Assembly (NCBI GenBank): GCA_001513155.1 | Contig: LFSR01000037.1 | Location: 1 to 64,000, forward strand | Source: Syntrophomonas sp. DTU018 | Lineage (GTDB): Bacteria > Bacillota > Syntrophomonadia > Syntrophomonadales > Syntrophomonadaceae | Direction of reading: 5' to 3' | DNA length: 64,000 nucleotides | In this document: one piece after another, positions 1-64,000 of the stretch | How the letters are laid out: the number at the start of each line of letters is the position of its first letter | Numbering within the stretch: position 1 is the stretch's first letter | Translations under genes and position numbers: made by a program | The notes under the pieces: generated by a model | What the model was told of the DNA's origin: nothing | Databases searched by the model: none | The model's input: the letters and a program-made list of their open reading frames with translations, nothing else

Positions 1-138
1 TCCTTTTTTATCAAAAACAAATCCCCAATTTTCCTGGGCTGGCCAGTTTGCAAAAGTCTCAAATATCATTATAAGTGATTTAGCTACCACCCTCCCCTTG
101 AAAATACTGGCAGATATGTTTTAACTAATTAAACAAAA

Positions 139-166
139 AAAATAGATCTCCTGCTCTATTTTTACG
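139..166 (-). terminator. Probable terminator of the ABC efflux operon
   Basis: An 8-bp inverted repeat (AAAATAGA at 139-146, TCTATTTT at 155-162) encloses an 8-base loop. Read on the minus strand it is followed by a run of T residues, as a rho-independent terminator would be. It lies about 105 bases past the TetR stop codon. The stem is AT-rich and therefore weak. The rest of 1-269 shows no convincing gene. Confidence 0.45.
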
Positions 167-269
167 GGAAAAACCGCCTAAACCTGTTGACTGGATGATT
201 TTAAGCAAGTTATGAAGAAATACGGCCGCCAGGAACAGATGGATCTAACCTTGCAGGCGGCAGGAAAAG

Positions 270-839
270 CTAGTCCAGGGATAGGTTAAACACAGCCTGG
301 TAAAAGCGGACAAATTGGGTGCAAACTTCTTCAAAGGTCAAGCCATTTTCCAGAATAAAGTCGGGATTGACTACCGCCTGAACAGAAGCCGTTATAATGG
401 CAGTGAAAACCCGCGGATCAATATTGGATATGGGTGAAGCGGGATTACTTTGCAATATGTGGTGGGCAACAACCTGTATTCTTTCGGTACGAAAAGCATT
501 TATTTTTTCCCACAGATGGGGGTAAAGAAGGCGCAGGTCCTCCAGGCTGCGGGGGGAAGTTACGAATTTGCCCTTGTCCAAAAGCTGGGGCAGTATAGTA
601 CCGATTATTTGCTTCAGATCAGCCCCGGAGGCTATTAACTGTTCGAACAGAACCCCCATGCTGGCTAAAAAATCATCGATTACCGCCTCAATAAGGGCTT
701 CTTTACTGGCATAGTAGCGGTACAGGGTGCGTTTACTGACCTGAGCCCGGGCGGACAGTTCATCCATGGTCCAACCTTTAAAGCCCCTTTCCGCCATCAA
801 CTGGCGGGCGGCGGTCATAATGCGCTGTTTAATTCCCAT
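270..839 (-). CDS. TetR/AcrR family transcriptional regulator
   Basis: A 189-aa protein with the TetR layout. The N-terminal helix-turn-helix lies at about residues 8-55, with the recognition region SKRTLYRYYASKEAL, and is followed by a variable helical ligand and dimer domain. The ATG start follows a clear AAGGAG site. It is the last gene of a leftward operon behind a HlyD-type fusion protein, two ABC ATPases and an ABC-2 permease, 15 bases after the permease stop. TetR proteins in this position usually repress their own efflux operon in response to a transported toxic compound. That role is inferred from family and context; the ligand is unknown. Confidence 0.9.
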   Translation of the reverse strand: MGIKQRIMTAARQLMAERGFKGWTMDELSARAQVSKRTLYRYYASKEALIEAVIDDFLASMGVLFEQLIASGADLKQIIGTILPQLLDKGKFVTSPRSLEDLRLLYPHLWEKINAFRTERIQVVAHHILQSNPASPISNIDPRVFTAIITASVQAVVNPDFILENGLTFEEVCTQFVRFYQAVFNLSLD

Positions 840-854
840 AGGCTTCTCCTTTCT

Positions 855-1967
855 CTAAGAAACTACTCTCTTTTTAAACCTGGCCGTACTTACTCCCAGA
901 AATACCAGGGAGAACACCAGCAAAACCGTTACCTGGCCGTACAGGTACTGGAAACCAATCCCTTTCAGCATGATTCCTCTGATAATATCCAGATAGTAGG
1001 TAATCGGAATGAGGCAACTGATGTAATAAATTACCTGGGGCATGGCTTCCCGGGGGAATATGAACCCGGACAGGAGTATGCTGGGCAGCATGACAAAGAA
1101 TGCCATCTGGAAAGCCTGCATTTGGTTTTGAGCTATGTTGGAAATCATCAATCCCAGACCCAAAGAGGCGGTTATGAAAAACAGGGTCAGCAGGTAAAGC
1201 TCCAGCAGGCTTCCCCGTATAGGTACTTGAAAAAATATAGCTCCCACCAGCAAAGCTACCGTGATTTGCAGGTAGCCCAGGGCGATATAGGGGACTATTT
1301 TCCCGATCATCAGCTCAAAAGGCTTAATCGGGGTGACTATCAGCTGTTCCAGGGTGCCCCGTTCCCTTTCCCGGACTATGGCCAGGGCGGTCACGATAAC
1401 CATGGTCATGGTAACGATTATGCCCAGTATAGCCGGCACCATATAGTAAGCGGTGATCCCATCCGGGTTGTACCAGGGGCGCACCCGAATATCGTAAGGG
1501 AGGCTGGCCGAGGGCATTTTTTCGATCAATATCTGCTGGGATTTCAGCAAGCCGATAGAATTGGCAATAGCTATGGCCTGATTGGATACCATATTGTCGC
1601 TGGCATCCACAATCACCTGCACCTGGGCCGGTTCCCCCCGTTTCAAACTGGCAGCGAAGTCAGGAGGATATATAATCCCTGCTTTGGCCTCACCGCTGTC
1701 AATCATCCGGTTGACTTCTTCATAACTGCTGGCGGAGGCTACTATGTCAAAGTAGCCGGAACTGGAGAATGCTTCCGTCAAATCCCGGCTTTCTGCCGAG
1801 AGAGATTGATCAAACACCACGGTGGGAATATGCTTGACCTCGGTTTGGATGGCATAACCAAACAACAGCAGCTGTACCAGGGGTATCATGAAAATAATCC
1901 CCAGGGTCATGCGGTCACGGCGCATCTGGATAAATTCCTTGCGGATAACAGCAGCAATACGATTCAT
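855..1967 (-). CDS. ABC-2 type multidrug transporter permease
   Basis: A 370-aa membrane protein. One transmembrane helix lies at about residues 22-42, followed by a large extracytoplasmic domain to about residue 175, and then a block of five hydrophobic helices. This is the architecture of YbhS/YbhR/YhhJ-type ABC-2 permeases. The motif RERERGTLEQLIVTP just after the second helix is typical of the family. The ATG overlaps the stop of the upstream ATPase gene by 4 bases (ATGA), indicating translational coupling. Only one permease gene is present, so the transporter probably works as a permease homodimer with the two ATPases. Substrate unknown; drug, toxin or lipid export is likely. Confidence 0.92.
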   Translation of the reverse strand: MNRIAAVIRKEFIQMRRDRMTLGIIFMIPLVQLLLFGYAIQTEVKHIPTVVFDQSLSAESRDLTEAFSSSGYFDIVASASSYEEVNRMIDSGEAKAGIIYPPDFAASLKRGEPAQVQVIVDASDNMVSNQAIAIANSIGLLKSQQILIEKMPSASLPYDIRVRPWYNPDGITAYYMVPAILGIIVTMTMVIVTALAIVRERERGTLEQLIVTPIKPFELMIGKIVPYIALGYLQITVALLVGAIFFQVPIRGSLLELYLLTLFFITASLGLGLMISNIAQNQMQAFQMAFFVMLPSILLSGFIFPREAMPQVIYYISCLIPITYYLDIIRGIMLKGIGFQYLYGQVTVLLVFSLVFLGVSTARFKKRVVS

Positions 1968-2884
1968 ACGGGTACCTCGCTTTCCTGGCGTTTAGCCAGA
2001 GCAATGAATACATCATCCAGAGTAGGAGTAATTACCTTGGGCTGTACGCCAATATAAGCAGCCAACTGCTGGATGCAGGACTCATCTTCTGCCAGCACGT
2101 GCAGGCTGGCGCCGTGCACACTGCAGCTTTTAACATAGGGCAGTTTCGACAGATTATCTATTACGCCCAGAGGATCGGGCAGGATCAACTCCAGCAATAT
2201 CCCTTCCAGGGTGGTTTTTTTCAGTTCATCGGGGGAGGCTAAAGCCAGCAGTTTCCCCCGGGAAAAAAAGGCGATCTGGTGGCACCGCTCCGCTTCCTCC
2301 ATAAAATGGGTGGTGACAATAACGGTAGTACCACCGGCAGCCAGGTCCTGGATAATGTTAAAGAATGCCCGGCGGCTGGCGGGACTCACCCCGCTGGTGG
2401 GCTCATCCAGGAAAACCAGTTGGGGATGAGATATTAAAGCACAGCCCAGAGCCAGGCGCTGTTTGAATCCCAGGCTGAGGGTGGCGACCAGTTGATCTTT
2501 TCGTTCCTTCAGCTGAGTCAGTTCTATCATCTCCTGGATTCGCTTGCCCTTGGCAGCACCGGACAAGCTGTAGAGACCGGCATAAAAGTCCAGGTTTTCC
2601 GTTACGGTGAGGTCATCATAAAGGCTGAATTTCTGTGACATGTAGCCGATATGCTGCTTGATGAGCTCATTCTGGGTGGCAATATCGTATCCCAGTACCT
2701 GGCCGGAACCGCTGGTGGGTTCCAGTATGCCGCACAGCATACGCATAGCCGTGGTTTTGCCGGCACCGTTGGGGCCCAAAAAGCCGCATACCTGTCCGGT
2801 AGGAATAGCTAGATTGATTTGGTCCACGGCAGTAAAATTTCCGAAACAGCGAGTGAGATCCTGGGTAATCACCGCATACTCCAT
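1964..2884 (-). CDS. ABC transporter ATP-binding protein (second ATPase)
   Basis: A 306-aa ABC ATPase. It shows Walker A (GPNGAGKTT), a signature loop with an altered motif (LSLGFKQRLALG instead of LSGGQ), Walker B (LVFLDEPTSG) and a conserved switch His in the VTTHFMEEAERC segment. The C-terminal third is the accessory domain common in DrrA/CcmA-like exporters. I place the start at 2884 rather than an upstream ATG at 2893, because GGGAGGG lies 9 bases before 2884 and abuts 2893. The start then lies 1 base beyond the stop of the first ATPase. It presumably pairs with the neighbouring ATPase to drive the permease. Confidence 0.9.
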   Translation of the reverse strand: MEYAVITQDLTRCFGNFTAVDQINLAIPTGQVCGFLGPNGAGKTTAMRMLCGILEPTSGSGQVLGYDIATQNELIKQHIGYMSQKFSLYDDLTVTENLDFYAGLYSLSGAAKGKRIQEMIELTQLKERKDQLVATLSLGFKQRLALGCALISHPQLVFLDEPTSGVSPASRRAFFNIIQDLAAGGTTVIVTTHFMEEAERCHQIAFFSRGKLLALASPDELKKTTLEGILLELILPDPLGVIDNLSKLPYVKSCSVHGASLHVLAEDESCIQQLAAYIGVQPKVITPTLDDVFIALAKRQESEVPV

Positions 2885-2885
2885 A

Positions 2886-3782
2886 TCAATCATCCCTCCC
2901 GGTCATTATCACAAAAAGGTCTTCCATTGCCGGTGAAACCGGCTCGATAACGCCAGCCAGACCGCGGGCAGCCAGGTAGGACTGTACGGCCTTCTGTCCA
3001 CGAGTACCATCCCTGACTACCAGCCGGTATTTATAGCCAAAGAAAGAGGCGTCTTCCACTTCCTCCAGGTTGTCGAAAAGGCGGGGATCCTGACTGGGAA
3101 TACGTACCTCCAGAACCCGCTGGCTGAAGGGTGCCTTCAGATTTTGGGGGGTGTCGCAAGCCAGGATGTGTCCCTGATTTATAAAGGCCACCCGGGTACA
3201 TAATTCCGCTTCATCCATATAGGGAGTAGAAACCATAATGGTCATACCCTGGTGATTCAACTGGTAGAGAATGCGCCAGAAATCCTGACGGGATTGGGGA
3301 TCCACTCCGTAGGTTGGTTCATCCAAAACCAACAGAGCCGGCCGGGTAATCAGGGCGCAGGTTAAAGCCAGCTTCTGTTTCATGCCGCCTGACAGGCTGC
3401 CGGCCAGACGACCGGTAAAGGGCGATAAACCGGTAATTTCCAGAATTTCCTCGGCACGGCTGCGTATAACCTTCCGGGATAGGCTGTAAAGGGAACCGAA
3501 GAATTCTATGTTTTCCCGAACGCTTAAATCCGGGTACAAGCTGAACCGCTGGGGCATATAACCTAAATTTTGCCGGTCAATCTCCCCCGGAGCCTGATCC
3601 ATGATCCAGACCTGGCCTTCATCAGGAGGCATCAGGCCGCAGATAATGCGCATAAGGGTAGTCTTGCCGGCACCATCAGGTCCGATCAGTCCGAAAATGT
3701 CCTGCCGGTTGACCTGCAGGCTGACCCGGTCCAGGGCCTGGATAGAAGAAAATCTTTTGGAAACCTTTTTTACTCTGATCAT
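2886..3782 (-). CDS. ABC transporter ATP-binding protein (first ATPase)
   Basis: A 298-aa ABC ATPase with Walker A (GPDGAGKTTLMR), canonical signature (LSGGMKQKLAL), Walker B (LLVLDEPTYGVD) and a C-terminal extension. The open frame continues 32 codons upstream into the HlyD gene, but the ATG at 3782 is preceded by AGGAG and starts the family-like sequence MIRVKKVSKRF, so the shorter form is preferred. It begins 4 bases past the HlyD stop. Its signature motif is intact whereas the neighbouring ATPase carries a variant, which suggests an asymmetric ATPase pair; that is inference. Confidence 0.92.
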   Translation of the reverse strand: MIRVKKVSKRFSSIQALDRVSLQVNRQDIFGLIGPDGAGKTTLMRIICGLMPPDEGQVWIMDQAPGEIDRQNLGYMPQRFSLYPDLSVRENIEFFGSLYSLSRKVIRSRAEEILEITGLSPFTGRLAGSLSGGMKQKLALTCALITRPALLVLDEPTYGVDPQSRQDFWRILYQLNHQGMTIMVSTPYMDEAELCTRVAFINQGHILACDTPQNLKAPFSQRVLEVRIPSQDPRLFDNLEEVEDASFFGYKYRLVVRDGTRGQKAVQSYLAARGLAGVIEPVSPAMEDLFVIMTGRDD

Positions 3783-3786
3783 GGGT

Positions 3787-4767
3787 TTACTCCTGCAAAA
3801 AGGTAACATCTGCCGGCATACCGGGTTTAAGGATGTTGTCCGGTTCGTCCAGGGAGATTTTGACCGCATATACCACATTGGCTCGTTCTTTTTCCGTCTG
3901 TATGGTTTTGGGAGTGAACTCTCCCTGAGTGGCTATGTGGGAAACGGTTCCGGCAAAGGTGCGGTTACTGCCGCTTACGGTGACCTCCACCGGCTGACCC
4001 AGGTAAATCTTAGGCAAGTCAACAGTGGGGACATAAACCTTAATCCACATGGAACTGAGGTCGGCTACGGTTACTACCGCTGCCCCGGCAGTTACATATT
4101 CACCCGGTTCATAATTGCGGCTTACTACTGTACCATTGAGGGGAGAGATCAGCTTTAAGTCTTCCAGCATGGCTTGGCTGGCCTGCCATACGGCGCGGCT
4201 GCGTTCTACCTCCGCTTGGGCAGCTTCAATGACCGCCGGCCGGCTGCCGGCATGGAGCAGGTTAAGCTGGGATTGAGCTACTTTAAGCTCGGTTTCCGTC
4301 TGCTGCACTTTCAGCTGGGCTTGTTCCAGTTCTTCTTGGGAAAGAGCTCCCGCCTGGAAAAGGGATTCAGCCCGGGATAAATCCTGGCGGGCTTTCTGCA
4401 GGACAGTTTCTTTAAAAGACACCTGAGCAGCAGCGGCTTCAATTTCCTGCTGGCGGGATCCGTCCAAAAGATCATTCAGCTTGGCCTCGGCGGCAGTTAC
4501 CCCCAGAGCATCCCGCTCCGCCTGGGCTACCAGATCACTGCGGTAAAGCTGGGCGATCAGCTGTCCGGCGCTGACGGTATCGCCTTCCTGGACCGCTATA
4601 GTCTCCAGGGTGCCGCTGAGGCGAGCAGTCACGTTTACGGTGGTGGCTTCAATGGTACCGGTGGCTTTGATAGTATCCGGCTGGGTTGACCGGTAATAGG
4701 TGTACCCCCAATATCCCAACCCAGCTATGAGCAACACTGCGACTACAGCCCGAGCCTTTTTTTTCAT
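3787..4767 (-). CDS. HlyD/MacA-type membrane fusion (periplasmic adaptor-like) protein
   Basis: A 326-aa protein with one N-terminal membrane anchor (about residues 5-25). A split biotinyl/lipoyl-like domain follows (TGTIEATTVNVTARLSGTL ... LISPLNGTVVSRNYEPGEYV), interrupted by a long coiled-coil hairpin at about residues 85-190, then a beta-barrel region. It is the first gene of the efflux operon, with a strong GGAGAGGAG site before its ATG. In a Gram-positive cell such proteins link the ABC pump to the outer face of the membrane or cell wall. Residue composition and motif order fit the YbhG/HlyD family well. Confidence 0.92.
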   Translation of the reverse strand: MKKKARAVVAVLLIAGLGYWGYTYYRSTQPDTIKATGTIEATTVNVTARLSGTLETIAVQEGDTVSAGQLIAQLYRSDLVAQAERDALGVTAAEAKLNDLLDGSRQQEIEAAAAQVSFKETVLQKARQDLSRAESLFQAGALSQEELEQAQLKVQQTETELKVAQSQLNLLHAGSRPAVIEAAQAEVERSRAVWQASQAMLEDLKLISPLNGTVVSRNYEPGEYVTAGAAVVTVADLSSMWIKVYVPTVDLPKIYLGQPVEVTVSGSNRTFAGTVSHIATQGEFTPKTIQTEKERANVVYAVKISLDEPDNILKPGMPADVTFLQE

Positions 4768-4785
4768 AAACGATCTCCTCTCCCT

Positions 4786-4826
4786 AGGTAAACTGGATAC
4801 ATGATAATAGCTTACTTAGTTTACCT
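4786..4826 (-). promoter_or_regulatory. Candidate operator/promoter of the efflux operon
   Basis: A perfect 9-bp inverted repeat (AGGTAAACT at 4786-4794, AGTTTACCT at 4818-4826) sits 19 bases upstream of the HlyD start. On the minus strand a weak promoter (TTAAGG, 17 bases, TATCAT) lies between and over the arms. A TetR dimer binding here would block the operon, which ends with its own TetR gene. The spacing between arms (23 bases) is wider than most TetR operators, so the assignment is tentative. Confidence 0.35.
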
Positions 4827-4890
4827 TAATAATAGTACCTGGCAGGGGTTTAAGGCAATACTTTTTTATCCTTTCCCAGGGCAGATAAAG

Positions 4891-4896
4891 TATAAT
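4891..4896 (+). promoter_or_regulatory. Candidate -10 box for the MBL hydrolase gene
   Basis: A perfect TATAAT lies 36 bases upstream of the TTG start of the WalJ-like gene. No good -35 hexamer is found 16-18 bases upstream, so this is a partial promoter match. Confidence 0.35.
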
Positions 4897-4931
4897 GGAG
4901 CAGAAGGATTTACATAGATGGAGGAGCAGTT

Positions 4932-5711
4932 TTGCAGGTACATGTTTTAGCCAGCGGCAGTACCGGCAATGCGGTATTGCTGAAGTTCGGACCAACCCGG
5001 CTGCTGGTGGATGCCGGCATCAGTGCTCGCAGAATTGAGCGGGGACTGGCCGAGCTGGGCATTCGAGCAGCGGATCTGGACGGTATTTTAATAACCCATG
5101 AGCACCGGGATCACATTAATGGCCTGGATGTACTGGTCAGGCGCCATCAGATACCAGTTTATGCCCGGGAGAAAACCTGGGAATACATACCTTGTCTCCA
5201 TCGCTTGCCGCTGCACTGCTGTAATTCCTTCCAGGGTGCCTTTGAAATAAAAGGAGTATGGATAGAGCCTTTTTCTACCTCTCACGATGCGGCTGATCCG
5301 GTCGGATTTGCTTTTTCCTATGGTAAGAAGCGCTGTGTCCTGGCTACCGACCTGGGGGTGGTTACCCCCGAGGTGGAGAATGCCCTGCACAATGCCCAGG
5401 TGGTGATTTTAGAGTCCAACCACGATTTGGAAATGCTGCACCGGGGGCCTTATCCTCCTTATTTGAAGCAGCGCATTCGCAGCAATAAAGGGCACCTGTC
5501 CAATCATGACGCCGGCAAGGTACTGAGCCGGCTGAAACGCAGTGAAACCATGCATGTGTTCCTGGCTCACTTGAGCCAGCAGAACAATGATCCTCTCCTG
5601 GCCAAGAAAACGGTATCTTATTTTCTCTCCAAGGCAGGATGCCAAATAGGAGACGAAGTAGTACTCCATCTCACTTTCCCGGATCAAACCGCCAGCCTAG
5701 TGTCCAAGTAA
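4932..5711 (+). CDS. walJ: MBL-fold metallo-hydrolase, WalJ/YycJ-like
   Basis: A 259-aa metallo-beta-lactamase-fold protein. The metal-binding motif THEHRDH is at about residue 56, later ligands are in the HDAADPVGF and LATDLGVVTPE segments, and a conserved HLSNHDAGKVLSRL stretch and C-terminal HLSQQNNDP follow. This matches YycJ/WalJ proteins, proposed to act as DNA exonucleases that link cell division and replication or mismatch repair in Firmicutes. The TTG start is supported by GGAGG 5-6 bases upstream. It stands alone here, not in the walRKHIJ operon found in Bacillus. Symbol assigned by family resemblance. Confidence 0.82.
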   Translation: MQVHVLASGSTGNAVLLKFGPTRLLVDAGISARRIERGLAELGIRAADLDGILITHEHRDHINGLDVLVRRHQIPVYAREKTWEYIPCLHRLPLHCCNSFQGAFEIKGVWIEPFSTSHDAADPVGFAFSYGKKRCVLATDLGVVTPEVENALHNAQVVILESNHDLEMLHRGPYPPYLKQRIRSNKGHLSNHDAGKVLSRLKRSETMHVFLAHLSQQNNDPLLAKKTVSYFLSKAGCQIGDEVVLHLTFPDQTASLVSK

Positions 5712-5826
5712 AAAAGCCATTCTCATGAAGTCTTCATATCAATCATTGCTGTGAAAATAGTCTTGTGTCATTGCTGTGAAAACGGCTTCCCTAGTATGTC
5801 ATGGCTGGGATAATAGCTCCCAATTG

Positions 5827-6146
5827 TGTCATTGCGAGCGCGTAGCGCGTGGCAATCTCCAACGGGGAGACAGATAGACGAATGAGATTGCCGCGCCCCT
5901 TTCAGGGGCTCGCAATGACATATAAGAGGACTTTTCATTCATCGTGGCCTGTGCTTCACGTGATAATTGCGAGCGCGTAGCGCGTGGCAATCTCCGTGGC
6001 AACTAACGGTGCGAGTTAACAGATCGCCACGTCGCTTCGCTCCTCGCGATGACATAACCAAAAGCCCATCATATGTGTCATTGCGAGGCACGAAGTGCCG
6101 TGGCAATCTCGAACGTACAACTATTAATAAGCTTTTTGACACGCTG
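5827..6146. repeat. Array of five palindromic modules plus the right end of the small mobile element
   Basis: The 480-base gap between two convergent genes holds five copies of a 29-37 bp imperfect palindrome with core ATTGCGAG ... GGCAATCTC: 5827-5859 (+), 5884-5920 (inverted), 5966-5994 (+), 6022-6054 (inverted, GATCGCCAC variant) and 6076-6110 (+). The last is followed by the conserved tail ATTAATAAGCTTTTTGACACGCTG (in two overlapping parts, 6123-6140 and 6135-6146), which also ends the elements at 28103-28256 and 39273-39442. The linker at 5938-5965 (GTGCTTCA, GTGATAAT) is shared with the 39273-39442 copy. No open frame here looks real; the frames crossing the array are translations of the repeat. 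Confidence 0.9.
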
Positions 6147-6175
6147 AGAGAACCCGGATTCCTCCGAGTTCTCTC
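6146..6175 (-). terminator. Stem-loop after the sod gene, abutting the element end
   Basis: An inverted repeat (GAGAGAAC and CGGA, then TCCG and GTTCTCTC) lies 20 bases beyond the sod stop and would fold as the 3' stem-loop of that leftward gene. On the minus strand it is followed directly by the terminal sequence CAGCGTGTCAAAAAGC of the small mobile element, the same arrangement seen behind pyrG and the M23 peptidase gene. Confidence 0.6.
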
Positions 6176-6194
6176 TCACGCTGCTGAATTGGTT

Positions 6195-6788
6195 TTAACG
6201 AGCGGCGGAAAATCGTTTTTCCGCAACCTCCCAGTTAACTATGTTCCACCAGGCATTTATCCATTCAGCACGGCGGTTTTGATATTTGAGATAATAAGCA
6301 TGTTCCCAAACATCGAGAATGAGCAGGGGAACTATGCCCCAGACGGTTAAATCCTGGTGTTTTTCCACCTGGGTAATCAACAACTTACTTAACTGGGGTT
6401 GCCAGCCCAGGACTGCCCAGCCCGATCCTTCCACTGCTCCCGCCGCAGCGCTGAACTGTTTCTGGAAAGCCTCAAAACTGCCAAAATCCTTTTCAATTTG
6501 CTGCAGCAGTTCGCCGCCGGGCTTGCCGGAACTCTTCGGGGTCATATTTTCCCAGAACAGGGTGTGCAGGACATGACCGGAACCGTGGAAAGCCAGCTCT
6601 TTCTCCCAATGCTTGATAAGGGAAAAATCGCCTTTTTCCCGGGCTTCGGCCAGTTTGGCCAGAGCATTGTTCAGGCCATCAACATAAGCCTTATGGTGCA
6701 GGTCGTGATGGATGCGAACCGTCTGTTCATCATAGTACGGTTCCAGAGCATCGTAAGCATAGGGCAATTCGGGAAGAGTAAAATTCAT
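6195..6788 (-). CDS. sodA: Superoxide dismutase, Fe/Mn type
   Basis: A 197-aa protein of normal length for iron/manganese superoxide dismutase, which converts superoxide to oxygen and hydrogen peroxide in the cytoplasm. It has the N-terminal helical hairpin with HHDLHHKAYVDGLN, the second His in FHGSGHVLHTLFWENM, and the C-terminal metal motif DVWEHAYYLKYQNRR with Asp and His ligands. Metal choice cannot be settled by eye. It is transcribed alone, leftward, and the gene downstream on the other side is convergent. In an anaerobe it would serve protection during brief oxygen exposure. Confidence 0.95.
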   Translation of the reverse strand: MNFTLPELPYAYDALEPYYDEQTVRIHHDLHHKAYVDGLNNALAKLAEAREKGDFSLIKHWEKELAFHGSGHVLHTLFWENMTPKSSGKPGGELLQQIEKDFGSFEAFQKQFSAAAGAVEGSGWAVLGWQPQLSKLLITQVEKHQDLTVWGIVPLLILDVWEHAYYLKYQNRRAEWINAWWNIVNWEVAEKRFSAAR

Positions 6789-6851
6789 GCTTTCACCTCA
6801 ATTCTTTTGCCTAACATTGTGGGCACTGATTGCAGCACCTACTTATTTATT

Positions 6852-7733
6852 TTAAATGTTTTCTGCTAATTCATTAAGCCGTTGAGCGATGGTCAGAAGT
6901 TCTTCAATACTGGCGGAAATCTCCTGACTGGCAGCCGCCTGTTCTTCAGATGCCTGTACGGTTGCCATGGAGCTTTCCCTGGCAATGCTTATTTTTTCTT
7001 CAATTATTCTGGTCAGCTTGCCTATTCCCTCTGCCGTTTGTTTGGAGGATTCCGAAAGTTTGCGAATCTCTTCCGCAACCACGCCAAAACCCCGACCGGC
7101 ATCACCGGCGCGGGCAGCCTCTATAGCAGCATTCAGTCCCAGCATTTTGGTCTGATCGGCAATGCTTTTTATACTGGCCAGAATAGTGATAATTTCACTG
7201 GCTGACTGCTGAATGTCGGCGATATGTTCATTTAGTCTTTGTTCGCTGGCATTAATGCTGGCAGCACTGGAAGCGGTTTGCTGTATAGCTGCGGAGATTT
7301 CTGTCAAACCGTTGGCAAATGAAGTTGCCATCTCCTTTACAGCTTCCGCATTGTGGCGGGTGATTACCATGTCAAAAGTGCCAATCACTTCGCCGGTATC
7401 GTCATCAAAAATGGGGAAACAGCTTACCCGCAGAGGCAGCCCGTATACCTCGGCTCCTAGTTCCACGACAAAAGGCTGGCGGGATTCAATGACATAGTCA
7501 GCTGCCCCGCCCTTGGCAAAGGGCTGTCCAGGTTTGACAAAAGAAACCCGGTTCAAAGGATCAATTTTCATTAAAAATTTTTCCCGGTCAGTAGCATAAA
7601 AACCCACGGTACGATCAGTAAACAAGGCGGCCATCTTAGGAAGTATCGTGAGGAAACTCTTGTACAGCTTGCTGTTAAGTTCTACTCCAATGTCCTCCAC
7701 GGCTATCTGGTCGTAAATAGTGTATTTCTCTAT
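6852..7733 (-). CDS. Soluble methyl-accepting chemotaxis-type signalling protein
   Basis: A cytoplasmic chemoreceptor without transmembrane segments. The N-terminal 120 residues form a small sensory-type domain (with [20 protein letters not shown]). The rest is the MCP signalling coiled coil with the conserved hairpin tip [16 protein letters not shown] and [12 protein letters not shown]. Size and layout resemble small soluble receptors such as Bacillus YfmS. A GTG at 7700 would give 282 aa but has no ribosome-binding site. The frame is open back to a stop at 7749-7751, and TAGGAG lies 9 bases before an ATA codon at 7733, giving 293 aa starting ATA-GAG-AAA. I give the longer span, with the start uncertain. 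The signal and the partner CheA are not in this window. Confidence 0.8.
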
Positions 7734-7857
7734 GTGCTTATTCTCCTATACTGCCGTTTTTTTATTTTTTTACCTTTATTCGCCTGATACCTGTCAGAAT
7801 CCTCTAAAAAATTACAGCAATAGGGTGATTTTTCCCGGCGGGCCAATTGCAGGCATG

Positions 7858-8034
7858 TTAAGGCAAGATGTCATAACCGAGCAATCCTGTAAGAGAGAAA
7901 CCGTCATCAATCCAAGCAGCGGTGAACCAGGTATCCCCGCTGAGGATGAAAAGGACGATAGCTGCAGAAAAGCTGATGAATATAATTATAATCAGCCACA
8001 GGATTATGCGCTTCATCTGCCTGTCACTGGGCAT
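7858..8034 (-). CDS. Small membrane protein, 58 aa
   Basis: A short open frame of 58 codons read leftward directly after the HAAS/DUF1700 gene, overlapping its last codons by 11 bases. Its ATG at 8034 is preceded by GGAGG with good spacing. The product has a charged N-terminus (MPSDRQMKR), one strongly hydrophobic helix at residues 9-31 and a short mixed tail ending GYDILP. I do not recognise a family. Coupling to the HAAS gene suggests the two are co-translated and may act together in the membrane; this is inference. Confidence 0.6.
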   Translation of the reverse strand: MPSDRQMKRIILWLIIIIFISFSAAIVLFILSGDTWFTAAWIDDGFSLTGLLGYDILP

Positions 8035-8635
8035 AGGTATCCTCCTTCCGGTTCAAGCGCAAACGCAGGTATCTTAAGGTCCCGCGATAAAGGATACGCC
8101 ACAGGTAATAATCCCCGATTAAGAAGAGCATGCCTAAAGCAGCCAAGCCTATGGACATGGAAATAGTAGCTGCGGCGGTCAGGCTGTCGCTGTACCATAA
8201 ATCTGATATATGTACTATTCCCGGTTGAATCAGATTAGCTATGACTCCGATCAACAGGAAAAGTCCGCTGCAGCTGACAACTAAACCAGCAGCCAGCAGG
8301 GCAGTCATGGCTCCGGCTACGCCTAGAACCGGACCCAGCACCAGCACGAGATTGGCAATTCCCAGTTTTAATACTGCTTTTATGGCGCGAAATAGGTTAA
8401 GAAAAGATGCTTCCAGCTCAGCTAGGGTTATCAGTTGGTGGGCTTGGTAATAGCGGGCTATAGCCTGGGGAGTGCCAAGACTGGCGGCGATCTCTTCTTC
8501 AGTTCGGCTTTGTTCCATACCCAGGCGGAACAACTCCCGGTGAGCATCTAAAATTTCGACTTTTTGGCTTTTATCTAAGTGGGATATTTTATCCAGCTCA
8601 AGTTCCAGCGCCTGCAGAAATTCCTGCTGGTTCAC
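8024..8635 (-). CDS. HAAS/DUF1700 domain membrane protein
   Basis: A 203-aa protein. The N-terminal 80 residues are the HAAS-type helical domain (MNQQEFLQALELELDKI, and ASLGTPQAIARYY), followed by about four transmembrane helices. GTG start behind GGGAGGG. DUF1700 genes usually sit directly behind a PadR-type regulator gene and are co-regulated with it; no PadR gene is found here. The function is not established. The downstream 58-aa membrane gene overlaps it. Confidence 0.8.
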   Translation of the reverse strand: MNQQEFLQALELELDKISHLDKSQKVEILDAHRELFRLGMEQSRTEEEIAASLGTPQAIARYYQAHQLITLAELEASFLNLFRAIKAVLKLGIANLVLVLGPVLGVAGAMTALLAAGLVVSCSGLFLLIGVIANLIQPGIVHISDLWYSDSLTAAATISMSIGLAALGMLFLIGDYYLWRILYRGTLRYLRLRLNRKEDTYAQ

Positions 8636-8738
8636 TCAGGTATCCCTCCCCCCAATGTCAAATGCCATGCTTGACTGAGACACCAGTTACCATCTGATCC
8701 AGGAATATTGCTTTAATGCTAGGCTATAACCGGCGGAT

Positions 8739-8775
8739 ATCTATACATATATACATATATATACATAATGTAACA
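8739..8775 (-). promoter_or_regulatory. AT-rich alternating tract upstream of the HAAS gene
   Basis: A tract of alternating TA/CATA units (TATACATA-type repeats) lies about 105 bases upstream of the HAAS/DUF1700 start, in a 200-base gap without genes. It contains several overlapping TATACAT/ATGTATA palindromes. PadR operators often use ATGTAnn/nnTACAT half-sites, so it could be an operator, or simply an AT-rich promoter region. Confidence 0.3.
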
Positions 8776-8834
8776 TCAGCTCGACTATCAGGCAAGGAAA
8801 TACATATTTCGCCGGGTGATACTTTTAGTAATAG

Positions 8835-10220
8835 TTATGCCTTATAGCTCCTCCAGTCATAGTGATGGCTTTTGGGGGGCAGATACTCCTGCTGGTGATG
8901 GCTAAAGGGATAAAGATGCTTGTAGTAATTGGCATTATCTGCAATTTGCCGCAGAAGAGCAGCCAGCCGGTCAATTTCCTCCCGGGTATTGTAAGCAGCC
9001 AAGCTGATGCGGACCATGCCCGGCCAATGGGCAGGACTCTTCTGTGACCAGTATGACAAAGGCTGTTCAGTGTTGAGGCCCAAGAGCTTGCGCACATAAG
9101 TCTGAGCGCAAAAGCAGCCCGTTCTTACCCCGATGCCTCCTTCATGGCAGAGGATACTGCCCAGCTGGGCGTGGGGAAAGGAAGGTAGGTTAAAAGTGAT
9201 TACTCCCACCCGGGGTTGGGATCCGTATATGATTATGCCGGGGACAGAAGATAAGGCTTCCAGGGCATAACAGGTAAGTTCATCTTCATAAGCGGCCATT
9301 CTTTCCAGACCTAATTGCTGCAGGTATTGGAGAGTGTCAGCCAGAAGGAGGGCCCCCAGTACATTGGGAGAGCCAGCTTCCTCCCGGTCCGGCAGTCCGG
9401 CCCAGATAATCTGTTCTTTGGTAACCAGGGATACTGTTCCTCCTCCCGTCTGATCAGGATTACCCTGCTGGAAAAAATGACGGGGGCCGATTAAAACACC
9501 GCAGCCGAAAGGAGCATAAATCTTATGGCCGGAAAAGGCTAAAAAATCAATATGGGCTGGGTCATCATGGGGTTTTATATCAACCGGCCGGTGAGGCACC
9601 AACTGAGCTCCGTCCACCAGGATAAGAGCCCCGTATTCATGGGCCAGGGCTGCCAGGTAATGTATGTCGTTAATATGCCCGGTTACATTGGAAGCCCCGC
9701 AGACCGCCACCAGCCTGGTATGAGGATAATGTTTCTTCAGCATCTGCTCCAGTATAACTGTTTGCAAACAGCCCTTTTCATCGACAGGCACATATTCCAC
9801 CCGGGCACGAAAACGCCAGGGCAAGTCATTGGAGTGGTGCTCCATTTCGGTGGCAATAACTATGTCCCCCCTTTGGAAGGGAAAGCGGTGAGCCAATTTG
9901 TTTATTGATTCAGTGGTGTTTTTGGTAAGAATGACGGTGTCCCAGTCCAGGTCGGCTTTTACAAAACGCCCGATAACTTCGTGGCTTTTGTCGTAATAAA
10001 AAGACGACAATTGTGATTTGTGGCCGGTTCCCCGGTGAACACCCGAATACCAGCGCAGGTAATCGTCCAGGCGGTCAACTACTGGGTGCAGGGCTGGGGT
10101 ACTGGCCGCGTTATCAAAATGAATATAGGGAGCCTGCCGGCTGCGCCTGGTAGGAACCAGGCAGTCAGCTCCGATAATTTGGCGGCGAAAGCTTTGGAAG
10201 GGAAAACCCCGCTGTTTAAT
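8835..10220 (-). CDS. Class V aminotransferase (cysteine desulfurase/selenocysteine lyase-like), apparent ATT start
   Basis: A PLP enzyme of the aminotransferase class V fold. The family N-terminal motif YIHFDNAASTPALHP (codons at about 10127-10083) lies upstream of the first standard start codon in frame (TTG at 10010). The pyridoxal lysine is in FSGHKIYAPFGCG and the C-terminal Cys loop is RTGCFCAQ. With the full N-terminus it is 461 aa if translation starts at ATT 10218-10220, placed 8 bases after GAGGTG; there is no ATG, GTG or TTG between the preceding in-frame stop and 10010. It would take sulfur from cysteine as persulfide or act on a related substrate. The DsrE-like gene just upstream on the same strand suggests a sulfur-transfer pair. 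A frameshift near the start or a sequencing error remains possible. Confidence 0.85.
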   Translation of the reverse strand: MKQRGFPFQSFRRQIIGADCLVPTRRSRQAPYIHFDNAASTPALHPVVDRLDDYLRWYSGVHRGTGHKSQLSSFYYDKSHEVIGRFVKADLDWDTVILTKNTTESINKLAHRFPFQRGDIVIATEMEHHSNDLPWRFRARVEYVPVDEKGCLQTVILEQMLKKHYPHTRLVAVCGASNVTGHINDIHYLAALAHEYGALILVDGAQLVPHRPVDIKPHDDPAHIDFLAFSGHKIYAPFGCGVLIGPRHFFQQGNPDQTGGGTVSLVTKEQIIWAGLPDREEAGSPNVLGALLLADTLQYLQQLGLERMAAYEDELTCYALEALSSVPGIIIYGSQPRVGVITFNLPSFPHAQLGSILCHEGGIGVRTGCFCAQTYVRKLLGLNTEQPLSYWSQKSPAHWPGMVRISLAAYNTREEIDRLAALLRQIADNANYYKHLYPFSHHQQEYLPPKSHHYDWRSYKA

Positions 10221-10250
10221 GTTTATCCCACCTCAGGAAGTGTTTAATCT

Positions 10251-10279
10251 ATACTATGTACACCTAATATTTTTGTCAC
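10251..10279 (-). promoter_or_regulatory. Candidate promoter overlapping a hairpin before the aminotransferase gene
   Basis: On the minus strand GTGACA (10274-10279) and TAGTAT (10251-10256) are separated by 17 bases, about 30 bases upstream of the proposed start. The -35 falls in the loop of a 7-bp inverted repeat, CACCTAA 10261-10267 and TTAGGTG 10282-10288. The hairpin may be a weak terminator for the DsrE gene or an operator. Confidence 0.35.
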
Positions 10280-10295
10280 TGTTAGGTGCAGCCAG

Positions 10296-10775
10296 CTAGA
10301 TAAACAGTTCCAGGTGGGCATTAACTGCATCCTGCAGGTACTCCTTGACATCGATTACTTTGACTTCCGGCAGCAGTTCTTCGGGGTTTAAGCCCATAAC
10401 CTCTAAAGACAGCTTGCAGGCATAAAAAGTAACTCCCTTTTTGCGGGCACCCTGCAAAAAGTCTGCTAACTGGGGGGTGCTGGAGTCCTCCATCATTTCC
10501 ACCAGCATGTATTTGCCCAGGCCGCTCATATTCATGCGGGATAAAGGCAGCTGGTCCGGCCCTTTGGGGGTTACTGCCGCAAACATCTTCTCATAGATGC
10601 TTTTGTCTTCCAGACTCATTTTTTCCGGATCCCTCAGCAGCATCAATCCCCAAAAGGCAAAAAACATGGTGACTGACATGCCCAGTTCCCGGGCTCCATT
10701 AGCCAGGATCAGCGCTGCCAGTGCCTTGTCATAATCTCCGCTGAACACCAGCAAGTTTACATGCTTTTTATCCAC
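10296..10775 (-). CDS. DsrE/DsrF-like family protein
   Basis: A 159-aa protein of the DsrE/DsrF/DrsH-like fold. Typical segments are NLLVFSGDYDKALAALILAN at the N-terminus, FFAFWGLMLLR in the middle, and the conserved-cysteine region FYACKLSLEVMGL near residue 125, which carries sulfur in characterised relatives. The GTG at 10775 follows GGAGG by 10 bases. The frame stays open upstream to 10856, but that part translates the palindromic repeat at 10820-10854 and is not coding. It sits 75 bases upstream of a class V aminotransferase on the same strand. Sulfur relay is inferred from that pairing. Confidence 0.85.
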   Translation of the reverse strand: MDKKHVNLLVFSGDYDKALAALILANGARELGMSVTMFFAFWGLMLLRDPEKMSLEDKSIYEKMFAAVTPKGPDQLPLSRMNMSGLGKYMLVEMMEDSSTPQLADFLQGARKKGVTFYACKLSLEVMGLNPEELLPEVKVIDVKEYLQDAVNAHLELFI

Positions 10776-10819
10776 TGAAACATAACCTCCTCCAATTTGC
10801 TGTGAAAATGACTGCGTTG

Positions 10820-10854
10820 TGTCATCGCGAGGAGCGAAGCGACGTGGCGATCTC
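10820..10854. repeat. Solitary palindromic module
   Basis: A single 35-bp copy of the palindromic module (ATCGCGAG ... GGCGATCTC variant) that elsewhere builds the array at 5827-6110 and the interiors of the elements at 28103 and 39273. It lies 45 bases upstream of the DsrE-like start and may be transcribed as part of its leader. Confidence 0.85.
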
Positions 10855-11005
10855 ATTCAACAGGCCTGCTGTCCAGGCGACGATTGCTGTCTGCTAGTAG
10901 CATGAACCATTTTCGGCTTAATTATCAAAGATCAGCTAACTATAGATTCAGCTATTGTATGGTAAACTGTATTAGGATGAAATTTCAGGTCAGGCAGGGA
11001 TTTTA

Positions 11006-12145
11006 ATGCAGGAAAGGCATTTAGTGATAAGCGGCTTTATTATTACGGCATTGCTGGCCGCAGTAATACTGAACGGCTGGGTGCCCTTCTGGGTGGTGGC
11101 TCTGGTTATCCTGGCAGCTGGAGTTGGGTTTACTTATATGCTGGCCTTGGGGCAAAGACAGCAGGACTACCTGGCCAACCAGCAAGCTCTGGTAAGGGCT
11201 CTGCAGGACCTGCATAAGGCTGACTCATATCCGGATTTGGTGAAAAACCTCGAGTTAGCCCTGCACCGGGTGCTGGCCGGAAAAGCAACTGCCGTAAAGG
11301 TGTTGGAAGCCAATTCCCCTGCACCGTCGGAAGACATAGCCGGATGGGAAGATTTGTTTAAACTTGCTGAAACCAATTCCGAATTGCAGGTGATTACCAG
11401 GGAAGATGAGGATTGGTGTGCCCTGCCGGTAAAGTGCTCATCTCCGGAATCCAGCCAAATATTTTTGTGTTGGAAGCAGAAACATGATCCAGCTGGGCTG
11501 CCTGTTCAAGATAAGAAGAACGTCAGCACTATCGCTGCTATTGCTGCTCAGATACTCACCCGGTTAAACAAGCAGCACAACCAGGAACAGTTCCTAAATC
11601 AACTGCTGCTTACCGCGGTAAAAGCCAGGGAGGACCAGGTGCCAGGATTCAGCGGGCACGGAGAAAGGGTGGCTCTGATTGCCGATATCCTGGGGCAGCA
11701 GTTGGGCCTGGATGAAAGGGAAAGAAGAGATTTGCACTATGCTGCCCTGCTGCATGACATAGGAAGAGTCTCATTATCCCAGGGTGGTGATGAAGATCAT
11801 CCTGACAGAGGAGCGGCAGCGTTCCCGGCAGGAGATGAATGGGATTCTTTCCGCGAGGCTGTCCGGTATCATCATGAAAGATACGACGGCAGCGGCTTCC
11901 CGGAGGGAAGAAAGATGACGGATATTCCTCTCTTAGCGCGCATCCTGGCAGTGGCTGACATTTTTGACGGTTTGACCGCCCTGGCTCCGGAAGAAAACAG
12001 ACTGCCTTCCCGGCTGGCCTGCCAGGCTATCCAAAAAGCCACCGGATCCGGTTTCGACCCTCTGGTAGTAGTGGCTCTCCAGGAATCCCTGGACTTGATC
12101 GAAAAGCAACTGGCGGTTTTGACACCCCCTAAAGCAGGGGACTAG
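11006..12145 (+). CDS. Membrane-anchored HD-GYP domain protein
   Basis: A 379-aa protein with two N-terminal transmembrane helices (about residues 6-50) and a middle region of roughly 130 residues that looks like a divergent GAF-type sensor. The C-terminal HD-GYP domain has HGERVALIADIL, the metal pair HDIGRVS, HHERYDGSGFPEG, and the late Asp in ILAVADIFDGLTA. HD-GYP proteins usually hydrolyse cyclic di-GMP or related cyclic dinucleotides. The second half of the metal site reads DEWDSFREAVRYHHE, with the HH and HD residues retained, so it is probably active. It ends 480 bases before the surface-protein cluster; a link is speculative. Confidence 0.85.
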   Translation: MQERHLVISGFIITALLAAVILNGWVPFWVVALVILAAGVGFTYMLALGQRQQDYLANQQALVRALQDLHKADSYPDLVKNLELALHRVLAGKATAVKVLEANSPAPSEDIAGWEDLFKLAETNSELQVITREDEDWCALPVKCSSPESSQIFLCWKQKHDPAGLPVQDKKNVSTIAAIAAQILTRLNKQHNQEQFLNQLLLTAVKAREDQVPGFSGHGERVALIADILGQQLGLDERERRDLHYAALLHDIGRVSLSQGGDEDHPDRGAAAFPAGDEWDSFREAVRYHHERYDGSGFPEGRKMTDIPLLARILAVADIFDGLTALAPEENRLPSRLACQAIQKATGSGFDPLVVVALQESLDLIEKQLAVLTPPKAGD

Positions 12146-12159
12146 CCTCCACAGGGAGA

Positions 12160-12256
12160 AGGCCCATGCCTGTTTCCCGCCCCTTTCGCATCCCTCAGTT
12201 GCGCAGTGGGTTGCGACGACTCGTCGTACATCGCTCGCCAGCCTAATACTCCTGCT
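12160..12256. repeat. Half copy of the second dispersed repeat
   Basis: This stretch matches 46164-46256 with few gaps: shared blocks include CCTGTTTC, CCCTTTCGCA/CCCTTCGCA, GTGGGTTGC and ATACTCCTGCT. It corresponds to the right arm only of the palindromic element at 46045-46256. The minus-strand translation of both copies reads alike (SDVRRVVATH against SDLRRAVATH), which is why spurious short frames appear in both places. Confidence 0.75.
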
Positions 12257-12625
12257 AAAACTGCGCACAGTGGCTTTAATCGATATGGCCTGTTCTGCTG
12301 GTGACAGTTGCGAGAGCAGCAAAGCAATTTCACATGAGGATGGCAGGCAATACTGTCAGATGATAGCTACGTCGTTCTCCTTATGCCGCGGACATGGTGC
12401 AAGCTTTTCTCAAAGCGATAGAATTACAGGCCCATGTAACCTTCTTAAACCTTTACATATGAAGCTTAAAAGTAGGACCGGTATAACAGGAAAATTTCAA
12501 AAAAAAGCGCATGAGGGAGTAGAAGGAGTATCTTGTCATCGCCCGCCTTTTAAGAGAAACAGGATAAAAACCGATAAAAGAGAAATAAAATCATAATTGT
12601 GAATTAAATGTCGGGAGGGTCTTAA
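12257..12625. other. Long non-coding leader upstream of the TIG protein gene
   Basis: About 370 bases without a supported gene, between the half repeat and the GTG of the TIG protein. It becomes purine-rich and AT-rich toward 12560-12600. A short stem (CTGCT at about 12294 pairing with AGCAG at about 12315) is visible, but I could not match a known riboswitch such as the cyclic di-GMP class. It probably holds the promoter of the surface-protein cluster. Confidence 0.4.
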
Positions 12626-15600
12626 GTGAAAAGGATCCGTTCACTCATATCAATTATATTGACTGTGGCATTGCTACTATTGAGTTTTCCGGGATATTCT
12701 CCCCAAGTTTGGGCCGAAGGTCCAATACAAATCGATAATGTTTTTGTGGAAAGAACCGATAATGAACTGTTGGAGACTGTAAACGGGGTTATCGAAATAG
12801 ATGGCAGCGGACTTAAAGATGCCCTGGTGTTGGTTCGTACCACGGCTGGTGGCGGCAGTAAAATATTAGGTGAGGAGATGGGCCAGCGACTGGCCAACGA
12901 AGACACCTATCTCAAATTTCAACTGACCGGTGCAGAAATGAAATCGATATTACTGAGCGATGGTATCAAAATCGGTACTGTGTCGGTGGCTGTCGATGAC
13001 TCCAATTTTGCCACAATAAGCAGTGTTGAACCCAAAGTTGTAAATATGGGAGCTTCTACACAATTGACGATACGGGGAAGCAATCTGAATAATGACAATC
13101 TGACTTTTGGAAAGGGTTCATTTAACGGCGGAAGCATCAACAGGACTTTTGATACGATTACTATTAGCAACCTGTCAGGTGATACCGGTTTTCACGATAT
13201 TATTTTCACGCGGGTAAGAGAGGACGTTGCCAATGTAAGCGGGAAGGTTACACTCCGCCGTCTCTACCAAAACCAGTTTCGGGCAGTACAGCAGCGGAAT
13301 TTTGCGGGACTGGAGATGTACCCGAATAAAGGAGTAGCTGGACAAACCACCGTTTATTTCCGTGCCCCTCATTTAGAAGAAAGTTCGGTATTTTTCCTTC
13401 GGGATATAAATGACCCCTATTATGCTGCCAATCTGGGCACCCACTATCATTACCAGAGCAATGTTAATGCTGATGATATTATTACCGTCAAAGTTCCCAA
13501 CCTGACTCCGGGAACCTACCAGGTGGTGTTGACCAATCGTTTGACCAATCCACCAGCCGGGACTGATTTGCGCAGTCTGGTTGTATGGCAGCAGGTCGTA
13601 GGGAGCTTCCTGGTGATCAGCGCCAGCAATGCTGCCCAGATAGTGCGGGTGGAACCTAACCAGGGGCCGAATTTAAACAGCAATAAGGTAACCGTCATAG
13701 GGCAGAATTTTAATGAACTGCTGATAGATGGGCTGACCATGGACCCCGACCAAACAGTAAGCATGCAGGTGCATGATAATAAATCCCTAGTTATCAACTA
13801 CGGAACCGGAACTTATAGTGTGGGCACAGCCAGCAAAAATGTTCAGGTTGAACGTACCATAAAGGTATTCATTGGTGAAGATACCCTGTTCCAGCCTGTG
13901 GATCAGCAGGAGTTCAGCACTTACTACGACAACCTGCGGGTTTTGACTCCCGTATTAAATGACCAGGAAATCCAGGATGATCCCTATAAGGATGTGGTGG
14001 TGGAGTTAACTACAACCTTAAAAGTAACCGGAACCGATCAGGAGTATCGGTTTATTGAACAAGCCATATTGGAAAATGGCTATTTGTTTGTCAAAAGCTA
14101 TACTGCTCCCTCTTTTACCGAAGTTATTCCCAACAGCATTCCTGTAGTGCAGGCGGGCGGTCAATACGAAACTAGGGAAGATCTGGTTATAAGCATAATT
14201 GGTCAGGATTTCATGGTAAATAAATTCACCGATCCGGGAACAGTTACTGAGTATGTTTACTATCCCCTGGTGAATTTAGGGGGAACTATTACCATAAAAC
14301 GGGAAGGGAAAAACTCAGAGGATGTAATGATAAAAGATGCCAGCGGAGCTTGGAAAAGATTTCAGGGAGCCAGTATGGAAGTGCTCAATGGCAGCACCGT
14401 AATTGACGGTACTGTGGGCAAGGAAGTAGGCACCCGGATAGTAATTCGCATTCCGGCGGGTATTTCGGTCAGTAGCGACAGCATTAATGCCACTTTTTTA
14501 GAGGTCACCAATCCCATGAAAGATACTGGAGACTACGGTTACCCGATTCGGAAAGAAGATATGATTCGCTTTGTAATTGTGGACGAGCACCAGGGGCCGG
14601 TTATTAACAGTGTGGAGCCCCATGTGGTCCCCACCGAAGGTGAAAAAGGCGTCCAGATAAAAGGCTCCAATTTCCAAGTAGGAGTTCGGGTATTCATAGA
14701 TGGCCTGGAAGTTAAGAACATCAAGCGAGATCCTTCCTCCCAGCTGATAACCTTTGATGCTCCCCCTGGCCGGGAAGGAGAGACGCGGCTGGTAGTTATG
14801 AATCCCGATGGAGCAGCTGATTCGGCCCAGTTCATTTATGTAAAGACCCAGACTGACCTGCGTATAACCAGTATATCCCCCTCCGAAGGGACTATCGGCA
14901 CTCTGGTGGTAATCAACGGGGAAGGTTTTCTGGGACCGGACCCCACAGCTAGTGATTCCGGCATGGGCATTTACCGTCTGCTGGGAGCTCGGGTCTTATT
15001 TGACAATGAGGATATTAATGAATATCGCTACAAAGAAGGCAGCACCAGTATAATTGAGCCCCAGGGCTATACCGCTCCTCAAGGAGAGGAGTTGCTGCGG
15101 GTGGAGGACGGCCGTTTAGTTCTGGCTGACTATTATCTCAGTATTCTTCTCCGGGACAGCAACAACAAGTATTACATAGTAAAGAAAACCGCCTCCGGGC
15201 AAGGAGTATTAACTGATGGAGTACAAGAGTGGACTTTTGCCTACGACGGCACCAAAATAATGGCCACAGACAAAAGCGGGAATATTTATGACGTTACCTT
15301 GGACAATAACGGCAAGAATTTGGACAATAACGGCAAGAATGATCAATTAACCTTAACTCCAACTGGAGCTGGCAGCAGCGGGTCAGGCTTGGTGCTGGAT
15401 GTTCTCACTCCTTACCGGGTGGACGGCGACCGTAACATTGTAGGCCATCGCGCCAAAGTAGTTGACAACGGCAAGCGGATTCTGGTAACCATTCCTAATT
15501 TACAGGTACAGAAATATTATGATGTTACCGTTATCAATCCGGATACCAAAAGGGCTACCAAAAAAGAAGGGTTTTACTTCTACTTGAGCCCTCAGCGTAT

Positions 15601-18600
15601 TCCCGTTATTGAACAAATCATTCCTGACCGGGGTTCCACCACCGGCGGCTATTACATCGATATAATCGGCGAAAATTTTGAACGCACTGATACTATTCAG
15701 ACCCGGGTATTTATAGATGGGGTAGAGGTCCCTAAAGCTGATACTATAGTGAGCCCTGACTTGAAGTCTATACGGGTCAAAGTCCCGCCCTATAAAGGCG
15801 ATCTGGCTAAAGAACTGGGGGTAGGTTTCAAGGCAGTACCAGTAGTGGTATTGAATCCTTCCGACGGAGGAAGTTCCGGGTTGCCGGAAGGCTTTACCTA
15901 TGTGGTACCCACCAGCCAGCCGTTTATTGACAGCCTGGTGCCTGCGGAAGGCACAGCCGCGGGAGGCGATTATGTCCAGATACTGGGCCGTGATTTCCGC
16001 TTATATGAACCTTTCCAGGATGTTAACAACAACTTCGCCTTTGATCCGGGTGTGGATACTTTTTCTGATATTAATGGTAACGGCCAGTGGGACGATTTGC
16101 GCAAGTGGTCCAATCTACAGGATTTGAAAAACGAAGTGGATGATGAAGACCAGGTTAAAAAGCTGATTCAGGTTTTGCCCCGGGTATATTTTGGCAGCAA
16201 TGAAGCCCAAGTAACCGACTTCAGCAATAACCGTCTGGTAGTAAAAACCCCGGCTTCCCAGCCGGGAACCGTATCTGTATACGTAGTTAACAATGATTAC
16301 GGGGTTTCCAACAGCAAACCCTTTACCTTTAAAGGCTCCAGCCCTCGCATCACGGCGGTAATTCCCGATGTAGGCCGCCGGCAGGGGGGCGAGATAGTAG
16401 AAATCCACGGCTCTGGCTTACAGGAAGGCACTATTAACATATTGGGCACTGATAAAAACGTAGAGAAAAAGACCATGCCTCTGGTGCGCTTTGGCAGCCT
16501 GGAAGGAAGCGGGACCATCATAGATGGCCGGGTCAGCAATCTGGATGTTGGGGGATACTTAACAGTTAAATATAACGCCAATGTTGCCGACAATAATCTA
16601 TCTCTGTCGCTGCAAACCGTTGTCGGTCAGGTTTACCAGCAGGATTACTCCTATGACGGCAGCGATCTGTTTATCGATCTCAGTTACCTTCAGGACAGCC
16701 AGGGCCAGTCTTATGGCAGCCGGGAGCTGGTACGGGTGCAATTGATTTTGGACAAGCAGGGTTATCGCCTGCAGGTACAACGGGGATTTGCTCCGGAGGC
16801 TACGCTGGTAAGTGCCAATCAGATTCGGGTTACCACTCCTCCGTACTATACGGTGGGACAGGTGGATCTGTCAGTTATCAACCCGGATGGATCCATAGCC
16901 AAGGCCTCATTTACCTACCGCAACCCGGACAGCAACCCGCGCATTACCAATATTACAAGGGATGATCAAGCCCCGGTATTAACTGACATAGAGGGACGGC
17001 AGGTAAAAATACTGCGCATGAATTACCAGGGGGAAAGTCAGGTAAAAGTATTTGGTACAGACTTCCGGGAGAATGCCATTATAAAAATAGGAAACCTATT
17101 TACCATTACCCCGGATCAGATTATCTATACCTTACCAGACCAATTAACCTTTACCATGCCTAAGGTTCCCGAAAGTGAAATAGGCAAGCTGCACCGGGTA
17201 GTGGTTATAAATGAAGACGGAGGTACTGCAGCTTCTGACGAACCGGTCTCTGGCAAAGACCAGGACAAGATTTATCTGCAGTTCACCAAAGGTGAAACCG
17301 AACCGGCAGTAGAGGCAATAGATCCGGTGAAGGGGCCGGCTTCCGGCGGTACCCGTATTAAGATTGCCGGCAAGGACTTCCGCAAGGTTATGGAAGGCTA
17401 TGGTGACAAATCTGTGAAGGTGTTTGTGGGCGGAAAGGAAGCTACCGCTGTGGAGGTGGCTGATTATAAAACCATCTGGGCTACTACTCCTCCTAATAAC
17501 CCCGGTACGCTGACGGTTAGAGTGGAAAATCCCGATGGACAAATCAGCATACCCGCGGGGAACTATACCTACATCAGCACTCCTCAAGTAACCGCTGTGG
17601 TTGATCCTACTGACCCGGCGGAAAGTACGCCTATTAATGAAATTTCCGTAGAAGGCGGGCAGGAGATAAAGATCAAGGGAAGCGGGTTCATGCCGGGGGC
17701 CAAAGTAGTCTTTGCTCCGGTGCTGGAAAAGGCTGCCTCTGATACCGGTGGCAATATCATCTACCGGGTAACTACTGCCGACAACAACGGCTATACCAGT
17801 CAGGTGCTGGATCCCTACCTGCTGAAATCGGGAAGTTCAGGCACGGATGTGCGGTTTATTGACGAGAACACCCTGACGGTAAAGACTCCGCCAGGAAAAC
17901 TGGATACTATGGGGTTAATAGTGGTTAACCCCGACCAGGGTGCCAGTGAGAATTATGGAGATATTTCCTACGAACTCCCGGAACTGCCTGCCCCCGAAGG
18001 CAAAGTTTATGCCGAGATCATTCATGACCAGCATAATCGAACCGATCGAGCCATCAAAGTGTCCTGGAATGGTGTTGCCGGGGCCAGGGAATATGAAATA
18101 TACGTAGTGCGGGGAAGCCGGGAAGAATTCATCGGTTCCACCCAGCTTACCTCTTATATATTTAATGATCTGGAACCCAATACCCGCTACCGGTTCATAA
18201 TCAAAGCGGTGGGGAATTTTGGTTCTTCCAAGCCATCCCAGGAAAGCAACTGGGTGAAAACCGGTTCCAGAGTGGGTCCTCCCGATGAGGACGGTAAACT
18301 AGGTGAAAAAACCGAAATCAAGCGAGAAGGTACTACTGCCTACGTTAATATAGGCAGACGGGATAGTTCCCGCTCCACCCTCTGGGTCGATCTGACCAAA
18401 GGCGACCTGGCGGGCAGCAGTCAGGTGGCAGTTGCTATTCCTGCCAGCGTGGTTGCCAGTGGTGGTGCAGATATCGTTATACAAGGCAAAGATTTCCAGC
18501 TAAGATTTAATCCCCGGGCCTTTAATACGGCTCAGGTATACAGCAGCCGGAATCGGGATGATGCGGGAATACGCTTCCGGATAGCACCTTTGACCGGTAC

Positions 18601-18886
18601 TCCTCCTGCATCGTCCGGCAATATTCTGTCCACCCCCTACCAGTTAGAAGCTGTCTTTTTCAAAGGTGCAGAACAGACTGCCCTGGAGAGGCTGGCCCAA
18701 ACCATGACCCTGGAGTTAAAATATGACATCCAAAAAGCCCAGTTGCGCCGGCTTTCTCAGGCGGCAGTTTACCGGTATGATTCCCTTTACGGGAATTATG
18801 TCCCGGTGTCTGCTGTTAATACTGGAACTACAGTGGCGGCCATTAATCAAATGGGTATCTATACAGTAATGGGAAGCAGGAGGTAG
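12626..18886 (+). CDS. Giant secreted TIG/IPT-repeat surface protein
   Basis: A 2086-aa exported protein. A signal peptide covers residues 1 to about 31 (hydrophobic core IILTVALLLLSF, then VWAEG). About eleven TIG/IPT immunoglobulin-like repeats follow, marked by motifs such as PSEGTIGTLVVINGEGF, PDRGSTTGGYYIDIIGENF and PVKGPASGGTRIKIAGKDF. Residues about 1131-1160 carry two acidic loops (DVNNNFAFDPG and DINGNGQWDD) resembling calcium-binding EF-hand loops. A fibronectin type III domain lies at about 1790-1885 and an unrecognised 190-residue C-terminal domain follows. GTG start with GGGAGGG. No SLH, LPXTG or transmembrane anchor is seen, so attachment may depend on the next two gene products. 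It is likely a cell-surface or S-layer-associated adhesin. Confidence 0.88.
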   Translation: MKRIRSLISIILTVALLLLSFPGYSPQVWAEGPIQIDNVFVERTDNELLETVNGVIEIDGSGLKDALVLVRTTAGGGSKILGEEMGQRLANEDTYLKFQLTGAEMKSILLSDGIKIGTVSVAVDDSNFATISSVEPKVVNMGASTQLTIRGSNLNNDNLTFGKGSFNGGSINRTFDTITISNLSGDTGFHDIIFTRVREDVANVSGKVTLRRLYQNQFRAVQQRNFAGLEMYPNKGVAGQTTVYFRAPHLEESSVFFLRDINDPYYAANLGTHYHYQSNVNADDIITVKVPNLTPGTYQVVLTNRLTNPPAGTDLRSLVVWQQVVGSFLVISASNAAQIVRVEPNQGPNLNSNKVTVIGQNFNELLIDGLTMDPDQTVSMQVHDNKSLVINYGTGTYSVGTASKNVQVERTIKVFIGEDTLFQPVDQQEFSTYYDNLRVLTPVLNDQEIQDDPYKDVVVELTTTLKVTGTDQEYRFIEQAILENGYLFVKSYTAPSFTEVIPNSIPVVQAGGQYETREDLVISIIGQDFMVNKFTDPGTVTEYVYYPLVNLGGTITIKREGKNSEDVMIKDASGAWKRFQGASMEVLNGSTVIDGTVGKEVGTRIVIRIPAGISVSSDSINATFLEVTNPMKDTGDYGYPIRKEDMIRFVIVDEHQGPVINSVEPHVVPTEGEKGVQIKGSNFQVGVRVFIDGLEVKNIKRDPSSQLITFDAPPGREGETRLVVMNPDGAADSAQFIYVKTQTDLRITSISPSEGTIGTLVVINGEGFLGPDPTASDSGMGIYRLLGARVLFDNEDINEYRYKEGSTSIIEPQGYTAPQGEELLRVEDGRLVLADYYLSILLRDSNNKYYIVKKTASGQGVLTDGVQEWTFAYDGTKIMATDKSGNIYDVTLDNNGKNLDNNGKNDQLTLTPTGAGSSGSGLVLDVLTPYRVDGDRNIVGHRAKVVDNGKRILVTIPNLQVQKYYDVTVINPDTKRATKKEGFYFYLSPQRIPVIEQIIPDRGSTTGGYYIDIIGENFERTDTIQTRVFIDGVEVPKADTIVSPDLKSIRVKVPPYKGDLAKELGVGFKAVPVVVLNPSDGGSSGLPEGFTYVVPTSQPFIDSLVPAEGTAAGGDYVQILGRDFRLYEPFQDVNNNFAFDPGVDTFSDINGNGQWDDLRKWSNLQDLKNEVDDEDQVKKLIQVLPRVYFGSNEAQVTDFSNNRLVVKTPASQPGTVSVYVVNNDYGVSNSKPFTFKGSSPRITAVIPDVGRRQGGEIVEIHGSGLQEGTINILGTDKNVEKKTMPLVRFGSLEGSGTIIDGRVSNLDVGGYLTVKYNANVADNNLSLSLQTVVGQVYQQDYSYDGSDLFIDLSYLQDSQGQSYGSRELVRVQLILDKQGYRLQVQRGFAPEATLVSANQIRVTTPPYYTVGQVDLSVINPDGSIAKASFTYRNPDSNPRITNITRDDQAPVLTDIEGRQVKILRMNYQGESQVKVFGTDFRENAIIKIGNLFTITPDQIIYTLPDQLTFTMPKVPESEIGKLHRVVVINEDGGTAASDEPVSGKDQDKIYLQFTKGETEPAVEAIDPVKGPASGGTRIKIAGKDFRKVMEGYGDKSVKVFVGGKEATAVEVADYKTIWATTPPNNPGTLTVRVENPDGQISIPAGNYTYISTPQVTAVVDPTDPAESTPINEISVEGGQEIKIKGSGFMPGAKVVFAPVLEKAASDTGGNIIYRVTTADNNGYTSQVLDPYLLKSGSSGTDVRFIDENTLTVKTPPGKLDTMGLIVVNPDQGASENYGDISYELPELPAPEGKVYAEIIHDQHNRTDRAIKVSWNGVAGAREYEIYVVRGSREEFIGSTQLTSYIFNDLEPNTRYRFIIKAVGNFGSSKPSQESNWVKTGSRVGPPDEDGKLGEKTEIKREGTTAYVNIGRRDSSRSTLWVDLTKGDLAGSSQVAVAIPASVVASGGADIVIQGKDFQLRFNPRAFNTAQVYSSRNRDDAGIRFRIAPLTGTPPASSGNILSTPYQLEAVFFKGAEQTALERLAQTMTLELKYDIQKAQLRRLSQAAVYRYDSLYGNYVPVSAVNTGTTVAAINQMGIYTVMGSRR
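15299..15340 (+). repeat. Perfect 21-bp tandem duplication inside the TIG gene
   Basis: The unit TTGGACAATAACGGCAAGAA plus a final T occurs twice in direct succession (15299-15319 and 15320-15340), encoding LDNNGKN twice. The copies are identical, so the event is recent or maintained, and the frame is preserved. Confidence 0.95.
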
Positions 18887-18889
18887 CCT

Positions 18890-20560
18890 ATGCTGCGCAA
18901 AACCGTATGGGGAGTTATTTTAGCCATTTTACTCTGCAGCCCAGTTGCGCTGGGAGCGGAAGCGTCACCCTTTGTACAGGGTTACATAGAGGGATACTTA
19001 ATAAGGATAAATAATACAGAAGAAGCGGGGCGAACCGCTGAAATTGAAACCTATGAGGGGCAGCGCTATGTGCTGACTGTCCACCCCCAGGCTCGCTTTA
19101 TGATTGATGATCGCCTGGTTAACTGGAGCGATCTGTACAGCGGGATGGAAGTTTACGGTACTATTCAAGGCCGGCAGCTGCACACCCTGGAGGGCTATTC
19201 CACTGCACAGCTGGGATTTATTAATCCCGGCAGCAAGGTGCGCAAAGGAGTTATAACCAAAATCAACAGTGACTCTTTGGAAATCCGCTCTCAGGATGGG
19301 TCCCGTCTCACCTACCGCCTCCTGCCCGGTACCATCGTACTTCGCCAGGGACAATCGGTGTCTGCCGGCACTCTTTATACCGGAGACCGGGTCAAGCTGT
19401 TCTTTGATGATATCAATACTGATGTGATCAGCCGCATTGAGGTGCAGGGGGACTCCATTCAGGTCAAAGACATATACCGGGGACGGATGACCTCTGTGGA
19501 TGCCTACTCCAACCGCTTACTGGTGGACAACCTAGAGCGTTTCTATAATGGCCGGTGGCAGGATACTCCCCCCAATTACTCCCTGACCTATACCCGGGGA
19601 CTTCCCCTTTATTATGGCGGTCAGGTGATCCCCGAGCGCAACTGGACCTACCTGCGCGGCAAGACCGTCTATTTAATCAGCAAGAATTTACTGGGGCGGG
19701 AAACAGTAGACCGGGCCATTGTCAAAAGCCAGTATGAGTCCGGGTACACCGATAAAATTGACAGCATCAACTGGTTTGCCGAGAGCTTGGAATTAAAGAG
19801 CCACCGTAATCTGAGACTGAATGAAGGTACGATAGTCATTAAAAACGGGCGCCTGCAGGATCGCTATGTTCTCAGTCCCGGAGATGATGTTTATATTGTT
19901 GCTGATGGCAGCGGCAGTTCAGCAGCCATGGCCAATATAGTTTATATATTAAACGAAGACATTAATAATTCCGCCATGGGGCAGCATTTCCTCTACTGCG
20001 GGACCATTGATCAGATATTTGAGGACCGCATCTGGCTGGACAGGTACCATATGCTGAACCAGCATGAGTGGGAGCGTTACACTGAAGACAAGGAACTCTA
20101 TTATGATATGGACAGTGATTTTTATAACCTGGAAACCCAGACTTTGATCAGCGGTGAAGAACTTTATGCCGGGGATTATGTGGTGGATGAAAGAGAAGAC
20201 CGGGCTCGTGACCTTAACCTGGAAGACTGGTTTGCCTGGATTTACACCGAGGGTGACCGTATTGCCGCCATGGCCGTGCAGAAAGAATTTGAAGGCCGTG
20301 GGGATCGCATAACTACCGGCCGGGTCACAGGTATTGTTGATGATAATCTGGTAGGCTGGACCCTGACTCTGGGGGATAGCCGGGACTGGAGCAGCCGGCG
20401 GGAAGCCTGGGTGCCGAAAAGCACTGATTTGCGCATTAACGTAGCCAAGGCCATGATTGTCCGCAATGGTGAAATCATTACTGCTGATCAGCTTAAGCCC
20501 GGTGAACGGCTCTATATAGTACGCAGTGACTTTCGTGCTCATGTAGTCATCGTGTTATAA
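18890..20560 (+). CDS. Exported modular beta-rich protein of unknown function
   Basis: A 556-aa protein with a clear signal peptide (ILAILLCSPVALGAEA). It starts 3 bases after the TIG protein stop, with AGGAGG in the end of that gene. The mature part is built from about five to six loosely repeated modules of 70-90 residues, each with a pattern like G-x-V/I-x-x-I, an acidic beta segment, a stretch such as IVIKNGRLQDRYVLSPGDD or MIVRNGEIITADQLKPGER, and an ending like VYIV or LYIV. No cysteine pairs or catalytic motif stand out. I do not recognise a named family. Its position between a TIG-repeat protein and an SLH protein suggests a structural or anchoring role at the cell surface. Confidence 0.8.
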   Translation: MLRKTVWGVILAILLCSPVALGAEASPFVQGYIEGYLIRINNTEEAGRTAEIETYEGQRYVLTVHPQARFMIDDRLVNWSDLYSGMEVYGTIQGRQLHTLEGYSTAQLGFINPGSKVRKGVITKINSDSLEIRSQDGSRLTYRLLPGTIVLRQGQSVSAGTLYTGDRVKLFFDDINTDVISRIEVQGDSIQVKDIYRGRMTSVDAYSNRLLVDNLERFYNGRWQDTPPNYSLTYTRGLPLYYGGQVIPERNWTYLRGKTVYLISKNLLGRETVDRAIVKSQYESGYTDKIDSINWFAESLELKSHRNLRLNEGTIVIKNGRLQDRYVLSPGDDVYIVADGSGSSAAMANIVYILNEDINNSAMGQHFLYCGTIDQIFEDRIWLDRYHMLNQHEWERYTEDKELYYDMDSDFYNLETQTLISGEELYAGDYVVDEREDRARDLNLEDWFAWIYTEGDRIAAMAVQKEFEGRGDRITTGRVTGIVDDNLVGWTLTLGDSRDWSSRREAWVPKSTDLRINVAKAMIVRNGEIITADQLKPGERLYIVRSDFRAHVVIVL

Positions 20561-20582
20561 CAACTTGGCAAAGGTGAGTGAC

Positions 20583-22109
20583 ATGAAAAAGATTGTACCG
20601 GTTGTAACTCTGTTGAGTTTTCTGTTTAGTTTTGTGCTATGCGGGACTTATGCCTATGCCGCTCCTCCCGATTTTGGCGGAGGGGTAAACAATGAATATG
20701 AATACGAAGAGGTAGTGTTTGTAAACGGAGTGCCCATCAAATTTACTGGCAGCGGCAAAAACGTGAGCATTAAAGTGACCGAAAAGGAGGACAGCCGTAC
20801 CGTTGCCTACCGGCTGAAACTGACCTCCACGGATCCTGATTATCCCGGCGAGCTTAACCGCTCCGTTACTTACAAGACCACCCTGTCCAAGCACAGCGAC
20901 AAAGGCCAGACCACTGCCCAGATGGAAGTGGAAAAGTTTTCGGAAAAAATTCAGATCGGATCGGATAGATACGAATTAAGCGATTATCAATTCTCCCGTT
21001 CGGATATCATCGACAACCGGCCAGCCTCAGATTATTATTCCGGCAGCCTTAAGGCCCGTAAAACTTATGTAATCAACAAAAATCAAGGCAAGGTGACCAT
21101 GGATATCAGCGGAGCTATGGTGGGCTACGAAAATTTCTGGGGCAAGACGGAGACCCAGCAGTTGGAGTATGTAATCAGTTGTGAACGAATTGTCAGCCAG
21201 GAGGATGAGGAAGGGGAAGAAACCACGTCCGATGTAGCCTGGCAGGGCACCGTATCCATAATGGCTACCGACAGTATGACCAAGACCTTGAAATATGCTG
21301 GTAATCAAGTAAATCTATCCAGTTTTTCCGGCGGGCACAGCCGTATAACCAATCAGAGCATGTATTCCCGTTATGATTACAATCTGCCGCGCATAATTAA
21401 TGGACAAGCATCCCAAAGCCGCCTGCGCGGGACCATAGAGCTGAATTTGGAGATGTCCCCGCGCATTGAAAGATTAGTTGTGCCCAAATTTAGAGATGTA
21501 GCCGGCCATTGGGCTCAGGATGATATAGAGAAACTTTATTCCCTGGATGTTTTTGAAGGCACGCCTGCTTTCTTTGCCCCGGATGCCCCCATGACCAGGG
21601 CTGAATTTACCAAGGCTATTGTCAAAGGGGCCAATATGCGGGCATCTATGGAAGAACAGACCCGCAAGACTACCCGCAGCCGGACCAAAATGCCGGAAGT
21701 GTCGCCCTTCCTGGATGTATCCGTCAGCTCTCCTTATTACGAGTACATCAAAGATGGCGTAGAAAAGGGAATAATCAGCGGTATAGCCGACAAGAAGTTC
21801 GGACCTGAGGATTCTTTGACCAGAGCCCAGGCCATCACTATTATGATCAGAGCCTTAGGCTTTGAAAACATGGCGCCTACTCCTGGGTATCGCACCACCT
21901 TTGTGGATGATCAGGCTATTCCCAACTGGGCGATTGACAGCGTTTATGTAGCCCGGGAAATTGGCTTGATCAGCGGCGATGCCAGTAACCGCTTGAATCC
22001 CAACCAGGTCTTAACTCGGGCAGAAGCTGCTTCCATGCTGGTGCGGTTTCTGAACTTCCTGGAGCAGGATCTGCAAAAGGACTATCGTGAAGACCTGGTC
22101 CTGTATTAA
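20583..22109 (+). CDS. S-layer homology (SLH) domain protein
   Basis: A 508-aa exported protein. The signal peptide ends near residue 24 (VLCGTYAYAAPP). A 290-residue N-terminal region of unknown fold is followed by three SLH domains: FRDVAGHWAQDDIEKLYSL at about 307, a second around SPYYEYIKDGVEKGIISG, and a third around PNWAIDSVYVAREIGLISG. SLH triplets bind pyruvylated secondary cell-wall polymer and hold proteins to the wall. The ATG at 20583 follows AAAGGTGAG; a TTG 18 bases earlier is less likely. It lies 22 bases after the previous gene and probably provides the wall anchor for the cluster. Confidence 0.9.
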   Translation: MKKIVPVVTLLSFLFSFVLCGTYAYAAPPDFGGGVNNEYEYEEVVFVNGVPIKFTGSGKNVSIKVTEKEDSRTVAYRLKLTSTDPDYPGELNRSVTYKTTLSKHSDKGQTTAQMEVEKFSEKIQIGSDRYELSDYQFSRSDIIDNRPASDYYSGSLKARKTYVINKNQGKVTMDISGAMVGYENFWGKTETQQLEYVISCERIVSQEDEEGEETTSDVAWQGTVSIMATDSMTKTLKYAGNQVNLSSFSGGHSRITNQSMYSRYDYNLPRIINGQASQSRLRGTIELNLEMSPRIERLVVPKFRDVAGHWAQDDIEKLYSLDVFEGTPAFFAPDAPMTRAEFTKAIVKGANMRASMEEQTRKTTRSRTKMPEVSPFLDVSVSSPYYEYIKDGVEKGIISGIADKKFGPEDSLTRAQAITIMIRALGFENMAPTPGYRTTFVDDQAIPNWAIDSVYVAREIGLISGDASNRLNPNQVLTRAEAASMLVRFLNFLEQDLQKDYREDLVLY

Positions 22110-22168
22110 CCTGGTCCCGTATTTACCTGAGGAAAAGATTCCAGTAGGGCATGAGAAAGTGGTGAAGC

Positions 22169-23638
22169 ATGGGAAGAAAGTTTTGGATAATAGCAATTCT
22201 GGTTGTGCTGATATGTTCGGGTTACTTTTTTTGGAGCGGCAATGAACCCAGCACGCAAGTTGCTGCTACCTTGCCTGCCTACAATCAGCCGGAAGTCCCT
22301 TCCGTATTCCCGGAACCGGGAAAAACTTTATACCGGATGAGTCTTTACCTGGATATTAACACCAGGACTTTGCATGGTACCACTGTACTAACCACCAGTA
22401 ATACCACTGGTCAGGTTTTGTCTGAACTTTGGTTTACCATCTATCCGGATGCCTTTCGCAACTCCAAATCCACACCTGCTCCGGCGGCTGCTTATTATGC
22501 CGGGTTTGAACCAGGGGGAATCGAATTTGAAGAAGTTCTGGTCAATTATAAGGCCGTTGATTATATTAAAGAAGGAGTTTCACTGCAGTTGACTCCCACT
22601 GAGGAAATTCTTCCCGGTCAGGATATTACTGTCCAGATGAAGTGGAAGGCGTACATACCCCGTTTGTCCTACCGCTATGGATATAAGGACGGGGTATTTA
22701 TGCTGGGCCATTTTTATCCTGCCCTGAATGTATATGATGAGCAGGGCTGGAGAAACTCCTACGACTCAGCCTTTGGTGATCCTTTTTGCTTCAATTGCGC
22801 TGATTACCTGGTGCGCTTGAACATTCCCGAAGCCTATAGTATGGTATCAACAGGGAGCGTTGTGGAGACAATAGCAGAAGATACTGGCCGGCAGTTCATT
22901 ACGGTGATCGCTGAAAATGTCCGCGATTTTGCCATGGTGATCGCTCACCAGTATCAGGTTCGGGAAGAACAGCAACTGGGATATACATTTTCTGTCCATG
23001 CTCCGAATCAAGTTCAGGCAGAGCTGGACGCAGTGCTGCAGGAGACCATTGATATCCTGGATTTCTTCTCCTGTACCTGGGGTTCTTACCCCTACCCGGA
23101 ATTCAAGGTAGTATTTGTACCTATGCAGGGTTTTCGCGGTATGGAGTATTCCGGGGTGGTATTCCTTTCCCAGGATTTGCTCCGGCCCGGGGCTGACCGG
23201 ACACATACTCGTTTCCTGCTGGCTCATGAGGTGGCACACCAGTGGTGGTACGGCCTGGTAGGCAATGACCAGGTGCGGGAACCCTGGCTGGATGAAGGCC
23301 TGGCCAGCTGGGGAGCTTATAAATACCTAAATCAGCAGGATCAGACATCCAAAGGCAGCAAAGCTGCCGGTGCCGAGACCAACCTGGCCAGGGAGCTAAA
23401 AGACATGTATTCCCGGGATGATTATTATTCCACTGCTTATACCGGAGGCGAGTCCTTCTGGTGGGGTTTGGAGCAGGAATTAGGAGAGGAAAAAGTCAAG
23501 CAGGTTCTGCGCCGATACCTGGCGAATTATCGATTCCAGATTGCCACCACTGAGGACTTGCTGCGGGTAATCCAGCAGGAAGCTCACCGGGATATGCAGG
23601 ATTACTTTAACCGCTGGTTTAATTATGAGAATGAATAA
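22169..23638 (+). CDS. Membrane-anchored M1 family metallopeptidase
   Basis: A 489-aa protein with an N-terminal signal anchor (residues 5-22), so the enzyme faces outward. It carries the M1 aminopeptidase features: GMEYSGVVFLS (equivalent of the GxMEN loop), the zinc motif HEVAHQWWYG and the third ligand in WLDEGLASWG 18 residues later. The N-terminal beta domain of M1 enzymes is present at about residues 40-250, while the large C-terminal helical domain is short. It follows the SLH gene by 59 bases and may belong to the same transcription unit. Likely role: trimming peptides outside the membrane. Confidence 0.9.
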   Translation: MGRKFWIIAILVVLICSGYFFWSGNEPSTQVAATLPAYNQPEVPSVFPEPGKTLYRMSLYLDINTRTLHGTTVLTTSNTTGQVLSELWFTIYPDAFRNSKSTPAPAAAYYAGFEPGGIEFEEVLVNYKAVDYIKEGVSLQLTPTEEILPGQDITVQMKWKAYIPRLSYRYGYKDGVFMLGHFYPALNVYDEQGWRNSYDSAFGDPFCFNCADYLVRLNIPEAYSMVSTGSVVETIAEDTGRQFITVIAENVRDFAMVIAHQYQVREEQQLGYTFSVHAPNQVQAELDAVLQETIDILDFFSCTWGSYPYPEFKVVFVPMQGFRGMEYSGVVFLSQDLLRPGADRTHTRFLLAHEVAHQWWYGLVGNDQVREPWLDEGLASWGAYKYLNQQDQTSKGSKAAGAETNLARELKDMYSRDDYYSTAYTGGESFWWGLEQELGEEKVKQVLRRYLANYRFQIATTEDLLRVIQQEAHRDMQDYFNRWFNYENE

Positions 23639-23713
23639 AATACAGTTGTAGCAGGATATCGCCAGTTGAAAAGGCCACCATGAATGAAAACATTGCTGCA
23701 AAGCTTGACCGGT

Positions 23714-23758
23714 TCCCTGTTCATAAGTTTCACCGTGTAAAGACTTTTTGAACAGGGA
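23714..23758. promoter_or_regulatory. Long hairpin between the peptidase gene and argS
   Basis: A perfect 10-bp inverted repeat (TCCCTGTTCA at 23714-23723, TGAACAGGGA at 23749-23758) encloses a 25-base interior that can pair further (AAGT with ACTT). It is not followed by a T run, so a simple terminator is unlikely. It ends 31 bases before the argS ATG. I see no T-box consensus, and the space is short for a T-box leader. Confidence 0.45.
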
Positions 23759-23789
23759 TTATATATGCATCAGATCTAGGAGGTAAGCG

Positions 23790-25472
23790 ATGAACCCGAT
23801 TGAATCAATTCAGCAATCCATCAGAGATAAAATTACCGATGCAGTGAACCAAGCCGTAAAAGCCAATCTGCTGACTGTTGACACCATTCCTGACTTTGTG
23901 GTGGAGGTTCCGCGGGAAAAAGAACATGGCGATTTTGCCGTTAACATAGCTATGCTGCTGGCTCGCCAGGCTCGTATGGCACCTCGGAAGATCGCCGAAA
24001 TACTGGTAGGTGTCATGGAGCAAAACCCCGATCCCCAGCTGGAAAAGATTGAAGTAGCGGGGGCCGGGTTCATCAATTTCTTTCTTAGCAAAGCCTGGCT
24101 GTATGAAGTGCCCCGGCTGATATACAATCTGGGGGATGCTTATGGCTGCAATCCAGGCCCAAAGGGCAAAGTACAGGTAGAGTTTGTAAGCGCTAATCCT
24201 ACTGGTAACTTACATATGGGCAATGCCCGGGGAGGAGCTATAGGTGATTGCCTGGCCAACATACTGGAGAGGGCTGGTTATCAGGTGGAAAGGGAATATT
24301 ATGTCAATGATGCCGGCAATCAGATTGAAATATTTGCCGATTCCCTGGAAGCCCGGTACCTCCAGCTGACCGGCCATGATGTTTCTTTTCCTGATAACGG
24401 CTATGCCGGTCAGGATGTGATCGATACCGTTAAGCATATAATAGCCCACTACGGAAAAGATTTAGTGGACATGACCCCGGAAAAACGCCGTTCTATCCTG
24501 GTTGAGTACGCCTTGCAGGAAAAGGTAGACTATATAAAAAATACCCTGGCCAACTTTGGCATCCAATATGATGTCTGGTTTCATGAAAGAACCCTCCATG
24601 AGACCGGGGAAGTTGACCAGGTGCTGGCGGAATTGGAACAGAAGGGCTTTATCTATGAAAGTGAAGGAGCTCTTTGGTTTAAGTCGACCCTCTTTGGAGA
24701 TGAAAAAGACGAGGTAGTCAAGCGGGCTAACGGAGTGCCTACCTACTTTGCCGCTGATATTGCCTACCACCGTAACAAGTTCCAGCGGGGTTTCGACTGG
24801 GTAATAAATGTGTGGGGGGCTGACCATCACGGCCATGTAGCCCGTATGAAGGGAGCCATGCAAGCTCTGGGCATTGATCCCGACCGGCTGGATATTGTGC
24901 TTATGCAGCTGGTAAGGCTGTATCGCAAAGGAAATCTGGTGCGGATGTCCAAACGCACCGGAACCACCGTCACCCTGGATGAGCTGATTGAAGAAGTTGG
25001 CAAGGATGCAGCTCGGTTTTTCTTTGTTATGCGCAGCCCGGACAGTCATCTTGATTTTGATCTGGAATTGGCCAAACAGCAGAGTCAGGAGAATCCGGTT
25101 TATTATGTGCAGTATGCTCATGCCCGCATATGCAGCATTTTCCGCCAGGCCAAGGCTGCTGGTGTACAGATGAGTGCGGCAGATCAGATCGATACCAGCT
25201 TGCTTAAGGAAGAAGAGGAACTGGCCTTGCTGCGCAAGCTGGCTGATTTCCCGGAAGAGATAAAAATCGCGGCCCGCACCCTGGCGCCCCATCGTATCGC
25301 CAGGTATGCTCTGGATCTGGCCGGATTATTCCATAGTTTCTACAATCATCACCGGGTGCTGAATGAAAACCAGCAGCTGCAGGATGCTCGCTTGCTCCTG
25401 ATGGAGGTTACACGCATTACTATAAAAAATGCTTTGCAAATACTGGGTGTTAGTGCGCCCGAGCAAATGTAG
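23790..25472 (+). CDS. argS: Arginyl-tRNA synthetase
   Basis: A 560-aa class I aminoacyl-tRNA synthetase charging tRNA-Arg. It has the N-terminal ArgRS-specific additional domain (about residues 1-100), the HIGH-type motif in [18 protein letters not shown], a KMSK-type loop [12 protein letters not shown], the ArgRS-typical segment [20 protein letters not shown], and the DALR anticodon-binding helices at the C-terminus. Length is normal for the family. AGGAGG precedes the ATG. The order argS, RNA polymerase delta-like gene, pyrG is a known Firmicute arrangement. Confidence 0.97.
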
Positions 25473-25484
25473 GAGGTTTTTGTA

Positions 25485-25718
25485 ATGCACCAGAGAAAAC
25501 GCAGTGAAGCGGATTGGGCAGTGGAGATATTGTTGGAAAAACAGGAACCCATGTATTACCTGGACTTGATCAAGGAAATAAGCAACCGGATGGGACGTAA
25601 GCAGGACGAGCGTACCCTGTCCTCTATTTACACCCGGCTCAATCTGGACAACCGTTTGGTCCATCAAGGGGAAGGCTACTGGTTTTACGATACAAACCGG
25701 GTAAAAGCTAAGGAGTGA
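25485..25718 (+). CDS. rpoE: HARE-HTH domain protein, short RNA polymerase delta subunit-like
   Basis: A 77-aa protein matching the N-terminal winged-helix (HARE-HTH) domain of Firmicute RNA polymerase delta: WAVEILLEKQEPMYYLDLIK, then a helix and IYTRLNLDNRLVHQGEGYW. Bacillus delta continues with a long acidic tail that displaces nucleic acid from polymerase; here the protein stops after the folded domain, so that activity is probably missing or different. ATG start with AGGAGG, 12 bases after argS, and pyrG is two genes downstream as in Bacillus. Symbol given for positional and domain match only. Confidence 0.75.
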   Translation: MHQRKRSEADWAVEILLEKQEPMYYLDLIKEISNRMGRKQDERTLSSIYTRLNLDNRLVHQGEGYWFYDTNRVKAKE

Positions 25719-25723
25719 TGGTT

Positions 25724-26362
25724 ATGAAGATCAGTTATCTGGGGCATGCCTCATTTTTGATTGAGAGCCAGGGCCAATACCTGCTTACTGACCCCTGCGA
25801 CGAACGCAGCGGTTACCGCCCCTGGAAAGGACCGGTAGACGTTGTTACCGTCAGCCATGATCACTATGATCATAACGCCGTAGAGCACCTGCAGGGTAAT
25901 CCTCGTATTATTAAAGCCCAAACTGCCCCGGTAGAAGCCGGCGGTTTTACTGTTCAGGGTTTCCGTTCCTATCATGACAAGAAGCAAGGCCAGGAGCGGG
26001 GTGTCAATTATATCTACAAAATTACCGCTGAGAATCTAAATCTTGTACATATGGGAGACCAGGGAACCCTCCTGGATCAGGACCTGCTGGAGAAAATCGG
26101 CCCGGTAGATATCCTGATGGTACCGGTAGGAGGCCGCTACACCGTTGATGCGGCCGAGGCTGCACAGATAGTTACCCAGTTGAAGCCCAGCATAGTTATT
26201 CCTATGCACTACAAGACTCCCCAGGGCAAGGTAGATGTTGCCCCCGTGGAAAAGTTTATTTCTCAATACGAAAAGGTAGTAAAACGCCCGGAATTAACAA
26301 TTACCGCCCAGGAGCTTCCTCAGGCTATGCAGGTAATTGTCCTGGAGCTTACCGAGCATTGA
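25724..26362 (+). CDS. MBL-fold metal-dependent hydrolase (UPF0173-like)
   Basis: A 212-aa compact metallo-beta-lactamase-fold protein starting MKISYLGHASFLIES. The metal motif VSHDHYDHNA is at about residue 46, later ligands are in MGDQG and IPMHYKTP. This is the pattern of UPF0173/YtkL-type L-ascorbate-6-phosphate-lactonase-like hydrolases, whose substrate is usually unknown. The ATG at 25724 is 8 bases after AGGAG; GTG and ATG codons a few bases upstream overlap or abut that site. It overlaps nothing but follows the delta-like gene by 5 bases, so the two are co-transcribed. Confidence 0.85.
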   Translation: MKISYLGHASFLIESQGQYLLTDPCDERSGYRPWKGPVDVVTVSHDHYDHNAVEHLQGNPRIIKAQTAPVEAGGFTVQGFRSYHDKKQGQERGVNYIYKITAENLNLVHMGDQGTLLDQDLLEKIGPVDILMVPVGGRYTVDAAEAAQIVTQLKPSIVIPMHYKTPQGKVDVAPVEKFISQYEKVVKRPELTITAQELPQAMQVIVLELTEH

Positions 26363-26412
26363 CCATAGCCGGGGAAGAAGGTAAAATTGCAAAAGATTTG
26401 GGTTTTTGATAG

Positions 26413-28047
<1,635 letters not shown>

Positions 28048-28073
28048 GTTTGTTAATCGAAACATAAAAATAA

Positions 28074-28101
28074 GGGCAGTATCCGTTCCTGGATACTGCC
28101 C
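28074..28101 (+). terminator. pyrG terminator stem-loop, left copy of a duplicated hairpin
   Basis: A perfect 11-bp stem (GGGCAGTATCC at 28074-28084, GGATACTGCCC at 28091-28101) with a 6-base loop lies 26 bases after the pyrG stop. Instead of a T run it is followed at once by the left end of the small mobile element. The same hairpin, with one loop base changed, recurs at 28258-28285. Confidence 0.85.
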
Positions 28102-28102
28102 A

Positions 28103-28256
28103 GAGACTGTCGAAAAAGGCTATGATAAGAGATCGCCACGTCGCTGCGCTCCTCGCGATGACATAACCAAAAGCCCATCATTTGTGTCATTGCGAGGCAC
28201 GGAGTGCCGTGGCAATCTCGAACGTCCAACTATTAATAAGCTTTATTGACACGCTG
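28103..28256. mobile_element. Small non-autonomous element, copy A, inserted behind the pyrG terminator stem
   Basis: A 154-bp element running from GAGACTGTCGAAAAAGGC to AAGCTTTATTGACACGCTG. The ends are imperfect inverted repeats (the right end reversed reads CAGCGTGTCAATAAAGCTT). Inside are two palindromic modules, one inverted (28131-28163) and one direct (28185-28219). The flanks 28073-28102 and 28257-28286 are a 30-bp direct repeat, 29 of 30 identical, that contains the whole terminator hairpin. No protein is encoded. Confidence 0.75.
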
Positions 28257-28257
28257 A

Positions 28258-28285
28258 GGGCAGTATCCGTACCTGGATACTGCCC
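28258..28285 (-). terminator. Right copy of the duplicated hairpin, likely terminator of the CoA-transferase gene
   Basis: The same 11-bp stem as at 28074-28101 lies 13 bases beyond the stop of the leftward CoA-transferase gene. Each of the two convergent genes thus keeps one copy of what was probably a single shared bidirectional terminator. Confidence 0.75.
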
Positions 28286-28298
28286 AATCCTTTTCTGT

Positions 28299-29666
28299 TT
28301 AGAAAGGTATGCGGTTGGTCCGGGACCAGATTTTCATTTCCTTGGCTGCTTGGATCAGATCCTCCCGGAAGTCGGGATGAGCCAGATTAATCAGGGCTTC
28401 TGCTCGTCCCCAGGTTGACAGTGCCTTCAGATTGGCCTTGCCGTATTCGGTTACCACCCAGTGTACCACGGTACGGGGCACGGTAACCACTGCCCCCGGA
28501 GTCAGCATAGGACGAATGCGGGAATGGATTTTGCCTTCTTTGTCCTTATAGGTGGAGTTGAAGGCCAGGAAAGCTTTCCCGCCTTTGGAGTGGAAGGCCC
28601 CGATGACAAAGTCCAGCTGCCCGCCAGTTCCCGAGATTTGCCTGAGTCCCGAGGTCTCGGAGCACACCTGGGAGAGCAGGTCTATTTCCAGAATGTTGTT
28701 AATGGCCACCACATTGTCGTGCATGGCTATCCGGTAGGGATCATTGGTGTAATTTACCGTACAGGAGGCTACCCGGGGATTGCCGTCCAGGAAATCATAG
28801 GTTTCCTGGGTACCCAGGCAGAAGGAGTAGGTGCTCTTGTTTATATCATAAGCTTTTTTGGCGTTGGTTATTTTGCCGGCCTCGTACATTTTGACAAAGG
28901 CATCACAGAACATTTCACTTTGAATACCCAGATCTTTCAAGTCTGATTCAGCCAGCAGGTTGCCGATAAGGTTTGGCAGAGCGCCTATACCCAGCTGAAC
29001 CATGGCTCCGTCCCCAATTTCTTCCATGATATATTCGGCAATTTTCCGATCTGCCTCGGAAGGCTCTGCAGGCGGCGGGGTAGTGAAGATGGGAGTGTTT
29101 GATCCTTCAATAATATAATCAATTTCACTGATATGTACATATTCGTCACAACCGCCCAAGCATAGGGGCATGTTTTCATTTACTTCCACAATGGCTATTT
29201 TGGCATTCAAAGCCAAGCCGCGATTATGGGAGTTGCCCAGTCCGAAGTTGAAGCAGCCATGTTTATCCATCGGTGTTACCTGTGCAACCCATACGTCAGG
29301 CCATAAGTGGGCGAAATCGGGGTTGTAAGCTAACAAAGTGGCTTCATGATAATTGAAGGGATTATGAGTGGCCAGACCCATATCGCAGGCCTTGCGGTCC
29401 AATAAAGTGAAATACCAGCTGAAATATTGGAAGGTCTTCTGCTCGGGATCGTTTTTAATAACTTCGGGAATAGGCAAAATGGTTCCCGTACCGCGGATGG
29501 ATACGTTTTCCAAGCCATCCCCAGCCCTCTTGCCCAGAGCAGCATCAAAATCAACTGGCTTGGTGGCGAACATGCCGTAGTCAATAATTGAGTTTGATTG
29601 CACCAGCTGGGCTGCCTTTTCCGCAGTAATTAACTTGCTTTTGTATTCCTCCAGATAAGTTCTCAA
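28299..29666 (-). CDS. Acetyl-CoA hydrolase/acetate or butyrate CoA-transferase family protein
   Basis: A 455-aa two-domain CoA-transferase of the acetyl-CoA hydrolase/4-hydroxybutyrate CoA-transferase family. The catalytic Glu region is [18 protein letters not shown] and the glycine-rich CoA motif is [14 protein letters not shown]. Members move CoA between acetate, butyrate, 4-hydroxybutyrate and similar acids; in butyrate-oxidising or butyrate-forming anaerobes they activate or release the acid. The TTG at 29666 has AAGGGGGGG just upstream; a TTG 33 bases earlier does not. It is transcribed alone, opposite to its neighbours. Exact acyl specificity cannot be read from the sequence. Confidence 0.9.
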
Positions 29667-29779
29667 AATTAACCCCCCCTTAGACTTGCCTTGCCCCAAG
29701 TTGTAGCAAATTTTTGACTACAGCTTGTCTTTGCATATATTAGAATATTCGTACAAAAAACGTATAATCCTTTCACGTA

Positions 29780-29785
29780 ATTATA
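29780..29785 (-). promoter_or_regulatory. Candidate -10 box for the CoA-transferase gene
   Basis: On the minus strand a perfect TATAAT lies 114 bases before the TTG start in an AT-rich divergent promoter region (29700-29977). The best -35 candidates (TTGTTA at 19 bases, TTAATA at 16) are weak. Confidence 0.3.
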
Positions 29786-29858
29786 TTCGGAAAATTGAGA
29801 ATATTAACAACACGTTTTGCGTAATTGGGCGGGAGTCAATTTACCATATCCAGGCAGT

Positions 29859-29864
29859 TATAAT
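29859..29864 (+). promoter_or_regulatory. Candidate -10 box for the femX-alr-sppA cluster
   Basis: A perfect TATAAT lies about 114 bases before the FemX start, in the divergent region shared with the CoA-transferase. The -35 17 bases upstream (TCAATT) is poor. Confidence 0.3.
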
Positions 29865-29977
29865 TTGAGGAATAATTTTCTATGGAGCAGGCATTTGCCA
29901 GGCTGGTGACGAAAGAATCATGAACAAGAGGGAAATAGGCGATACTAGCAGATAAAAACCTGACAAAGGAGACTGTC

Positions 29978-31048
29978 ATGTTTACTACCCGCATTATCGA
30001 TAAGAATGAAAAGGACCGTTATAACCGCTTTGTAGCTACACATCCCAAAGGCCACTTTTTGCAGTTGTGGGAATGGGGACAGGTTAAAGAAGGCATGGGA
30101 TGGGAGAAATTGCCTCTGGTTCTGGAGGAAGACGGGGAAATTCGAGCTTCTCTCTTGATTTTAAAACGTCCTTTGCCGGTACCAGGTTTGAAAAAGTGTA
30201 TCTTTTACTCTCCTCGCGGACCTGTGGTGGACCCGGAAAGTGAAGAGCTGTGCCGGGCTTTGTTTGCCGGTGCGGCTCGCGTGGCTAAGGACCACGGAGC
30301 CATCTTTTTGAAAATTGACCCGGACATAGATCATCGCCGTACAGAGTTTGGTGAAATCCTAAACCGGTGCGGTTTTCGCAAAAACGAAACAGGTTTAGAT
30401 TTTGAAGGAGTTCAGCCCCGCTTTGTCTTCCGGCTGGATATTACTCCTGAGGAAGCGGCTTTACTGGCCAATATGCACCAGAAATGGCGTTACAATATAC
30501 GCCTGGCTTCCCGCAAGGGGGTAGTTATTCGCCAGGCGGAAGGCAAGGAGGATCTGCGGACCTTTTACGATATTCTCCTGGAGACTGCCCGGCGGGACAA
30601 GTTTTTAATCCGGGGCTATGAGTACTTTGAATGGATCTGGGATTATATGGTGCTCAACGGTTACGGCCAGGTTTTCCTGGCTGAATATGAGGGGCAGGCC
30701 ATCGCTGCTGCTCTGGCTATGATTCTGGGAGACAAGGCTTGGTACCTGTATGGAGCCTCCAGCAACGAACACCGCAATGTGATGCCCAACTACCTGATCC
30801 AGTGGGAAATGATCCGCTGGGCCAAACAGCAGGGATGTACTCTTTATGATTTCCGCGGGGTTTCCGGGGACCTGGATGAAAACAATCCCCTGTATGGTTT
30901 GTACCGGTTCAAAAAGGGATTCGGCGGGGAGTTTACGGAGTTTATCGGGGAGTATGACCAGGTTTATTCCCGTTTCTTCTACTGGTTGTGGTCCCGGGTA
31001 CTGCCCATATATATGAAACTGCGACACAGAAAAGGAGCCGGTGATTAA
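29978..31048 (+). CDS. FemX/FemAB-type aminoacyltransferase
   Basis: A 356-aa protein with the double GNAT-like fold of FemABX enzymes, which add amino acids from aminoacyl-tRNA to the peptidoglycan stem peptide. Recognisable parts are HFLQLWEWGQVKEGMGW at the N-terminus, KWRYNIRLASRKGV in the middle, and WYLYGASSNEHRNVMPNYL with LYDFRGVSGDLDENNPLYGL and FKKGFGGEFTEFIGEYDQVY at the C-terminus. ATG with AAAGGAG. The stop is adjacent to the start of the alanine racemase gene, linking cross-bridge synthesis with D-alanine supply; which amino acid is added is unknown. Confidence 0.88.
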   Translation: MFTTRIIDKNEKDRYNRFVATHPKGHFLQLWEWGQVKEGMGWEKLPLVLEEDGEIRASLLILKRPLPVPGLKKCIFYSPRGPVVDPESEELCRALFAGAARVAKDHGAIFLKIDPDIDHRRTEFGEILNRCGFRKNETGLDFEGVQPRFVFRLDITPEEAALLANMHQKWRYNIRLASRKGVVIRQAEGKEDLRTFYDILLETARRDKFLIRGYEYFEWIWDYMVLNGYGQVFLAEYEGQAIAAALAMILGDKAWYLYGASSNEHRNVMPNYLIQWEMIRWAKQQGCTLYDFRGVSGDLDENNPLYGLYRFKKGFGGEFTEFIGEYDQVYSRFFYWLWSRVLPIYMKLRHRKGAGD

Positions 31049-32257
31049 ATGATCGCATATGGCTGGGCGGATAAATGGATTGAAATCGATGTGGATGATA
31101 TCCGCTGGAACTTGGAACAGGTTCGCTCCTGCCTGCAGGAGGGGGTCCGGTTAATTGCGGTAGTAAAAGCTAATGCTTATGGACATGGAGCCCAGGAAGT
31201 AGCCCGTATTCTTTACCAGCAGGGAGTTGACTTTTTTGCGGTAAGTTATCTTAAGGAAGCTCTGGATTTAAGGCGCAGCGGCCTGCGGGGCAGTATCTTG
31301 CTGCTGACCCCCTTGATTAATGAAGATCAAGTGCTGGAAGCAGTAGAGAACCATCTTACCCTGACTATAACTTCCTTGCCGGAAGCGGAAATAGTTGACA
31401 AGGTAACCCGCCTGACCAGGCGTATGGCTGCAGTTCATCTTAAAGTTGACACAGGTCTGGGCCGTTTCGGCATGAACCTGGAACAGACCTTGCAATGTTG
31501 TGAGTTATTAAAACAGAATTCTCACATATACATTGAAGGAATATATACTCATATGGCCGAAGGCGCTGCCCGCAGCACCCGCTATACCCAAAACCAGTTT
31601 AATCAATTTATGAAAGTGGTTAACGGGCTTATGGAACGGGGTTATATTTTTCCCATCCGCCACTGTGCTAACAGTGCGGTACTGCTTAATTATCCCCATA
31701 TGCAGCTGGATGCAGTAAGAGTCGGCACCCTTATTTCCGGGCAGCATCCGGCGGGAAAAATCAGACACCGCCTGGAATTGCGGGATCCCTATCACTTCAA
31801 GTGCCGGATAATATCGGTACGGCACCTGCCCAAAGGCAGTTATCTCGGATATAACCGTACCTATCGCTTGAAGAATCCGGCTCAAGTCGCGGTCCTTCCC
31901 GTAGGATACCACGATGGGCTGGCCCTGGCAGTGGATAACCCGCCGTCGGGGTTAATAGATCTGCTTAAAATCCTGGCCAAGACAGTACTCAGATATTTTC
32001 ATTTTCCCCGCCTGCAGATGAAAGTGGCGTATAAGGGGCATCTCTATCCTGTCCGGGGCAAGGTGTTTATGCAGATGTGCCTGGTGGAAATGCCAGCGGA
32101 TTTGGAAGTCCAGGTGGGAGATGAAGTGGAAGTACCCATCCGAAAAACCCTGGCTTTGGGCAGTGTTATGCGCCTGTATGTACGGGAAGGGAAAGCAGGC
32201 AAGATGGATAACGATGAGTATGTATCCTATGTTATAGAGGAGGATTTTCATGAATAA
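31049..32257 (+). CDS. alr: Alanine racemase, divergent
   Basis: A 402-aa PLP enzyme with the alanine racemase barrel: VVKANAYGHGAQEVA (PLP lysine), KVDTGLGRFGMN, GIYTHMAEG, and VRVGTLISG. The second-subunit motifs are divergent: LGYNRTYRL instead of SYGRTY, VGYHDGL, and MQMCLVEMP where most enzymes have CMDQ. It is longer than typical Alr, with an insert around residues 290-330. It follows the FemX gene without a gap and overlaps sppA by 8 bases. Either a true alanine racemase for wall synthesis or a related amino acid racemase. Confidence 0.82.
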   Translation: MIAYGWADKWIEIDVDDIRWNLEQVRSCLQEGVRLIAVVKANAYGHGAQEVARILYQQGVDFFAVSYLKEALDLRRSGLRGSILLLTPLINEDQVLEAVENHLTLTITSLPEAEIVDKVTRLTRRMAAVHLKVDTGLGRFGMNLEQTLQCCELLKQNSHIYIEGIYTHMAEGAARSTRYTQNQFNQFMKVVNGLMERGYIFPIRHCANSAVLLNYPHMQLDAVRVGTLISGQHPAGKIRHRLELRDPYHFKCRIISVRHLPKGSYLGYNRTYRLKNPAQVAVLPVGYHDGLALAVDNPPSGLIDLLKILAKTVLRYFHFPRLQMKVAYKGHLYPVRGKVFMQMCLVEMPADLEVQVGDEVEVPIRKTLALGSVMRLYVREGKAGKMDNDEYVSYVIEEDFHE

Positions 32258-33155
32258 AAAGCTGGTGGTGGGTGTACTGGTATTATTTTTAGCCGTTATG
32301 ACCATAGTGTCCCTGTGGGGAATAACTAACGCCGGTGGCAGGGGAAAACTGGCAGGCGGTTCGGCAATCGGAGTCATAGAGATAAACGGTGTGATAAGCG
32401 GTGAAACCGGCGGAGGGTTGTTAAGCGGCTATTCAGCCAATGCCATGGATATTATGGAGAGTATTCGCCAGGCCAGGGAAAGGGAAGACATCAAAGCCGT
32501 GGTTTTGCGCATCGATAGTCCCGGAGGCAGTGCGGTGGCCTCCCAGGAGATTGCTTTGGAATTGGATCGCCTGCGCCAGGAGGGCAAAAAGGTGATTACT
32601 TCCATGGGCGATATGTGTACTTCCGGCGGTTACTGGATTGCCTGCAGCAGCGACTATATCATGGCCAATGGGGCAACCTTGACCGGCAGTATCGGCGTTA
32701 TTATGCAGTTAAGCAATTTGGAAGGCCTGTACGAAAAGGTGGGGATTAAGGAAGAAGTTATTAAAAGCGGCAAGCACAAGGATATGGGATCTGCCACCCG
32801 CACCCTTACCGAAGAAGAACGGCGCTTGCTGGAGGACATCGTAGGCGATTCATATGACCAGTTCCTGGATCAGGTACTGAAAGGCCGCTCCGGCAAAATT
32901 AGCCGGGAAAAACTGCTGGAAGTAGCAGATGGGCGCATTATTTCCGGCCGGCAGGCTTTGGAACTGGGCCTGGTAGATGGTATCGGCAATTATTATGATG
33001 CCTTGGACAAAGCCCGCGAGACAGCTGGGTTACCGGAAGACAGCCCCGTCGAAATACTGAATGGAATTGACTTCTGGAAAAGCCTGGGTCTTAGTGTACT
33101 GGGTGAGCTGTCAGAACAGGTACAGGGCCGGTTTATAGAGCTGCGGTACCAGTAA
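32250..33155 (+). CDS. sppA: Signal peptide peptidase SppA
   Basis: A 301-aa membrane-bound serine protease of the ClpP-like fold that degrades released signal peptides. An N-terminal transmembrane segment (residues 4-26) is followed by VVLRIDSPGGSAVASQEI, the nucleophile Ser in CTSGGYWIACSS, SGSIGV-like TLTGSIGVIMQL, and the general-base Lys in IKSGKHKDMGS. Length fits the short, single-domain form of Firmicutes. The ATG is within the end of alr behind GGAGG, so translation is coupled. Confidence 0.93.
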   Translation: MNKKLVVGVLVLFLAVMTIVSLWGITNAGGRGKLAGGSAIGVIEINGVISGETGGGLLSGYSANAMDIMESIRQAREREDIKAVVLRIDSPGGSAVASQEIALELDRLRQEGKKVITSMGDMCTSGGYWIACSSDYIMANGATLTGSIGVIMQLSNLEGLYEKVGIKEEVIKSGKHKDMGSATRTLTEEERRLLEDIVGDSYDQFLDQVLKGRSGKISREKLLEVADGRIISGRQALELGLVDGIGNYYDALDKARETAGLPEDSPVEILNGIDFWKSLGLSVLGELSEQVQGRFIELRYQ

Positions 33156-33173
33156 AGATAGGGAGGAGTTTGT

Positions 33174-33749
33174 TTGTCTTTTACGGAATCTATCTATGGG
33201 GTTCTATTCGAACCGGCAGCAACTCTGCGGGATTTAGCGGAAAACAAACCCTACGGCAGGGCTCTGCTGATATTTTTAGCCGTAACCCTGCTGAGCCTTA
33301 TTTTTGAGCAGGCTCTAATGGTTTACAATGACAGTGAAACTCTAAAAATTCTTCCTGCCAATGCGGTATGGATGTTTAACATCCTGGGGGCACTCCTGTC
33401 AGTCCTGCTGCTGCTGGTAATAAGCGGGCTGTTGTCGTTAATCAGTGAGATAATTTACGGAAAATTCAATGCCGGCGGGATAATGGTAGCCTTATGCTAT
33501 GCATCAATACCCGGTATTTTAGGACCTCCGGTTCATTATGCCCTGTCCTTGGCGGGGGTGGAATGGCTGGGGGCGATACTGGCTTTGCTGGTCATGGTGT
33601 GGGTTCTGGTACTACAGGTAATTGCCGTGCGGGAATCCCTGCAGGTTACCACTGGCCAGGCAATTTTGATCCTGGTACTGCCGGGCCTGTTTTCCCTGAT
33701 ATTACTTACAGCTTTGGTAGTAACAGTTTTATTGGGTGTGAATATTTAA
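33174..33749 (+). CDS. Yip1-domain integral membrane protein
   Basis: A 191-aa protein with about five hydrophobic helices, beginning MSFTESIYGVLFEPAATLRD, the usual N-terminus of bacterial Yip1-domain proteins. TTG start 5 bases after GGGAGGAG. It follows sppA by 18 bases and probably is the last gene of that unit. Function in bacteria is not established. Confidence 0.75.
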   Translation: MSFTESIYGVLFEPAATLRDLAENKPYGRALLIFLAVTLLSLIFEQALMVYNDSETLKILPANAVWMFNILGALLSVLLLLVISGLLSLISEIIYGKFNAGGIMVALCYASIPGILGPPVHYALSLAGVEWLGAILALLVMVWVLVLQVIAVRESLQVTTGQAILILVLPGLFSLILLTALVVTVLLGVNI

Positions 33750-33769
33750 CCAGAATTTTCCTGAAGAAA

Positions 33770-33799
33770 GCAGGATAAGCTTTCTCTTCTGCCGAATTG
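33770..33799 (+). promoter_or_regulatory. Sigma-H type promoter upstream of spo0F
   Basis: GCAGGATAA (33770-33778), 12 bases, then GCCGAATTG (33791-33799) matches the Bacillus sigma-H consensus RnAGGAwwW - 11-12 bases - RnnGAATww at every specified position except the last w. It lies 36 bases before the spo0F ATG. An overlapping TATAAT at 33802-33807 could be a separate sigma-A site. Confidence 0.7.
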
Positions 33800-33834
33800 G
33801 GTATAATGGGAAATTGATCCCGGGGGGAGATTGT

Positions 33835-34206
33835 ATGCCTAACAAAATTCTTATTGTTGATGATCAAAAAGGAGTAAGGCGTCTTCTGGAGGAATTATTT
33901 AAGAAGGAAGGATGGAGCGTATATATTGCCGCAGACGGTCTGGAGGCCATCAGCATGGTGAAAGAAGCCATTCCTGATATTGTGCTGATGGACATGAAAA
34001 TGCCTAACATGAACGGACTGGAATCTTCAGCAGTAATTCTCAAGGAATTCCCGGACATGATAATAATAATGATGACTGCCTATGGGGAAATGGATGTGGT
34101 TAAAAAGGCCCTGGAGGTGGGGGTAAAACGGTGCATAACCAAGCCTTTCGACATTTTGAGCATGCGGGATCTGGTAAATGAATTAGTTTTGGAGAAGGTA
34201 TCGTAA
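33835..34206 (+). CDS. spo0F: Sporulation phosphorelay response regulator Spo0F
   Basis: A 123-aa stand-alone receiver domain. The acidic pair is in LIVDDQKGVRRLL, the phosphoacceptor Asp in VLMDMKMPNMNGLE, the conserved Thr in IMMTAYGEMDVV, and the Lys in ITKPFDI. It would pass phosphate from sensor kinases to Spo0B and Spo0A to begin sporulation. The ATG at 33835 follows GGGGGGAG; a TTG 21 bases earlier is less likely. The neighbours fba, fsa and glpX match the Bacillus spo0F region, and a sigma-H promoter is present, which supports Spo0F over a generic regulator. Confidence 0.9.
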   Translation: MPNKILIVDDQKGVRRLLEELFKKEGWSVYIAADGLEAISMVKEAIPDIVLMDMKMPNMNGLESSAVILKEFPDMIIIMMTAYGEMDVVKKALEVGVKRCITKPFDILSMRDLVNELVLEKVS

Positions 34207-34227
34207 AAATACAAAGAGGTGAGAAAT

Positions 34228-35082
34228 ATGCCATTGGTTTCTGTTCACGAACTACTATCGAAGGCTGAACAAAAAGGCTATGCGGTGGGGGCATTCAATG
34301 CCAACAACATGGAGATTGTTCAGGCTATTGTCACCGCAGCGGAAGAGGAAAGGGCTCCGGTGATTATGCAGGCCAGCCAGGGTGCTATCAGCTACGCAGG
34401 CTTGGAGTATATCACCCAGATGGTAACCATTGCTGCCCGCCAGGCTACAGTTCCGGTAGCGCTGCACTTGGATCATGGTACCGGCTTTGATCAAGTAGTA
34501 CGCTGTATCCGCAGCGGTTTTACTTCTGTGATGTATGACGGCAGCAAGCACCCCCTGGAAGAAAATATTGCCGTAACCAAGCAGGTTATTGCCATGGCCC
34601 GGCCTGTTGGGGTATCGGTTGAGGCTGAACTGGGTAAAATAGGAGGGACGGAAGATAACGTTCATGTAGATGAGCGGGAAGCCATGTTTACCGATCCGGA
34701 AGAAGCCCGCTATTTTGTAGAGCAAACCGGCGTGGACTGCCTGGCTATAGCTATAGGCACAGCTCACGGCCGTTATAAGGGAGAACCCAAACTTGATTTT
34801 GACCGTCTGAAGAAAATCAGAGATCTGGTTAACATCCCTCTGGTTCTGCACGGGTCCTCCGGGGTGCCTGACGACGCCATCCGTCAAGCCATTCAGCTGG
34901 GGATTCGTAAAATCAACATCGACACTAATATCCGTGAAGCCTTTGTCAATGAAATGCGCCGTGTTATAGCCGAAAAGCCTGATGAAATTGACCCGCGCAA
35001 GATATTGGGACCTGCCCGCCAGGCTGCGGTAGAGATTATCCGGGAAAAGATCAGATTGTTTGGCAGTTCCGGTCAGGCTTAA
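34228..35082 (+). CDS. fba: Class II fructose-bisphosphate aldolase
   Basis: A 284-aa zinc-dependent aldolase of glycolysis and gluconeogenesis. Zinc and substrate motifs seen are HLDHGTGFDQVVRCI, SVMYDGSKHPLEEN, EAELGKIGGTEDN, IGTAHGRYKGEP, VLHGSSGVPD and KINIDTNIREAF. The ATG at 34228 is 8 bases after GAGGTG; the GTG 9 bases earlier is part of that site. It follows spo0F by 21 bases and precedes a transaldolase-like gene. Confidence 0.96.
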   Translation: MPLVSVHELLSKAEQKGYAVGAFNANNMEIVQAIVTAAEEERAPVIMQASQGAISYAGLEYITQMVTIAARQATVPVALHLDHGTGFDQVVRCIRSGFTSVMYDGSKHPLEENIAVTKQVIAMARPVGVSVEAELGKIGGTEDNVHVDEREAMFTDPEEARYFVEQTGVDCLAIAIGTAHGRYKGEPKLDFDRLKKIRDLVNIPLVLHGSSGVPDDAIRQAIQLGIRKINIDTNIREAFVNEMRRVIAEKPDEIDPRKILGPARQAAVEIIREKIRLFGSSGQA

Positions 35083-35133
35083 AAAATAATCTACCAGGCA
35101 GCTTGAGGGAGGGAATATAGGAGGGGTTTATCT

Positions 35134-35775
35134 TTGCGAATTTTTATAGACTCTGCTAATATAGATGAAGTAAGAGAGATAAACGAGATGGGATTTCTGG
35201 CTGGTGTAACCACCAACCCCACTCTGATAGCCAAGGAAAAAAGGGATTATAGAGAAGTTATTCAGGAAATATGCCAGATTGTAGATGGACCCATCAGTGC
35301 TGAAGTCATTTCTTTGGATTATGAGTCCATGGTCCGCGAGGGAGAAGAGCTAGCTGCTATCCATCCCAATGTCGTAATCAAAATCCCCCTTACCGAAGCG
35401 GGGCTGAAGGCCATAAGTTCCCTGAAGAAAAAAGGAATCCCTACTAACGCCACTCTGATATTCTCTGCCAATCAAGCCTTGTTGGCTGCTCGGGCAGGAG
35501 CGGCTTATGTTAGTCCTTTCTTAGGCCGAGTCGATGATTACGGTAATGACGGATTGACCCTTTTGCGTGACATTCTTACCATCTTTGATCAGTACATGTT
35601 GCAAACGGAGGTAATTGCTGCCAGCATCCGCCATCCCATGCATGTGATGCAGGCAGCCCTTCTGGGATCCCATATAGCTACTGTTCCTTACCAAGTTATT
35701 AAGCAAATGGTGAAGCACCCTCTCACCGATGCTGGAATCGAAAAGTTTTTGGCGGATTGGAGAAAGGCATTCTAG
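35134..35775 (+). CDS. fsa: Fructose-6-phosphate aldolase/small transaldolase
   Basis: A 213-aa protein of the short transaldolase family (TalC/FSA type) rather than the 320-aa classical form. Features: [15 protein letters not shown] at the N-terminus, [15 protein letters not shown], the Schiff-base Lys in [11 protein letters not shown], and [14 protein letters not shown]. It could act as a transaldolase in the pentose-phosphate pathway or cleave fructose 6-phosphate. TTG start with GGAGGGG 10 bases upstream. It lies between fba and glpX, as tal does in Bacillus. Confidence 0.92.
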
Positions 35776-35801
35776 CTTATAACACAGGGGAGGTCAATAA
35801 A

Positions 35802-36791
35802 TTGTTGGAACGGGAACTGGCGCTGGAATTCGCTCGGGTGACCGAAGCGGCAGCCTTGTCTGCAGCCTGCTGGGTAGGAAAAGGCAACAAGGAAGCCGCC
35901 GATGAAGCTGCGGTAACAGCTATGCGGGTTATGTTTGATACCGTATCAGTAGATGGTACGGTGGTTATTGGTGAGGGGGAGATGGATGAGGCCCCCATGT
36001 TGTATATCGGTGAAAAGGTAGGGAATGGTTCTGCCCCGGAAGTAGATATTGCCGTTGATCCCTTGGAAGGCACCAACATCGTAGCTAAAGGATTAACCGG
36101 AGCTATCGCAGTTCTGGCCGCTGCTCCGCGCTATTCATTATTGCATGCTCCCGATATGTATATGGACAAAATCGCCGTAGGCCCGGAATGCAAGGGGAGA
36201 GTGCACCTGGATGCCTCGGTTAAGGAGAATTTGCGGGAAGTAGCCCGGGCTCTGGACAAATTAATAAGTGAAGTTACGGTAGTGGTTTTGGACCGGCCGC
36301 GGCACCAGCAGCTGATAGAAGATATTCGCCGGGCGGGAGCACGTATAAAATTGATCAGCGATGGGGATGTTTCCCCTGGGGTGGCTGCAGCCTATGAAAA
36401 CTCCGGCGTCGACATTTTAATGGGAATCGGGGGTGCTCCGGAAGGAGTGATAACCGCTGCGGCTCTTAAATGTCTGGGAGGAGATTTTCAAGGGAGGCTG
36501 TGTCCGGAGGAGGACAGTGAAATACAGCGTTGTCATGAAATGGGCATTACCCAGGTGGACCGCCTGCTTACCCTGGATGAACTGGTGGCTTCCGATGATG
36601 TAATCTTTGTAGCTACGGGCATTACCGACTCTTTCCTGCTGAAAGGAGTCCGCTATAATAAACGCCGGGCGGTCACCCAGACCCTGGTTATGCGCAGTAC
36701 TTCCGGGACCATCAGGCACATCGAAGCCACGCATAATTTGGATAAGAAGCCTCTGTTTCGTGACCATCGTATTAAATTGCTCATAGAATAA
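35802..36791 (+). CDS. glpX: Fructose-1,6-bisphosphatase, class II (GlpX)
   Basis: A 329-aa phosphatase that releases phosphate from fructose 1,6-bisphosphate in gluconeogenesis. It shows VVIGEGEMDEAPMLYIGEKV (metal ligands) and DIAVDPLEGTNIVAKG, followed by GIGGAPEGVITAAALKCLGG, typical for GlpX. The frame is open from a TTG at 35757 inside fsa, but GGGGAGG sits 8 bases before TTG at 35802, and the protein then starts with the family-like LERELALEFARVTEAAA. Together with fba and fsa it forms a sugar-phosphate cluster. Confidence 0.94.
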   Translation: MLERELALEFARVTEAAALSAACWVGKGNKEAADEAAVTAMRVMFDTVSVDGTVVIGEGEMDEAPMLYIGEKVGNGSAPEVDIAVDPLEGTNIVAKGLTGAIAVLAAAPRYSLLHAPDMYMDKIAVGPECKGRVHLDASVKENLREVARALDKLISEVTVVVLDRPRHQQLIEDIRRAGARIKLISDGDVSPGVAAAYENSGVDILMGIGGAPEGVITAAALKCLGGDFQGRLCPEEDSEIQRCHEMGITQVDRLLTLDELVASDDVIFVATGITDSFLLKGVRYNKRRAVTQTLVMRSTSGTIRHIEATHNLDKKPLFRDHRIKLLIE

Positions 36792-37018
36792 GGGAGGAGT
36801 AGAGTATTCTCTTTGCAATCTGGCATAAACCAATCAAGCGGATAAGTTACTAGCCCTTGCCGTAAAGTTGTCAAAATAAGCTGCATCCTACCGGGCATCT
36901 CACCGCCAGGTTTGATAAACATGTTAATGCATCACACCCAATGATATCCACCTAATGTATAAACTTTACCGATTGACCCGAAATAACAACCCCAGAACCA
37001 TCTGGAAGGAGGACCATA

Positions 37019-38305
37019 TTGGTTAACGTAAATATATCCGAATTGGAAAACAAAACTATGTTGGAATTGTATCAGATTGCCAAGGAAATAAACCTGACCG
37101 GTTATTCCAAGCTGCGAAAAAAAGAATTGATATTTGAGATCACCAAGGCTTTGACCCAGTCCGATGAGCTGTTGCATGCTCAGGGTGTATTAGAGATCAT
37201 GCCGGACGGATACGGCTTTTTGAGGCCTTTTGCTTACTTGCCAAGCCAGGACGATATCTATGTCTCTCCTTCCCAGATTCGCAAGTTTGAACTGCGCACC
37301 GGGGACCGGGTTGCTGGCCAGGTGCGATCTCCCAAGGACAATGAACGGTTCTACGCTCTGCTGAAGGTGGAAAACGTAAACGATTTTCCCCCGGAGGAAT
37401 CTGCCAAGCGCATTCACTTTGATGCCCTTACCCCGCTGTATCCCACAGAACGAATTATCCTGGAAACAGACAGCAAGGAGTTATCCACCCGGGTTATTGA
37501 CCTGATAGCTCCCATAGGCAAAGGACAGCGCGGTCTTATTGTGGCTCCTCCCAAAGCGGGCAAGACCATTTTGCTGCAGAAAATCGCTCAGGGAATTACC
37601 GCCAATCATCCGGAAATGGAAGTGATCATTCTGCTGGTGGATGAACGTCCGGAAGAAGTAACGGATATGCAGCGTTCTACCAAAGCAGAAGTAGTAGCCT
37701 CCACTTTCGACGAGCCGCCGGAAAACCATGTCAAGGTAACCGACATGGTGCTGGAAAGAGCCAAAAGATTGGTAGAACATAAAAAAGACGTGGTAATTTT
37801 AATGGACAGCGTTACCAGGCTGGCGCGGGCTCACAACCTGGTGGTACCCCCCAGCGGGCGTACCCTGTCAGGAGGTATCGACCCTGCTTCTTTAGACAAA
37901 CCCAAGCGGTTTTTCGGCGCTGCCCGCAATATAGAAGAAGGCGGCAGTCTCACCATTATCGCTACGGCTCTGGTGGAAACCGGTTCCCGTATGGACGAAG
38001 TAATTTTTGAGGAATTCAAAGGCCGGGGCAACATGGAATTGGTTTTGGACCGGAAACTGGCAGAACGGCGTATTTTTCCGGCTATAGATATGAAGCGCAG
38101 CGGTACCCGCAAAGAGGAATTGCTGCTTACCCCGGAAGAATTGGAACTCAGCTGGCATATACGCAACTATTTCAGTGAATGCAATACGGTAGATACTATG
38201 CAGATCATGCTGGATACCCTGAAAAAAACCAAATCCAACAAGGACCTGGTCAGGGCTGCCCCTCTGGTCTTCGGCAAAGCCAACGGGATACGGGGAATCA
38301 ACTAG
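37019..38305 (+). CDS. rho: Transcription termination factor Rho
   Basis: A 428-aa hexameric RNA helicase that ends transcription. The N-terminal SAP-like and cold-shock RNA-binding domains include [10 protein letters not shown] and [20 protein letters not shown]. The motor domain carries Walker A ([12 protein letters not shown]), [14 protein letters not shown], Walker B ([14 protein letters not shown]), and the Q-loop and R-loop ([15 protein letters not shown]). TTG start with AAGGAGG. The 227-base gap before it shows no gene; rho leaders are often autoregulated, but I see no clear structure. Confidence 0.97.
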
Positions 38306-38330
38306 AAGTATATCTTGCCTAAATTTGGGC

Positions 38331-38360
38331 AAAAATAAGGGCACAGGCCCTTATTTTTTT
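38331..38360 (+). terminator. Rho-independent terminator after rho
   Basis: A 12-bp perfect stem (AAAAATAAGGGC at 38331-38342, GCCCTTATTTTT at 38347-38358) with a 4-base loop and a T run. A second smaller stem (TTGCC/GGCAA) lies just upstream at 38314-38331. Confidence 0.92.
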
Positions 38361-38389
38361 GTGCCTGACAAGAAATGAGGTGGAAAATC

Positions 38390-39247
38390 GTGTATAAACG
38401 ATGGGTAGGATCCCTGGTGTTGGGTATACTCTGCACAGGTATCCTGACAGCGCCGGCCTGGGGGGCCTTGAATCAAGGCAATTTTATTCCCGCCAGCAGA
38501 GCAAAGGCTGCGGCAGCGGAAAGCCAGGTCAGGTACTACCAGGTGCAGAAAGGTGATACGCTTTGGGATATATCCAGAAGTTTTAATGTTGATCTGCAGA
38601 CTCTAACCTCCATAAACAACCTAGACCGTAACAGTATTCTGAGAATAGGCCAGACGTTGAAGATCCCGGGATCAGGCCAGCGCCTGCATGTTATCCGCCC
38701 CGGGGAAACCATGTGGGATATTGCCGCCCGCTATAATGTAAGCTTAACTAGCTTAAAAGCAGCCAATCCCACCAAGAATCCGGTCAATCTCAAGATAAAT
38801 GACCAACTGGTGATACCATCCTCCACCTACCAGGTGGCGCAGGTTACTGAGCAGCCCTCCCGGGGATGGTCCTATACCGGTCTCTTTACCTGGCCGCTGG
38901 TGGGTACCATTACCTCCGGGTATGGATGGCGCCAGTCAGGATTCCATCACGGCATCGACATTGCCGGAGACATAGGAGATCCTATTAAAGCCTGTGCTGC
39001 CGGGACAGTCACCTTTGCCGGAAATAAACCTGTTTACGGGCGGACAGTTATCATTGCGCACCCGGACGGGAAGGAGACCCTGTATGCCCATTTGCAGACT
39101 ATCAAAGTATCCAAGGGGGATAGCGTAGCCAGAGGGCAGGTAATCGCCACGGTGGGAATGACCGGGAGGACTACTGGACCCCACGTGCACCTGGAAGTCC
39201 GCAACAAGGGGGAATTGTGCAATCCCCTTACTTACCTTAGCCGTTAA
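38390..39247 (+). CDS. LysM and M23 domain cell-wall endopeptidase
   Basis: A 285-aa exported protein. A signal peptide (LVLGILCTGILTAPAWGA) is followed by two LysM peptidoglycan-binding repeats (YYQVQKGDTLWDISRSF and HVIRPGETMWDIAARYNVS). The C-terminal M23 metallopeptidase domain carries zinc motifs HHGIDIAGDIGDPI and GPHVHLEV. It probably cleaves peptide cross-links of peptidoglycan. The GTG at 38390 is 6 bases after GAGGTGG; the ATG at 38375 lacks a binding site. Catalytic residues are intact, so it is likely an active hydrolase, not a degenerate activator. Confidence 0.92.
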   Translation: MYKRWVGSLVLGILCTGILTAPAWGALNQGNFIPASRAKAAAAESQVRYYQVQKGDTLWDISRSFNVDLQTLTSINNLDRNSILRIGQTLKIPGSGQRLHVIRPGETMWDIAARYNVSLTSLKAANPTKNPVNLKINDQLVIPSSTYQVAQVTEQPSRGWSYTGLFTWPLVGTITSGYGWRQSGFHHGIDIAGDIGDPIKACAAGTVTFAGNKPVYGRTVIIAHPDGKETLYAHLQTIKVSKGDSVARGQVIATVGMTGRTTGPHVHLEVRNKGELCNPLTYLSR

Positions 39248-39256
39248 AAAAATGAC

Positions 39257-39271
39257 GCCCCCTAAGGGGGC
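39257..39271 (+). terminator. Terminator stem of the M23 gene, left copy of a duplicated hairpin
   Basis: A 6-bp GC stem (GCCCCC, TAA, GGGGGC) lies 9 bases after the stop. Its own T run is missing; the small mobile element begins right behind it. The matching hairpin with a full T run is at 39445-39465. Confidence 0.8.
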
Positions 39272-39272
39272 T

Positions 39273-39442
39273 CAGACTGTCGAAAAAGGCCATGTAAAGA
39301 GATCGCCACGTCGCTGCGCTCCTCGCGATGACAGGCTTAAGTTTTCGTTTATCGTGGCTGTGCTTCAGGTGATAATTGCGAGGCACGGAGTGCCGTGGCA
39401 ATCTCGAACGCCAAACTATCAATAAGCTTTTTTGACACGCTG
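39273..39442. mobile_element. Small non-autonomous element, copy B, inserted behind the M23 gene terminator stem
   Basis: A 170-bp element from CAGACTGTCGAAAAAGGC to AAGCTTTTTTGACACGCTG, with imperfect terminal inverted repeats. It holds an inverted palindromic module at 39301-39333, a linker (TATCGTGGCTGTGCTTCAGG) also found in the array at 5940-5965, and a direct module at 39375-39405. Flanks 39256-39272 and 39443-39459 are a 17-bp direct repeat with two differences that contains the terminator stem-loop. No coding capacity. Confidence 0.75.
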
Positions 39443-39444
39443 CA

Positions 39445-39465
39445 CCCCCTGAGGGGGCTTTTTTT
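39445..39465 (+). terminator. Rho-independent terminator, right copy of the duplicated hairpin
   Basis: CCCCC, TGA, GGGGG at 39445-39457 is followed by CTTTTTTT, a complete terminator. Transcripts from the M23 gene would read through the element and stop here. Confidence 0.85.
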
Positions 39466-39515
39466 ATGGACAAATTTCCGCTAGTCTATAGATAAACCGA
39501 AAAGTGAGGATATCA

Positions 39516-40766
39516 ATGTTTCTGACTCTTTATGCCAACGAAAACAATGAACTGCTGGAACATCCCGGTGTGGCTATGCTGGGGCGCACCGGTAGCGACT
39601 GGGTAGAACCTGAAGAAGGGGAAATGATCCCCCTGCCTAAAGGAGCCTCTCTGGTGACGGTTCCCAATTGCTATCCCGTAGGACTGGAACAGGACCGGCT
39701 TGCCTATTTTGACTCCGACCCTTCCGGCTGCGGGCGGAAGGCGTACGCGGTAGCCGCTTTGCTGCCCCAGGGATTTACCAGGACCCTCTGGCCAGCCTGT
39801 GTCAACAGCCAAAAGGGGCAGAGCCTTCCCCTGCTGGGTTATGCTGCGGTGGGCTTCAGGGATGGCCAGGTATATGTGGCCGCGGTCCAGACCGATGAAC
39901 ACCGGAAATGGCATCCGGCCTATTATAATACTTCCCGTCTTCCCCTGCATATTCACCGGAAGCTGCGGCAATATCCCCGTAACAGGATTTTGCGGCACCT
40001 GGCTCGCTGTTCCCTGGAGTATAGCTGCTTTACCGCCCAGAACATATTTTATCAGCGCTGGGAAGGAGGTATTCCCACCACAGCCGCCTGCAACGCTGAC
40101 TGTGTTGGTTGTATATCCGAAGGGCACGATGGCCATATCTCTCCCCAGCAGCGCTTGAATTTTGTTCCCGAGGTGGAGGAAATCTGTGAAATTGCCATAG
40201 ACCACCTGGAGCATGCCCGGGAAGCTATAATCAGTTTCGGCCAGGGCTGCGAAGGGGAACCTGCCTTGAATGCTCCTCGCCTGGCGGCAGCCATTGGTCG
40301 GATACGCCAGGCTACCGGTAAAGGTACCATTAATATCAATACCAACGGGGGGTATTCCGGCGGGCTGTCCCAATTGTACGCGGCAGGCCTGGACAGCATG
40401 AGAGTTACGGTTTTTTCCTTTAATGAGGACAACTATGTCAAATATCATCGTCCCCGGGGCTATAAGCTGGATCAGGTCCGGGATTCCATTGCCGAAGCCC
40501 GGGAAAAGGGAGTACATGTATCCATCAACCTGCTGGTTTGTCCAGGGTTTACCGATCGTTTGTCAGAAATCGAAACCCTGGTGGAGTTTGTCAGAAAAAC
40601 ACCGGTAAACATGATTCAAATGCGTAATTTAAACATTGACCCGGATTATCTTCTGAACATATTTAATAGTAAAGAAGCCGGAGTAGGCATGCTGTCCTTT
40701 TTAAATATTATCCGCCAGGAATTGCCTGATGTGGCTATTGGTTCCTACACCCATCCAGTGCGCTGA
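39516..40766 (+). CDS. Radical SAM protein of unknown function
   Basis: A 416-aa protein with a radical SAM core. The iron-sulfur motif CNADCVGC (CxxxCxxC) is at about residue 193, in the middle rather than near the N-terminus, and is followed by IISFGQGCEGEPALNAPRL and GTININTNGGYSGGLSQLYAAG, typical of the SAM barrel. The first 190 residues form a separate domain I cannot name (LPKGASLVTVPNCYPVGLE). ATG at 39516 behind GTGAGG. No maturation substrate peptide or dedicated partner is visible; yhaM follows by 17 bases. The reaction is unknown. Confidence 0.8.
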   Translation: MFLTLYANENNELLEHPGVAMLGRTGSDWVEPEEGEMIPLPKGASLVTVPNCYPVGLEQDRLAYFDSDPSGCGRKAYAVAALLPQGFTRTLWPACVNSQKGQSLPLLGYAAVGFRDGQVYVAAVQTDEHRKWHPAYYNTSRLPLHIHRKLRQYPRNRILRHLARCSLEYSCFTAQNIFYQRWEGGIPTTAACNADCVGCISEGHDGHISPQQRLNFVPEVEEICEIAIDHLEHAREAIISFGQGCEGEPALNAPRLAAAIGRIRQATGKGTININTNGGYSGGLSQLYAAGLDSMRVTVFSFNEDNYVKYHRPRGYKLDQVRDSIAEAREKGVHVSINLLVCPGFTDRLSEIETLVEFVRKTPVNMIQMRNLNIDPDYLLNIFNSKEAGVGMLSFLNIIRQELPDVAIGSYTHPVR

Positions 40767-40783
40767 TTAGAGGGAGTGAGATT

Positions 40784-41767
40784 ATGGAGAAAAAAGGACC
40801 CTTTACTATACAGGAATTAAAAAGTCTGCCTACCGGCAGTCAGCTATGGGGGAAATACCTGGTTTTGGAGAAAAGCCAGCGCAAGACCAAGGATGGCAGG
40901 GATGTCATTAACCTGAAATTAGGGGATGCCACCGGAGAAGTGGATGCCGTTATCTGGGATAACTGCCAGGTCAGCGGTCCCGTAGAAGCCGGCACCCTTT
41001 TGGGAGTGCTGGGGGATCTGGGCAGCTATAACAATAAGCTGCAGCTTACTGCCAAGAGAATCAAAGCTCTGGATGAAGATATATCTCCCTATCTCAAAAA
41101 GCCGGATATCAACATAGAGGTGCTGATTGAAAAGTTTAACCGGCTGTTAGCCCAAATTGCGGATCCGGCTCTCAGCAAACTAATGGAGGCTTTATTTACC
41201 CCGGAAGTACGCAAGGAGTTTTATGAAGCCGCTGCTGCTAAAAAAGTGCACCATAACTATCCGGGAGGGCTCCTGGAACACACCGTCCAGGTAGCTGAAT
41301 TATGTCTATATACCGCTCCCGCTTATCCCCTGCTTAATAAGGACCTGTTGATTGCCGGTGCTTTGCTGCATGATATTGGCAAACTGGATGAATACCAGAC
41401 CAAGGTTGTGACCGAGTACACTGTAAAAGGGAGACTGCTGGGGCATATCGCTATGGGAGTGGAACGGGTCGGAATAGCTATTGAGGAAGTGCGCAGCCAG
41501 GGGCAGGACTTTTCCCGGGAACTGGAGTGGATGCTCAAGCACATGATACTCAGCCATCATGGCACCACCGAGTTCGGCTCTCCAGTAGTTCCTATGTTTC
41601 CGGAGGCTTTTGTCCTGCACATGATGGATAATCTGGATGCCAAAATGTTTGTATACTGGCATAAGATTAAGGACACTGAGGATGGGGATGAGTATTTCAG
41701 CACCTACGATAACTTCTTCCAGCAGCAATTCTTCAAATACCGTTTGCCCGATTCCGAACCCAGCTAG
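40784..41767 (+). CDS. yhaM: 3'-5' exoribonuclease YhaM-type (OB-fold plus HD domain)
   Basis: A 327-aa protein with an N-terminal OB-fold nucleic-acid-binding region ([20 protein letters not shown], and [20 protein letters not shown]). An HD phosphohydrolase domain follows: [30 protein letters not shown], and the later His in [19 protein letters not shown]. This order and length match YhaM, a Firmicute 3'-5' exoribonuclease that trims RNA tails and single-stranded DNA. It follows a radical SAM gene by 17 bases. Confidence 0.9.
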
Positions 41768-41800
41768 GGGTAGCTGTTTATCTCCGGGGGGATCTTTTCC

Positions 41801-41829
41801 TTGTGTTTTGCCGGGATTGTTGCTATAAT
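41801..41829 (+). promoter_or_regulatory. Sigma-A promoter of rpmE
   Basis: TTGTGT (41801-41806), 17 bases, TATAAT (41824-41829) with an extended TG one base before the -10. It lies 67 bases before the rpmE ATG and is one of the clearest housekeeping promoters in the window. Confidence 0.75.
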
Positions 41830-41895
41830 TTCACTTGCAGTCTGCATAAAAAAAGAGAACTGCCAGCAGACGCGGGTAAAAGCGAGGTGATACCG

Positions 41896-42099
41896 ATGAA
41901 AGCCAATATCCACCCTGAATATAAGCTCACCGTAGCCAAATGTGCCTGCGGAAACGAATTTGAGGTAGGATCAACAAAAGAGAATATCCGCGTAGAAATA
42001 TGTTCCAAGTGCCACCCGTTCTACACCGGTAACAAGGCCAGAATTGTTGATACTACCGGAAGGGTTGACAGGTTTAAGAAGAAATACGGTTTACAGTAA
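41896..42099 (+). CDS. rpmE: Ribosomal protein bL31, zinc-binding form
   Basis: A 67-aa large-subunit ribosomal protein. It begins [19 protein letters not shown] and keeps the Cys residues of the zinc form (CACG and [10 protein letters not shown]), ending [10 protein letters not shown]. The ATG at 41896 follows GCGAGGTGA; the longer upstream frame is leader. As a Cys-containing L31 it can serve as a zinc store. Monocistronic, with its own promoter and terminator. Confidence 0.96.
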
Positions 42100-42105
42100 C
42101 CTGGC

Positions 42106-42136
42106 AATAGCAGAGCGGCACACTCTGCTATTTTGC
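42106..42136 (+). terminator. Rho-independent terminator of rpmE
   Basis: A 10-bp stem (AATAGCAGAG at 42106-42115, CTCTGCTATT at 42123-42132), 7-base loop, then TTG; the short T run is the only weakness. Confidence 0.8.
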
Positions 42137-42163
42137 TTCTAGGATAGAAATCAGGTGATTTAA

Positions 42164-43087
42164 ATGGTAAAACCCACTATTGGAGGTATGGCGGTTATCG
42201 AAGGCGTCATGATGCGCGGACCCCAGTACACCTCCATAGCGGTTAGAAAAGCCGATGGAAGCATAGAAATTGAGAAAGAACCAGTCAAGGAACTGCCCCG
42301 GCACTGGTCTTTCTTAAAATGGCCCTTTATCAGGGGTACTTATGTCCTGATCGACTCTATGGCTGTGGGAATTCGCATGCTTAATAAGTCAGCCAACCTG
42401 TCCATGCCCGAAGAAGAGGAAGAGTTAAGCCCCGCCGAAATGCTGGCAACCGGTCTGTTTGCCTTCGGACTGGCTATCCTGCTGTTCGTGATTTTGCCTA
42501 CCGCGGTGGTGCATTTCACCCAGGACTATATCGGCGGGATAGTGGCTCAGAACCTGGTAGAAGGTGTTTTGCGGGTTGCTTTCTTTCTATTGTATGTTTA
42601 TGCTATTTCCCGGATGGAGGAAATAGAAAGGGTTTTCATGTATCATGGAGCGGAGCATAAATCTATTTTTGCTTATGAAGCCGGGGAAGAGCTGACGGTA
42701 GAAAATGCTCGTAAATACCCTACCCTGCATCCCCGCTGCGGCACCAGTTTCCTGTTGATTGTTATGGTGGTTTCCATTCTGGTGTTTGTAATGCTGGGGG
42801 ATGGAAGTCTGTTCTATCGCATCTGGTCCCGGCTGGCGGTATTGCCGGTGGTGGCGGGACTGGGTTATGAATTTATAAGGTTTTCCGGGAAATATTATCA
42901 TAATCGCCTGGCCCGGGTAGTGATTGCCCCGGGACTGTGGCTGCAGAAATTGACCACCCGGGAACCTGACGACCAGCAGTTGGAAGTAGCCCTGATGGCC
43001 TTGAAAGCGGTAGTCCCTGCAGAGGAAACCGCTGCAGATAAAAGCTCGGAGCCTGCTTTGAAGCAGATAGAATTAGCCCGGGCTTAA
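42164..43087 (+). CDS. DUF1385 integral membrane protein (YqhQ-like)
   Basis: A 307-aa membrane protein. It begins [19 protein letters not shown], has about four transmembrane helices, and carries the family signature [17 protein letters not shown] and [19 protein letters not shown]1385 genes commonly lie directly upstream of prfA in clostridia, as here (40 bases). Biochemical role unknown; a metal- or lipid-related role has been guessed from the conserved His and Cys residues. Confidence 0.88.
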
Positions 43088-43127
43088 ACCTGGTCCGAAA
43101 CCAATATTGAGGAGGATCTATTCCCCT

Positions 43128-44195
43128 ATGTTGGAAAAACTGCAGAGTTTGGAAGACAAATACCAGGAATTAACGGAATTATTAAGCCAGCCTGAAGTCA
43201 TTTCTGACACGGCTCGTTATCAAAAATATGCCAAAGCTCATGCTGACCTGACCGGGATTGTAACTGCTTACCGGGAGTATAAATCCGTCCTGCAGCAGAT
43301 ATCCGATGCCCGGGAATTGCTGGCCCAGGAAAAGGATGAAGAATTCCGGCAGATGCTGACTGAAGAACTGGACAGCTTACAGGAGCAGAAGGAATCACTG
43401 GAACACCGGCTCAAAATTTTGCTGCTGCCCCGGGACCCCGATGACGACAAGAGTGTTATTATGGAAATAAGAGCCGGTACCGGCGGAGAAGAAGCCGCTT
43501 TGTTTGCCAGTGATCTGTTCCGCATGTACTCCCGCTATGCGGAAGAAAAGGGCTGGAAGATCGACATAATGGATGCCCATTACACTGATATCGGCGGCAT
43601 CAAGGAAATCATATTCGGAGTGGACGGCCCGGGGGTATACAGCCAGTTAAAATATGAATCCGGCGTGCACCGGGTGCAGCGCATACCGGTTACCGAATCG
43701 GGCGGGCGGATTCACACCTCGGCGGCAACTGTTGCGGTGCTGCCGGAAGCCGAGGAAGTGGAAGTGGAGATCGATCCCAATGATCTGCGCATCGATGTAT
43801 ATTGTTCCAGCGGTCCGGGGGGACAGTCGGTAAACACTACCCAATCGGCGGTCCGCATTACCCATATTCCCACCGGCCTGGTGGTAACCTGCCAGGACGA
43901 GAAATCCCAGCATAAAAATAAGGCTAAGGCCTTAAGGGTATTACGTGCCCGCCTGAAAGAAATATTAGAAGAAGAAAAGAATGCCGAGCTGGCCGGAACC
44001 CGCCGCAGCCAGGTGGGCACCGGGGATCGCAGCGAGCGCATACGCACTTACAATTTCCCCCAGGGAAGGGTAAGCGACCATCGCATCAATCTTACCCTGC
44101 ACAAGCTGGATGCGATTCTGGACGGGCAGTTGCAGGAGATAATCGATTCCTTAATAGCTCATGATCAGGCAGAACGGCTGCGACAGGTGGAATAA
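43128..44195 (+). CDS. prfA: Peptide chain release factor 1
   Basis: A 355-aa release factor recognising UAA and UAG. It has the N-terminal helical domain ([15 protein letters not shown]), the PxT-type codon loop in [18 protein letters not shown], the GGQ catalytic loop [19 protein letters not shown], and C-terminal [17 protein letters not shown]. The ATG at 43128 is 11 bases after GAGGAGG; an in-frame codon 21 bases upstream precedes the site. Its stop overlaps the start of prmC (TAATG). Confidence 0.97.
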
Positions 44196-45082
44196 TGCAG
44201 GAAACATGGACTATTAAAGACCTATTGGTTTGGACTGCCCGGTTTTTTGCTGACAAAGGCATAGAGGAACCCCGGCTTAATGCCGAAGCCCTGCTGGCCC
44301 GAGTTCTGGAAAAGGACCGGGTCTATTTGTATGCCAATTATTTTGCCCCCGTTAACCAGAATGAACGGGAACAATACCGGGAATTGATAAAAAGAAGGGC
44401 TGCCGGAGAACCCCTGGCCTATTTGCTGGGCAAGCGGGAATTTATGTCCCTGGAATTCAAGGTGACCCCGGCAGTTCTGATACCCCGTCCCGAGACCGAG
44501 TTACTGGTGGAAACGGTTTTAGAGCTGGCGAGCCGGGACCAACCGGTGTCCATTTGCGATGTAGGAACCGGGTCTGGTGCTATTGCCGTCAGCCTGGCTT
44601 ACTATTTGCCCCGGGCTCAGGTGACGGCTATCGATATTTCCCCGCCCGCCCTGGAAATAGCCCGTTATAATGCGGAACAGCATGGGGTAAAAGTTCGCTT
44701 TCTGGAGGGAGACCTGCTGGCCCCTGTAGCAGCAGGGGAGCAGTTTGATTTCATCTGCGCCAATTTGCCCTATATATCGGAAGAGGAGTATACCAGGCTG
44801 GATCCTGAGGTGCGCAGCTATGAACCCCGTCTGGCCTTGTGGGGAGCGGGTGACGGCCTGGAACTGTATCGTAGGCTGGTACCTCAGGCCTGGCAGCACC
44901 TTGCTTACGGCGGGTATCTGCTCATGGAAATCGGCTGCACCCAGGCTGAAGCAGCTGTAGCCCTGTTTTCCTCGCCCTGGCTGGTGCAGGTGAAAAAGGA
45001 CTGGGCGGGACGTGACCGGCTGATCATAGCGCAAAAAGGAGATGTTAGCTGTGAAGACCATATACTGGCAGGTGAATCCTGA
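44195..45082 (+). CDS. prmC: Release factor glutamine methyltransferase
   Basis: A 295-aa SAM-dependent methyltransferase that modifies the Gln of the GGQ loop in release factors. It shows the N-terminal helical domain, LIPRPETELLVETVLEL, SAM-binding ICDVGTGSGAIAVSLAYYLP, and the substrate motif ICANLPYISEEE (NLPY where NPPY is commonest). Translation is coupled to prfA by a 1-base overlap, matching substrate and enzyme. The coding end overlaps the next gene by 32 bases. Confidence 0.94.
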   Translation: MQETWTIKDLLVWTARFFADKGIEEPRLNAEALLARVLEKDRVYLYANYFAPVNQNEREQYRELIKRRAAGEPLAYLLGKREFMSLEFKVTPAVLIPRPETELLVETVLELASRDQPVSICDVGTGSGAIAVSLAYYLPRAQVTAIDISPPALEIARYNAEQHGVKVRFLEGDLLAPVAAGEQFDFICANLPYISEEEYTRLDPEVRSYEPRLALWGAGDGLELYRRLVPQAWQHLAYGGYLLMEIGCTQAEAAVALFSSPWLVQVKKDWAGRDRLIIAQKGDVSCEDHILAGES

Positions 45083-46031
45083 CCAACCTGAAGAAGATAT
45101 CATTCAAGAAGCCGCCCGGCTCATCAAAGCCGGAGAACTGGTAGCCTTTCCCACCGAAACCGTATATGGATTGGGAGCCGATGCTTTTTCCTCCGCGGCA
45201 GTGGAGAAGATCTATCAGGTAAAAAACCGCCCTCCCATTAATCCCCTGCTGGTACATATCGCCCGCTTCGATCAGGTCAGTCAGCTGGTAACTGAGGTCC
45301 CCCCTTCCGCCCAACTGCTGATGGAACGCTTTTGGCCGGGCCCTCTTTCCCTTATTCTGCCCGCCAGTCCTCAGGTACCGGAAATAGTTACCGCCGGACG
45401 CTCCGGTGTGGGCCTGCGCATGCCCTCTCATCCGGTGGCTTTGGCCTTGATCAATGCGGCTGGTCCCCTGGCTGCTCCCAGCGCCAATTTATCGGGACGA
45501 CCCAGCCCCATCAATGCCCAGCATGTAAAAGATGACCTGGACGGGCTTATAGCTGCTGTTCTGGATGGGGGAGTTACCGGTTTGGGCATCGAATCCACTG
45601 TTGTGGACCTGTGCGGCCCCGAGCCCAGGCTGGTCCGGATAGGAGGAGTCAGCCAGTCCCAGTTGGAAAGTGTCCTGGGGCAGAAACTGGTGATGGCTGC
45701 GGAAGAACCGTCTTCATTGCCCCATTACCGGACCTCAGCCCGCGTTATTCTGGCAGACAGTGACGGAATGCTGGAGGAAACAGCCCGGAAATACTTAAGC
45801 CAGGGGAAAAAGGTGGCAGTTGTATATAATAAGCTTTCTCCGGAGCATACAATAGATGGAGTGAATTATTTTCATCTTAATCTGAGTTCCTCCGGATCAG
45901 ATATATACCAGGTATTGCGGGAAGCGGAAAGGCAGCACATCCAAGTGCTGGTATTTGCTCCCTTGCCTGGTAACGCCGACGGGGTGACCGCCGCAGTGCT
46001 GGATCGGATTAGCCAGGCAGCTCAAGAATGA
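45051..46031 (+). CDS. ywlC: L-threonylcarbamoyladenylate synthase (Sua5 type)
   Basis: A 326-aa enzyme making threonylcarbamoyl-AMP for t6A modification of tRNAs reading ANN codons. The YrdC domain carries GELVAFPTETVYGLGADA, KNRPPINPLLVHI, PGPLSLILPA, GVGLRMPSHPVALAL and APSANLSGRPSP. A C-terminal Sua5 domain of about 100 residues distinguishes it from short YrdC. The GTG at 45051 is 9 bases after AAAGGAG; the ATG at 45042 abuts that site. It overlaps the end of prmC by 32 bases. Confidence 0.94.
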   Translation: MKTIYWQVNPDQPEEDIIQEAARLIKAGELVAFPTETVYGLGADAFSSAAVEKIYQVKNRPPINPLLVHIARFDQVSQLVTEVPPSAQLLMERFWPGPLSLILPASPQVPEIVTAGRSGVGLRMPSHPVALALINAAGPLAAPSANLSGRPSPINAQHVKDDLDGLIAAVLDGGVTGLGIESTVVDLCGPEPRLVRIGGVSQSQLESVLGQKLVMAAEEPSSLPHYRTSARVILADSDGMLEETARKYLSQGKKVAVVYNKLSPEHTIDGVNYFHLNLSSSGSDIYQVLREAERQHIQVLVFAPLPGNADGVTAAVLDRISQAAQE

Positions 46032-46044
46032 GGGTTAGCTGGGG

Positions 46045-46256
46045 AGCAAGTATTAGCCGGCTCACTCCGGGACTTCCTCGCCTGCAACCCATCGGCAAAC
46101 TTTAAGTGCGAAGGGGACCGCTCGTAATTCGGCATCCATGCACTCAGTACTCGCTGCTCGAAACATCCTGTTTCTCGCTCCCCTTCGCAGCCCACAGCTG
46201 CGCCGTGGGTTGCAACGGCTCGTCGTAAGTCGCTCACCGGCTGATACTCCTGCTTA
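46045..46256. repeat. Long imperfect palindrome, second repeat family
   Basis: The left part (46045-46115) and the right part (46180-46256) are imperfect inverted copies of each other: the left contains GCAAGTATTAGCCGG, CTCGCCTGCAACCCATCGGC and TGCGAAGGGGA, and the reversed right arm reads GGAGTATCAGCCGG, GAGCCGTTGCAACCCACGGC and TGCGAAGGGGA. The centre spans about 65 bases. The right arm plus part of the centre recurs at 12160-12256. No transposase is encoded; it may be a MITE or a structured RNA. The remaining 46257-46480 holds the promoter below and no convincing gene. Confidence 0.65.
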
Positions 46257-46280
46257 AGCCGTGATTAGAGGAGATCAGCC

Positions 46281-46309
46281 TTGACAGTCAGTTTTGGTTT
46301 AGGTACTTT
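46281..46309 (+). promoter_or_regulatory. Candidate promoter upstream of ywlE
   Basis: A perfect -35 TTGACA (46281-46286), 17 bases, then TACTTT (46304-46309, three of six matches). It lies about 170 bases before the YwlE ATG. Confidence 0.4.
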
Positions 46310-46481
46310 AAGAGTGCCTGTATTCTTTACCGTAACCTTTGGAGCACAGCCGCACTTATCATTATGGCATGCACTATCAGATTCAGGATTCTCGGCTTTC
46401 GACAGGAAATTAAACCCAGGCAGCCGGGGGATTGGTCCTTACGGCTCTGGTTTTAGACCGGTTTTGTAAAGGGGGTTCGAT

Positions 46482-46943
46482 ATGAAAAAGGTACTGTTTG
46501 TATGTACCGGCAATACCTGTCGGAGTCCTATGGCAGAGGCTCTTTTTTCCAGGATGCTGGAGCTGAGCGGACATCCTGATGAAATAAAAGCAGAGTCGGC
46601 CGGGCTGTATGCCTGGGAAAATGACCAGGCTACCCCGGAAGCGATAGAGGTTATGAGCCAGTTGGGAATTGATCTCAGCAGCCACCGTGCCCGCCCGCTG
46701 AATGAAGAAATGGTGCAAGAGGCGGATTTAATTTTAACTATGACCCGTAGTCACCGGGATCAGCTGCAGGAAGTTTTTCCTGATCTTAAGGATAAGATTT
46801 ACACCCTGGCGGAATATGCCGGGCGGCCTGAGGAAGAAATCCCTGATCCTTTCGGGAAAAATATCGAAGCTTATCAACAAGCCCTGGAGCAGATAAAAAG
46901 TCTTCTGGAAAGAGTCATTGACCAACTGGGGATCTCGGAATAA
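46482..46943 (+). CDS. ywlE: Protein-arginine-phosphatase-like low molecular weight phosphatase (YwlE)
   Basis: A 153-aa phosphatase of the low molecular weight tyrosine phosphatase fold. The P-loop is FVCTGNTCRSPMAEAL, with catalytic Cys and Arg, and the general-acid loop is IPDPFGKNIEAY. The Thr in CTGNTCRS is the residue that gives Bacillus YwlE specificity for phosphoarginine. The neighbourhood (prfA, prmC, ywlC before; rpiB, glyA after) is that of Bacillus ywlE, supporting the assignment over a generic tyrosine phosphatase. A partner arginine kinase McsB is not in the window. Confidence 0.88.
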   Translation: MKKVLFVCTGNTCRSPMAEALFSRMLELSGHPDEIKAESAGLYAWENDQATPEAIEVMSQLGIDLSSHRARPLNEEMVQEADLILTMTRSHRDQLQEVFPDLKDKIYTLAEYAGRPEEEIPDPFGKNIEAYQQALEQIKSLLERVIDQLGISE

Positions 46944-46992
46944 TAAACTGGGATACAGCTGAAGCTTTATTGCTGAAAACGAGGTGGACTTT

Positions 46993-47445
46993 TTGAAGAT
47001 TGCCATCGGATGTGACCATGCCGGCTATGATTTGAAACAGGAAATAATAGCCCATTTGCAGAAAGATGAACATAGTGTAATAGACTGTGGCACCTACAGC
47101 CGCGACTCTTGTGATTACCCTGATATAGCTGCCCAAGTATGTTCCCTGGTGCTGAAAGAGAACATACCGGGTATACTCATCTGCGGCACCGGCATAGGCA
47201 TCTCTATTGCCGCCAATAAGTTAAAGGGAATAAGGGCAGCTTTGTGTAATGACCTTTATACTGCCCGCCTGGCCAGGGAGCATAACGATGCTAACGTACT
47301 TGCACTTGGTTCCCGGGTTATCGGACCGGGGCTGGCCGTTGAAGTGGTAAAAACCTTTTTGAGTACCCCTTTCGCAGCTGGGAGACACCAGCGTCGAGTA
47401 GAAAAGATTTGTCAGCTGGAAAATGGAAGCTTGAGGGAGGAGTAA
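46993..47445 (+). CDS. rpiB: Ribose 5-phosphate isomerase B
   Basis: A 150-aa sugar-phosphate isomerase interconverting ribose 5-phosphate and ribulose 5-phosphate. It has [17 protein letters not shown], the catalytic Cys region [20 protein letters not shown], and [18 protein letters not shown] at 46993 is 3 bases after GAGGTGGAC-type site; the GTG at 46984 is part of that site. It precedes glyA by 4 bases. Confidence 0.94.
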
Positions 47446-47449
47446 ATCG

Positions 47450-48700
47450 GTGGATTATATTGATCAGTATGTTAGACCAGTTGATCCAGAAGTGGCTGAT
47501 GCCATTACCCAGGAAGAAAAGCGGCAGAACAACAAGCTGGAATTGATTGCATCGGAGAATTTCGTGTCCCGGGCAGTCATGGCTGCTCAGGGCGGAGTGA
47601 TGACCAACAAGTATGCAGAAGGATATCCGGGCAAACGCTATTATGGCGGCTGCGAATGGGTGGATGTGGTGGAAGAGTTGGCCCGCACCAGAGCCAAAGC
47701 TCTTTTTGGCGCGGAACATGTTAATGTTCAGCCCCATTCCGGGGCTCAGGCCAATACTGCCGTCTATTTTGCGGCTCTGGAACCAGGGGATACTGTCCTG
47801 GGCATGAATTTAAACCATGGAGGGCACCTGACCCATGGCAGCAAGGTCAATATATCCGGAAAATATTTTAATTTCGTGGAATATGGTGTAAGCCCGGACA
47901 GCGAAACCATTGATTATGATCAAGTACGCCAGGTGGCTCTGCAGTACCGGCCGAAAATGATCGTAGCTGGTGCCAGCGCTTACCCGCGTATCATAGATTT
48001 CCAGCGCTTCCGAGCAATTGCTGATGAAGTAGGTGCTTACCTGTTTGTAGATATGGCCCATATAGCCGGACTGGTAGCAGCCGGACTTCATCCCTCTCCT
48101 ATTCCCTACGCTGATTTTGTTACTACCACTACTCACAAGACATTGCGCGGTCCCCGGGGCGGAATGATCATGTGCCGTGAAGAATGGGGCGCGAAAATAG
48201 ACAAAGCGGTCTTCCCGGGAATTCAAGGCGGTCCCCTCATGCATGTCATTGCGGCTAAAGCCGTATGCTTTAAGGAAGCCCTGACCGAGGAATTTAAACA
48301 GTATCAGCGGGATATAGTGGATAATGCCGCCGCATTAGCCGATGCTTTGGTACAGAATGGTTTGCGGCTGGTTTCCGGGGGCACAGACAACCATCTTATG
48401 CTGGTAGATGTACGTCCCAAAGGGTTAACCGGAAAAGAAGCCGAGGAAGCCCTGGAAAAAGTCAATATTACCGTTAACAAAAATGCTATTCCTTTTGACC
48501 CGCAGAAACCTACTATTACCAGTGGTATTCGTATAGGTACCCCGGCAGTGACTACCCGGGGATTGAAGAAAGATGATATGCTGGAAGTAGCCCGGGCTAT
48601 CACTTTGGCTTTGGATCATCCCCAGGAAGAGGATTACCTGCAGGAAGCCCGGCAGATAGTCAAAAAGCTGTGTGATAAATATCCTCTGTACAGCATATAG
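47450..48700 (+). CDS. glyA: Serine hydroxymethyltransferase
   Basis: A 416-aa PLP enzyme converting serine and tetrahydrofolate to glycine and methylene-tetrahydrofolate. Motifs: [36 protein letters not shown], the PLP-lysine segment [16 protein letters not shown], and [16 protein letters not shown] at the C-terminus. GTG start behind GGGAGGAG. Full length for the family. Confidence 0.97.
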
Positions 48701-48718
48701 AGAAATGAGGTTTACCCT

Positions 48719-49177
48719 ATGGACGCCCGTCCCAGCTGGAATGAATATTTCTTGGAAGTAGCTGATCTGGTGGCTACCCGTTCCACCTGTTTGCGCCGGC
48801 AGGTAGGTGCAGTTCTGGTAAAAGACAAGCGCATAATTTCCACCGGCTACAATGGAGCTCCCCGCAAGCTGAAGCACTGCAGCGAGGTGGGCTGTATCCG
48901 GCAGGAAAATGACATTCCTTCCGGACAGCGGTATGAATTGTGCCGGGGAGTGCATGCGGAGCAAAATGCCATCATTAATGCCGCTTATTACGGGATTTCC
49001 ACCCAGGATACCGTAATGTACTGCACCAATCAGCCCTGTATTATCTGTGCCCGGATGATTATAAATGCTGGGATTATAAAAGTAGTGCATAGAGGGAATT
49101 TTAAAGATGATATCGCTCTGGAACTGCTGCGGGAAGCAGGAATCGAGCTGGTGGTGGTGGAAAAACATAACCGGTAG
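48719..49177 (+). CDS. comEB: Deoxycytidylate (dCMP) deaminase
   Basis: A 152-aa zinc deaminase converting dCMP to dUMP for dTMP synthesis. The zinc site is RGVHAEQNAIINAA and TNQPCIICARMIINAG; the N-terminal part has TCLRRQVGAVLVKD and a CxxxxxC-type insert (HCSEVGCIRQEN) typical of dCMP deaminases. ATG with AATGAGGT upstream, 18 bases after glyA. Confidence 0.93.
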   Translation: MDARPSWNEYFLEVADLVATRSTCLRRQVGAVLVKDKRIISTGYNGAPRKLKHCSEVGCIRQENDIPSGQRYELCRGVHAEQNAIINAAYYGISTQDTVMYCTNQPCIICARMIINAGIIKVVHRGNFKDDIALELLREAGIELVVVEKHNR

Positions 49178-49219
49178 GATTTTATCCAGCCAGTTGTGAT
49201 GAACGGAGAGCGATATATT

Positions 49220-49531
49220 ATGGAAGCAAAAACATTGTCACTGCCACGGCTCAACCAGTTGACCCCGACTCTGGAATCCACTGCCCTGAAATTAATGGAG
49301 GAAGCCGGCGAACTGGCTCAGGTGATCGGAAAATTTCGGGGATTAAGCGGGGAAAAAGTCGATCAGGATGACAGGGCCGTGGTAAAAGCCATAACCAGAG
49401 AACTATTGGACGTAGCTCAGACTGCGGTAACCATGATGTTTGTTATGGAAGAGCAGTTCGGAGTTGATTTGGATCAGGCTTTGCAGGAGCACTGGGCCAA
49501 GTTGGAGCGCAAAGGCTACCTGGTACGGTAA
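49220..49531 (+). CDS. MazG-like nucleotide pyrophosphohydrolase family protein
   Basis: A 103-aa all-alpha protein. The motif LKLMEEAGELAQVIGKF carries the EExxE-type metal ligands of MazG-related enzymes, with a second acidic helix ITRELLDVAQTAVTMMFV supplying the ELxD pair. Such enzymes hydrolyse non-canonical or excess (d)NTPs. The ATG at 49220 is 9 bases after GGAGAG; GTG and ATG codons at 49196-49199 lack a site. It follows dCMP deaminase by 42 bases, consistent with nucleotide-pool work. Confidence 0.8.
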   Translation: MEAKTLSLPRLNQLTPTLESTALKLMEEAGELAQVIGKFRGLSGEKVDQDDRAVVKAITRELLDVAQTAVTMMFVMEEQFGVDLDQALQEHWAKLERKGYLVR

Positions 49532-49551
49532 CTTTACATATCTATAAAAAA

Positions 49552-49574
49552 TACCCTGTATAAAAAAGGGTTTT
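49552..49574 (+). terminator. Weak terminator before the atp operon
   Basis: A 5-bp stem (ACCCT/AGGGT) with an A-rich loop followed by four T residues. It may end transcripts of the glyA group. A TATAAT at 49591-49596 lies beyond it and could serve the atp operon, though its spacing to TTGACT at 49573 is only 12 bases. Confidence 0.4.
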
Positions 49575-49634
49575 GACTGTTTGTGACGAATATAATGCAA
49601 GGATAATTGTCTACCTGTTTTTTAGGAGTGAGGA

Positions 49635-49889
49635 ATGGCAAAAGCCAATAAGAATTGGGTCAAGTCATTGAGCGAGGCAATAAACATGGCAACAACCGTA
49701 GCCGCATCTGTGGCCTTAGGATATTTCGGGGGCAAGTGGCTGGACACCAAGTTTGATACCGAACCTTGGTTGACTGTTGCCGGCTTTTTACTTGGTGTAG
49801 CTACAGGCATAAAAGTAATGTGGGACCGCTCCATGGCAAGCGGCAATACCCACACAACAAAAGGGGAAAACGATTCCTCCAATGAATAA
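49635..49889 (+). CDS. atpZ: AtpZ/AtpI-family ATP synthase accessory membrane protein
   Basis: An 84-aa protein with two transmembrane helices (about residues 18-36 and 47-63). It contains VALGYFGGKWLDTKF and GVATGIKVMWD, typical of the AtpZ family (also called F0F1-ATPase assembly or magnesium uptake protein). It is the first gene of the atp operon. The separate larger AtpI normally between AtpZ and AtpB is absent. ATG with AGGAGTGAGG. Confidence 0.85.
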   Translation: MAKANKNWVKSLSEAINMATTVAASVALGYFGGKWLDTKFDTEPWLTVAGFLLGVATGIKVMWDRSMASGNTHTTKGENDSSNE

Positions 49890-49902
49890 CATGGAGGGCA
49901 TT

Positions 49903-49958
49903 CGGATCGAAAACGATCCGTATGGGAATATTGCCTCCAACCTGAGGGCACAGGTTGG
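49903..49958 (+). promoter_or_regulatory. Two tandem perfect hairpins between atpZ and atpB
   Basis: CGGATCG, AAAA, CGATCCG at 49903-49920 and CCAACCTG, AGGGCA, CAGGTTGG at 49937-49958 form 7-bp and 8-bp perfect stems. They fill most of a 107-base gap inside the operon. They are not followed by T runs, so they are more likely RNA processing or stability structures than terminators. Confidence 0.6.
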
Positions 49959-49996
49959 ACACCGGACAATTTAATACGAAGGGGGGGAGATGAGTT

Positions 49997-50680
49997 ATGC
50001 TGTTTGGCATGCTGGATGAGGTATTTTTTTACCTCGGCCCGATTCCAGTTGACCATATCATAGTAACCGAATGGGTTATCATCGCTTTAATTGCGCTGAT
50101 ATCCTATTTTGCTACCCGGGATATGCAGATGATTCCCCGGGGTCTTCAGAATGCCTTCGAAATGATCATCATTTGGACCTACGAATTCTTTACCCAGTTA
50201 ATGGACAAAGAGCACGTCGCCAAGAAGTGGGCTCCACTGCTCACGGGCTTTTTCCTTTTCATACTGCTCAGTAACTACAGCGGTCTTATTCCTGGGGCTG
50301 CTCACATTTCCGGTTTTCAACCACCCACTAGTAACTGGAATGTTACTATGACTCTAGCCTTGATCACCTTTTTCTCGGTGCATATAGCCGGGTTTTCAGA
50401 GCATGGTATCCATTACTTGGGACACTTTGTAAGTCCAAGCCCGCTGATGCTGCCGTTGAATTTGGTAGAGGAAATAGCCCATCCGCTGTCCCTCACCGTC
50501 CGTCTATTCGGAAACATCTTTGGTGAGGAAATGGTTATTGCTTTCCTGCTGTTTTTAGCACCCTTCATTGTCCCCGGAGCGATAATGGGCTTGAGCTTGT
50601 TGTTGGGTGCTATCCAGGCGATTGTGTTTACCATACTGTCAGCTAGTTACATAGCTGCTGCTACCGGAGAGGGTCATTAA
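49997..50680 (+). CDS. atpB: ATP synthase Fo subunit a
   Basis: A 227-aa membrane subunit forming the ion half-channels of the ATP synthase. The essential Arg is in EIAHPLSLTVRLFGNIFGEE, with conserved PLNLVEEIA before it, and the C-terminal helices contain GAIQAIVFTILSASYIAAA. About five to six hydrophobic helices. ATG behind GGGGGGAGATGAG. Confidence 0.96.
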   Translation: MLFGMLDEVFFYLGPIPVDHIIVTEWVIIALIALISYFATRDMQMIPRGLQNAFEMIIIWTYEFFTQLMDKEHVAKKWAPLLTGFFLFILLSNYSGLIPGAAHISGFQPPTSNWNVTMTLALITFFSVHIAGFSEHGIHYLGHFVSPSPLMLPLNLVEEIAHPLSLTVRLFGNIFGEEMVIAFLLFLAPFIVPGAIMGLSLLLGAIQAIVFTILSASYIAAATGEGH

Positions 50681-50722
50681 AAATTAATATAAATTTTAAG
50701 TGACTCTGCATAAATAGGTTAA

Positions 50723-50971
<249 letters not shown>

Positions 50972-50973
50972 TT

Positions 50974-51025
50974 ATCAGGGGACCTGATTTGCGGGCGGTT
51001 GGGCTATCCATTGGCTCCACCGCCC
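50974..51025 (+). promoter_or_regulatory. Two tandem hairpins between atpE and atpF
   Basis: ATCAGG, GGA, CCTGAT at 50974-50988 starts two bases after the atpE stop. It is followed by GGGCGGT ... ACCGCCC (50993-50999 with 51019-51025), a 7-bp GC-rich stem extended by GG/CC past a bulge. No T run follows. Placement just behind the most highly needed cistron suggests 3' protection of atpE mRNA or damped read-through. Confidence 0.6.
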
Positions 51026-51063
51026 CAAATACTATCTGCTCAGAGATTGGAGGTAGCACATTC

Positions 51064-51672
51064 GTGTTAAGGAAGAAGGGGTTTTATATTGCTGTGCTCC
51101 TTTTAACCAGTGTATTTGTGCTTGGCTTTGCCTCCTTATGCATGGCGGCTGGCGCTGTTGAACAGCCAAGTGGGCATACTCCAGAGTTTGGTAATGTTTA
51201 TGTTATAGGATGGACTGCAGTAAACTTCTTAATTTTGTTAGCGGTATTGTATAAGTTTGCCTATAACCCCATTAATGCCATGCTGGAACAGCGTACAACC
51301 ACTATCGAGAGTTCCCTGAGACATGCAGAAGAGGTTAAAATCGAAGTCGAGCAAATGCGCAAAGAAGCACAGAGCAATTTGGCTGAATCTCGCCGGGAAG
51401 CTCAGGAAATAGTAGCCCGGGCTACCAAGGCAGCCGAAGAGGCGAAAAACGAAATTATAACCAAAGCCAAGGAAGAAGCGGAACAAATTAAAGCCAAAAC
51501 CGAAGCTGAACTTAAAGTTGCTACCGAACAAGCTAAGATGGAATTAAAGGATACAGCTGCTACCCTGGCGATTATGGCTGCAGAAAAGGTCCTGGGACGA
51601 GCCATTACTGACGAGGACCACAAACGGCTGGTAAAGGATTTTGTTAACGAGGCGGGCGATCTATTATGTTAA
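51064..51672 (+). CDS. atpF: ATP synthase Fo subunit b with an extra N-terminal hydrophobic segment
   Basis: A 202-aa stator subunit. The usual membrane helix (VIGWTAVNFLILLAVLYKFAYNPI, read in two parts around residue 50) is followed by the long amphipathic coiled coil and the C-terminal delta-binding part (AAEKVLGRAITDEDHKRLV). In front of it residues 1-30 look like a signal peptide (RKKGF, then IAVLLLTSVFVLGFASL and CMAAGA). Standard b subunits are about 160-170 aa and lack this. GTG start at 51064 with GGAGG 10 bases upstream. The first segment may be cleaved, placing the next residues outside. Confidence 0.9.
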   Translation: MLRKKGFYIAVLLLTSVFVLGFASLCMAAGAVEQPSGHTPEFGNVYVIGWTAVNFLILLAVLYKFAYNPINAMLEQRTTTIESSLRHAEEVKIEVEQMRKEAQSNLAESRREAQEIVARATKAAEEAKNEIITKAKEEAEQIKAKTEAELKVATEQAKMELKDTAATLAIMAAEKVLGRAITDEDHKRLVKDFVNEAGDLLC

Positions 51673-52214
51673 ACAGAAGTGTTGCTCGGCGGTATGCCGA
51701 GGCATTCTTCAGCATTGCCCAGGAACAGAATAAAATAGACCAGTATCAGCAGGAGTTGGAGAAACTGGTCCAGGTTATTGAGGAAACGGAAAACCTCAAG
51801 GAATATCTAGCTCATCTCCTAATTCCAGCCAAAGAAAAAAAGGAGATTGCAGCCAAGATATTCGCGGAACAGGTATCCACCACTACTTTAAATTTCTTGT
51901 ACGTCCTGATTGACAAACGCCGGGAAAGATACTTGGATGCCATTCTTGCTGAGTACAAGGACATGGCAGATGAGTCCCGCAATATTGCCAAAGCCGAATT
52001 GATAGCGGCTCAGGAAGTTTCCGAAGAAGACGTAAAGATGCTTGCTGAGAAATTATCTGCGTCTATGGGTAAAACGGTACAGCTTAATGTATCGGTGGAT
52101 CCGGCTTTAATTGGAGGGGTGAAGATAAGGCTGGGAGACCAGATCATAGACGGTACCGTGGCCAAGAAGCTGGAAATGCTGAAGGAACAACTCAAGCAGG
52201 TGAAGATTAGTTAA
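51666..52214 (+). CDS. atpH: ATP synthase F1 subunit delta
   Basis: A 182-aa stator subunit linking b to the alpha3beta3 head. It begins LNRSVARRYAEAFFSIAQEQ and ends with the conserved PALIGGVKIRLGDQIIDGTV region. It overlaps the end of atpF by 7 bases, which couples their translation. Confidence 0.95.
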   Translation: MLNRSVARRYAEAFFSIAQEQNKIDQYQQELEKLVQVIEETENLKEYLAHLLIPAKEKKEIAAKIFAEQVSTTTLNFLYVLIDKRRERYLDAILAEYKDMADESRNIAKAELIAAQEVSEEDVKMLAEKLSASMGKTVQLNVSVDPALIGGVKIRLGDQIIDGTVAKKLEMLKEQLKQVKIS

Positions 52215-52235
52215 TCGATAGGGGTGAGCACATAA

Positions 52236-53750
<1,515 letters not shown>

Positions 53751-53762
53751 GTGGTGAGATAA

Positions 53763-54644
53763 ATGGCAGGAGCTGGCGTAAGGGAATATAAGCGCAGGAT
53801 ACGCAGTGTAAAGAACATGCAGCAGATTACCAAAGCCATGAAAATGGTAGCTGCCGCCAAACTGCGCCGCGCTCAGGAGAGAGCCGAGGCGTCCCGTCCC
53901 TATACTGATACTTTGCAGGGAACTCTGGCTCGTTTAGCCGCCGTAGCCTATGATGTCCGGCATCCCCTTTTGGAATCCCGTGAAGAGATCCGCAAAGTCG
54001 GTTACATAGTTATAACTGGTGACCGTGGACTATGCGGAGCCTTTAACACCAACGTCATCAGAGCCGCCATTGCAGCTATGGATAAAGATGAGCGCAATGT
54101 CCAGAACGGCGTCATTGCCGTCGGCAGAAAGGCCCGCGACTTTTTCAAAAAACGCGGAGGGGTTGACGCAGAATTCGTTAACCTGGGGGATAACCCAAGC
54201 TATGCCGATGCACGGGAAATTGGCCGCTATATCATGAATGCCTATGAAAATGAAGAGCTGGACGAAGTATACCTGGTCTACGGCAGGTTTATAAATGTAC
54301 TCAGGCAGGTTCCCACTATAGATAAAATTTTGCCGATAGAACCGCCTCCTCAGGAAGAGACGGAAGAAAAGTATGTTGATTACATCTACGAACCGAGTGC
54401 TGAAGACATTCTGCTCACTTTGCTGCCGCGCTATATTGGCAGTCAGATTTATCATGCTTTGCTGGAAAGTAAAGCCAGTGAACTCGGGGCTAGAATGACC
54501 GCCATGAACAATGCTACAGAAAACGCGGGAGAAATCATCGACACATTAACCCTGGAGATGAACAAGGTCCGCCAGGCTTCGATAACTGATGAAATCCTCG
54601 ATATCGTCGGCGGTGCTGAAGCTCTGAAAAAAGGAGGAAAGTAA
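53763..54644 (+). CDS. atpG: ATP synthase F1 subunit gamma
   Basis: A 293-aa central-stalk subunit. The N-terminal helix VREYKRRIRSVKNMQQITKA and the C-terminal helix with MTAMNNATENAGEIIDTLTL are the coiled coil that rotates inside the head. ITGDRGLCGAFNTNV marks the Rossmann-like middle domain. It lies between alpha and beta, as usual. Confidence 0.97.
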   Translation: MAGAGVREYKRRIRSVKNMQQITKAMKMVAAAKLRRAQERAEASRPYTDTLQGTLARLAAVAYDVRHPLLESREEIRKVGYIVITGDRGLCGAFNTNVIRAAIAAMDKDERNVQNGVIAVGRKARDFFKKRGGVDAEFVNLGDNPSYADAREIGRYIMNAYENEELDEVYLVYGRFINVLRQVPTIDKILPIEPPPQEETEEKYVDYIYEPSAEDILLTLLPRYIGSQIYHALLESKASELGARMTAMNNATENAGEIIDTLTLEMNKVRQASITDEILDIVGGAEALKKGGK

Positions 54645-56078
<1,434 letters not shown>

Positions 56079-56081
56079 CGT

Positions 56082-56504
56082 ATGGCAGAAAACACCTTCA
56101 TGCTAGAGATAGTTACCCCTGAGCAGATCCTTTTTAGGGATGAAGTTCAGTTTGTGGTGGCTCCCGCTGTGGAAGGTGAATTGGGGATTTTGAGAAACCA
56201 CGCGCCGCTAGTCGCAGCTCTGAAAATTGGGGTCCTTCGTTATAAGGATGCCCAGGGACAGGAGAAAAAAATTGCTATGAGTGGTGGTTTCATGGAGGTC
56301 GTTGATAACACGGTCCGGGTTTTGGCGGAAACCGCCGAACACGGCCATGAAATCAACGTACTCCGTGCCAAGGCGGCGGCAGAACGCGCTCGCCAAAGGC
56401 TCATGCAGCGTGATGAAAATATAAATCACACGCGCGCTCAATTAGCCATGCAGCGGGCTCTTGCCCGGCTCAAAGCTGCTGGGGTAAATATCGATGAACT
56501 ATAA
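56082..56504 (+). CDS. atpC: ATP synthase F1 subunit epsilon
   Basis: A 140-aa subunit that couples the central stalk to the c ring and regulates ATP hydrolysis. The N-terminal beta sandwich (FMLEIVTPEQILFRDEVQFV, PAVEGELGILRNHAPLVAAL) and the two C-terminal helices (AKAAAERARQRLMQ and ARAQLAMQ-like region) are complete, so autoinhibition is possible. Last gene of the operon. Confidence 0.96.
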   Translation: MAENTFMLEIVTPEQILFRDEVQFVVAPAVEGELGILRNHAPLVAALKIGVLRYKDAQGQEKKIAMSGGFMEVVDNTVRVLAETAEHGHEINVLRAKAAAERARQRLMQRDENINHTRAQLAMQRALARLKAAGVNIDEL

Positions 56505-56524
56505 AAAAAACTAATAGGGGATCC

Positions 56525-56560
56525 AAGCCGGAAGGTTTCTTGTAAACCTTCCGGCTTTGG
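56525..56560 (+). terminator. Terminator of the atp operon
   Basis: A 14-bp perfect stem (AAGCCGGAAGGTTT, CTTGT, AAACCTTCCGGCTT) followed by TGG; stable, but with a short T run. It lies 20 bases after atpC. Confidence 0.85.
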
Positions 56561-56630
56561 AGTATTATTAATAAATACTTTAGAGATTAGAGATAGAGTT
56601 ATGTGACGGGGGACTTAGGAGTAGTCATTC

Positions 56631-56819
56631 ATGGAGAGTATAGCTAAGACTCTTATCATTATTACATTGGTTTACTATCTCATTAAGGGATTGATTTACC
56701 TGGTGCTTTGGCAGGCTACTTACAAAATACAGGAGCGTGCCCTGGCAGAAAAGAAGAAAAGGCAGAGGAAAAAGGATTTGGAAGAATCAATCTGGCATCC
56801 GGACCAGGATGGCATTTAA
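56631..56819 (+). CDS. Small membrane protein, 62 aa
   Basis: One hydrophobic segment (residues 6-28: LIIITLVYYLIKGLIYLVLW) is followed by a strongly basic helix (EKKKRQRKKD) and a short acidic tail. I do not recognise a family. It occupies the place of ywzB/ywmA between atpC and ywmB in Bacillus, but shows no evident similarity to them. It is followed after 18 bases by a gene of the same design. Confidence 0.6.
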   Translation: MESIAKTLIIITLVYYLIKGLIYLVLWQATYKIQERALAEKKKRQRKKDLEESIWHPDQDGI

Positions 56820-56837
56820 ACAAGGAGGAGGAAGCCT

Positions 56838-57074
56838 TTGAAAACAGGTTTTCTTATTCTGATCGGCATAGTGCTGGTCTGTACCATTTTCTTCGGCATC
56901 CTGATATGGCGGCAAACGGTGAAATTTGAAAAAAAAGCTCTCGAAGCTAAAAAAAGAAAGGAAGAATACCTGAAAAAACTGGAGGAGGAGCAACAGCGCC
57001 TGCAGCAGGAAGCAGCCCTGGCAGCAGCAGATTCTCAGCCAGCTGATGATAATACCGCTGAAGATAATAAATAG
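56838..57074 (+). CDS. Small membrane protein with coiled coil, 78 aa
   Basis: An N-terminal transmembrane helix (residues 4-24: GFLILIGIVLVCTIFFGILI) is followed by a charged coiled coil (KKRKEEYLKKLEEEQQRLQQ) and an acidic low-complexity tail (DSQPADDNTAEDNK). Start ATG behind GGAGGAGG. No family recognised. Both this and the 62-aa protein before it have one helix plus a cytosolic charged helix and may form a pair. Confidence 0.65.
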   Translation: MKTGFLILIGIVLVCTIFFGILIWRQTVKFEKKALEAKKRKEEYLKKLEEEQQRLQQEAALAAADSQPADDNTAEDNK

Positions 57075-57080
57075 CAGATA

Positions 57081-57106
57081 AACCTGACCAAGTCGGGGTT
57101 TTTTTA
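57081..57106 (+). terminator. Terminator after the small membrane protein pair
   Basis: AACCTGAC, CAA, then GTCGGGGTT and a run of T residues. The stem has mismatches, but the T run is good. Confidence 0.6.
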
Positions 57107-57124
57107 TGTAATTTTACATAAAAA
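57101..57124. repeat. Perfect 24-bp AT-rich palindrome
   Basis: TTTTTATGTAA, TT, TTACATAAAAA: 11-bp arms and a 2-base centre, overlapping the T run of the terminator and lying about 75 bases before the ywmB start. The near-zero spacing fits a dimeric regulator site or a bidirectional weak terminator. Confidence 0.75.
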
Positions 57125-57198
57125 GATATCCTTTCAAGAGAATAATACCTCCTCATCCTGGCAACAATCCTGTTACCAGAGTTGGGGAGGAATTTGTT

Positions 57199-57939
57199 AT
57201 GCAAAGGGCAATTATTTCGTTATTATTATTTTTTGTTTTATGTCTTTTGAGCAACCATACTATTGACTATACCATGGGCAGGCAAATTGAAAATCGTTCC
57301 CCATATGTCCTAGCTTTTACATCCATCGGTGCAATTTCACTCGAATCACGTCTGGATTGCTGGGCAAAGCTAAGAACAGATTCCACGGAAAATGAAATGA
57401 AGCGATATATGCATACCCTGGTTACCAGCCTTAATCTGGAATACCAGCCAGATCATGTATTAATTTCATCCTCTGACGGGACCGTAGAAATGGAATATAA
57501 CCTGACCCAGAAAGGGGTTAAGTTTTACCTGGCTGTACAATCCAGAGCCGATAGCAAAGAAACCCACTTCGTGGTTAGTGCTGAAACCCGTGATCCAGAT
57601 AAATCTCTGGTACACATCAAACAGCAGCTGGACAGGGTGGGTATACTGGAATGGCATGATTATTACCTTTATAAAGGTGAATTGCCGGAGAATTACGACC
57701 AGGCCAGTACCGCCCGGTTGGCTGAGGTAATGATGAAAAACCTGGAGGCAGTTATCATTGATACCTACCAGGAAGGCAGGTCATTCAGCTGTACCGGTTA
57801 CAGTAAAGTTTTAAAAGATACAGAACCGATCTGGATTGACGGCCGACGGCATAATGTTCAGGTAGCTTTGTACAGCAGTCCTTCCCAGGATAAAACCTAT
57901 GTCTACATAGGGGTTCCGCTTATAGTAGGAAATTACTAG
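57199..57939 (+). CDS. ywmB: YwmB family protein (DUF1779)
   Basis: A 246-aa protein with an N-terminal signal or anchor helix (IISLLLFFVLCLLS) and a soluble outside domain. The two-lobed domain resembles YwmB, and the gene lies directly upstream of murA and spoIID exactly as in Bacillus. The function is unknown; a role at the cell wall during sporulation or growth is suggested by location. Sequence identity to named members cannot be measured here, so the symbol rests mainly on position and size. Confidence 0.7.
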   Translation: MQRAIISLLLFFVLCLLSNHTIDYTMGRQIENRSPYVLAFTSIGAISLESRLDCWAKLRTDSTENEMKRYMHTLVTSLNLEYQPDHVLISSSDGTVEMEYNLTQKGVKFYLAVQSRADSKETHFVVSAETRDPDKSLVHIKQQLDRVGILEWHDYYLYKGELPENYDQASTARLAEVMMKNLEAVIIDTYQEGRSFSCTGYSKVLKDTEPIWIDGRRHNVQVALYSSPSQDKTYVYIGVPLIVGNY

Positions 57940-57974
57940 CATTTACATTTTATTCGGGAGGTGATGATAGCAAG

Positions 57975-59216
57975 TTGGATATGTTCGTTCCTGGGAAAGT
58001 CAAACTGGCAGGGGAAATAGAAGTAAGTTCCTCTAAAAATGCTATTTTGCCCATATTGGCAGCTTCTTTGCTAAGTGATGAGACTAAAGTAATAAAGAAT
58101 GTTCCCGACATTCGCGATGTTACCGTAATAACAGAACTTATCCATCATCTGGGAGTCAAGGTTGATTATCAGGACCGCAATTTATATTTTACCGGCGGGG
58201 CTACCAGCCAGAACCCTCCTTATGAACTGGTAAGATTGATAAGGGCTTCATTCCTGGTTATGGGCCCTCTGCTGGCCAAAAAAGGGTTTGTGAGAGTTGC
58301 CTTGCCGGGAGGGTGTGCTATAGGCACCAGGCCCATTGATCTCCATCTTAAGGGATTTGAAGCTTTGGGAGCCCAGGTGACTTTAAGCGGGGGAGATGTG
58401 ATTGCCAGAGCCGACCGGTTATATGGTAACCATGTTTATTTGGATTTTCCCAGTGTAGGTGCTACCGAGAATATTATGATGGCAGCCAGCCTGGCGGAAG
58501 GAACCACCTATATCGAAAATGCCGCTTTGGAACCAGAGATAGTAGATTTGGCCAACTTTTTGAACAGCATGGGTGCCAGAATAAGCGGTGCCGGCACCAA
58601 TGTAATAAGGATTGAAGGGGTCAGACAGTTAGGGTCAACTGATTATACCCCCATACCCGACCGCATCGAAGCGGGAACTTTTATGGTTGCCGCCGCCGCT
58701 ACCGGGGGAGATGTGATTATCAAAAATGTTATACCGGAACATCTTAAGGCAGTAACTGCCAAATTGTTGGAAAGCAATGCTGTAGTGGAGGAAGATGATG
58801 ACCAGGTCAGGGTTTACCGGGTGGAGGAAATTAAGCCGGTATATATTAAAACTCTGCCATACCCCGGCTTTCCTACCGACATGCAGGCTCAGTTTATGGC
58901 CTATTTAAGTTTGGGCAAAGGCAGCAGCGTGATTACCGAGTCAGTTTTTGAAAACCGTTTTATGCATGTGGCCGAATTGCTGCGCATGGGAGCTAAAATT
59001 ACAACCGAAGGACGTACCGCAGTTATCCAGGGTATCCGTGAGTTAACCGGAGCCCGGGTTAAGGCCACCGATCTGCGGGCCGGAGCAGCCCTGCTGATAG
59101 CCGGTTTAACTGCCCGTGGTCCGACCATTATTATGAACAGTGAGCACATTGACCGGGGTTATGAAAATATTGTAGGCAAGTTTAACCGGTTAGGTGCCAA
59201 TATTATGCGCACTTAA
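57975..59216 (+). CDS. murA: UDP-N-acetylglucosamine 1-carboxyvinyltransferase
   Basis: A 413-aa enzyme that transfers enolpyruvate to UDP-GlcNAc, the first committed step of peptidoglycan synthesis. It begins FVPGKVKLAGEIEVSSSKNA, has the active-site Cys in LPGGCAIGTRPIDLHLKG (the fosfomycin target), and later GYENIVGKFNRLGA. TTG at 57975 is about 11 bases after GGGAGGTG; the in-frame ATG at 57981 is farther than usual. Confidence 0.96.
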   Translation: MDMFVPGKVKLAGEIEVSSSKNAILPILAASLLSDETKVIKNVPDIRDVTVITELIHHLGVKVDYQDRNLYFTGGATSQNPPYELVRLIRASFLVMGPLLAKKGFVRVALPGGCAIGTRPIDLHLKGFEALGAQVTLSGGDVIARADRLYGNHVYLDFPSVGATENIMMAASLAEGTTYIENAALEPEIVDLANFLNSMGARISGAGTNVIRIEGVRQLGSTDYTPIPDRIEAGTFMVAAAATGGDVIIKNVIPEHLKAVTAKLLESNAVVEEDDDQVRVYRVEEIKPVYIKTLPYPGFPTDMQAQFMAYLSLGKGSSVITESVFENRFMHVAELLRMGAKITTEGRTAVIQGIRELTGARVKATDLRAGAALLIAGLTARGPTIIMNSEHIDRGYENIVGKFNRLGANIMRT

Positions 59217-59254
59217 AAACCATGGTGTTCTTAGCATGAATGCCATGGTTTTTA
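59216..59254 (+). terminator. Terminator of murA
   Basis: AAAACCATGG at 59216-59225 pairs with CCATGGTTTT at 59243-59252, with a 17-base loop and a T run. It begins in the murA stop codon and ends 9 bases before spoIID, so spoIID needs its own promoter, or read-through. Confidence 0.75.
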
Positions 59255-59261
59255 CATATGT

Positions 59262-60170
59262 ATGAGTATGAAAAAAATCACACTTATCGGTTCAGCCATA
59301 ATGTTAGCCGCTATGGCGGTTTTTTTTGCCCTGCGGGGCTGTCAGGCACCTGATGAATTGCCCCCGGTGAAAGTGTACCGCAGCAAAACCCAGCAAGTTG
59401 AGCAGCTGAGTTTGGAACAATATGTTTTGGGTACGGTAGCAGCGGAGATGCCGGCTTCCTTTGAGCTGGAAGCCCTGAAAGCTCAGGCAGTATGTGCCCG
59501 TACTTATGCCCTGCGCAAAATGATTGAAGGCAAAGATTACCCCCGGGGAGCAGATTTGTCCGACGACATAACCACCTGCCAGGCTTATGTAAATGCGGAA
59601 GAATTCGCGGAGCTTCATCCCTGGCAAAATGAGCAGCTATGGGCCAAAATCCAGCAAGCAGTGGATGAAACCCGGGGAGAAGTAATTCTTTACGATAACC
59701 AGCTGATTGATGCCTTATATCATTCCACCTGCGGGGGACAAACTGAAAGTGCCCGGGAACTGTACGGGAAAGAAATTACCTACCTGCAATCCGTGCCCTG
59801 TGAGTACTGCCGGCAGTCCAAATACTACCTTACGGAACACCATTTTACCTGGCAGCAGGTATCCCGCTTGGCCGGAAAAGGCCAGAGCATCCAGGTACTG
59901 GCTGCTACTTCCAGCGGCCGGATTCAAAAAATCAAAGTAAACCAGAAAGCCATGAGCGGCAGCGAATTCCGCAGTGCTTTTGGCCTGCCGTCAACCTGGT
60001 GTACCATCGGCTATTATTCCCAGGGAATTACTATTACCAGCAGAGGTTATGGCCATGGCATGGGTTTGTGCCAGTACGGAGCTCAGGGAATGGCCCTGCA
60101 GGGAAAAAACTACCGGCAGATACTGGCTCATTATTATCCCAAGACTCAGCTGTACAAATTGCCTTATTAG
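59262..60170 (+). CDS. spoIID: Stage II sporulation protein D (lytic transglycosylase)
   Basis: A 302-aa membrane-anchored peptidoglycan hydrolase used during engulfment of the forespore. It has an N-terminal anchor (TLIGSAIMLAAMAVFFALRG), the SpoIID domain with LEQYVLGTVAAEMPASFELE, ALKAQAVCARTYALR, STCGGQTESARELYGK, paired Cys in PCEYCRQSK, and the C-terminal SRGYGHGMGLCQYGAQGMA. No Shine-Dalgarno is evident before ATG 59262 or 59268, because the murA terminator occupies the space. Confidence 0.95.
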   Translation: MSMKKITLIGSAIMLAAMAVFFALRGCQAPDELPPVKVYRSKTQQVEQLSLEQYVLGTVAAEMPASFELEALKAQAVCARTYALRKMIEGKDYPRGADLSDDITTCQAYVNAEEFAELHPWQNEQLWAKIQQAVDETRGEVILYDNQLIDALYHSTCGGQTESARELYGKEITYLQSVPCEYCRQSKYYLTEHHFTWQQVSRLAGKGQSIQVLAATSSGRIQKIKVNQKAMSGSEFRSAFGLPSTWCTIGYYSQGITITSRGYGHGMGLCQYGAQGMALQGKNYRQILAHYYPKTQLYKLPY

Positions 60171-60228
60171 TTCTGAAACCGCCCCTAACCTGAATATATT
60201 TTAACTAATTTAGTGGGGGAGGCGGAGC

Positions 60229-60492
60229 ATGCAGAACTATATTCGTAAGAGAGCAGTGCGCATTGCTCAGCATATAATCCAAACTACGGATACGGTCCGG
60301 CAAACGGCCAGTGTTTTTGGAATTTCCAAAAGCACTGTGCATAAGGATGTATCGGAAAGGCTGCCGCGGATAAATAAGCAACTGGCCGAGGAGGTCAAGC
60401 GGGTTCTGGAGAAAAACAAAGCGGAGCGGCACCTGCGCGGCGGCGAAGCCACCAGACAGAAATATGCCAGCCAACATTCTTCCCAATCATAA
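60229..60492 (+). CDS. spoIIID: Stage III sporulation transcriptional regulator SpoIIID
   Basis: An 87-aa DNA-binding protein of the mother cell. It carries a helix-turn-helix (TASVFGISKSTVHKDVSERL) and the family C-terminus RHLRGGEATRQKYA, with near collinearity to Bacillus SpoIIID. It acts with sigma-E to activate and repress mother-cell genes. ATG behind GGGGGAGGCGGAG. It lies between spoIID and mbl, as in Bacillus. Confidence 0.97.
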   Translation: MQNYIRKRAVRIAQHIIQTTDTVRQTASVFGISKSTVHKDVSERLPRINKQLAEEVKRVLEKNKAERHLRGGEATRQKYASQHSSQS

Positions 60493-60567
60493 AAAACGTA
60501 GCCAGGGCGTCAAATAAACGGTAAAATACTGGTATAAATGAAGAATCTTGCAGGGAGGCCTCGCTGC

Positions 60568-61599
60568 GTGTTTTTTTTAGAGGAAGATATTGGTATTGAT
60601 TTGGGTACAGCCAGCGTGTTGGTATTCAAGAAGGGCAGGGGAATTGTACTTCATGAACCTTCCGTGGTGGCCATCGACCGTAACACCAACAAGGTAATCG
60701 CTGTTGGCGAAGAGGCCCGGCAGATGTTGGGGCGGACTCCCGGGCATATTGTGGCTATACGCCCTTTGAAAGAAGGTGTCATTGCTGATTATGACACTAC
60801 CGAAAAAATGCTGACCTATTTTATCCGCAAAGTATTAGGAAAACGCCGGTTCTTCAAACCAAGGGTCATTGTCTGCATTCCCACGGGAGCAACTGATGTG
60901 GAAGAGAGAGCCGTTCGCCAGGCTACTTTGTCCTCAGGCGCGAGACAAGCTTTTATTATAGAAGAGCCCCTGGCGGCAGCCCTAGGAGCAGGTATAAACA
61001 TATCCGGACCCACTGGGAACATGATCGTTGATATCGGCGGGGGGACTTCCGATATAGCTGTACTTTCCCTGGGAGGCATAGTCTGTAATACTTCCCTGCG
61101 CATAGGCGGGGACAAATTTGATGAAGCTATTATCCGTTATGTAAGAAGAGAATTCAATCTGATGATCGGGGAGCGTACCGCCGAGGAATTAAAGATCAAT
61201 GTGGGAACGGCCTGGGTGACTGATGAGAACCGGCACAAGTCTATGGAAATACGGGGCCGGGATTTGTTGACCGGTTTGCCCAAGACTATCAGCATAAGTG
61301 CCGAGGAAAGCTGGCTGGCTATGCAGGAACCGTTGCTGGCAGTAATTGAGGGAGTCAAAAAGGTGCTGGAAATCACCCCTCCGGAGCTGGCTGCGGATAT
61401 CGTCAACAACGGTATAGTAATGACCGGCGGGGGGTCGCTGCTGGATGGTCTGGATATACTCCTGTCCAAGGAGACCAATTTGCCGGTACATATTGCTGAT
61501 GATCCCATTTCTTGTGTAGCCATGGGAACCGGCAAGGCCCTGCACGAAATGCACAACCTCTATAGCCAGCGGGGAAGAGCTGCCCGGAGAATAATGTAA
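60568..61599 (+). CDS. mbl: MreB-family actin-like protein (Mbl)
   Basis: A 343-aa bacterial actin that guides lateral cell-wall synthesis. It has DIGIDLGTASVLVFKKGRGI (phosphate 1), IVDIGGGTSDIAVLSLGGI (phosphate 2), the adenosine loop GIVMTGGGSLLDGLD, and EEPLAAALGAGI. GTG at 60568 behind GGGAGG; the ATG at 60538 lies before that site. The spoIIID-mbl-flhP order of Bacillus supports Mbl over MreB. Confidence 0.93.
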   Translation: MFFLEEDIGIDLGTASVLVFKKGRGIVLHEPSVVAIDRNTNKVIAVGEEARQMLGRTPGHIVAIRPLKEGVIADYDTTEKMLTYFIRKVLGKRRFFKPRVIVCIPTGATDVEERAVRQATLSSGARQAFIIEEPLAAALGAGINISGPTGNMIVDIGGGTSDIAVLSLGGIVCNTSLRIGGDKFDEAIIRYVRREFNLMIGERTAEELKINVGTAWVTDENRHKSMEIRGRDLLTGLPKTISISAEESWLAMQEPLLAVIEGVKKVLEITPPELAADIVNNGIVMTGGGSLLDGLDILLSKETNLPVHIADDPISCVAMGTGKALHEMHNLYSQRGRAARRIM

Positions 61600-61618
61600 A
61601 CCTGTGAATAAAGCAGGT

Positions 61619-61655
61619 AAGAAGGGCTGGACCCAATCTAGCCCTTCTTTATTTT
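61619..61655 (+). terminator. Rho-independent terminator of mbl
   Basis: AAGAAGGGCT at 61619-61628 pairs with AGCCCTTCTT at 61640-61649, followed by T-rich sequence. Confidence 0.85.
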
Positions 61656-61730
61656 ATCCCTTTTACTGTTAAAGTTTCTGCTGTAATTAACGATATAAAT
61701 AAGAGGAAACAAGACAGGGAGGTAACCCTT

Positions 61731-62501
61731 TTGATAAAAGGTATGTATACGGCAGCAGCGGGAATGATGCTGCAGATGGCCCGGCAGGACGTGGTGGCCA
61801 ACAACCTGGCCAATGTAAATACCGCGGGCTTTAAGCGCAGTTCTACAGTGGCATCGGCCTTTCCCGCGATGCTGATGAGCCGTTTGGGGGAATTGGATAC
61901 CAGTTCCGAAGTTCCTAAACCCCAAAAGGCGGAAATAATCGGCTATTTGGGAACAGGAGCCAGCCTGGCGGGGATCATTACTGATTATAGCATGGGCAAT
62001 TTAAAACCTACCTATATTGCTACCGACATAGCATTAAGCGCTCCAGATACTTTCCTGGTAGTGGAAACACCCCAGGGGATATTTTATACCCGGAATGGCA
62101 GCCTCAAGATCACGGGAGAAGGCCTTTTGACCACCAACCAGGGTTATCCGGTCCTGGATGAGTTCGGTGATTATATCTACATAGAAGGAGAATTTGCTGT
62201 TGATGAGAGGGGCTATGTTACCGACAACGGTGAGGAAATTGCCCGGCTGCAGGTAGTGCGCTTTGCCAATCCGGACCAGATGGAAAAGCTGGGGGGGAGC
62301 CTTTTAACCACTGATCAGGAGCCGGAACTGGTGGAAAACCCGGAGATCCTGCCCGGATACCTGGAAGAATCCAACGTAATAGCGGTGCAGGAGATGGTTA
62401 CCCTGATCAATGTGGTCCGCAGCTACGAATCCTTGCAGAAAATAGTGCAAGCAGAAGATGAAGCCACCCAGACCCTTCTGGATGAGGTAGGCAGAGTATA
62501 A
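61731..62501 (+). CDS. flhP: Flagellar hook-basal body rod protein (FlhP/FlgF/FlgG family)
   Basis: A 256-aa axial flagellar protein. The N-terminal rod motif is GMYTAAAGMMLQMARQ with DVVANNLANVNTAGFKR, and the C-terminal motif is SNVIAVQEMVTLINVVRSYE. The middle has the typical FlgF/G beta region. TTG start after GGGAGGTAACCC. Bacillus has two such genes here (flhO, flhP); only one is present. It implies the organism builds flagella, with the main flagellar cluster elsewhere. Confidence 0.9.
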   Translation: MIKGMYTAAAGMMLQMARQDVVANNLANVNTAGFKRSSTVASAFPAMLMSRLGELDTSSEVPKPQKAEIIGYLGTGASLAGIITDYSMGNLKPTYIATDIALSAPDTFLVVETPQGIFYTRNGSLKITGEGLLTTNQGYPVLDEFGDYIYIEGEFAVDERGYVTDNGEEIARLQVVRFANPDQMEKLGGSLLTTDQEPELVENPEILPGYLEESNVIAVQEMVTLINVVRSYESLQKIVQAEDEATQTLLDEVGRV

Positions 62502-62514
62502 ATGAAATAATAGC

Positions 62515-62537
62515 ACCCGCATTTTCGCGGGTTTTTT
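62515..62537 (+). terminator. Rho-independent terminator after flhP
   Basis: ACCCGC, ATTTTC, GCGGGT followed by TTTTT. Confidence 0.85.
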
Positions 62538-62629
62538 ATTTTCTGCCGGTTAAGGCCCGGGGCAGGAAGGAAAAATTAAAGGAAAGGCTAATTTACCAAT
62601 AGAATATTGACGAAAAGATGGAGATTTAT

Positions 62630-63376
62630 ATGCATAACCACCCTTCTGTTCTGGGATGCCGCATTGACCCTCTATCTATGGCGGAGGCTCTGGACCGGGT
62701 AGAGAGTTTTATTGAACAAGCTGATCCCAATGGAAGTTCCCATATCATTACCTTGAATGCGGAAATAGCTTATCAAGCCTATTATGATCCGGCTTTGCGG
62801 GATCTGATAAACCGAGCCGCCCTGGTAACCCCGGACGGTATCGGCATTGTATGGGGAGCCCGCCAGCTGGGCATAGATGTTCCGGAACGGGTAACCGGCA
62901 TTGATCTCATGGAGCGTATTTGCCAGCGGGCCTCATCCCGGGGCTGGAAGATATATTTACTGGGAGCGGAACCGGGCATAGCCGAAGAGGCAGGCCGGAA
63001 ACTGCAGCAGAAATATCCCGGTCTGCTTGTAGCCGGTGTTCACCATGGATATTTCCAGCCCGATGAGGAACAAGAGATAGTAGCTGATATACAGAAAACC
63101 GCTCCTCAGGTTCTGTTTGTAGGTTTAGGGGCTCCCCGCCAGGAATGGTGGATTGACCAGCATAAAGACCAGTTGAAAGTACCGGTCTGCATCGGCGTGG
63201 GAGGAAGCCTGGACGTGATATCCGGGCATAAGCAGAGAGCTCCGGGATGGGCAATAAAACTTAACCTGGAATGGCTCTATCGTCTCATCACTGAACCTTC
63301 CCGGATCAAGCGCCAGCTGGTTTTGCCCCTTTTCGTCGGACTGATCATCAAGAGCCGCTTCAGAGGACCGGCCTGA
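62630..63376 (+). CDS. WecG/TagA/CpsF family glycosyltransferase
   Basis: A 248-aa enzyme of the N-acetylmannosaminyltransferase family. Markers are IITLNAEIAYQAYYDP, LVTPDGIGIVWGARQLG, ERVTGIDLMERICQ, YLLGAEPGIAEEAGRKLQ, FVGLGAPRQEWWI and CIGVGGSLDVISGHKQRAP with WLYRLITEPSRIKRQ. These build teichoic acid linkage units or other wall polysaccharides by adding ManNAc or a related sugar to a lipid-linked carrier. The ATG at 62630 is 6 bases after GGAG; an ATG 12 bases earlier overlaps that site. Confidence 0.92.
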   Translation: MHNHPSVLGCRIDPLSMAEALDRVESFIEQADPNGSSHIITLNAEIAYQAYYDPALRDLINRAALVTPDGIGIVWGARQLGIDVPERVTGIDLMERICQRASSRGWKIYLLGAEPGIAEEAGRKLQQKYPGLLVAGVHHGYFQPDEEQEIVADIQKTAPQVLFVGLGAPRQEWWIDQHKDQLKVPVCIGVGGSLDVISGHKQRAPGWAIKLNLEWLYRLITEPSRIKRQLVLPLFVGLIIKSRFRGPA

Positions 63377-63413
63377 AAACAAAATTCCGGACAGCGGCAG
63401 GGGAGGAGTAACC

Positions 63414-64000
63414 ATGGAGGAAAGAGTCTTTGCACTGGATATCGGTACCCGCAAGATAGTGGGACTGGTTATGGAGAAAAACGGTGACGGTTATAAAGTA
63501 ATCGGCAGTGAAATGCGGGAACATGAAACCCGGGCTATGCTGGACGGTCAGATTCATGATGTGGAAGCAGTAGCCAAAACCATTAAAGATATAAAGCTGG
63601 TCTTGGAAAAAAAGCTGAACCTAACCCTGGAGTCAGCAGCGGTGGCGGCAGCCGGGCGTTCGTTGAAAACGGCCTCCGGTACTGTGCAGAAAAAGCGTTC
63701 CACTTACAGCGAGATCACCCGGCAGGAAGTTATCGCTCTGGAGCTGGAAGCGGTTCAGGCGGCCCAAAACCTGCTGCTGGAAAGAGAGAATTCGGACAGC
63801 AATACCAGCCAGTTGTTCTGCGTAGGGTACAGTGTTGTATCCTACCAACTGGAAGGCCAGGTGCTGGGCAACCTGGTAGGACAGGTGGGCAGCGAAATTG
63901 CTGCTGAGGTGGTTGCTACTTTCTTGCCCCGGGTTGTAGTGGATAGCCTGTTTTCTTCCCTTAAACATGCCGATTTGAGAATACAAAGCCTGACCCTGGA
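63414..64000 (+). CDS. FtsA-like actin-family protein, 5' part only (runs off the window)
   Basis: The first 195 codons of a gene cut by the window end. It starts at ATG 63414 behind GGGGAGGAG with EERVFALDIGTRKIVGLVME, the phosphate-1 motif of the FtsA/PilM ATPase fold, then ESAAVAAAGRSLKTASGTVQ, a typical FtsA SHS2-region segment. It could be a cell-division FtsA or the FtsA-related protein found in clostridia near spoIIID/mbl. The C-terminal membrane-targeting helix is outside the window, so the two cannot be told apart. Confidence 0.85.
   Translation, partial: MEERVFALDIGTRKIVGLVMEKNGDGYKVIGSEMREHETRAMLDGQIHDVEAVAKTIKDIKLVLEKKLNLTLESAAVAAAGRSLKTASGTVQKKRSTYSEITRQEVIALELEAVQAAQNLLLERENSDSNTSQLFCVGYSVVSYQLEGQVLGNLVGQVGSEIAAEVVATFLPRVVVDSLFSSLKHADLRIQSLTL

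Follow-up and report, generated by a model that had tools for sequence, protein, structure and literature searches.

In Syntrophomonas sp. DTU018 a short mobile element adjoins terminator hairpins of unrelated sequence, and the whole hairpin is copied to the far side of the element. What serves as target is the shape of the DNA, and the sequence of the hairpin is unimportant. As judged from sequence, the element is a non-autonomous member of the IS1182 family (a MITE), presumably mobilised by an IS1182 transposase. A preliminary description had depicted two copies in the window (the whole stretch of 64,000 nucleotides that was analysed) as a mobile element with inverted ends, inserted at two terminators by a process that selects the stem-loop and not its sequence, and the genome-wide data presented below bear out this picture.

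The sequence across the first site reads TTAAAAAAATGA, left hairpin CGCCCCCTAAGGGGGCT, element CAGACTGTCGAAAAAGG...GCTTTTTTGACACGCTG, right hairpin CACCCCCTGAGGGGGCT, TTTTTTATGG. The following features can be distinguished:

39273..39442, plus strand: non-autonomous IS1182-type mini-element (MITE), 170 bp, longest ORF at most 56 codons, at least 51 complete copies in its own genome
39273..39288, plus strand: left terminal inverted repeat CAGACTGTCGAAAAAG, 0 mismatches to the end pattern
39427..39442, minus strand: right terminal inverted repeat, in minus-strand reading CAGCGTGTCAAAAAAG, 13/16 matches to the left repeat
39256..39272, no strand: left copy of the target duplication, the entire hairpin CGCCCCCTAAGGGGGCT, without a plus-strand T-run
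39443..39459, no strand: right copy of the target duplication, the entire hairpin CACCCCCTGAGGGGGCT
39246..39252, plus strand: A-run to the left of the left hairpin, the minus-strand T-tail of the original terminator
39459..39465, plus strand: T-run to the right of the right hairpin, the retained plus-strand T-tail of the original terminator; the hairpin at the empty site of G002, a genome of the same genus, has the same T-run

The direct repeats at 39256-39272 and 39443-39459 are identical at 15 of 17 positions, and each folds into a hairpin. A terminator scan recognised exactly two terminator-like sites at this locus: the left hairpin (39257-39271), whose T-tail is read on the minus strand, and the right one (39445-39457), whose T-tail is read on the plus strand. 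This agrees with the earlier remark that only the right hairpin has kept its T-run. The neighbouring genes encode a LysM/M23 peptidase and a radical-SAM protein. An Rfam search revealed no known RNA family or intron in the element; elsewhere in the window, at 46070-46229 on the minus strand, it matched the TwoAYGGAY RNA motif (RF01731) with 44.1 bits, just exceeding the gathering score of 43. The interior of the MITE (39296-39405, 28131-28217 and many other loci) is made up of palindromes of the type GTCATTGCGAGG...CGTGGCAATCTC; the same units are present in mosaic arrays and on an unrelated Oscillospiraceae contig (L254), where they precede an IS1182 gene. These units seem to come from a separate repeat family captured between the IS ends.

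The second site lies between the genes for CTP synthase (pyrG) and an acetyl-CoA hydrolase/transferase-like protein, and part of a third copy is found near the start of the window:

28103..28256, plus strand: 154-bp copy of the element beside the pyrG terminator (the second site), with 98-99% identity to copies elsewhere in its own genome
28073..28102, no strand: left copy of the target duplication at the pyrG site, the entire hairpin AGGGCAGTATCCGTTCCTGGATACTGCCCA
28257..28286, no strand: right copy of the target duplication at the pyrG site, 29/30 identical; a single hairpin stands at the empty sites of G002 and G003
6131..6146, plus strand: right end belonging to an older, mosaic copy (the third in the window), with a hairpin following at 6147-6174 (AGAGAACCCGGATTCCTCCGAGTTCTCT)

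According to folding, each 30-bp repeat of the pyrG site is one complete hairpin. The third, mosaic copy (window 5690-6174) consists of internal palindromic units, the right end and its hairpin; no left end or left hairpin was found for it.

A listing of all copies with their flanks, one of the checks proposed in the preliminary description, was compiled from the draft genome (2.56 Mb, 59 contigs). The element gave 88 blastn matches, with many further matches to its ends, and at least 51 copies, 114-402 bp long, have both ends. The longest open frame in the window copies has 56 codons, and the element contains no transposase gene. For each copy the sequence ending at the left border was compared with the sequence starting at the right border, and a repeat was called at an ungapped score of at least 12; the null distribution came from 2550 mismatched left/right flank pairings of the same 51 copies, the best of which scored 9.0. 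Against this maximum the 39273 site scored 12 and the pyrG site 27.5, thus the suspicion that chance was an unlikely explanation for two such examples was justified. Direct repeats of 17-35 bp (median 25.5), each of them one complete stem-loop, flank 42 of the 51 copies, so it is not the case that most copies lack hairpins. Three of the remaining nine (L211, L030, L070) have degraded, gapped repeats of the same kind, with gapped scores of 13.5-14 as against 15 for the best mismatched pairing. No clear flank repeat was detected in the other six of the 51 copies; decay, recombination or misassigned ends are possible reasons.

The borders of the 42 repeats coincide with the feet of the stems. When the first six bases of a repeat are set against its last six, 82% are paired in register, and this value drops to 36-44% if the register is shifted by one base and to about 25%, the chance level, if it is shifted by three or more. 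Pairing climbs from 52% just outside the repeat and 48% at its outermost base to 86-93% at positions 2-6 within it. The two bases at the repeat ends, which lie one step outside the G+C stem, are mostly A at the beginning (29/42) and T at the end (28/42). The hairpins themselves differ from site to site (AAGCCGCCCAATTCGGGGCGGCTT, ACCGCCATCCATAACCGGAGGGCGGT and AGCCCACAGGCTGAAAATGCCTGTGGGCT are examples), and because unrelated hairpins are duplicated with borders in register with the stem feet, the length of the duplicated stretch must be dictated by the palindrome; neither a motif nor a constant base count determines it. A T-run or A-run is present on at least one side of 37 of the 42 sites (right T-run only at 16, left A-run only at 12, both at 9), and five sites have no run on either side. 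Since both orientations occur and some sites have no run at all, it is the hairpin that matters and not the direction of transcription. At 28 of the 38 sites that could be scored the 3' end of a gene points at the site from a distance of 60 bp or less, and none of the 38 insertions is inside an ORF.

Related genomes preserve the sites without the element. G002 has at the locus corresponding to 39273 a single hairpin, GGGCCCCCTAAAGGGGGCTTTTTTT, and no insert, confirming the earlier proposal that a single original terminator had the A-run on one side and the T-run on the other. At the pyrG locus the element is absent from both G002 and G003, which have one hairpin each (GGGGCAGTACCGAGGGATACTGCCCC and AAAGGGTCTGTATCTTTCATAGGATACAGACCCTTT, respectively). 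With one hairpin standing at the empty counterparts of both window loci, it follows that the hairpin is a part of the target and that insertion duplicates it. The pyrG locus of G001 (L264, 3120-3400) offers a different situation: a related element is situated there between two copies of that genome's own diverged hairpin, AGGGCAGTATCTGCGATACTGCCCT. This element matches the window copy in 127 of 156 aligned columns, as compared with the 98-99% identity between copies within the DTU018 genome, and for this reason the two elements are most simply regarded as independent insertions into the same terminator in two species.

The search for a full-length transposase gene with the same ends, also proposed earlier, had a divided outcome. 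Searches with PF13751 and NF033551 gave no match in the 59-contig draft of the strain itself, and no transposase gene with matching ends (CAGACTGTC) was found there. A MITE usually has an autonomous partner in its own genome, though this is not strictly required; multicopy IS elements are often missing from draft assemblies, as in the DTU019 assembly described next, and MITEs can outlive their partner. It counts against the proposed explanation that the strain's own draft does not contain an IS1182 transposase, so that we infer the mobilising enzyme from a different genus. Syntrophomonas sp. DTU019 (G005, same family) has a multicopy IS1182-family IS with the ends CAGACTGTCGAAAAAC and CAGACCGTCAAAAAAGGCCATG; the left end of the MITE agrees with one of these at 15 of 16 positions and with the other at 20 of 22 (over 22 nt). 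The ORF of this IS starts with LERAPNLRNNLQIVDLEGMVPQDHLLRKIDKVVDF, which resembles the start of IS1182 transposases (VPxDHLLRKIDKVVDF type). The interior of the IS is missing at contig ends, and three pairs of contig ends (L237 and L242, L236 and L240, L116 and L239) share a hairpin, thus the insertions of the DTU019 IS also duplicate whole hairpins. The 53-residue transposase fragment of DTU019 alone gave no Pfam match, and its family assignment rests on homologues with longer genes, which match NF033551 (IS1182 family) and PF05598 and, where the gene is complete, also PF13751; L256, L254 and L246 exceed the NF033551 cut-off and L252 is just below it. The MITE thus has ends matching those of an IS1182 element, is short and multicopy without a transposase gene, and shows the same target behaviour.

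Full-length IS1182 relatives behave alike. When one such IS1182 transposase served as query against 398 Bacillota genomes, seven genomes with well-resolved full-length copies were obtained, and 19 of 20 such copies are bordered by whole-hairpin repeats, 17-35 bp long and identical or almost so, e.g. AAGCGCAGGAGTAGTTTTTACTACTTCCTGCGCTT, AGGCCGGGGGCTTCGGCCCCCGGCCT and AGCCCGGGAACGAGCCCGGGCT. The remaining copy, L306, has unlike hairpins at its two ends, the result to be expected if copies had recombined. The count of 20 leaves out copies cut by contig ends and L289, a copy on a draft contig with two different hairpin-like flanks. Four further whole-hairpin cases were seen in other genomes (L128, L156, L252, L256). 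In 23 repeats of full-length IS the pairing at positions 2-8 from the repeat ends is 87-100%. We also noticed that full-length IS of the whole-hairpin group (L116, L250, L252, L256, L261) have a hairpin and T-run of their own just inside the left end, which possibly keeps read-through transcription at terminator sites out of the transposase gene.

Other IS1182 elements make short duplications, 4-9 bp overall: those with GAGACCACTG ends, from the same bacterial family, duplicate 9 bp and other subgroups about 4-5 bp. The IS1182 elements of G023 and G027, with short duplications and different ends, belong to such other subgroups and were kept as a contrast. Whole-hairpin duplication is therefore the trait of a subgroup and not of the whole family. 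In the transposase tree the whole-hairpin group falls on one side of a branch with support 85/92, to which we give little weight because L254 is grouped there without duplication evidence and the branches are long. As a separate observation, the GAGACCACTG-ended elements (L133, L166, L186, L245) insert in long GGGGACGGTTC...GAACCGTCCCC palindromes with their 9-bp duplications, and one of them, L245 in G004, lies between GGGGACGGTTC and GAACCGTCCCC in a way that looks like hairpin replacement of the IS1272 style.

DDE transposases join the 3' ends of the element to both target strands, and the distance between the two joints becomes duplicated. Very probably an IS1182-family DDE transposase mobilises the MITE in trans. 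It would recognise a stem-loop by its shape, in most cases that of a Rho-independent terminator and most likely in the form of an extruded cruciform, and gap repair would duplicate the hairpin. Strand transfer would take place at both 5' stem feet of the cruciform, which would be adjacent across the four-way junction although 17-35 bp separate them along the duplex. The entire hairpin would then be copied by gap repair, leaving the insertion bracketed by two complete hairpins and making the target duplication as long as the palindrome. A range of 17-35 bp could hardly be spanned by a rigid enzyme on B-form DNA, and an extruded palindrome could allow it, the feet meeting at the junction. We also lean towards the wider proposal that a widespread branch of IS1182 picks its targets purely by four-way-junction or cruciform geometry, the palindrome setting the spacing of strand transfer and hence the 17-35 bp duplications. 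Short terminator palindromes are costly to extrude, which counts against a cruciform, and it is possible that a single-stranded or protein-induced hairpin is the target instead.

The main rival is a hairpin recognised in single-stranded DNA, on the lagging strand of replication forks or on the strand displaced behind RNA polymerase, with both strand transfers occurring at the feet of one hairpin. Terminator hairpins do fold readily as single strands, transcription might expose such strands at the 3' ends of genes, where the sites lie, and single-strand targeting is known for IS200/IS605. We nevertheless consider this unlikely. The partner enzyme, a DDE transposase of the IS1182 family working on terminal inverted repeats, should use double-stranded DNA; the two orientations relative to the T-run (16 vs. 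12) show no clear preference; and the precise duplication of a whole hairpin follows most simply from two joints on opposite strands. It is much less plausible still that the element inserts at one hairpin foot and that no true target duplication takes place, the second hairpin being a later product of recombination or template switching. A relative, IS1272, can delete hairpins, so that repair at such structures need not be conservative (Wan et al. 2017, PMC5678879), but the identical whole-hairpin repeats described here, one per side with matched feet in 19/20 full-length IS and 42/51 MITE copies, are too regular for a secondary event.

Two further explanations have next to no probability. 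Hairpins carried along as part of the element, in long composite terminal repeats, would account for a hairpin directly bordering nearly every complete copy, but practically every site has a hairpin of its own sequence and length beside a conserved element, and the empty orthologous loci with one hairpin refute the idea, which the preliminary description had itself named as fatal to its reading. Nor is terminator targeting of the REP/RAYT or group IIC intron type credible, despite the REP-like look of the GTCATTGCGAGG...CGTGGCAATCTC units and the known insertion of group IIC introns beside terminators, in view of the IS1182-type terminal inverted repeats, the targets duplicated on both sides, the lack of coding capacity and the negative Rfam result. 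A REP/RAYT element would be a single tagged palindrome with neither terminal inverted repeats nor target duplication, and the MITE has both.

Of the known systems, the closest to the MITE is IS1272/TnSha1, an IS1182-family element of staphylococci with stem-loop-replacing transposition and target structures of 21-85 bp (PMC5678879, PMC4923244). It shares with the MITE the transposase family and the use of terminator hairpins of unrelated sequence and variable length, i.e. inverted repeats with no fixed sequence, as in our 42 unrelated duplicated hairpins. However, IS1272 removes the hairpin without target duplication, whereas the MITE keeps and duplicates it (PMC5678879, PMC4923244); classification as an IS1272-type replacing element was rejected, as 42 of the 51 copies have two complete hairpins. 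Duplication of the whole stem-loop was drawn by Wan et al. (2017) only as a hypothetical pathway b of the IS1272 model (PMC5678879), and the present set of insertions fits that pathway.

With the IS1182 family in general the system shares a DDE transposase (NF033551 / PF05598 and PF13751) and terminal inverted repeats, and some members of the family are said to target palindromic sequences (Siguier et al. 2015, as cited in PMC5678879). Other members differ by their short duplications, 4 bp in ISPse1 (PMC3281130) and ISCaa15 (PMC3196728) and 9 bp in the GAGACCACTG subgroup, as against a whole hairpin in the MITE. In Methanosarcina acetivorans MITEs of 160-169 bp were assigned to an IS1182 partner (PMC3852290); unlike for our MITE, the table of that paper gives short direct repeats or none and notes no hairpin duplication. 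IS elements in REP palindromes (PMC1525189) resemble the MITE in having palindromic extragenic targets, but those targets are specific repeat sequences and the targets of the MITE share only a palindromic shape. Hairpin targeting by IS1182 elements (PMC4923244, PMC5678879) and IS1182-derived MITEs (PMC3852290) are thus already known. We found no report of whole-hairpin duplication as a regular outcome, for a MITE and a broad IS1182 subgroup, in the literature searched, ISfinder and the main IS reviews being outside its coverage. ISfinder gives variable direct-repeat lengths for the IS1182 family, therefore an earlier record of the phenomenon may exist there.

Most DDE transposases cut the target strands at a short, fixed stagger. 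A stagger that tracks the length of a palindrome, from 17 to 35 bp and to the exact base, is strong evidence from nature that strand transfer is guided by structure, and dozens of natural insertion sites, together with several intact elements in complete genomes, make the cruciform model put forward for IS1272 testable. The insertion splits the terminator into a left hairpin without a plus-strand T-run and a right hairpin with one, so transcription of the upstream gene is predicted to continue across the element and to end behind the second hairpin, with termination kept and the element turned into 3' UTR. Insertion downstream of genes, with one hairpin and its T-run left whole, also explains how the element can spread safely to high copy number. 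Near-identical paired terminators around short intergenic inserts in Bacillota may accordingly be scars of transposition, and not designed double terminators.
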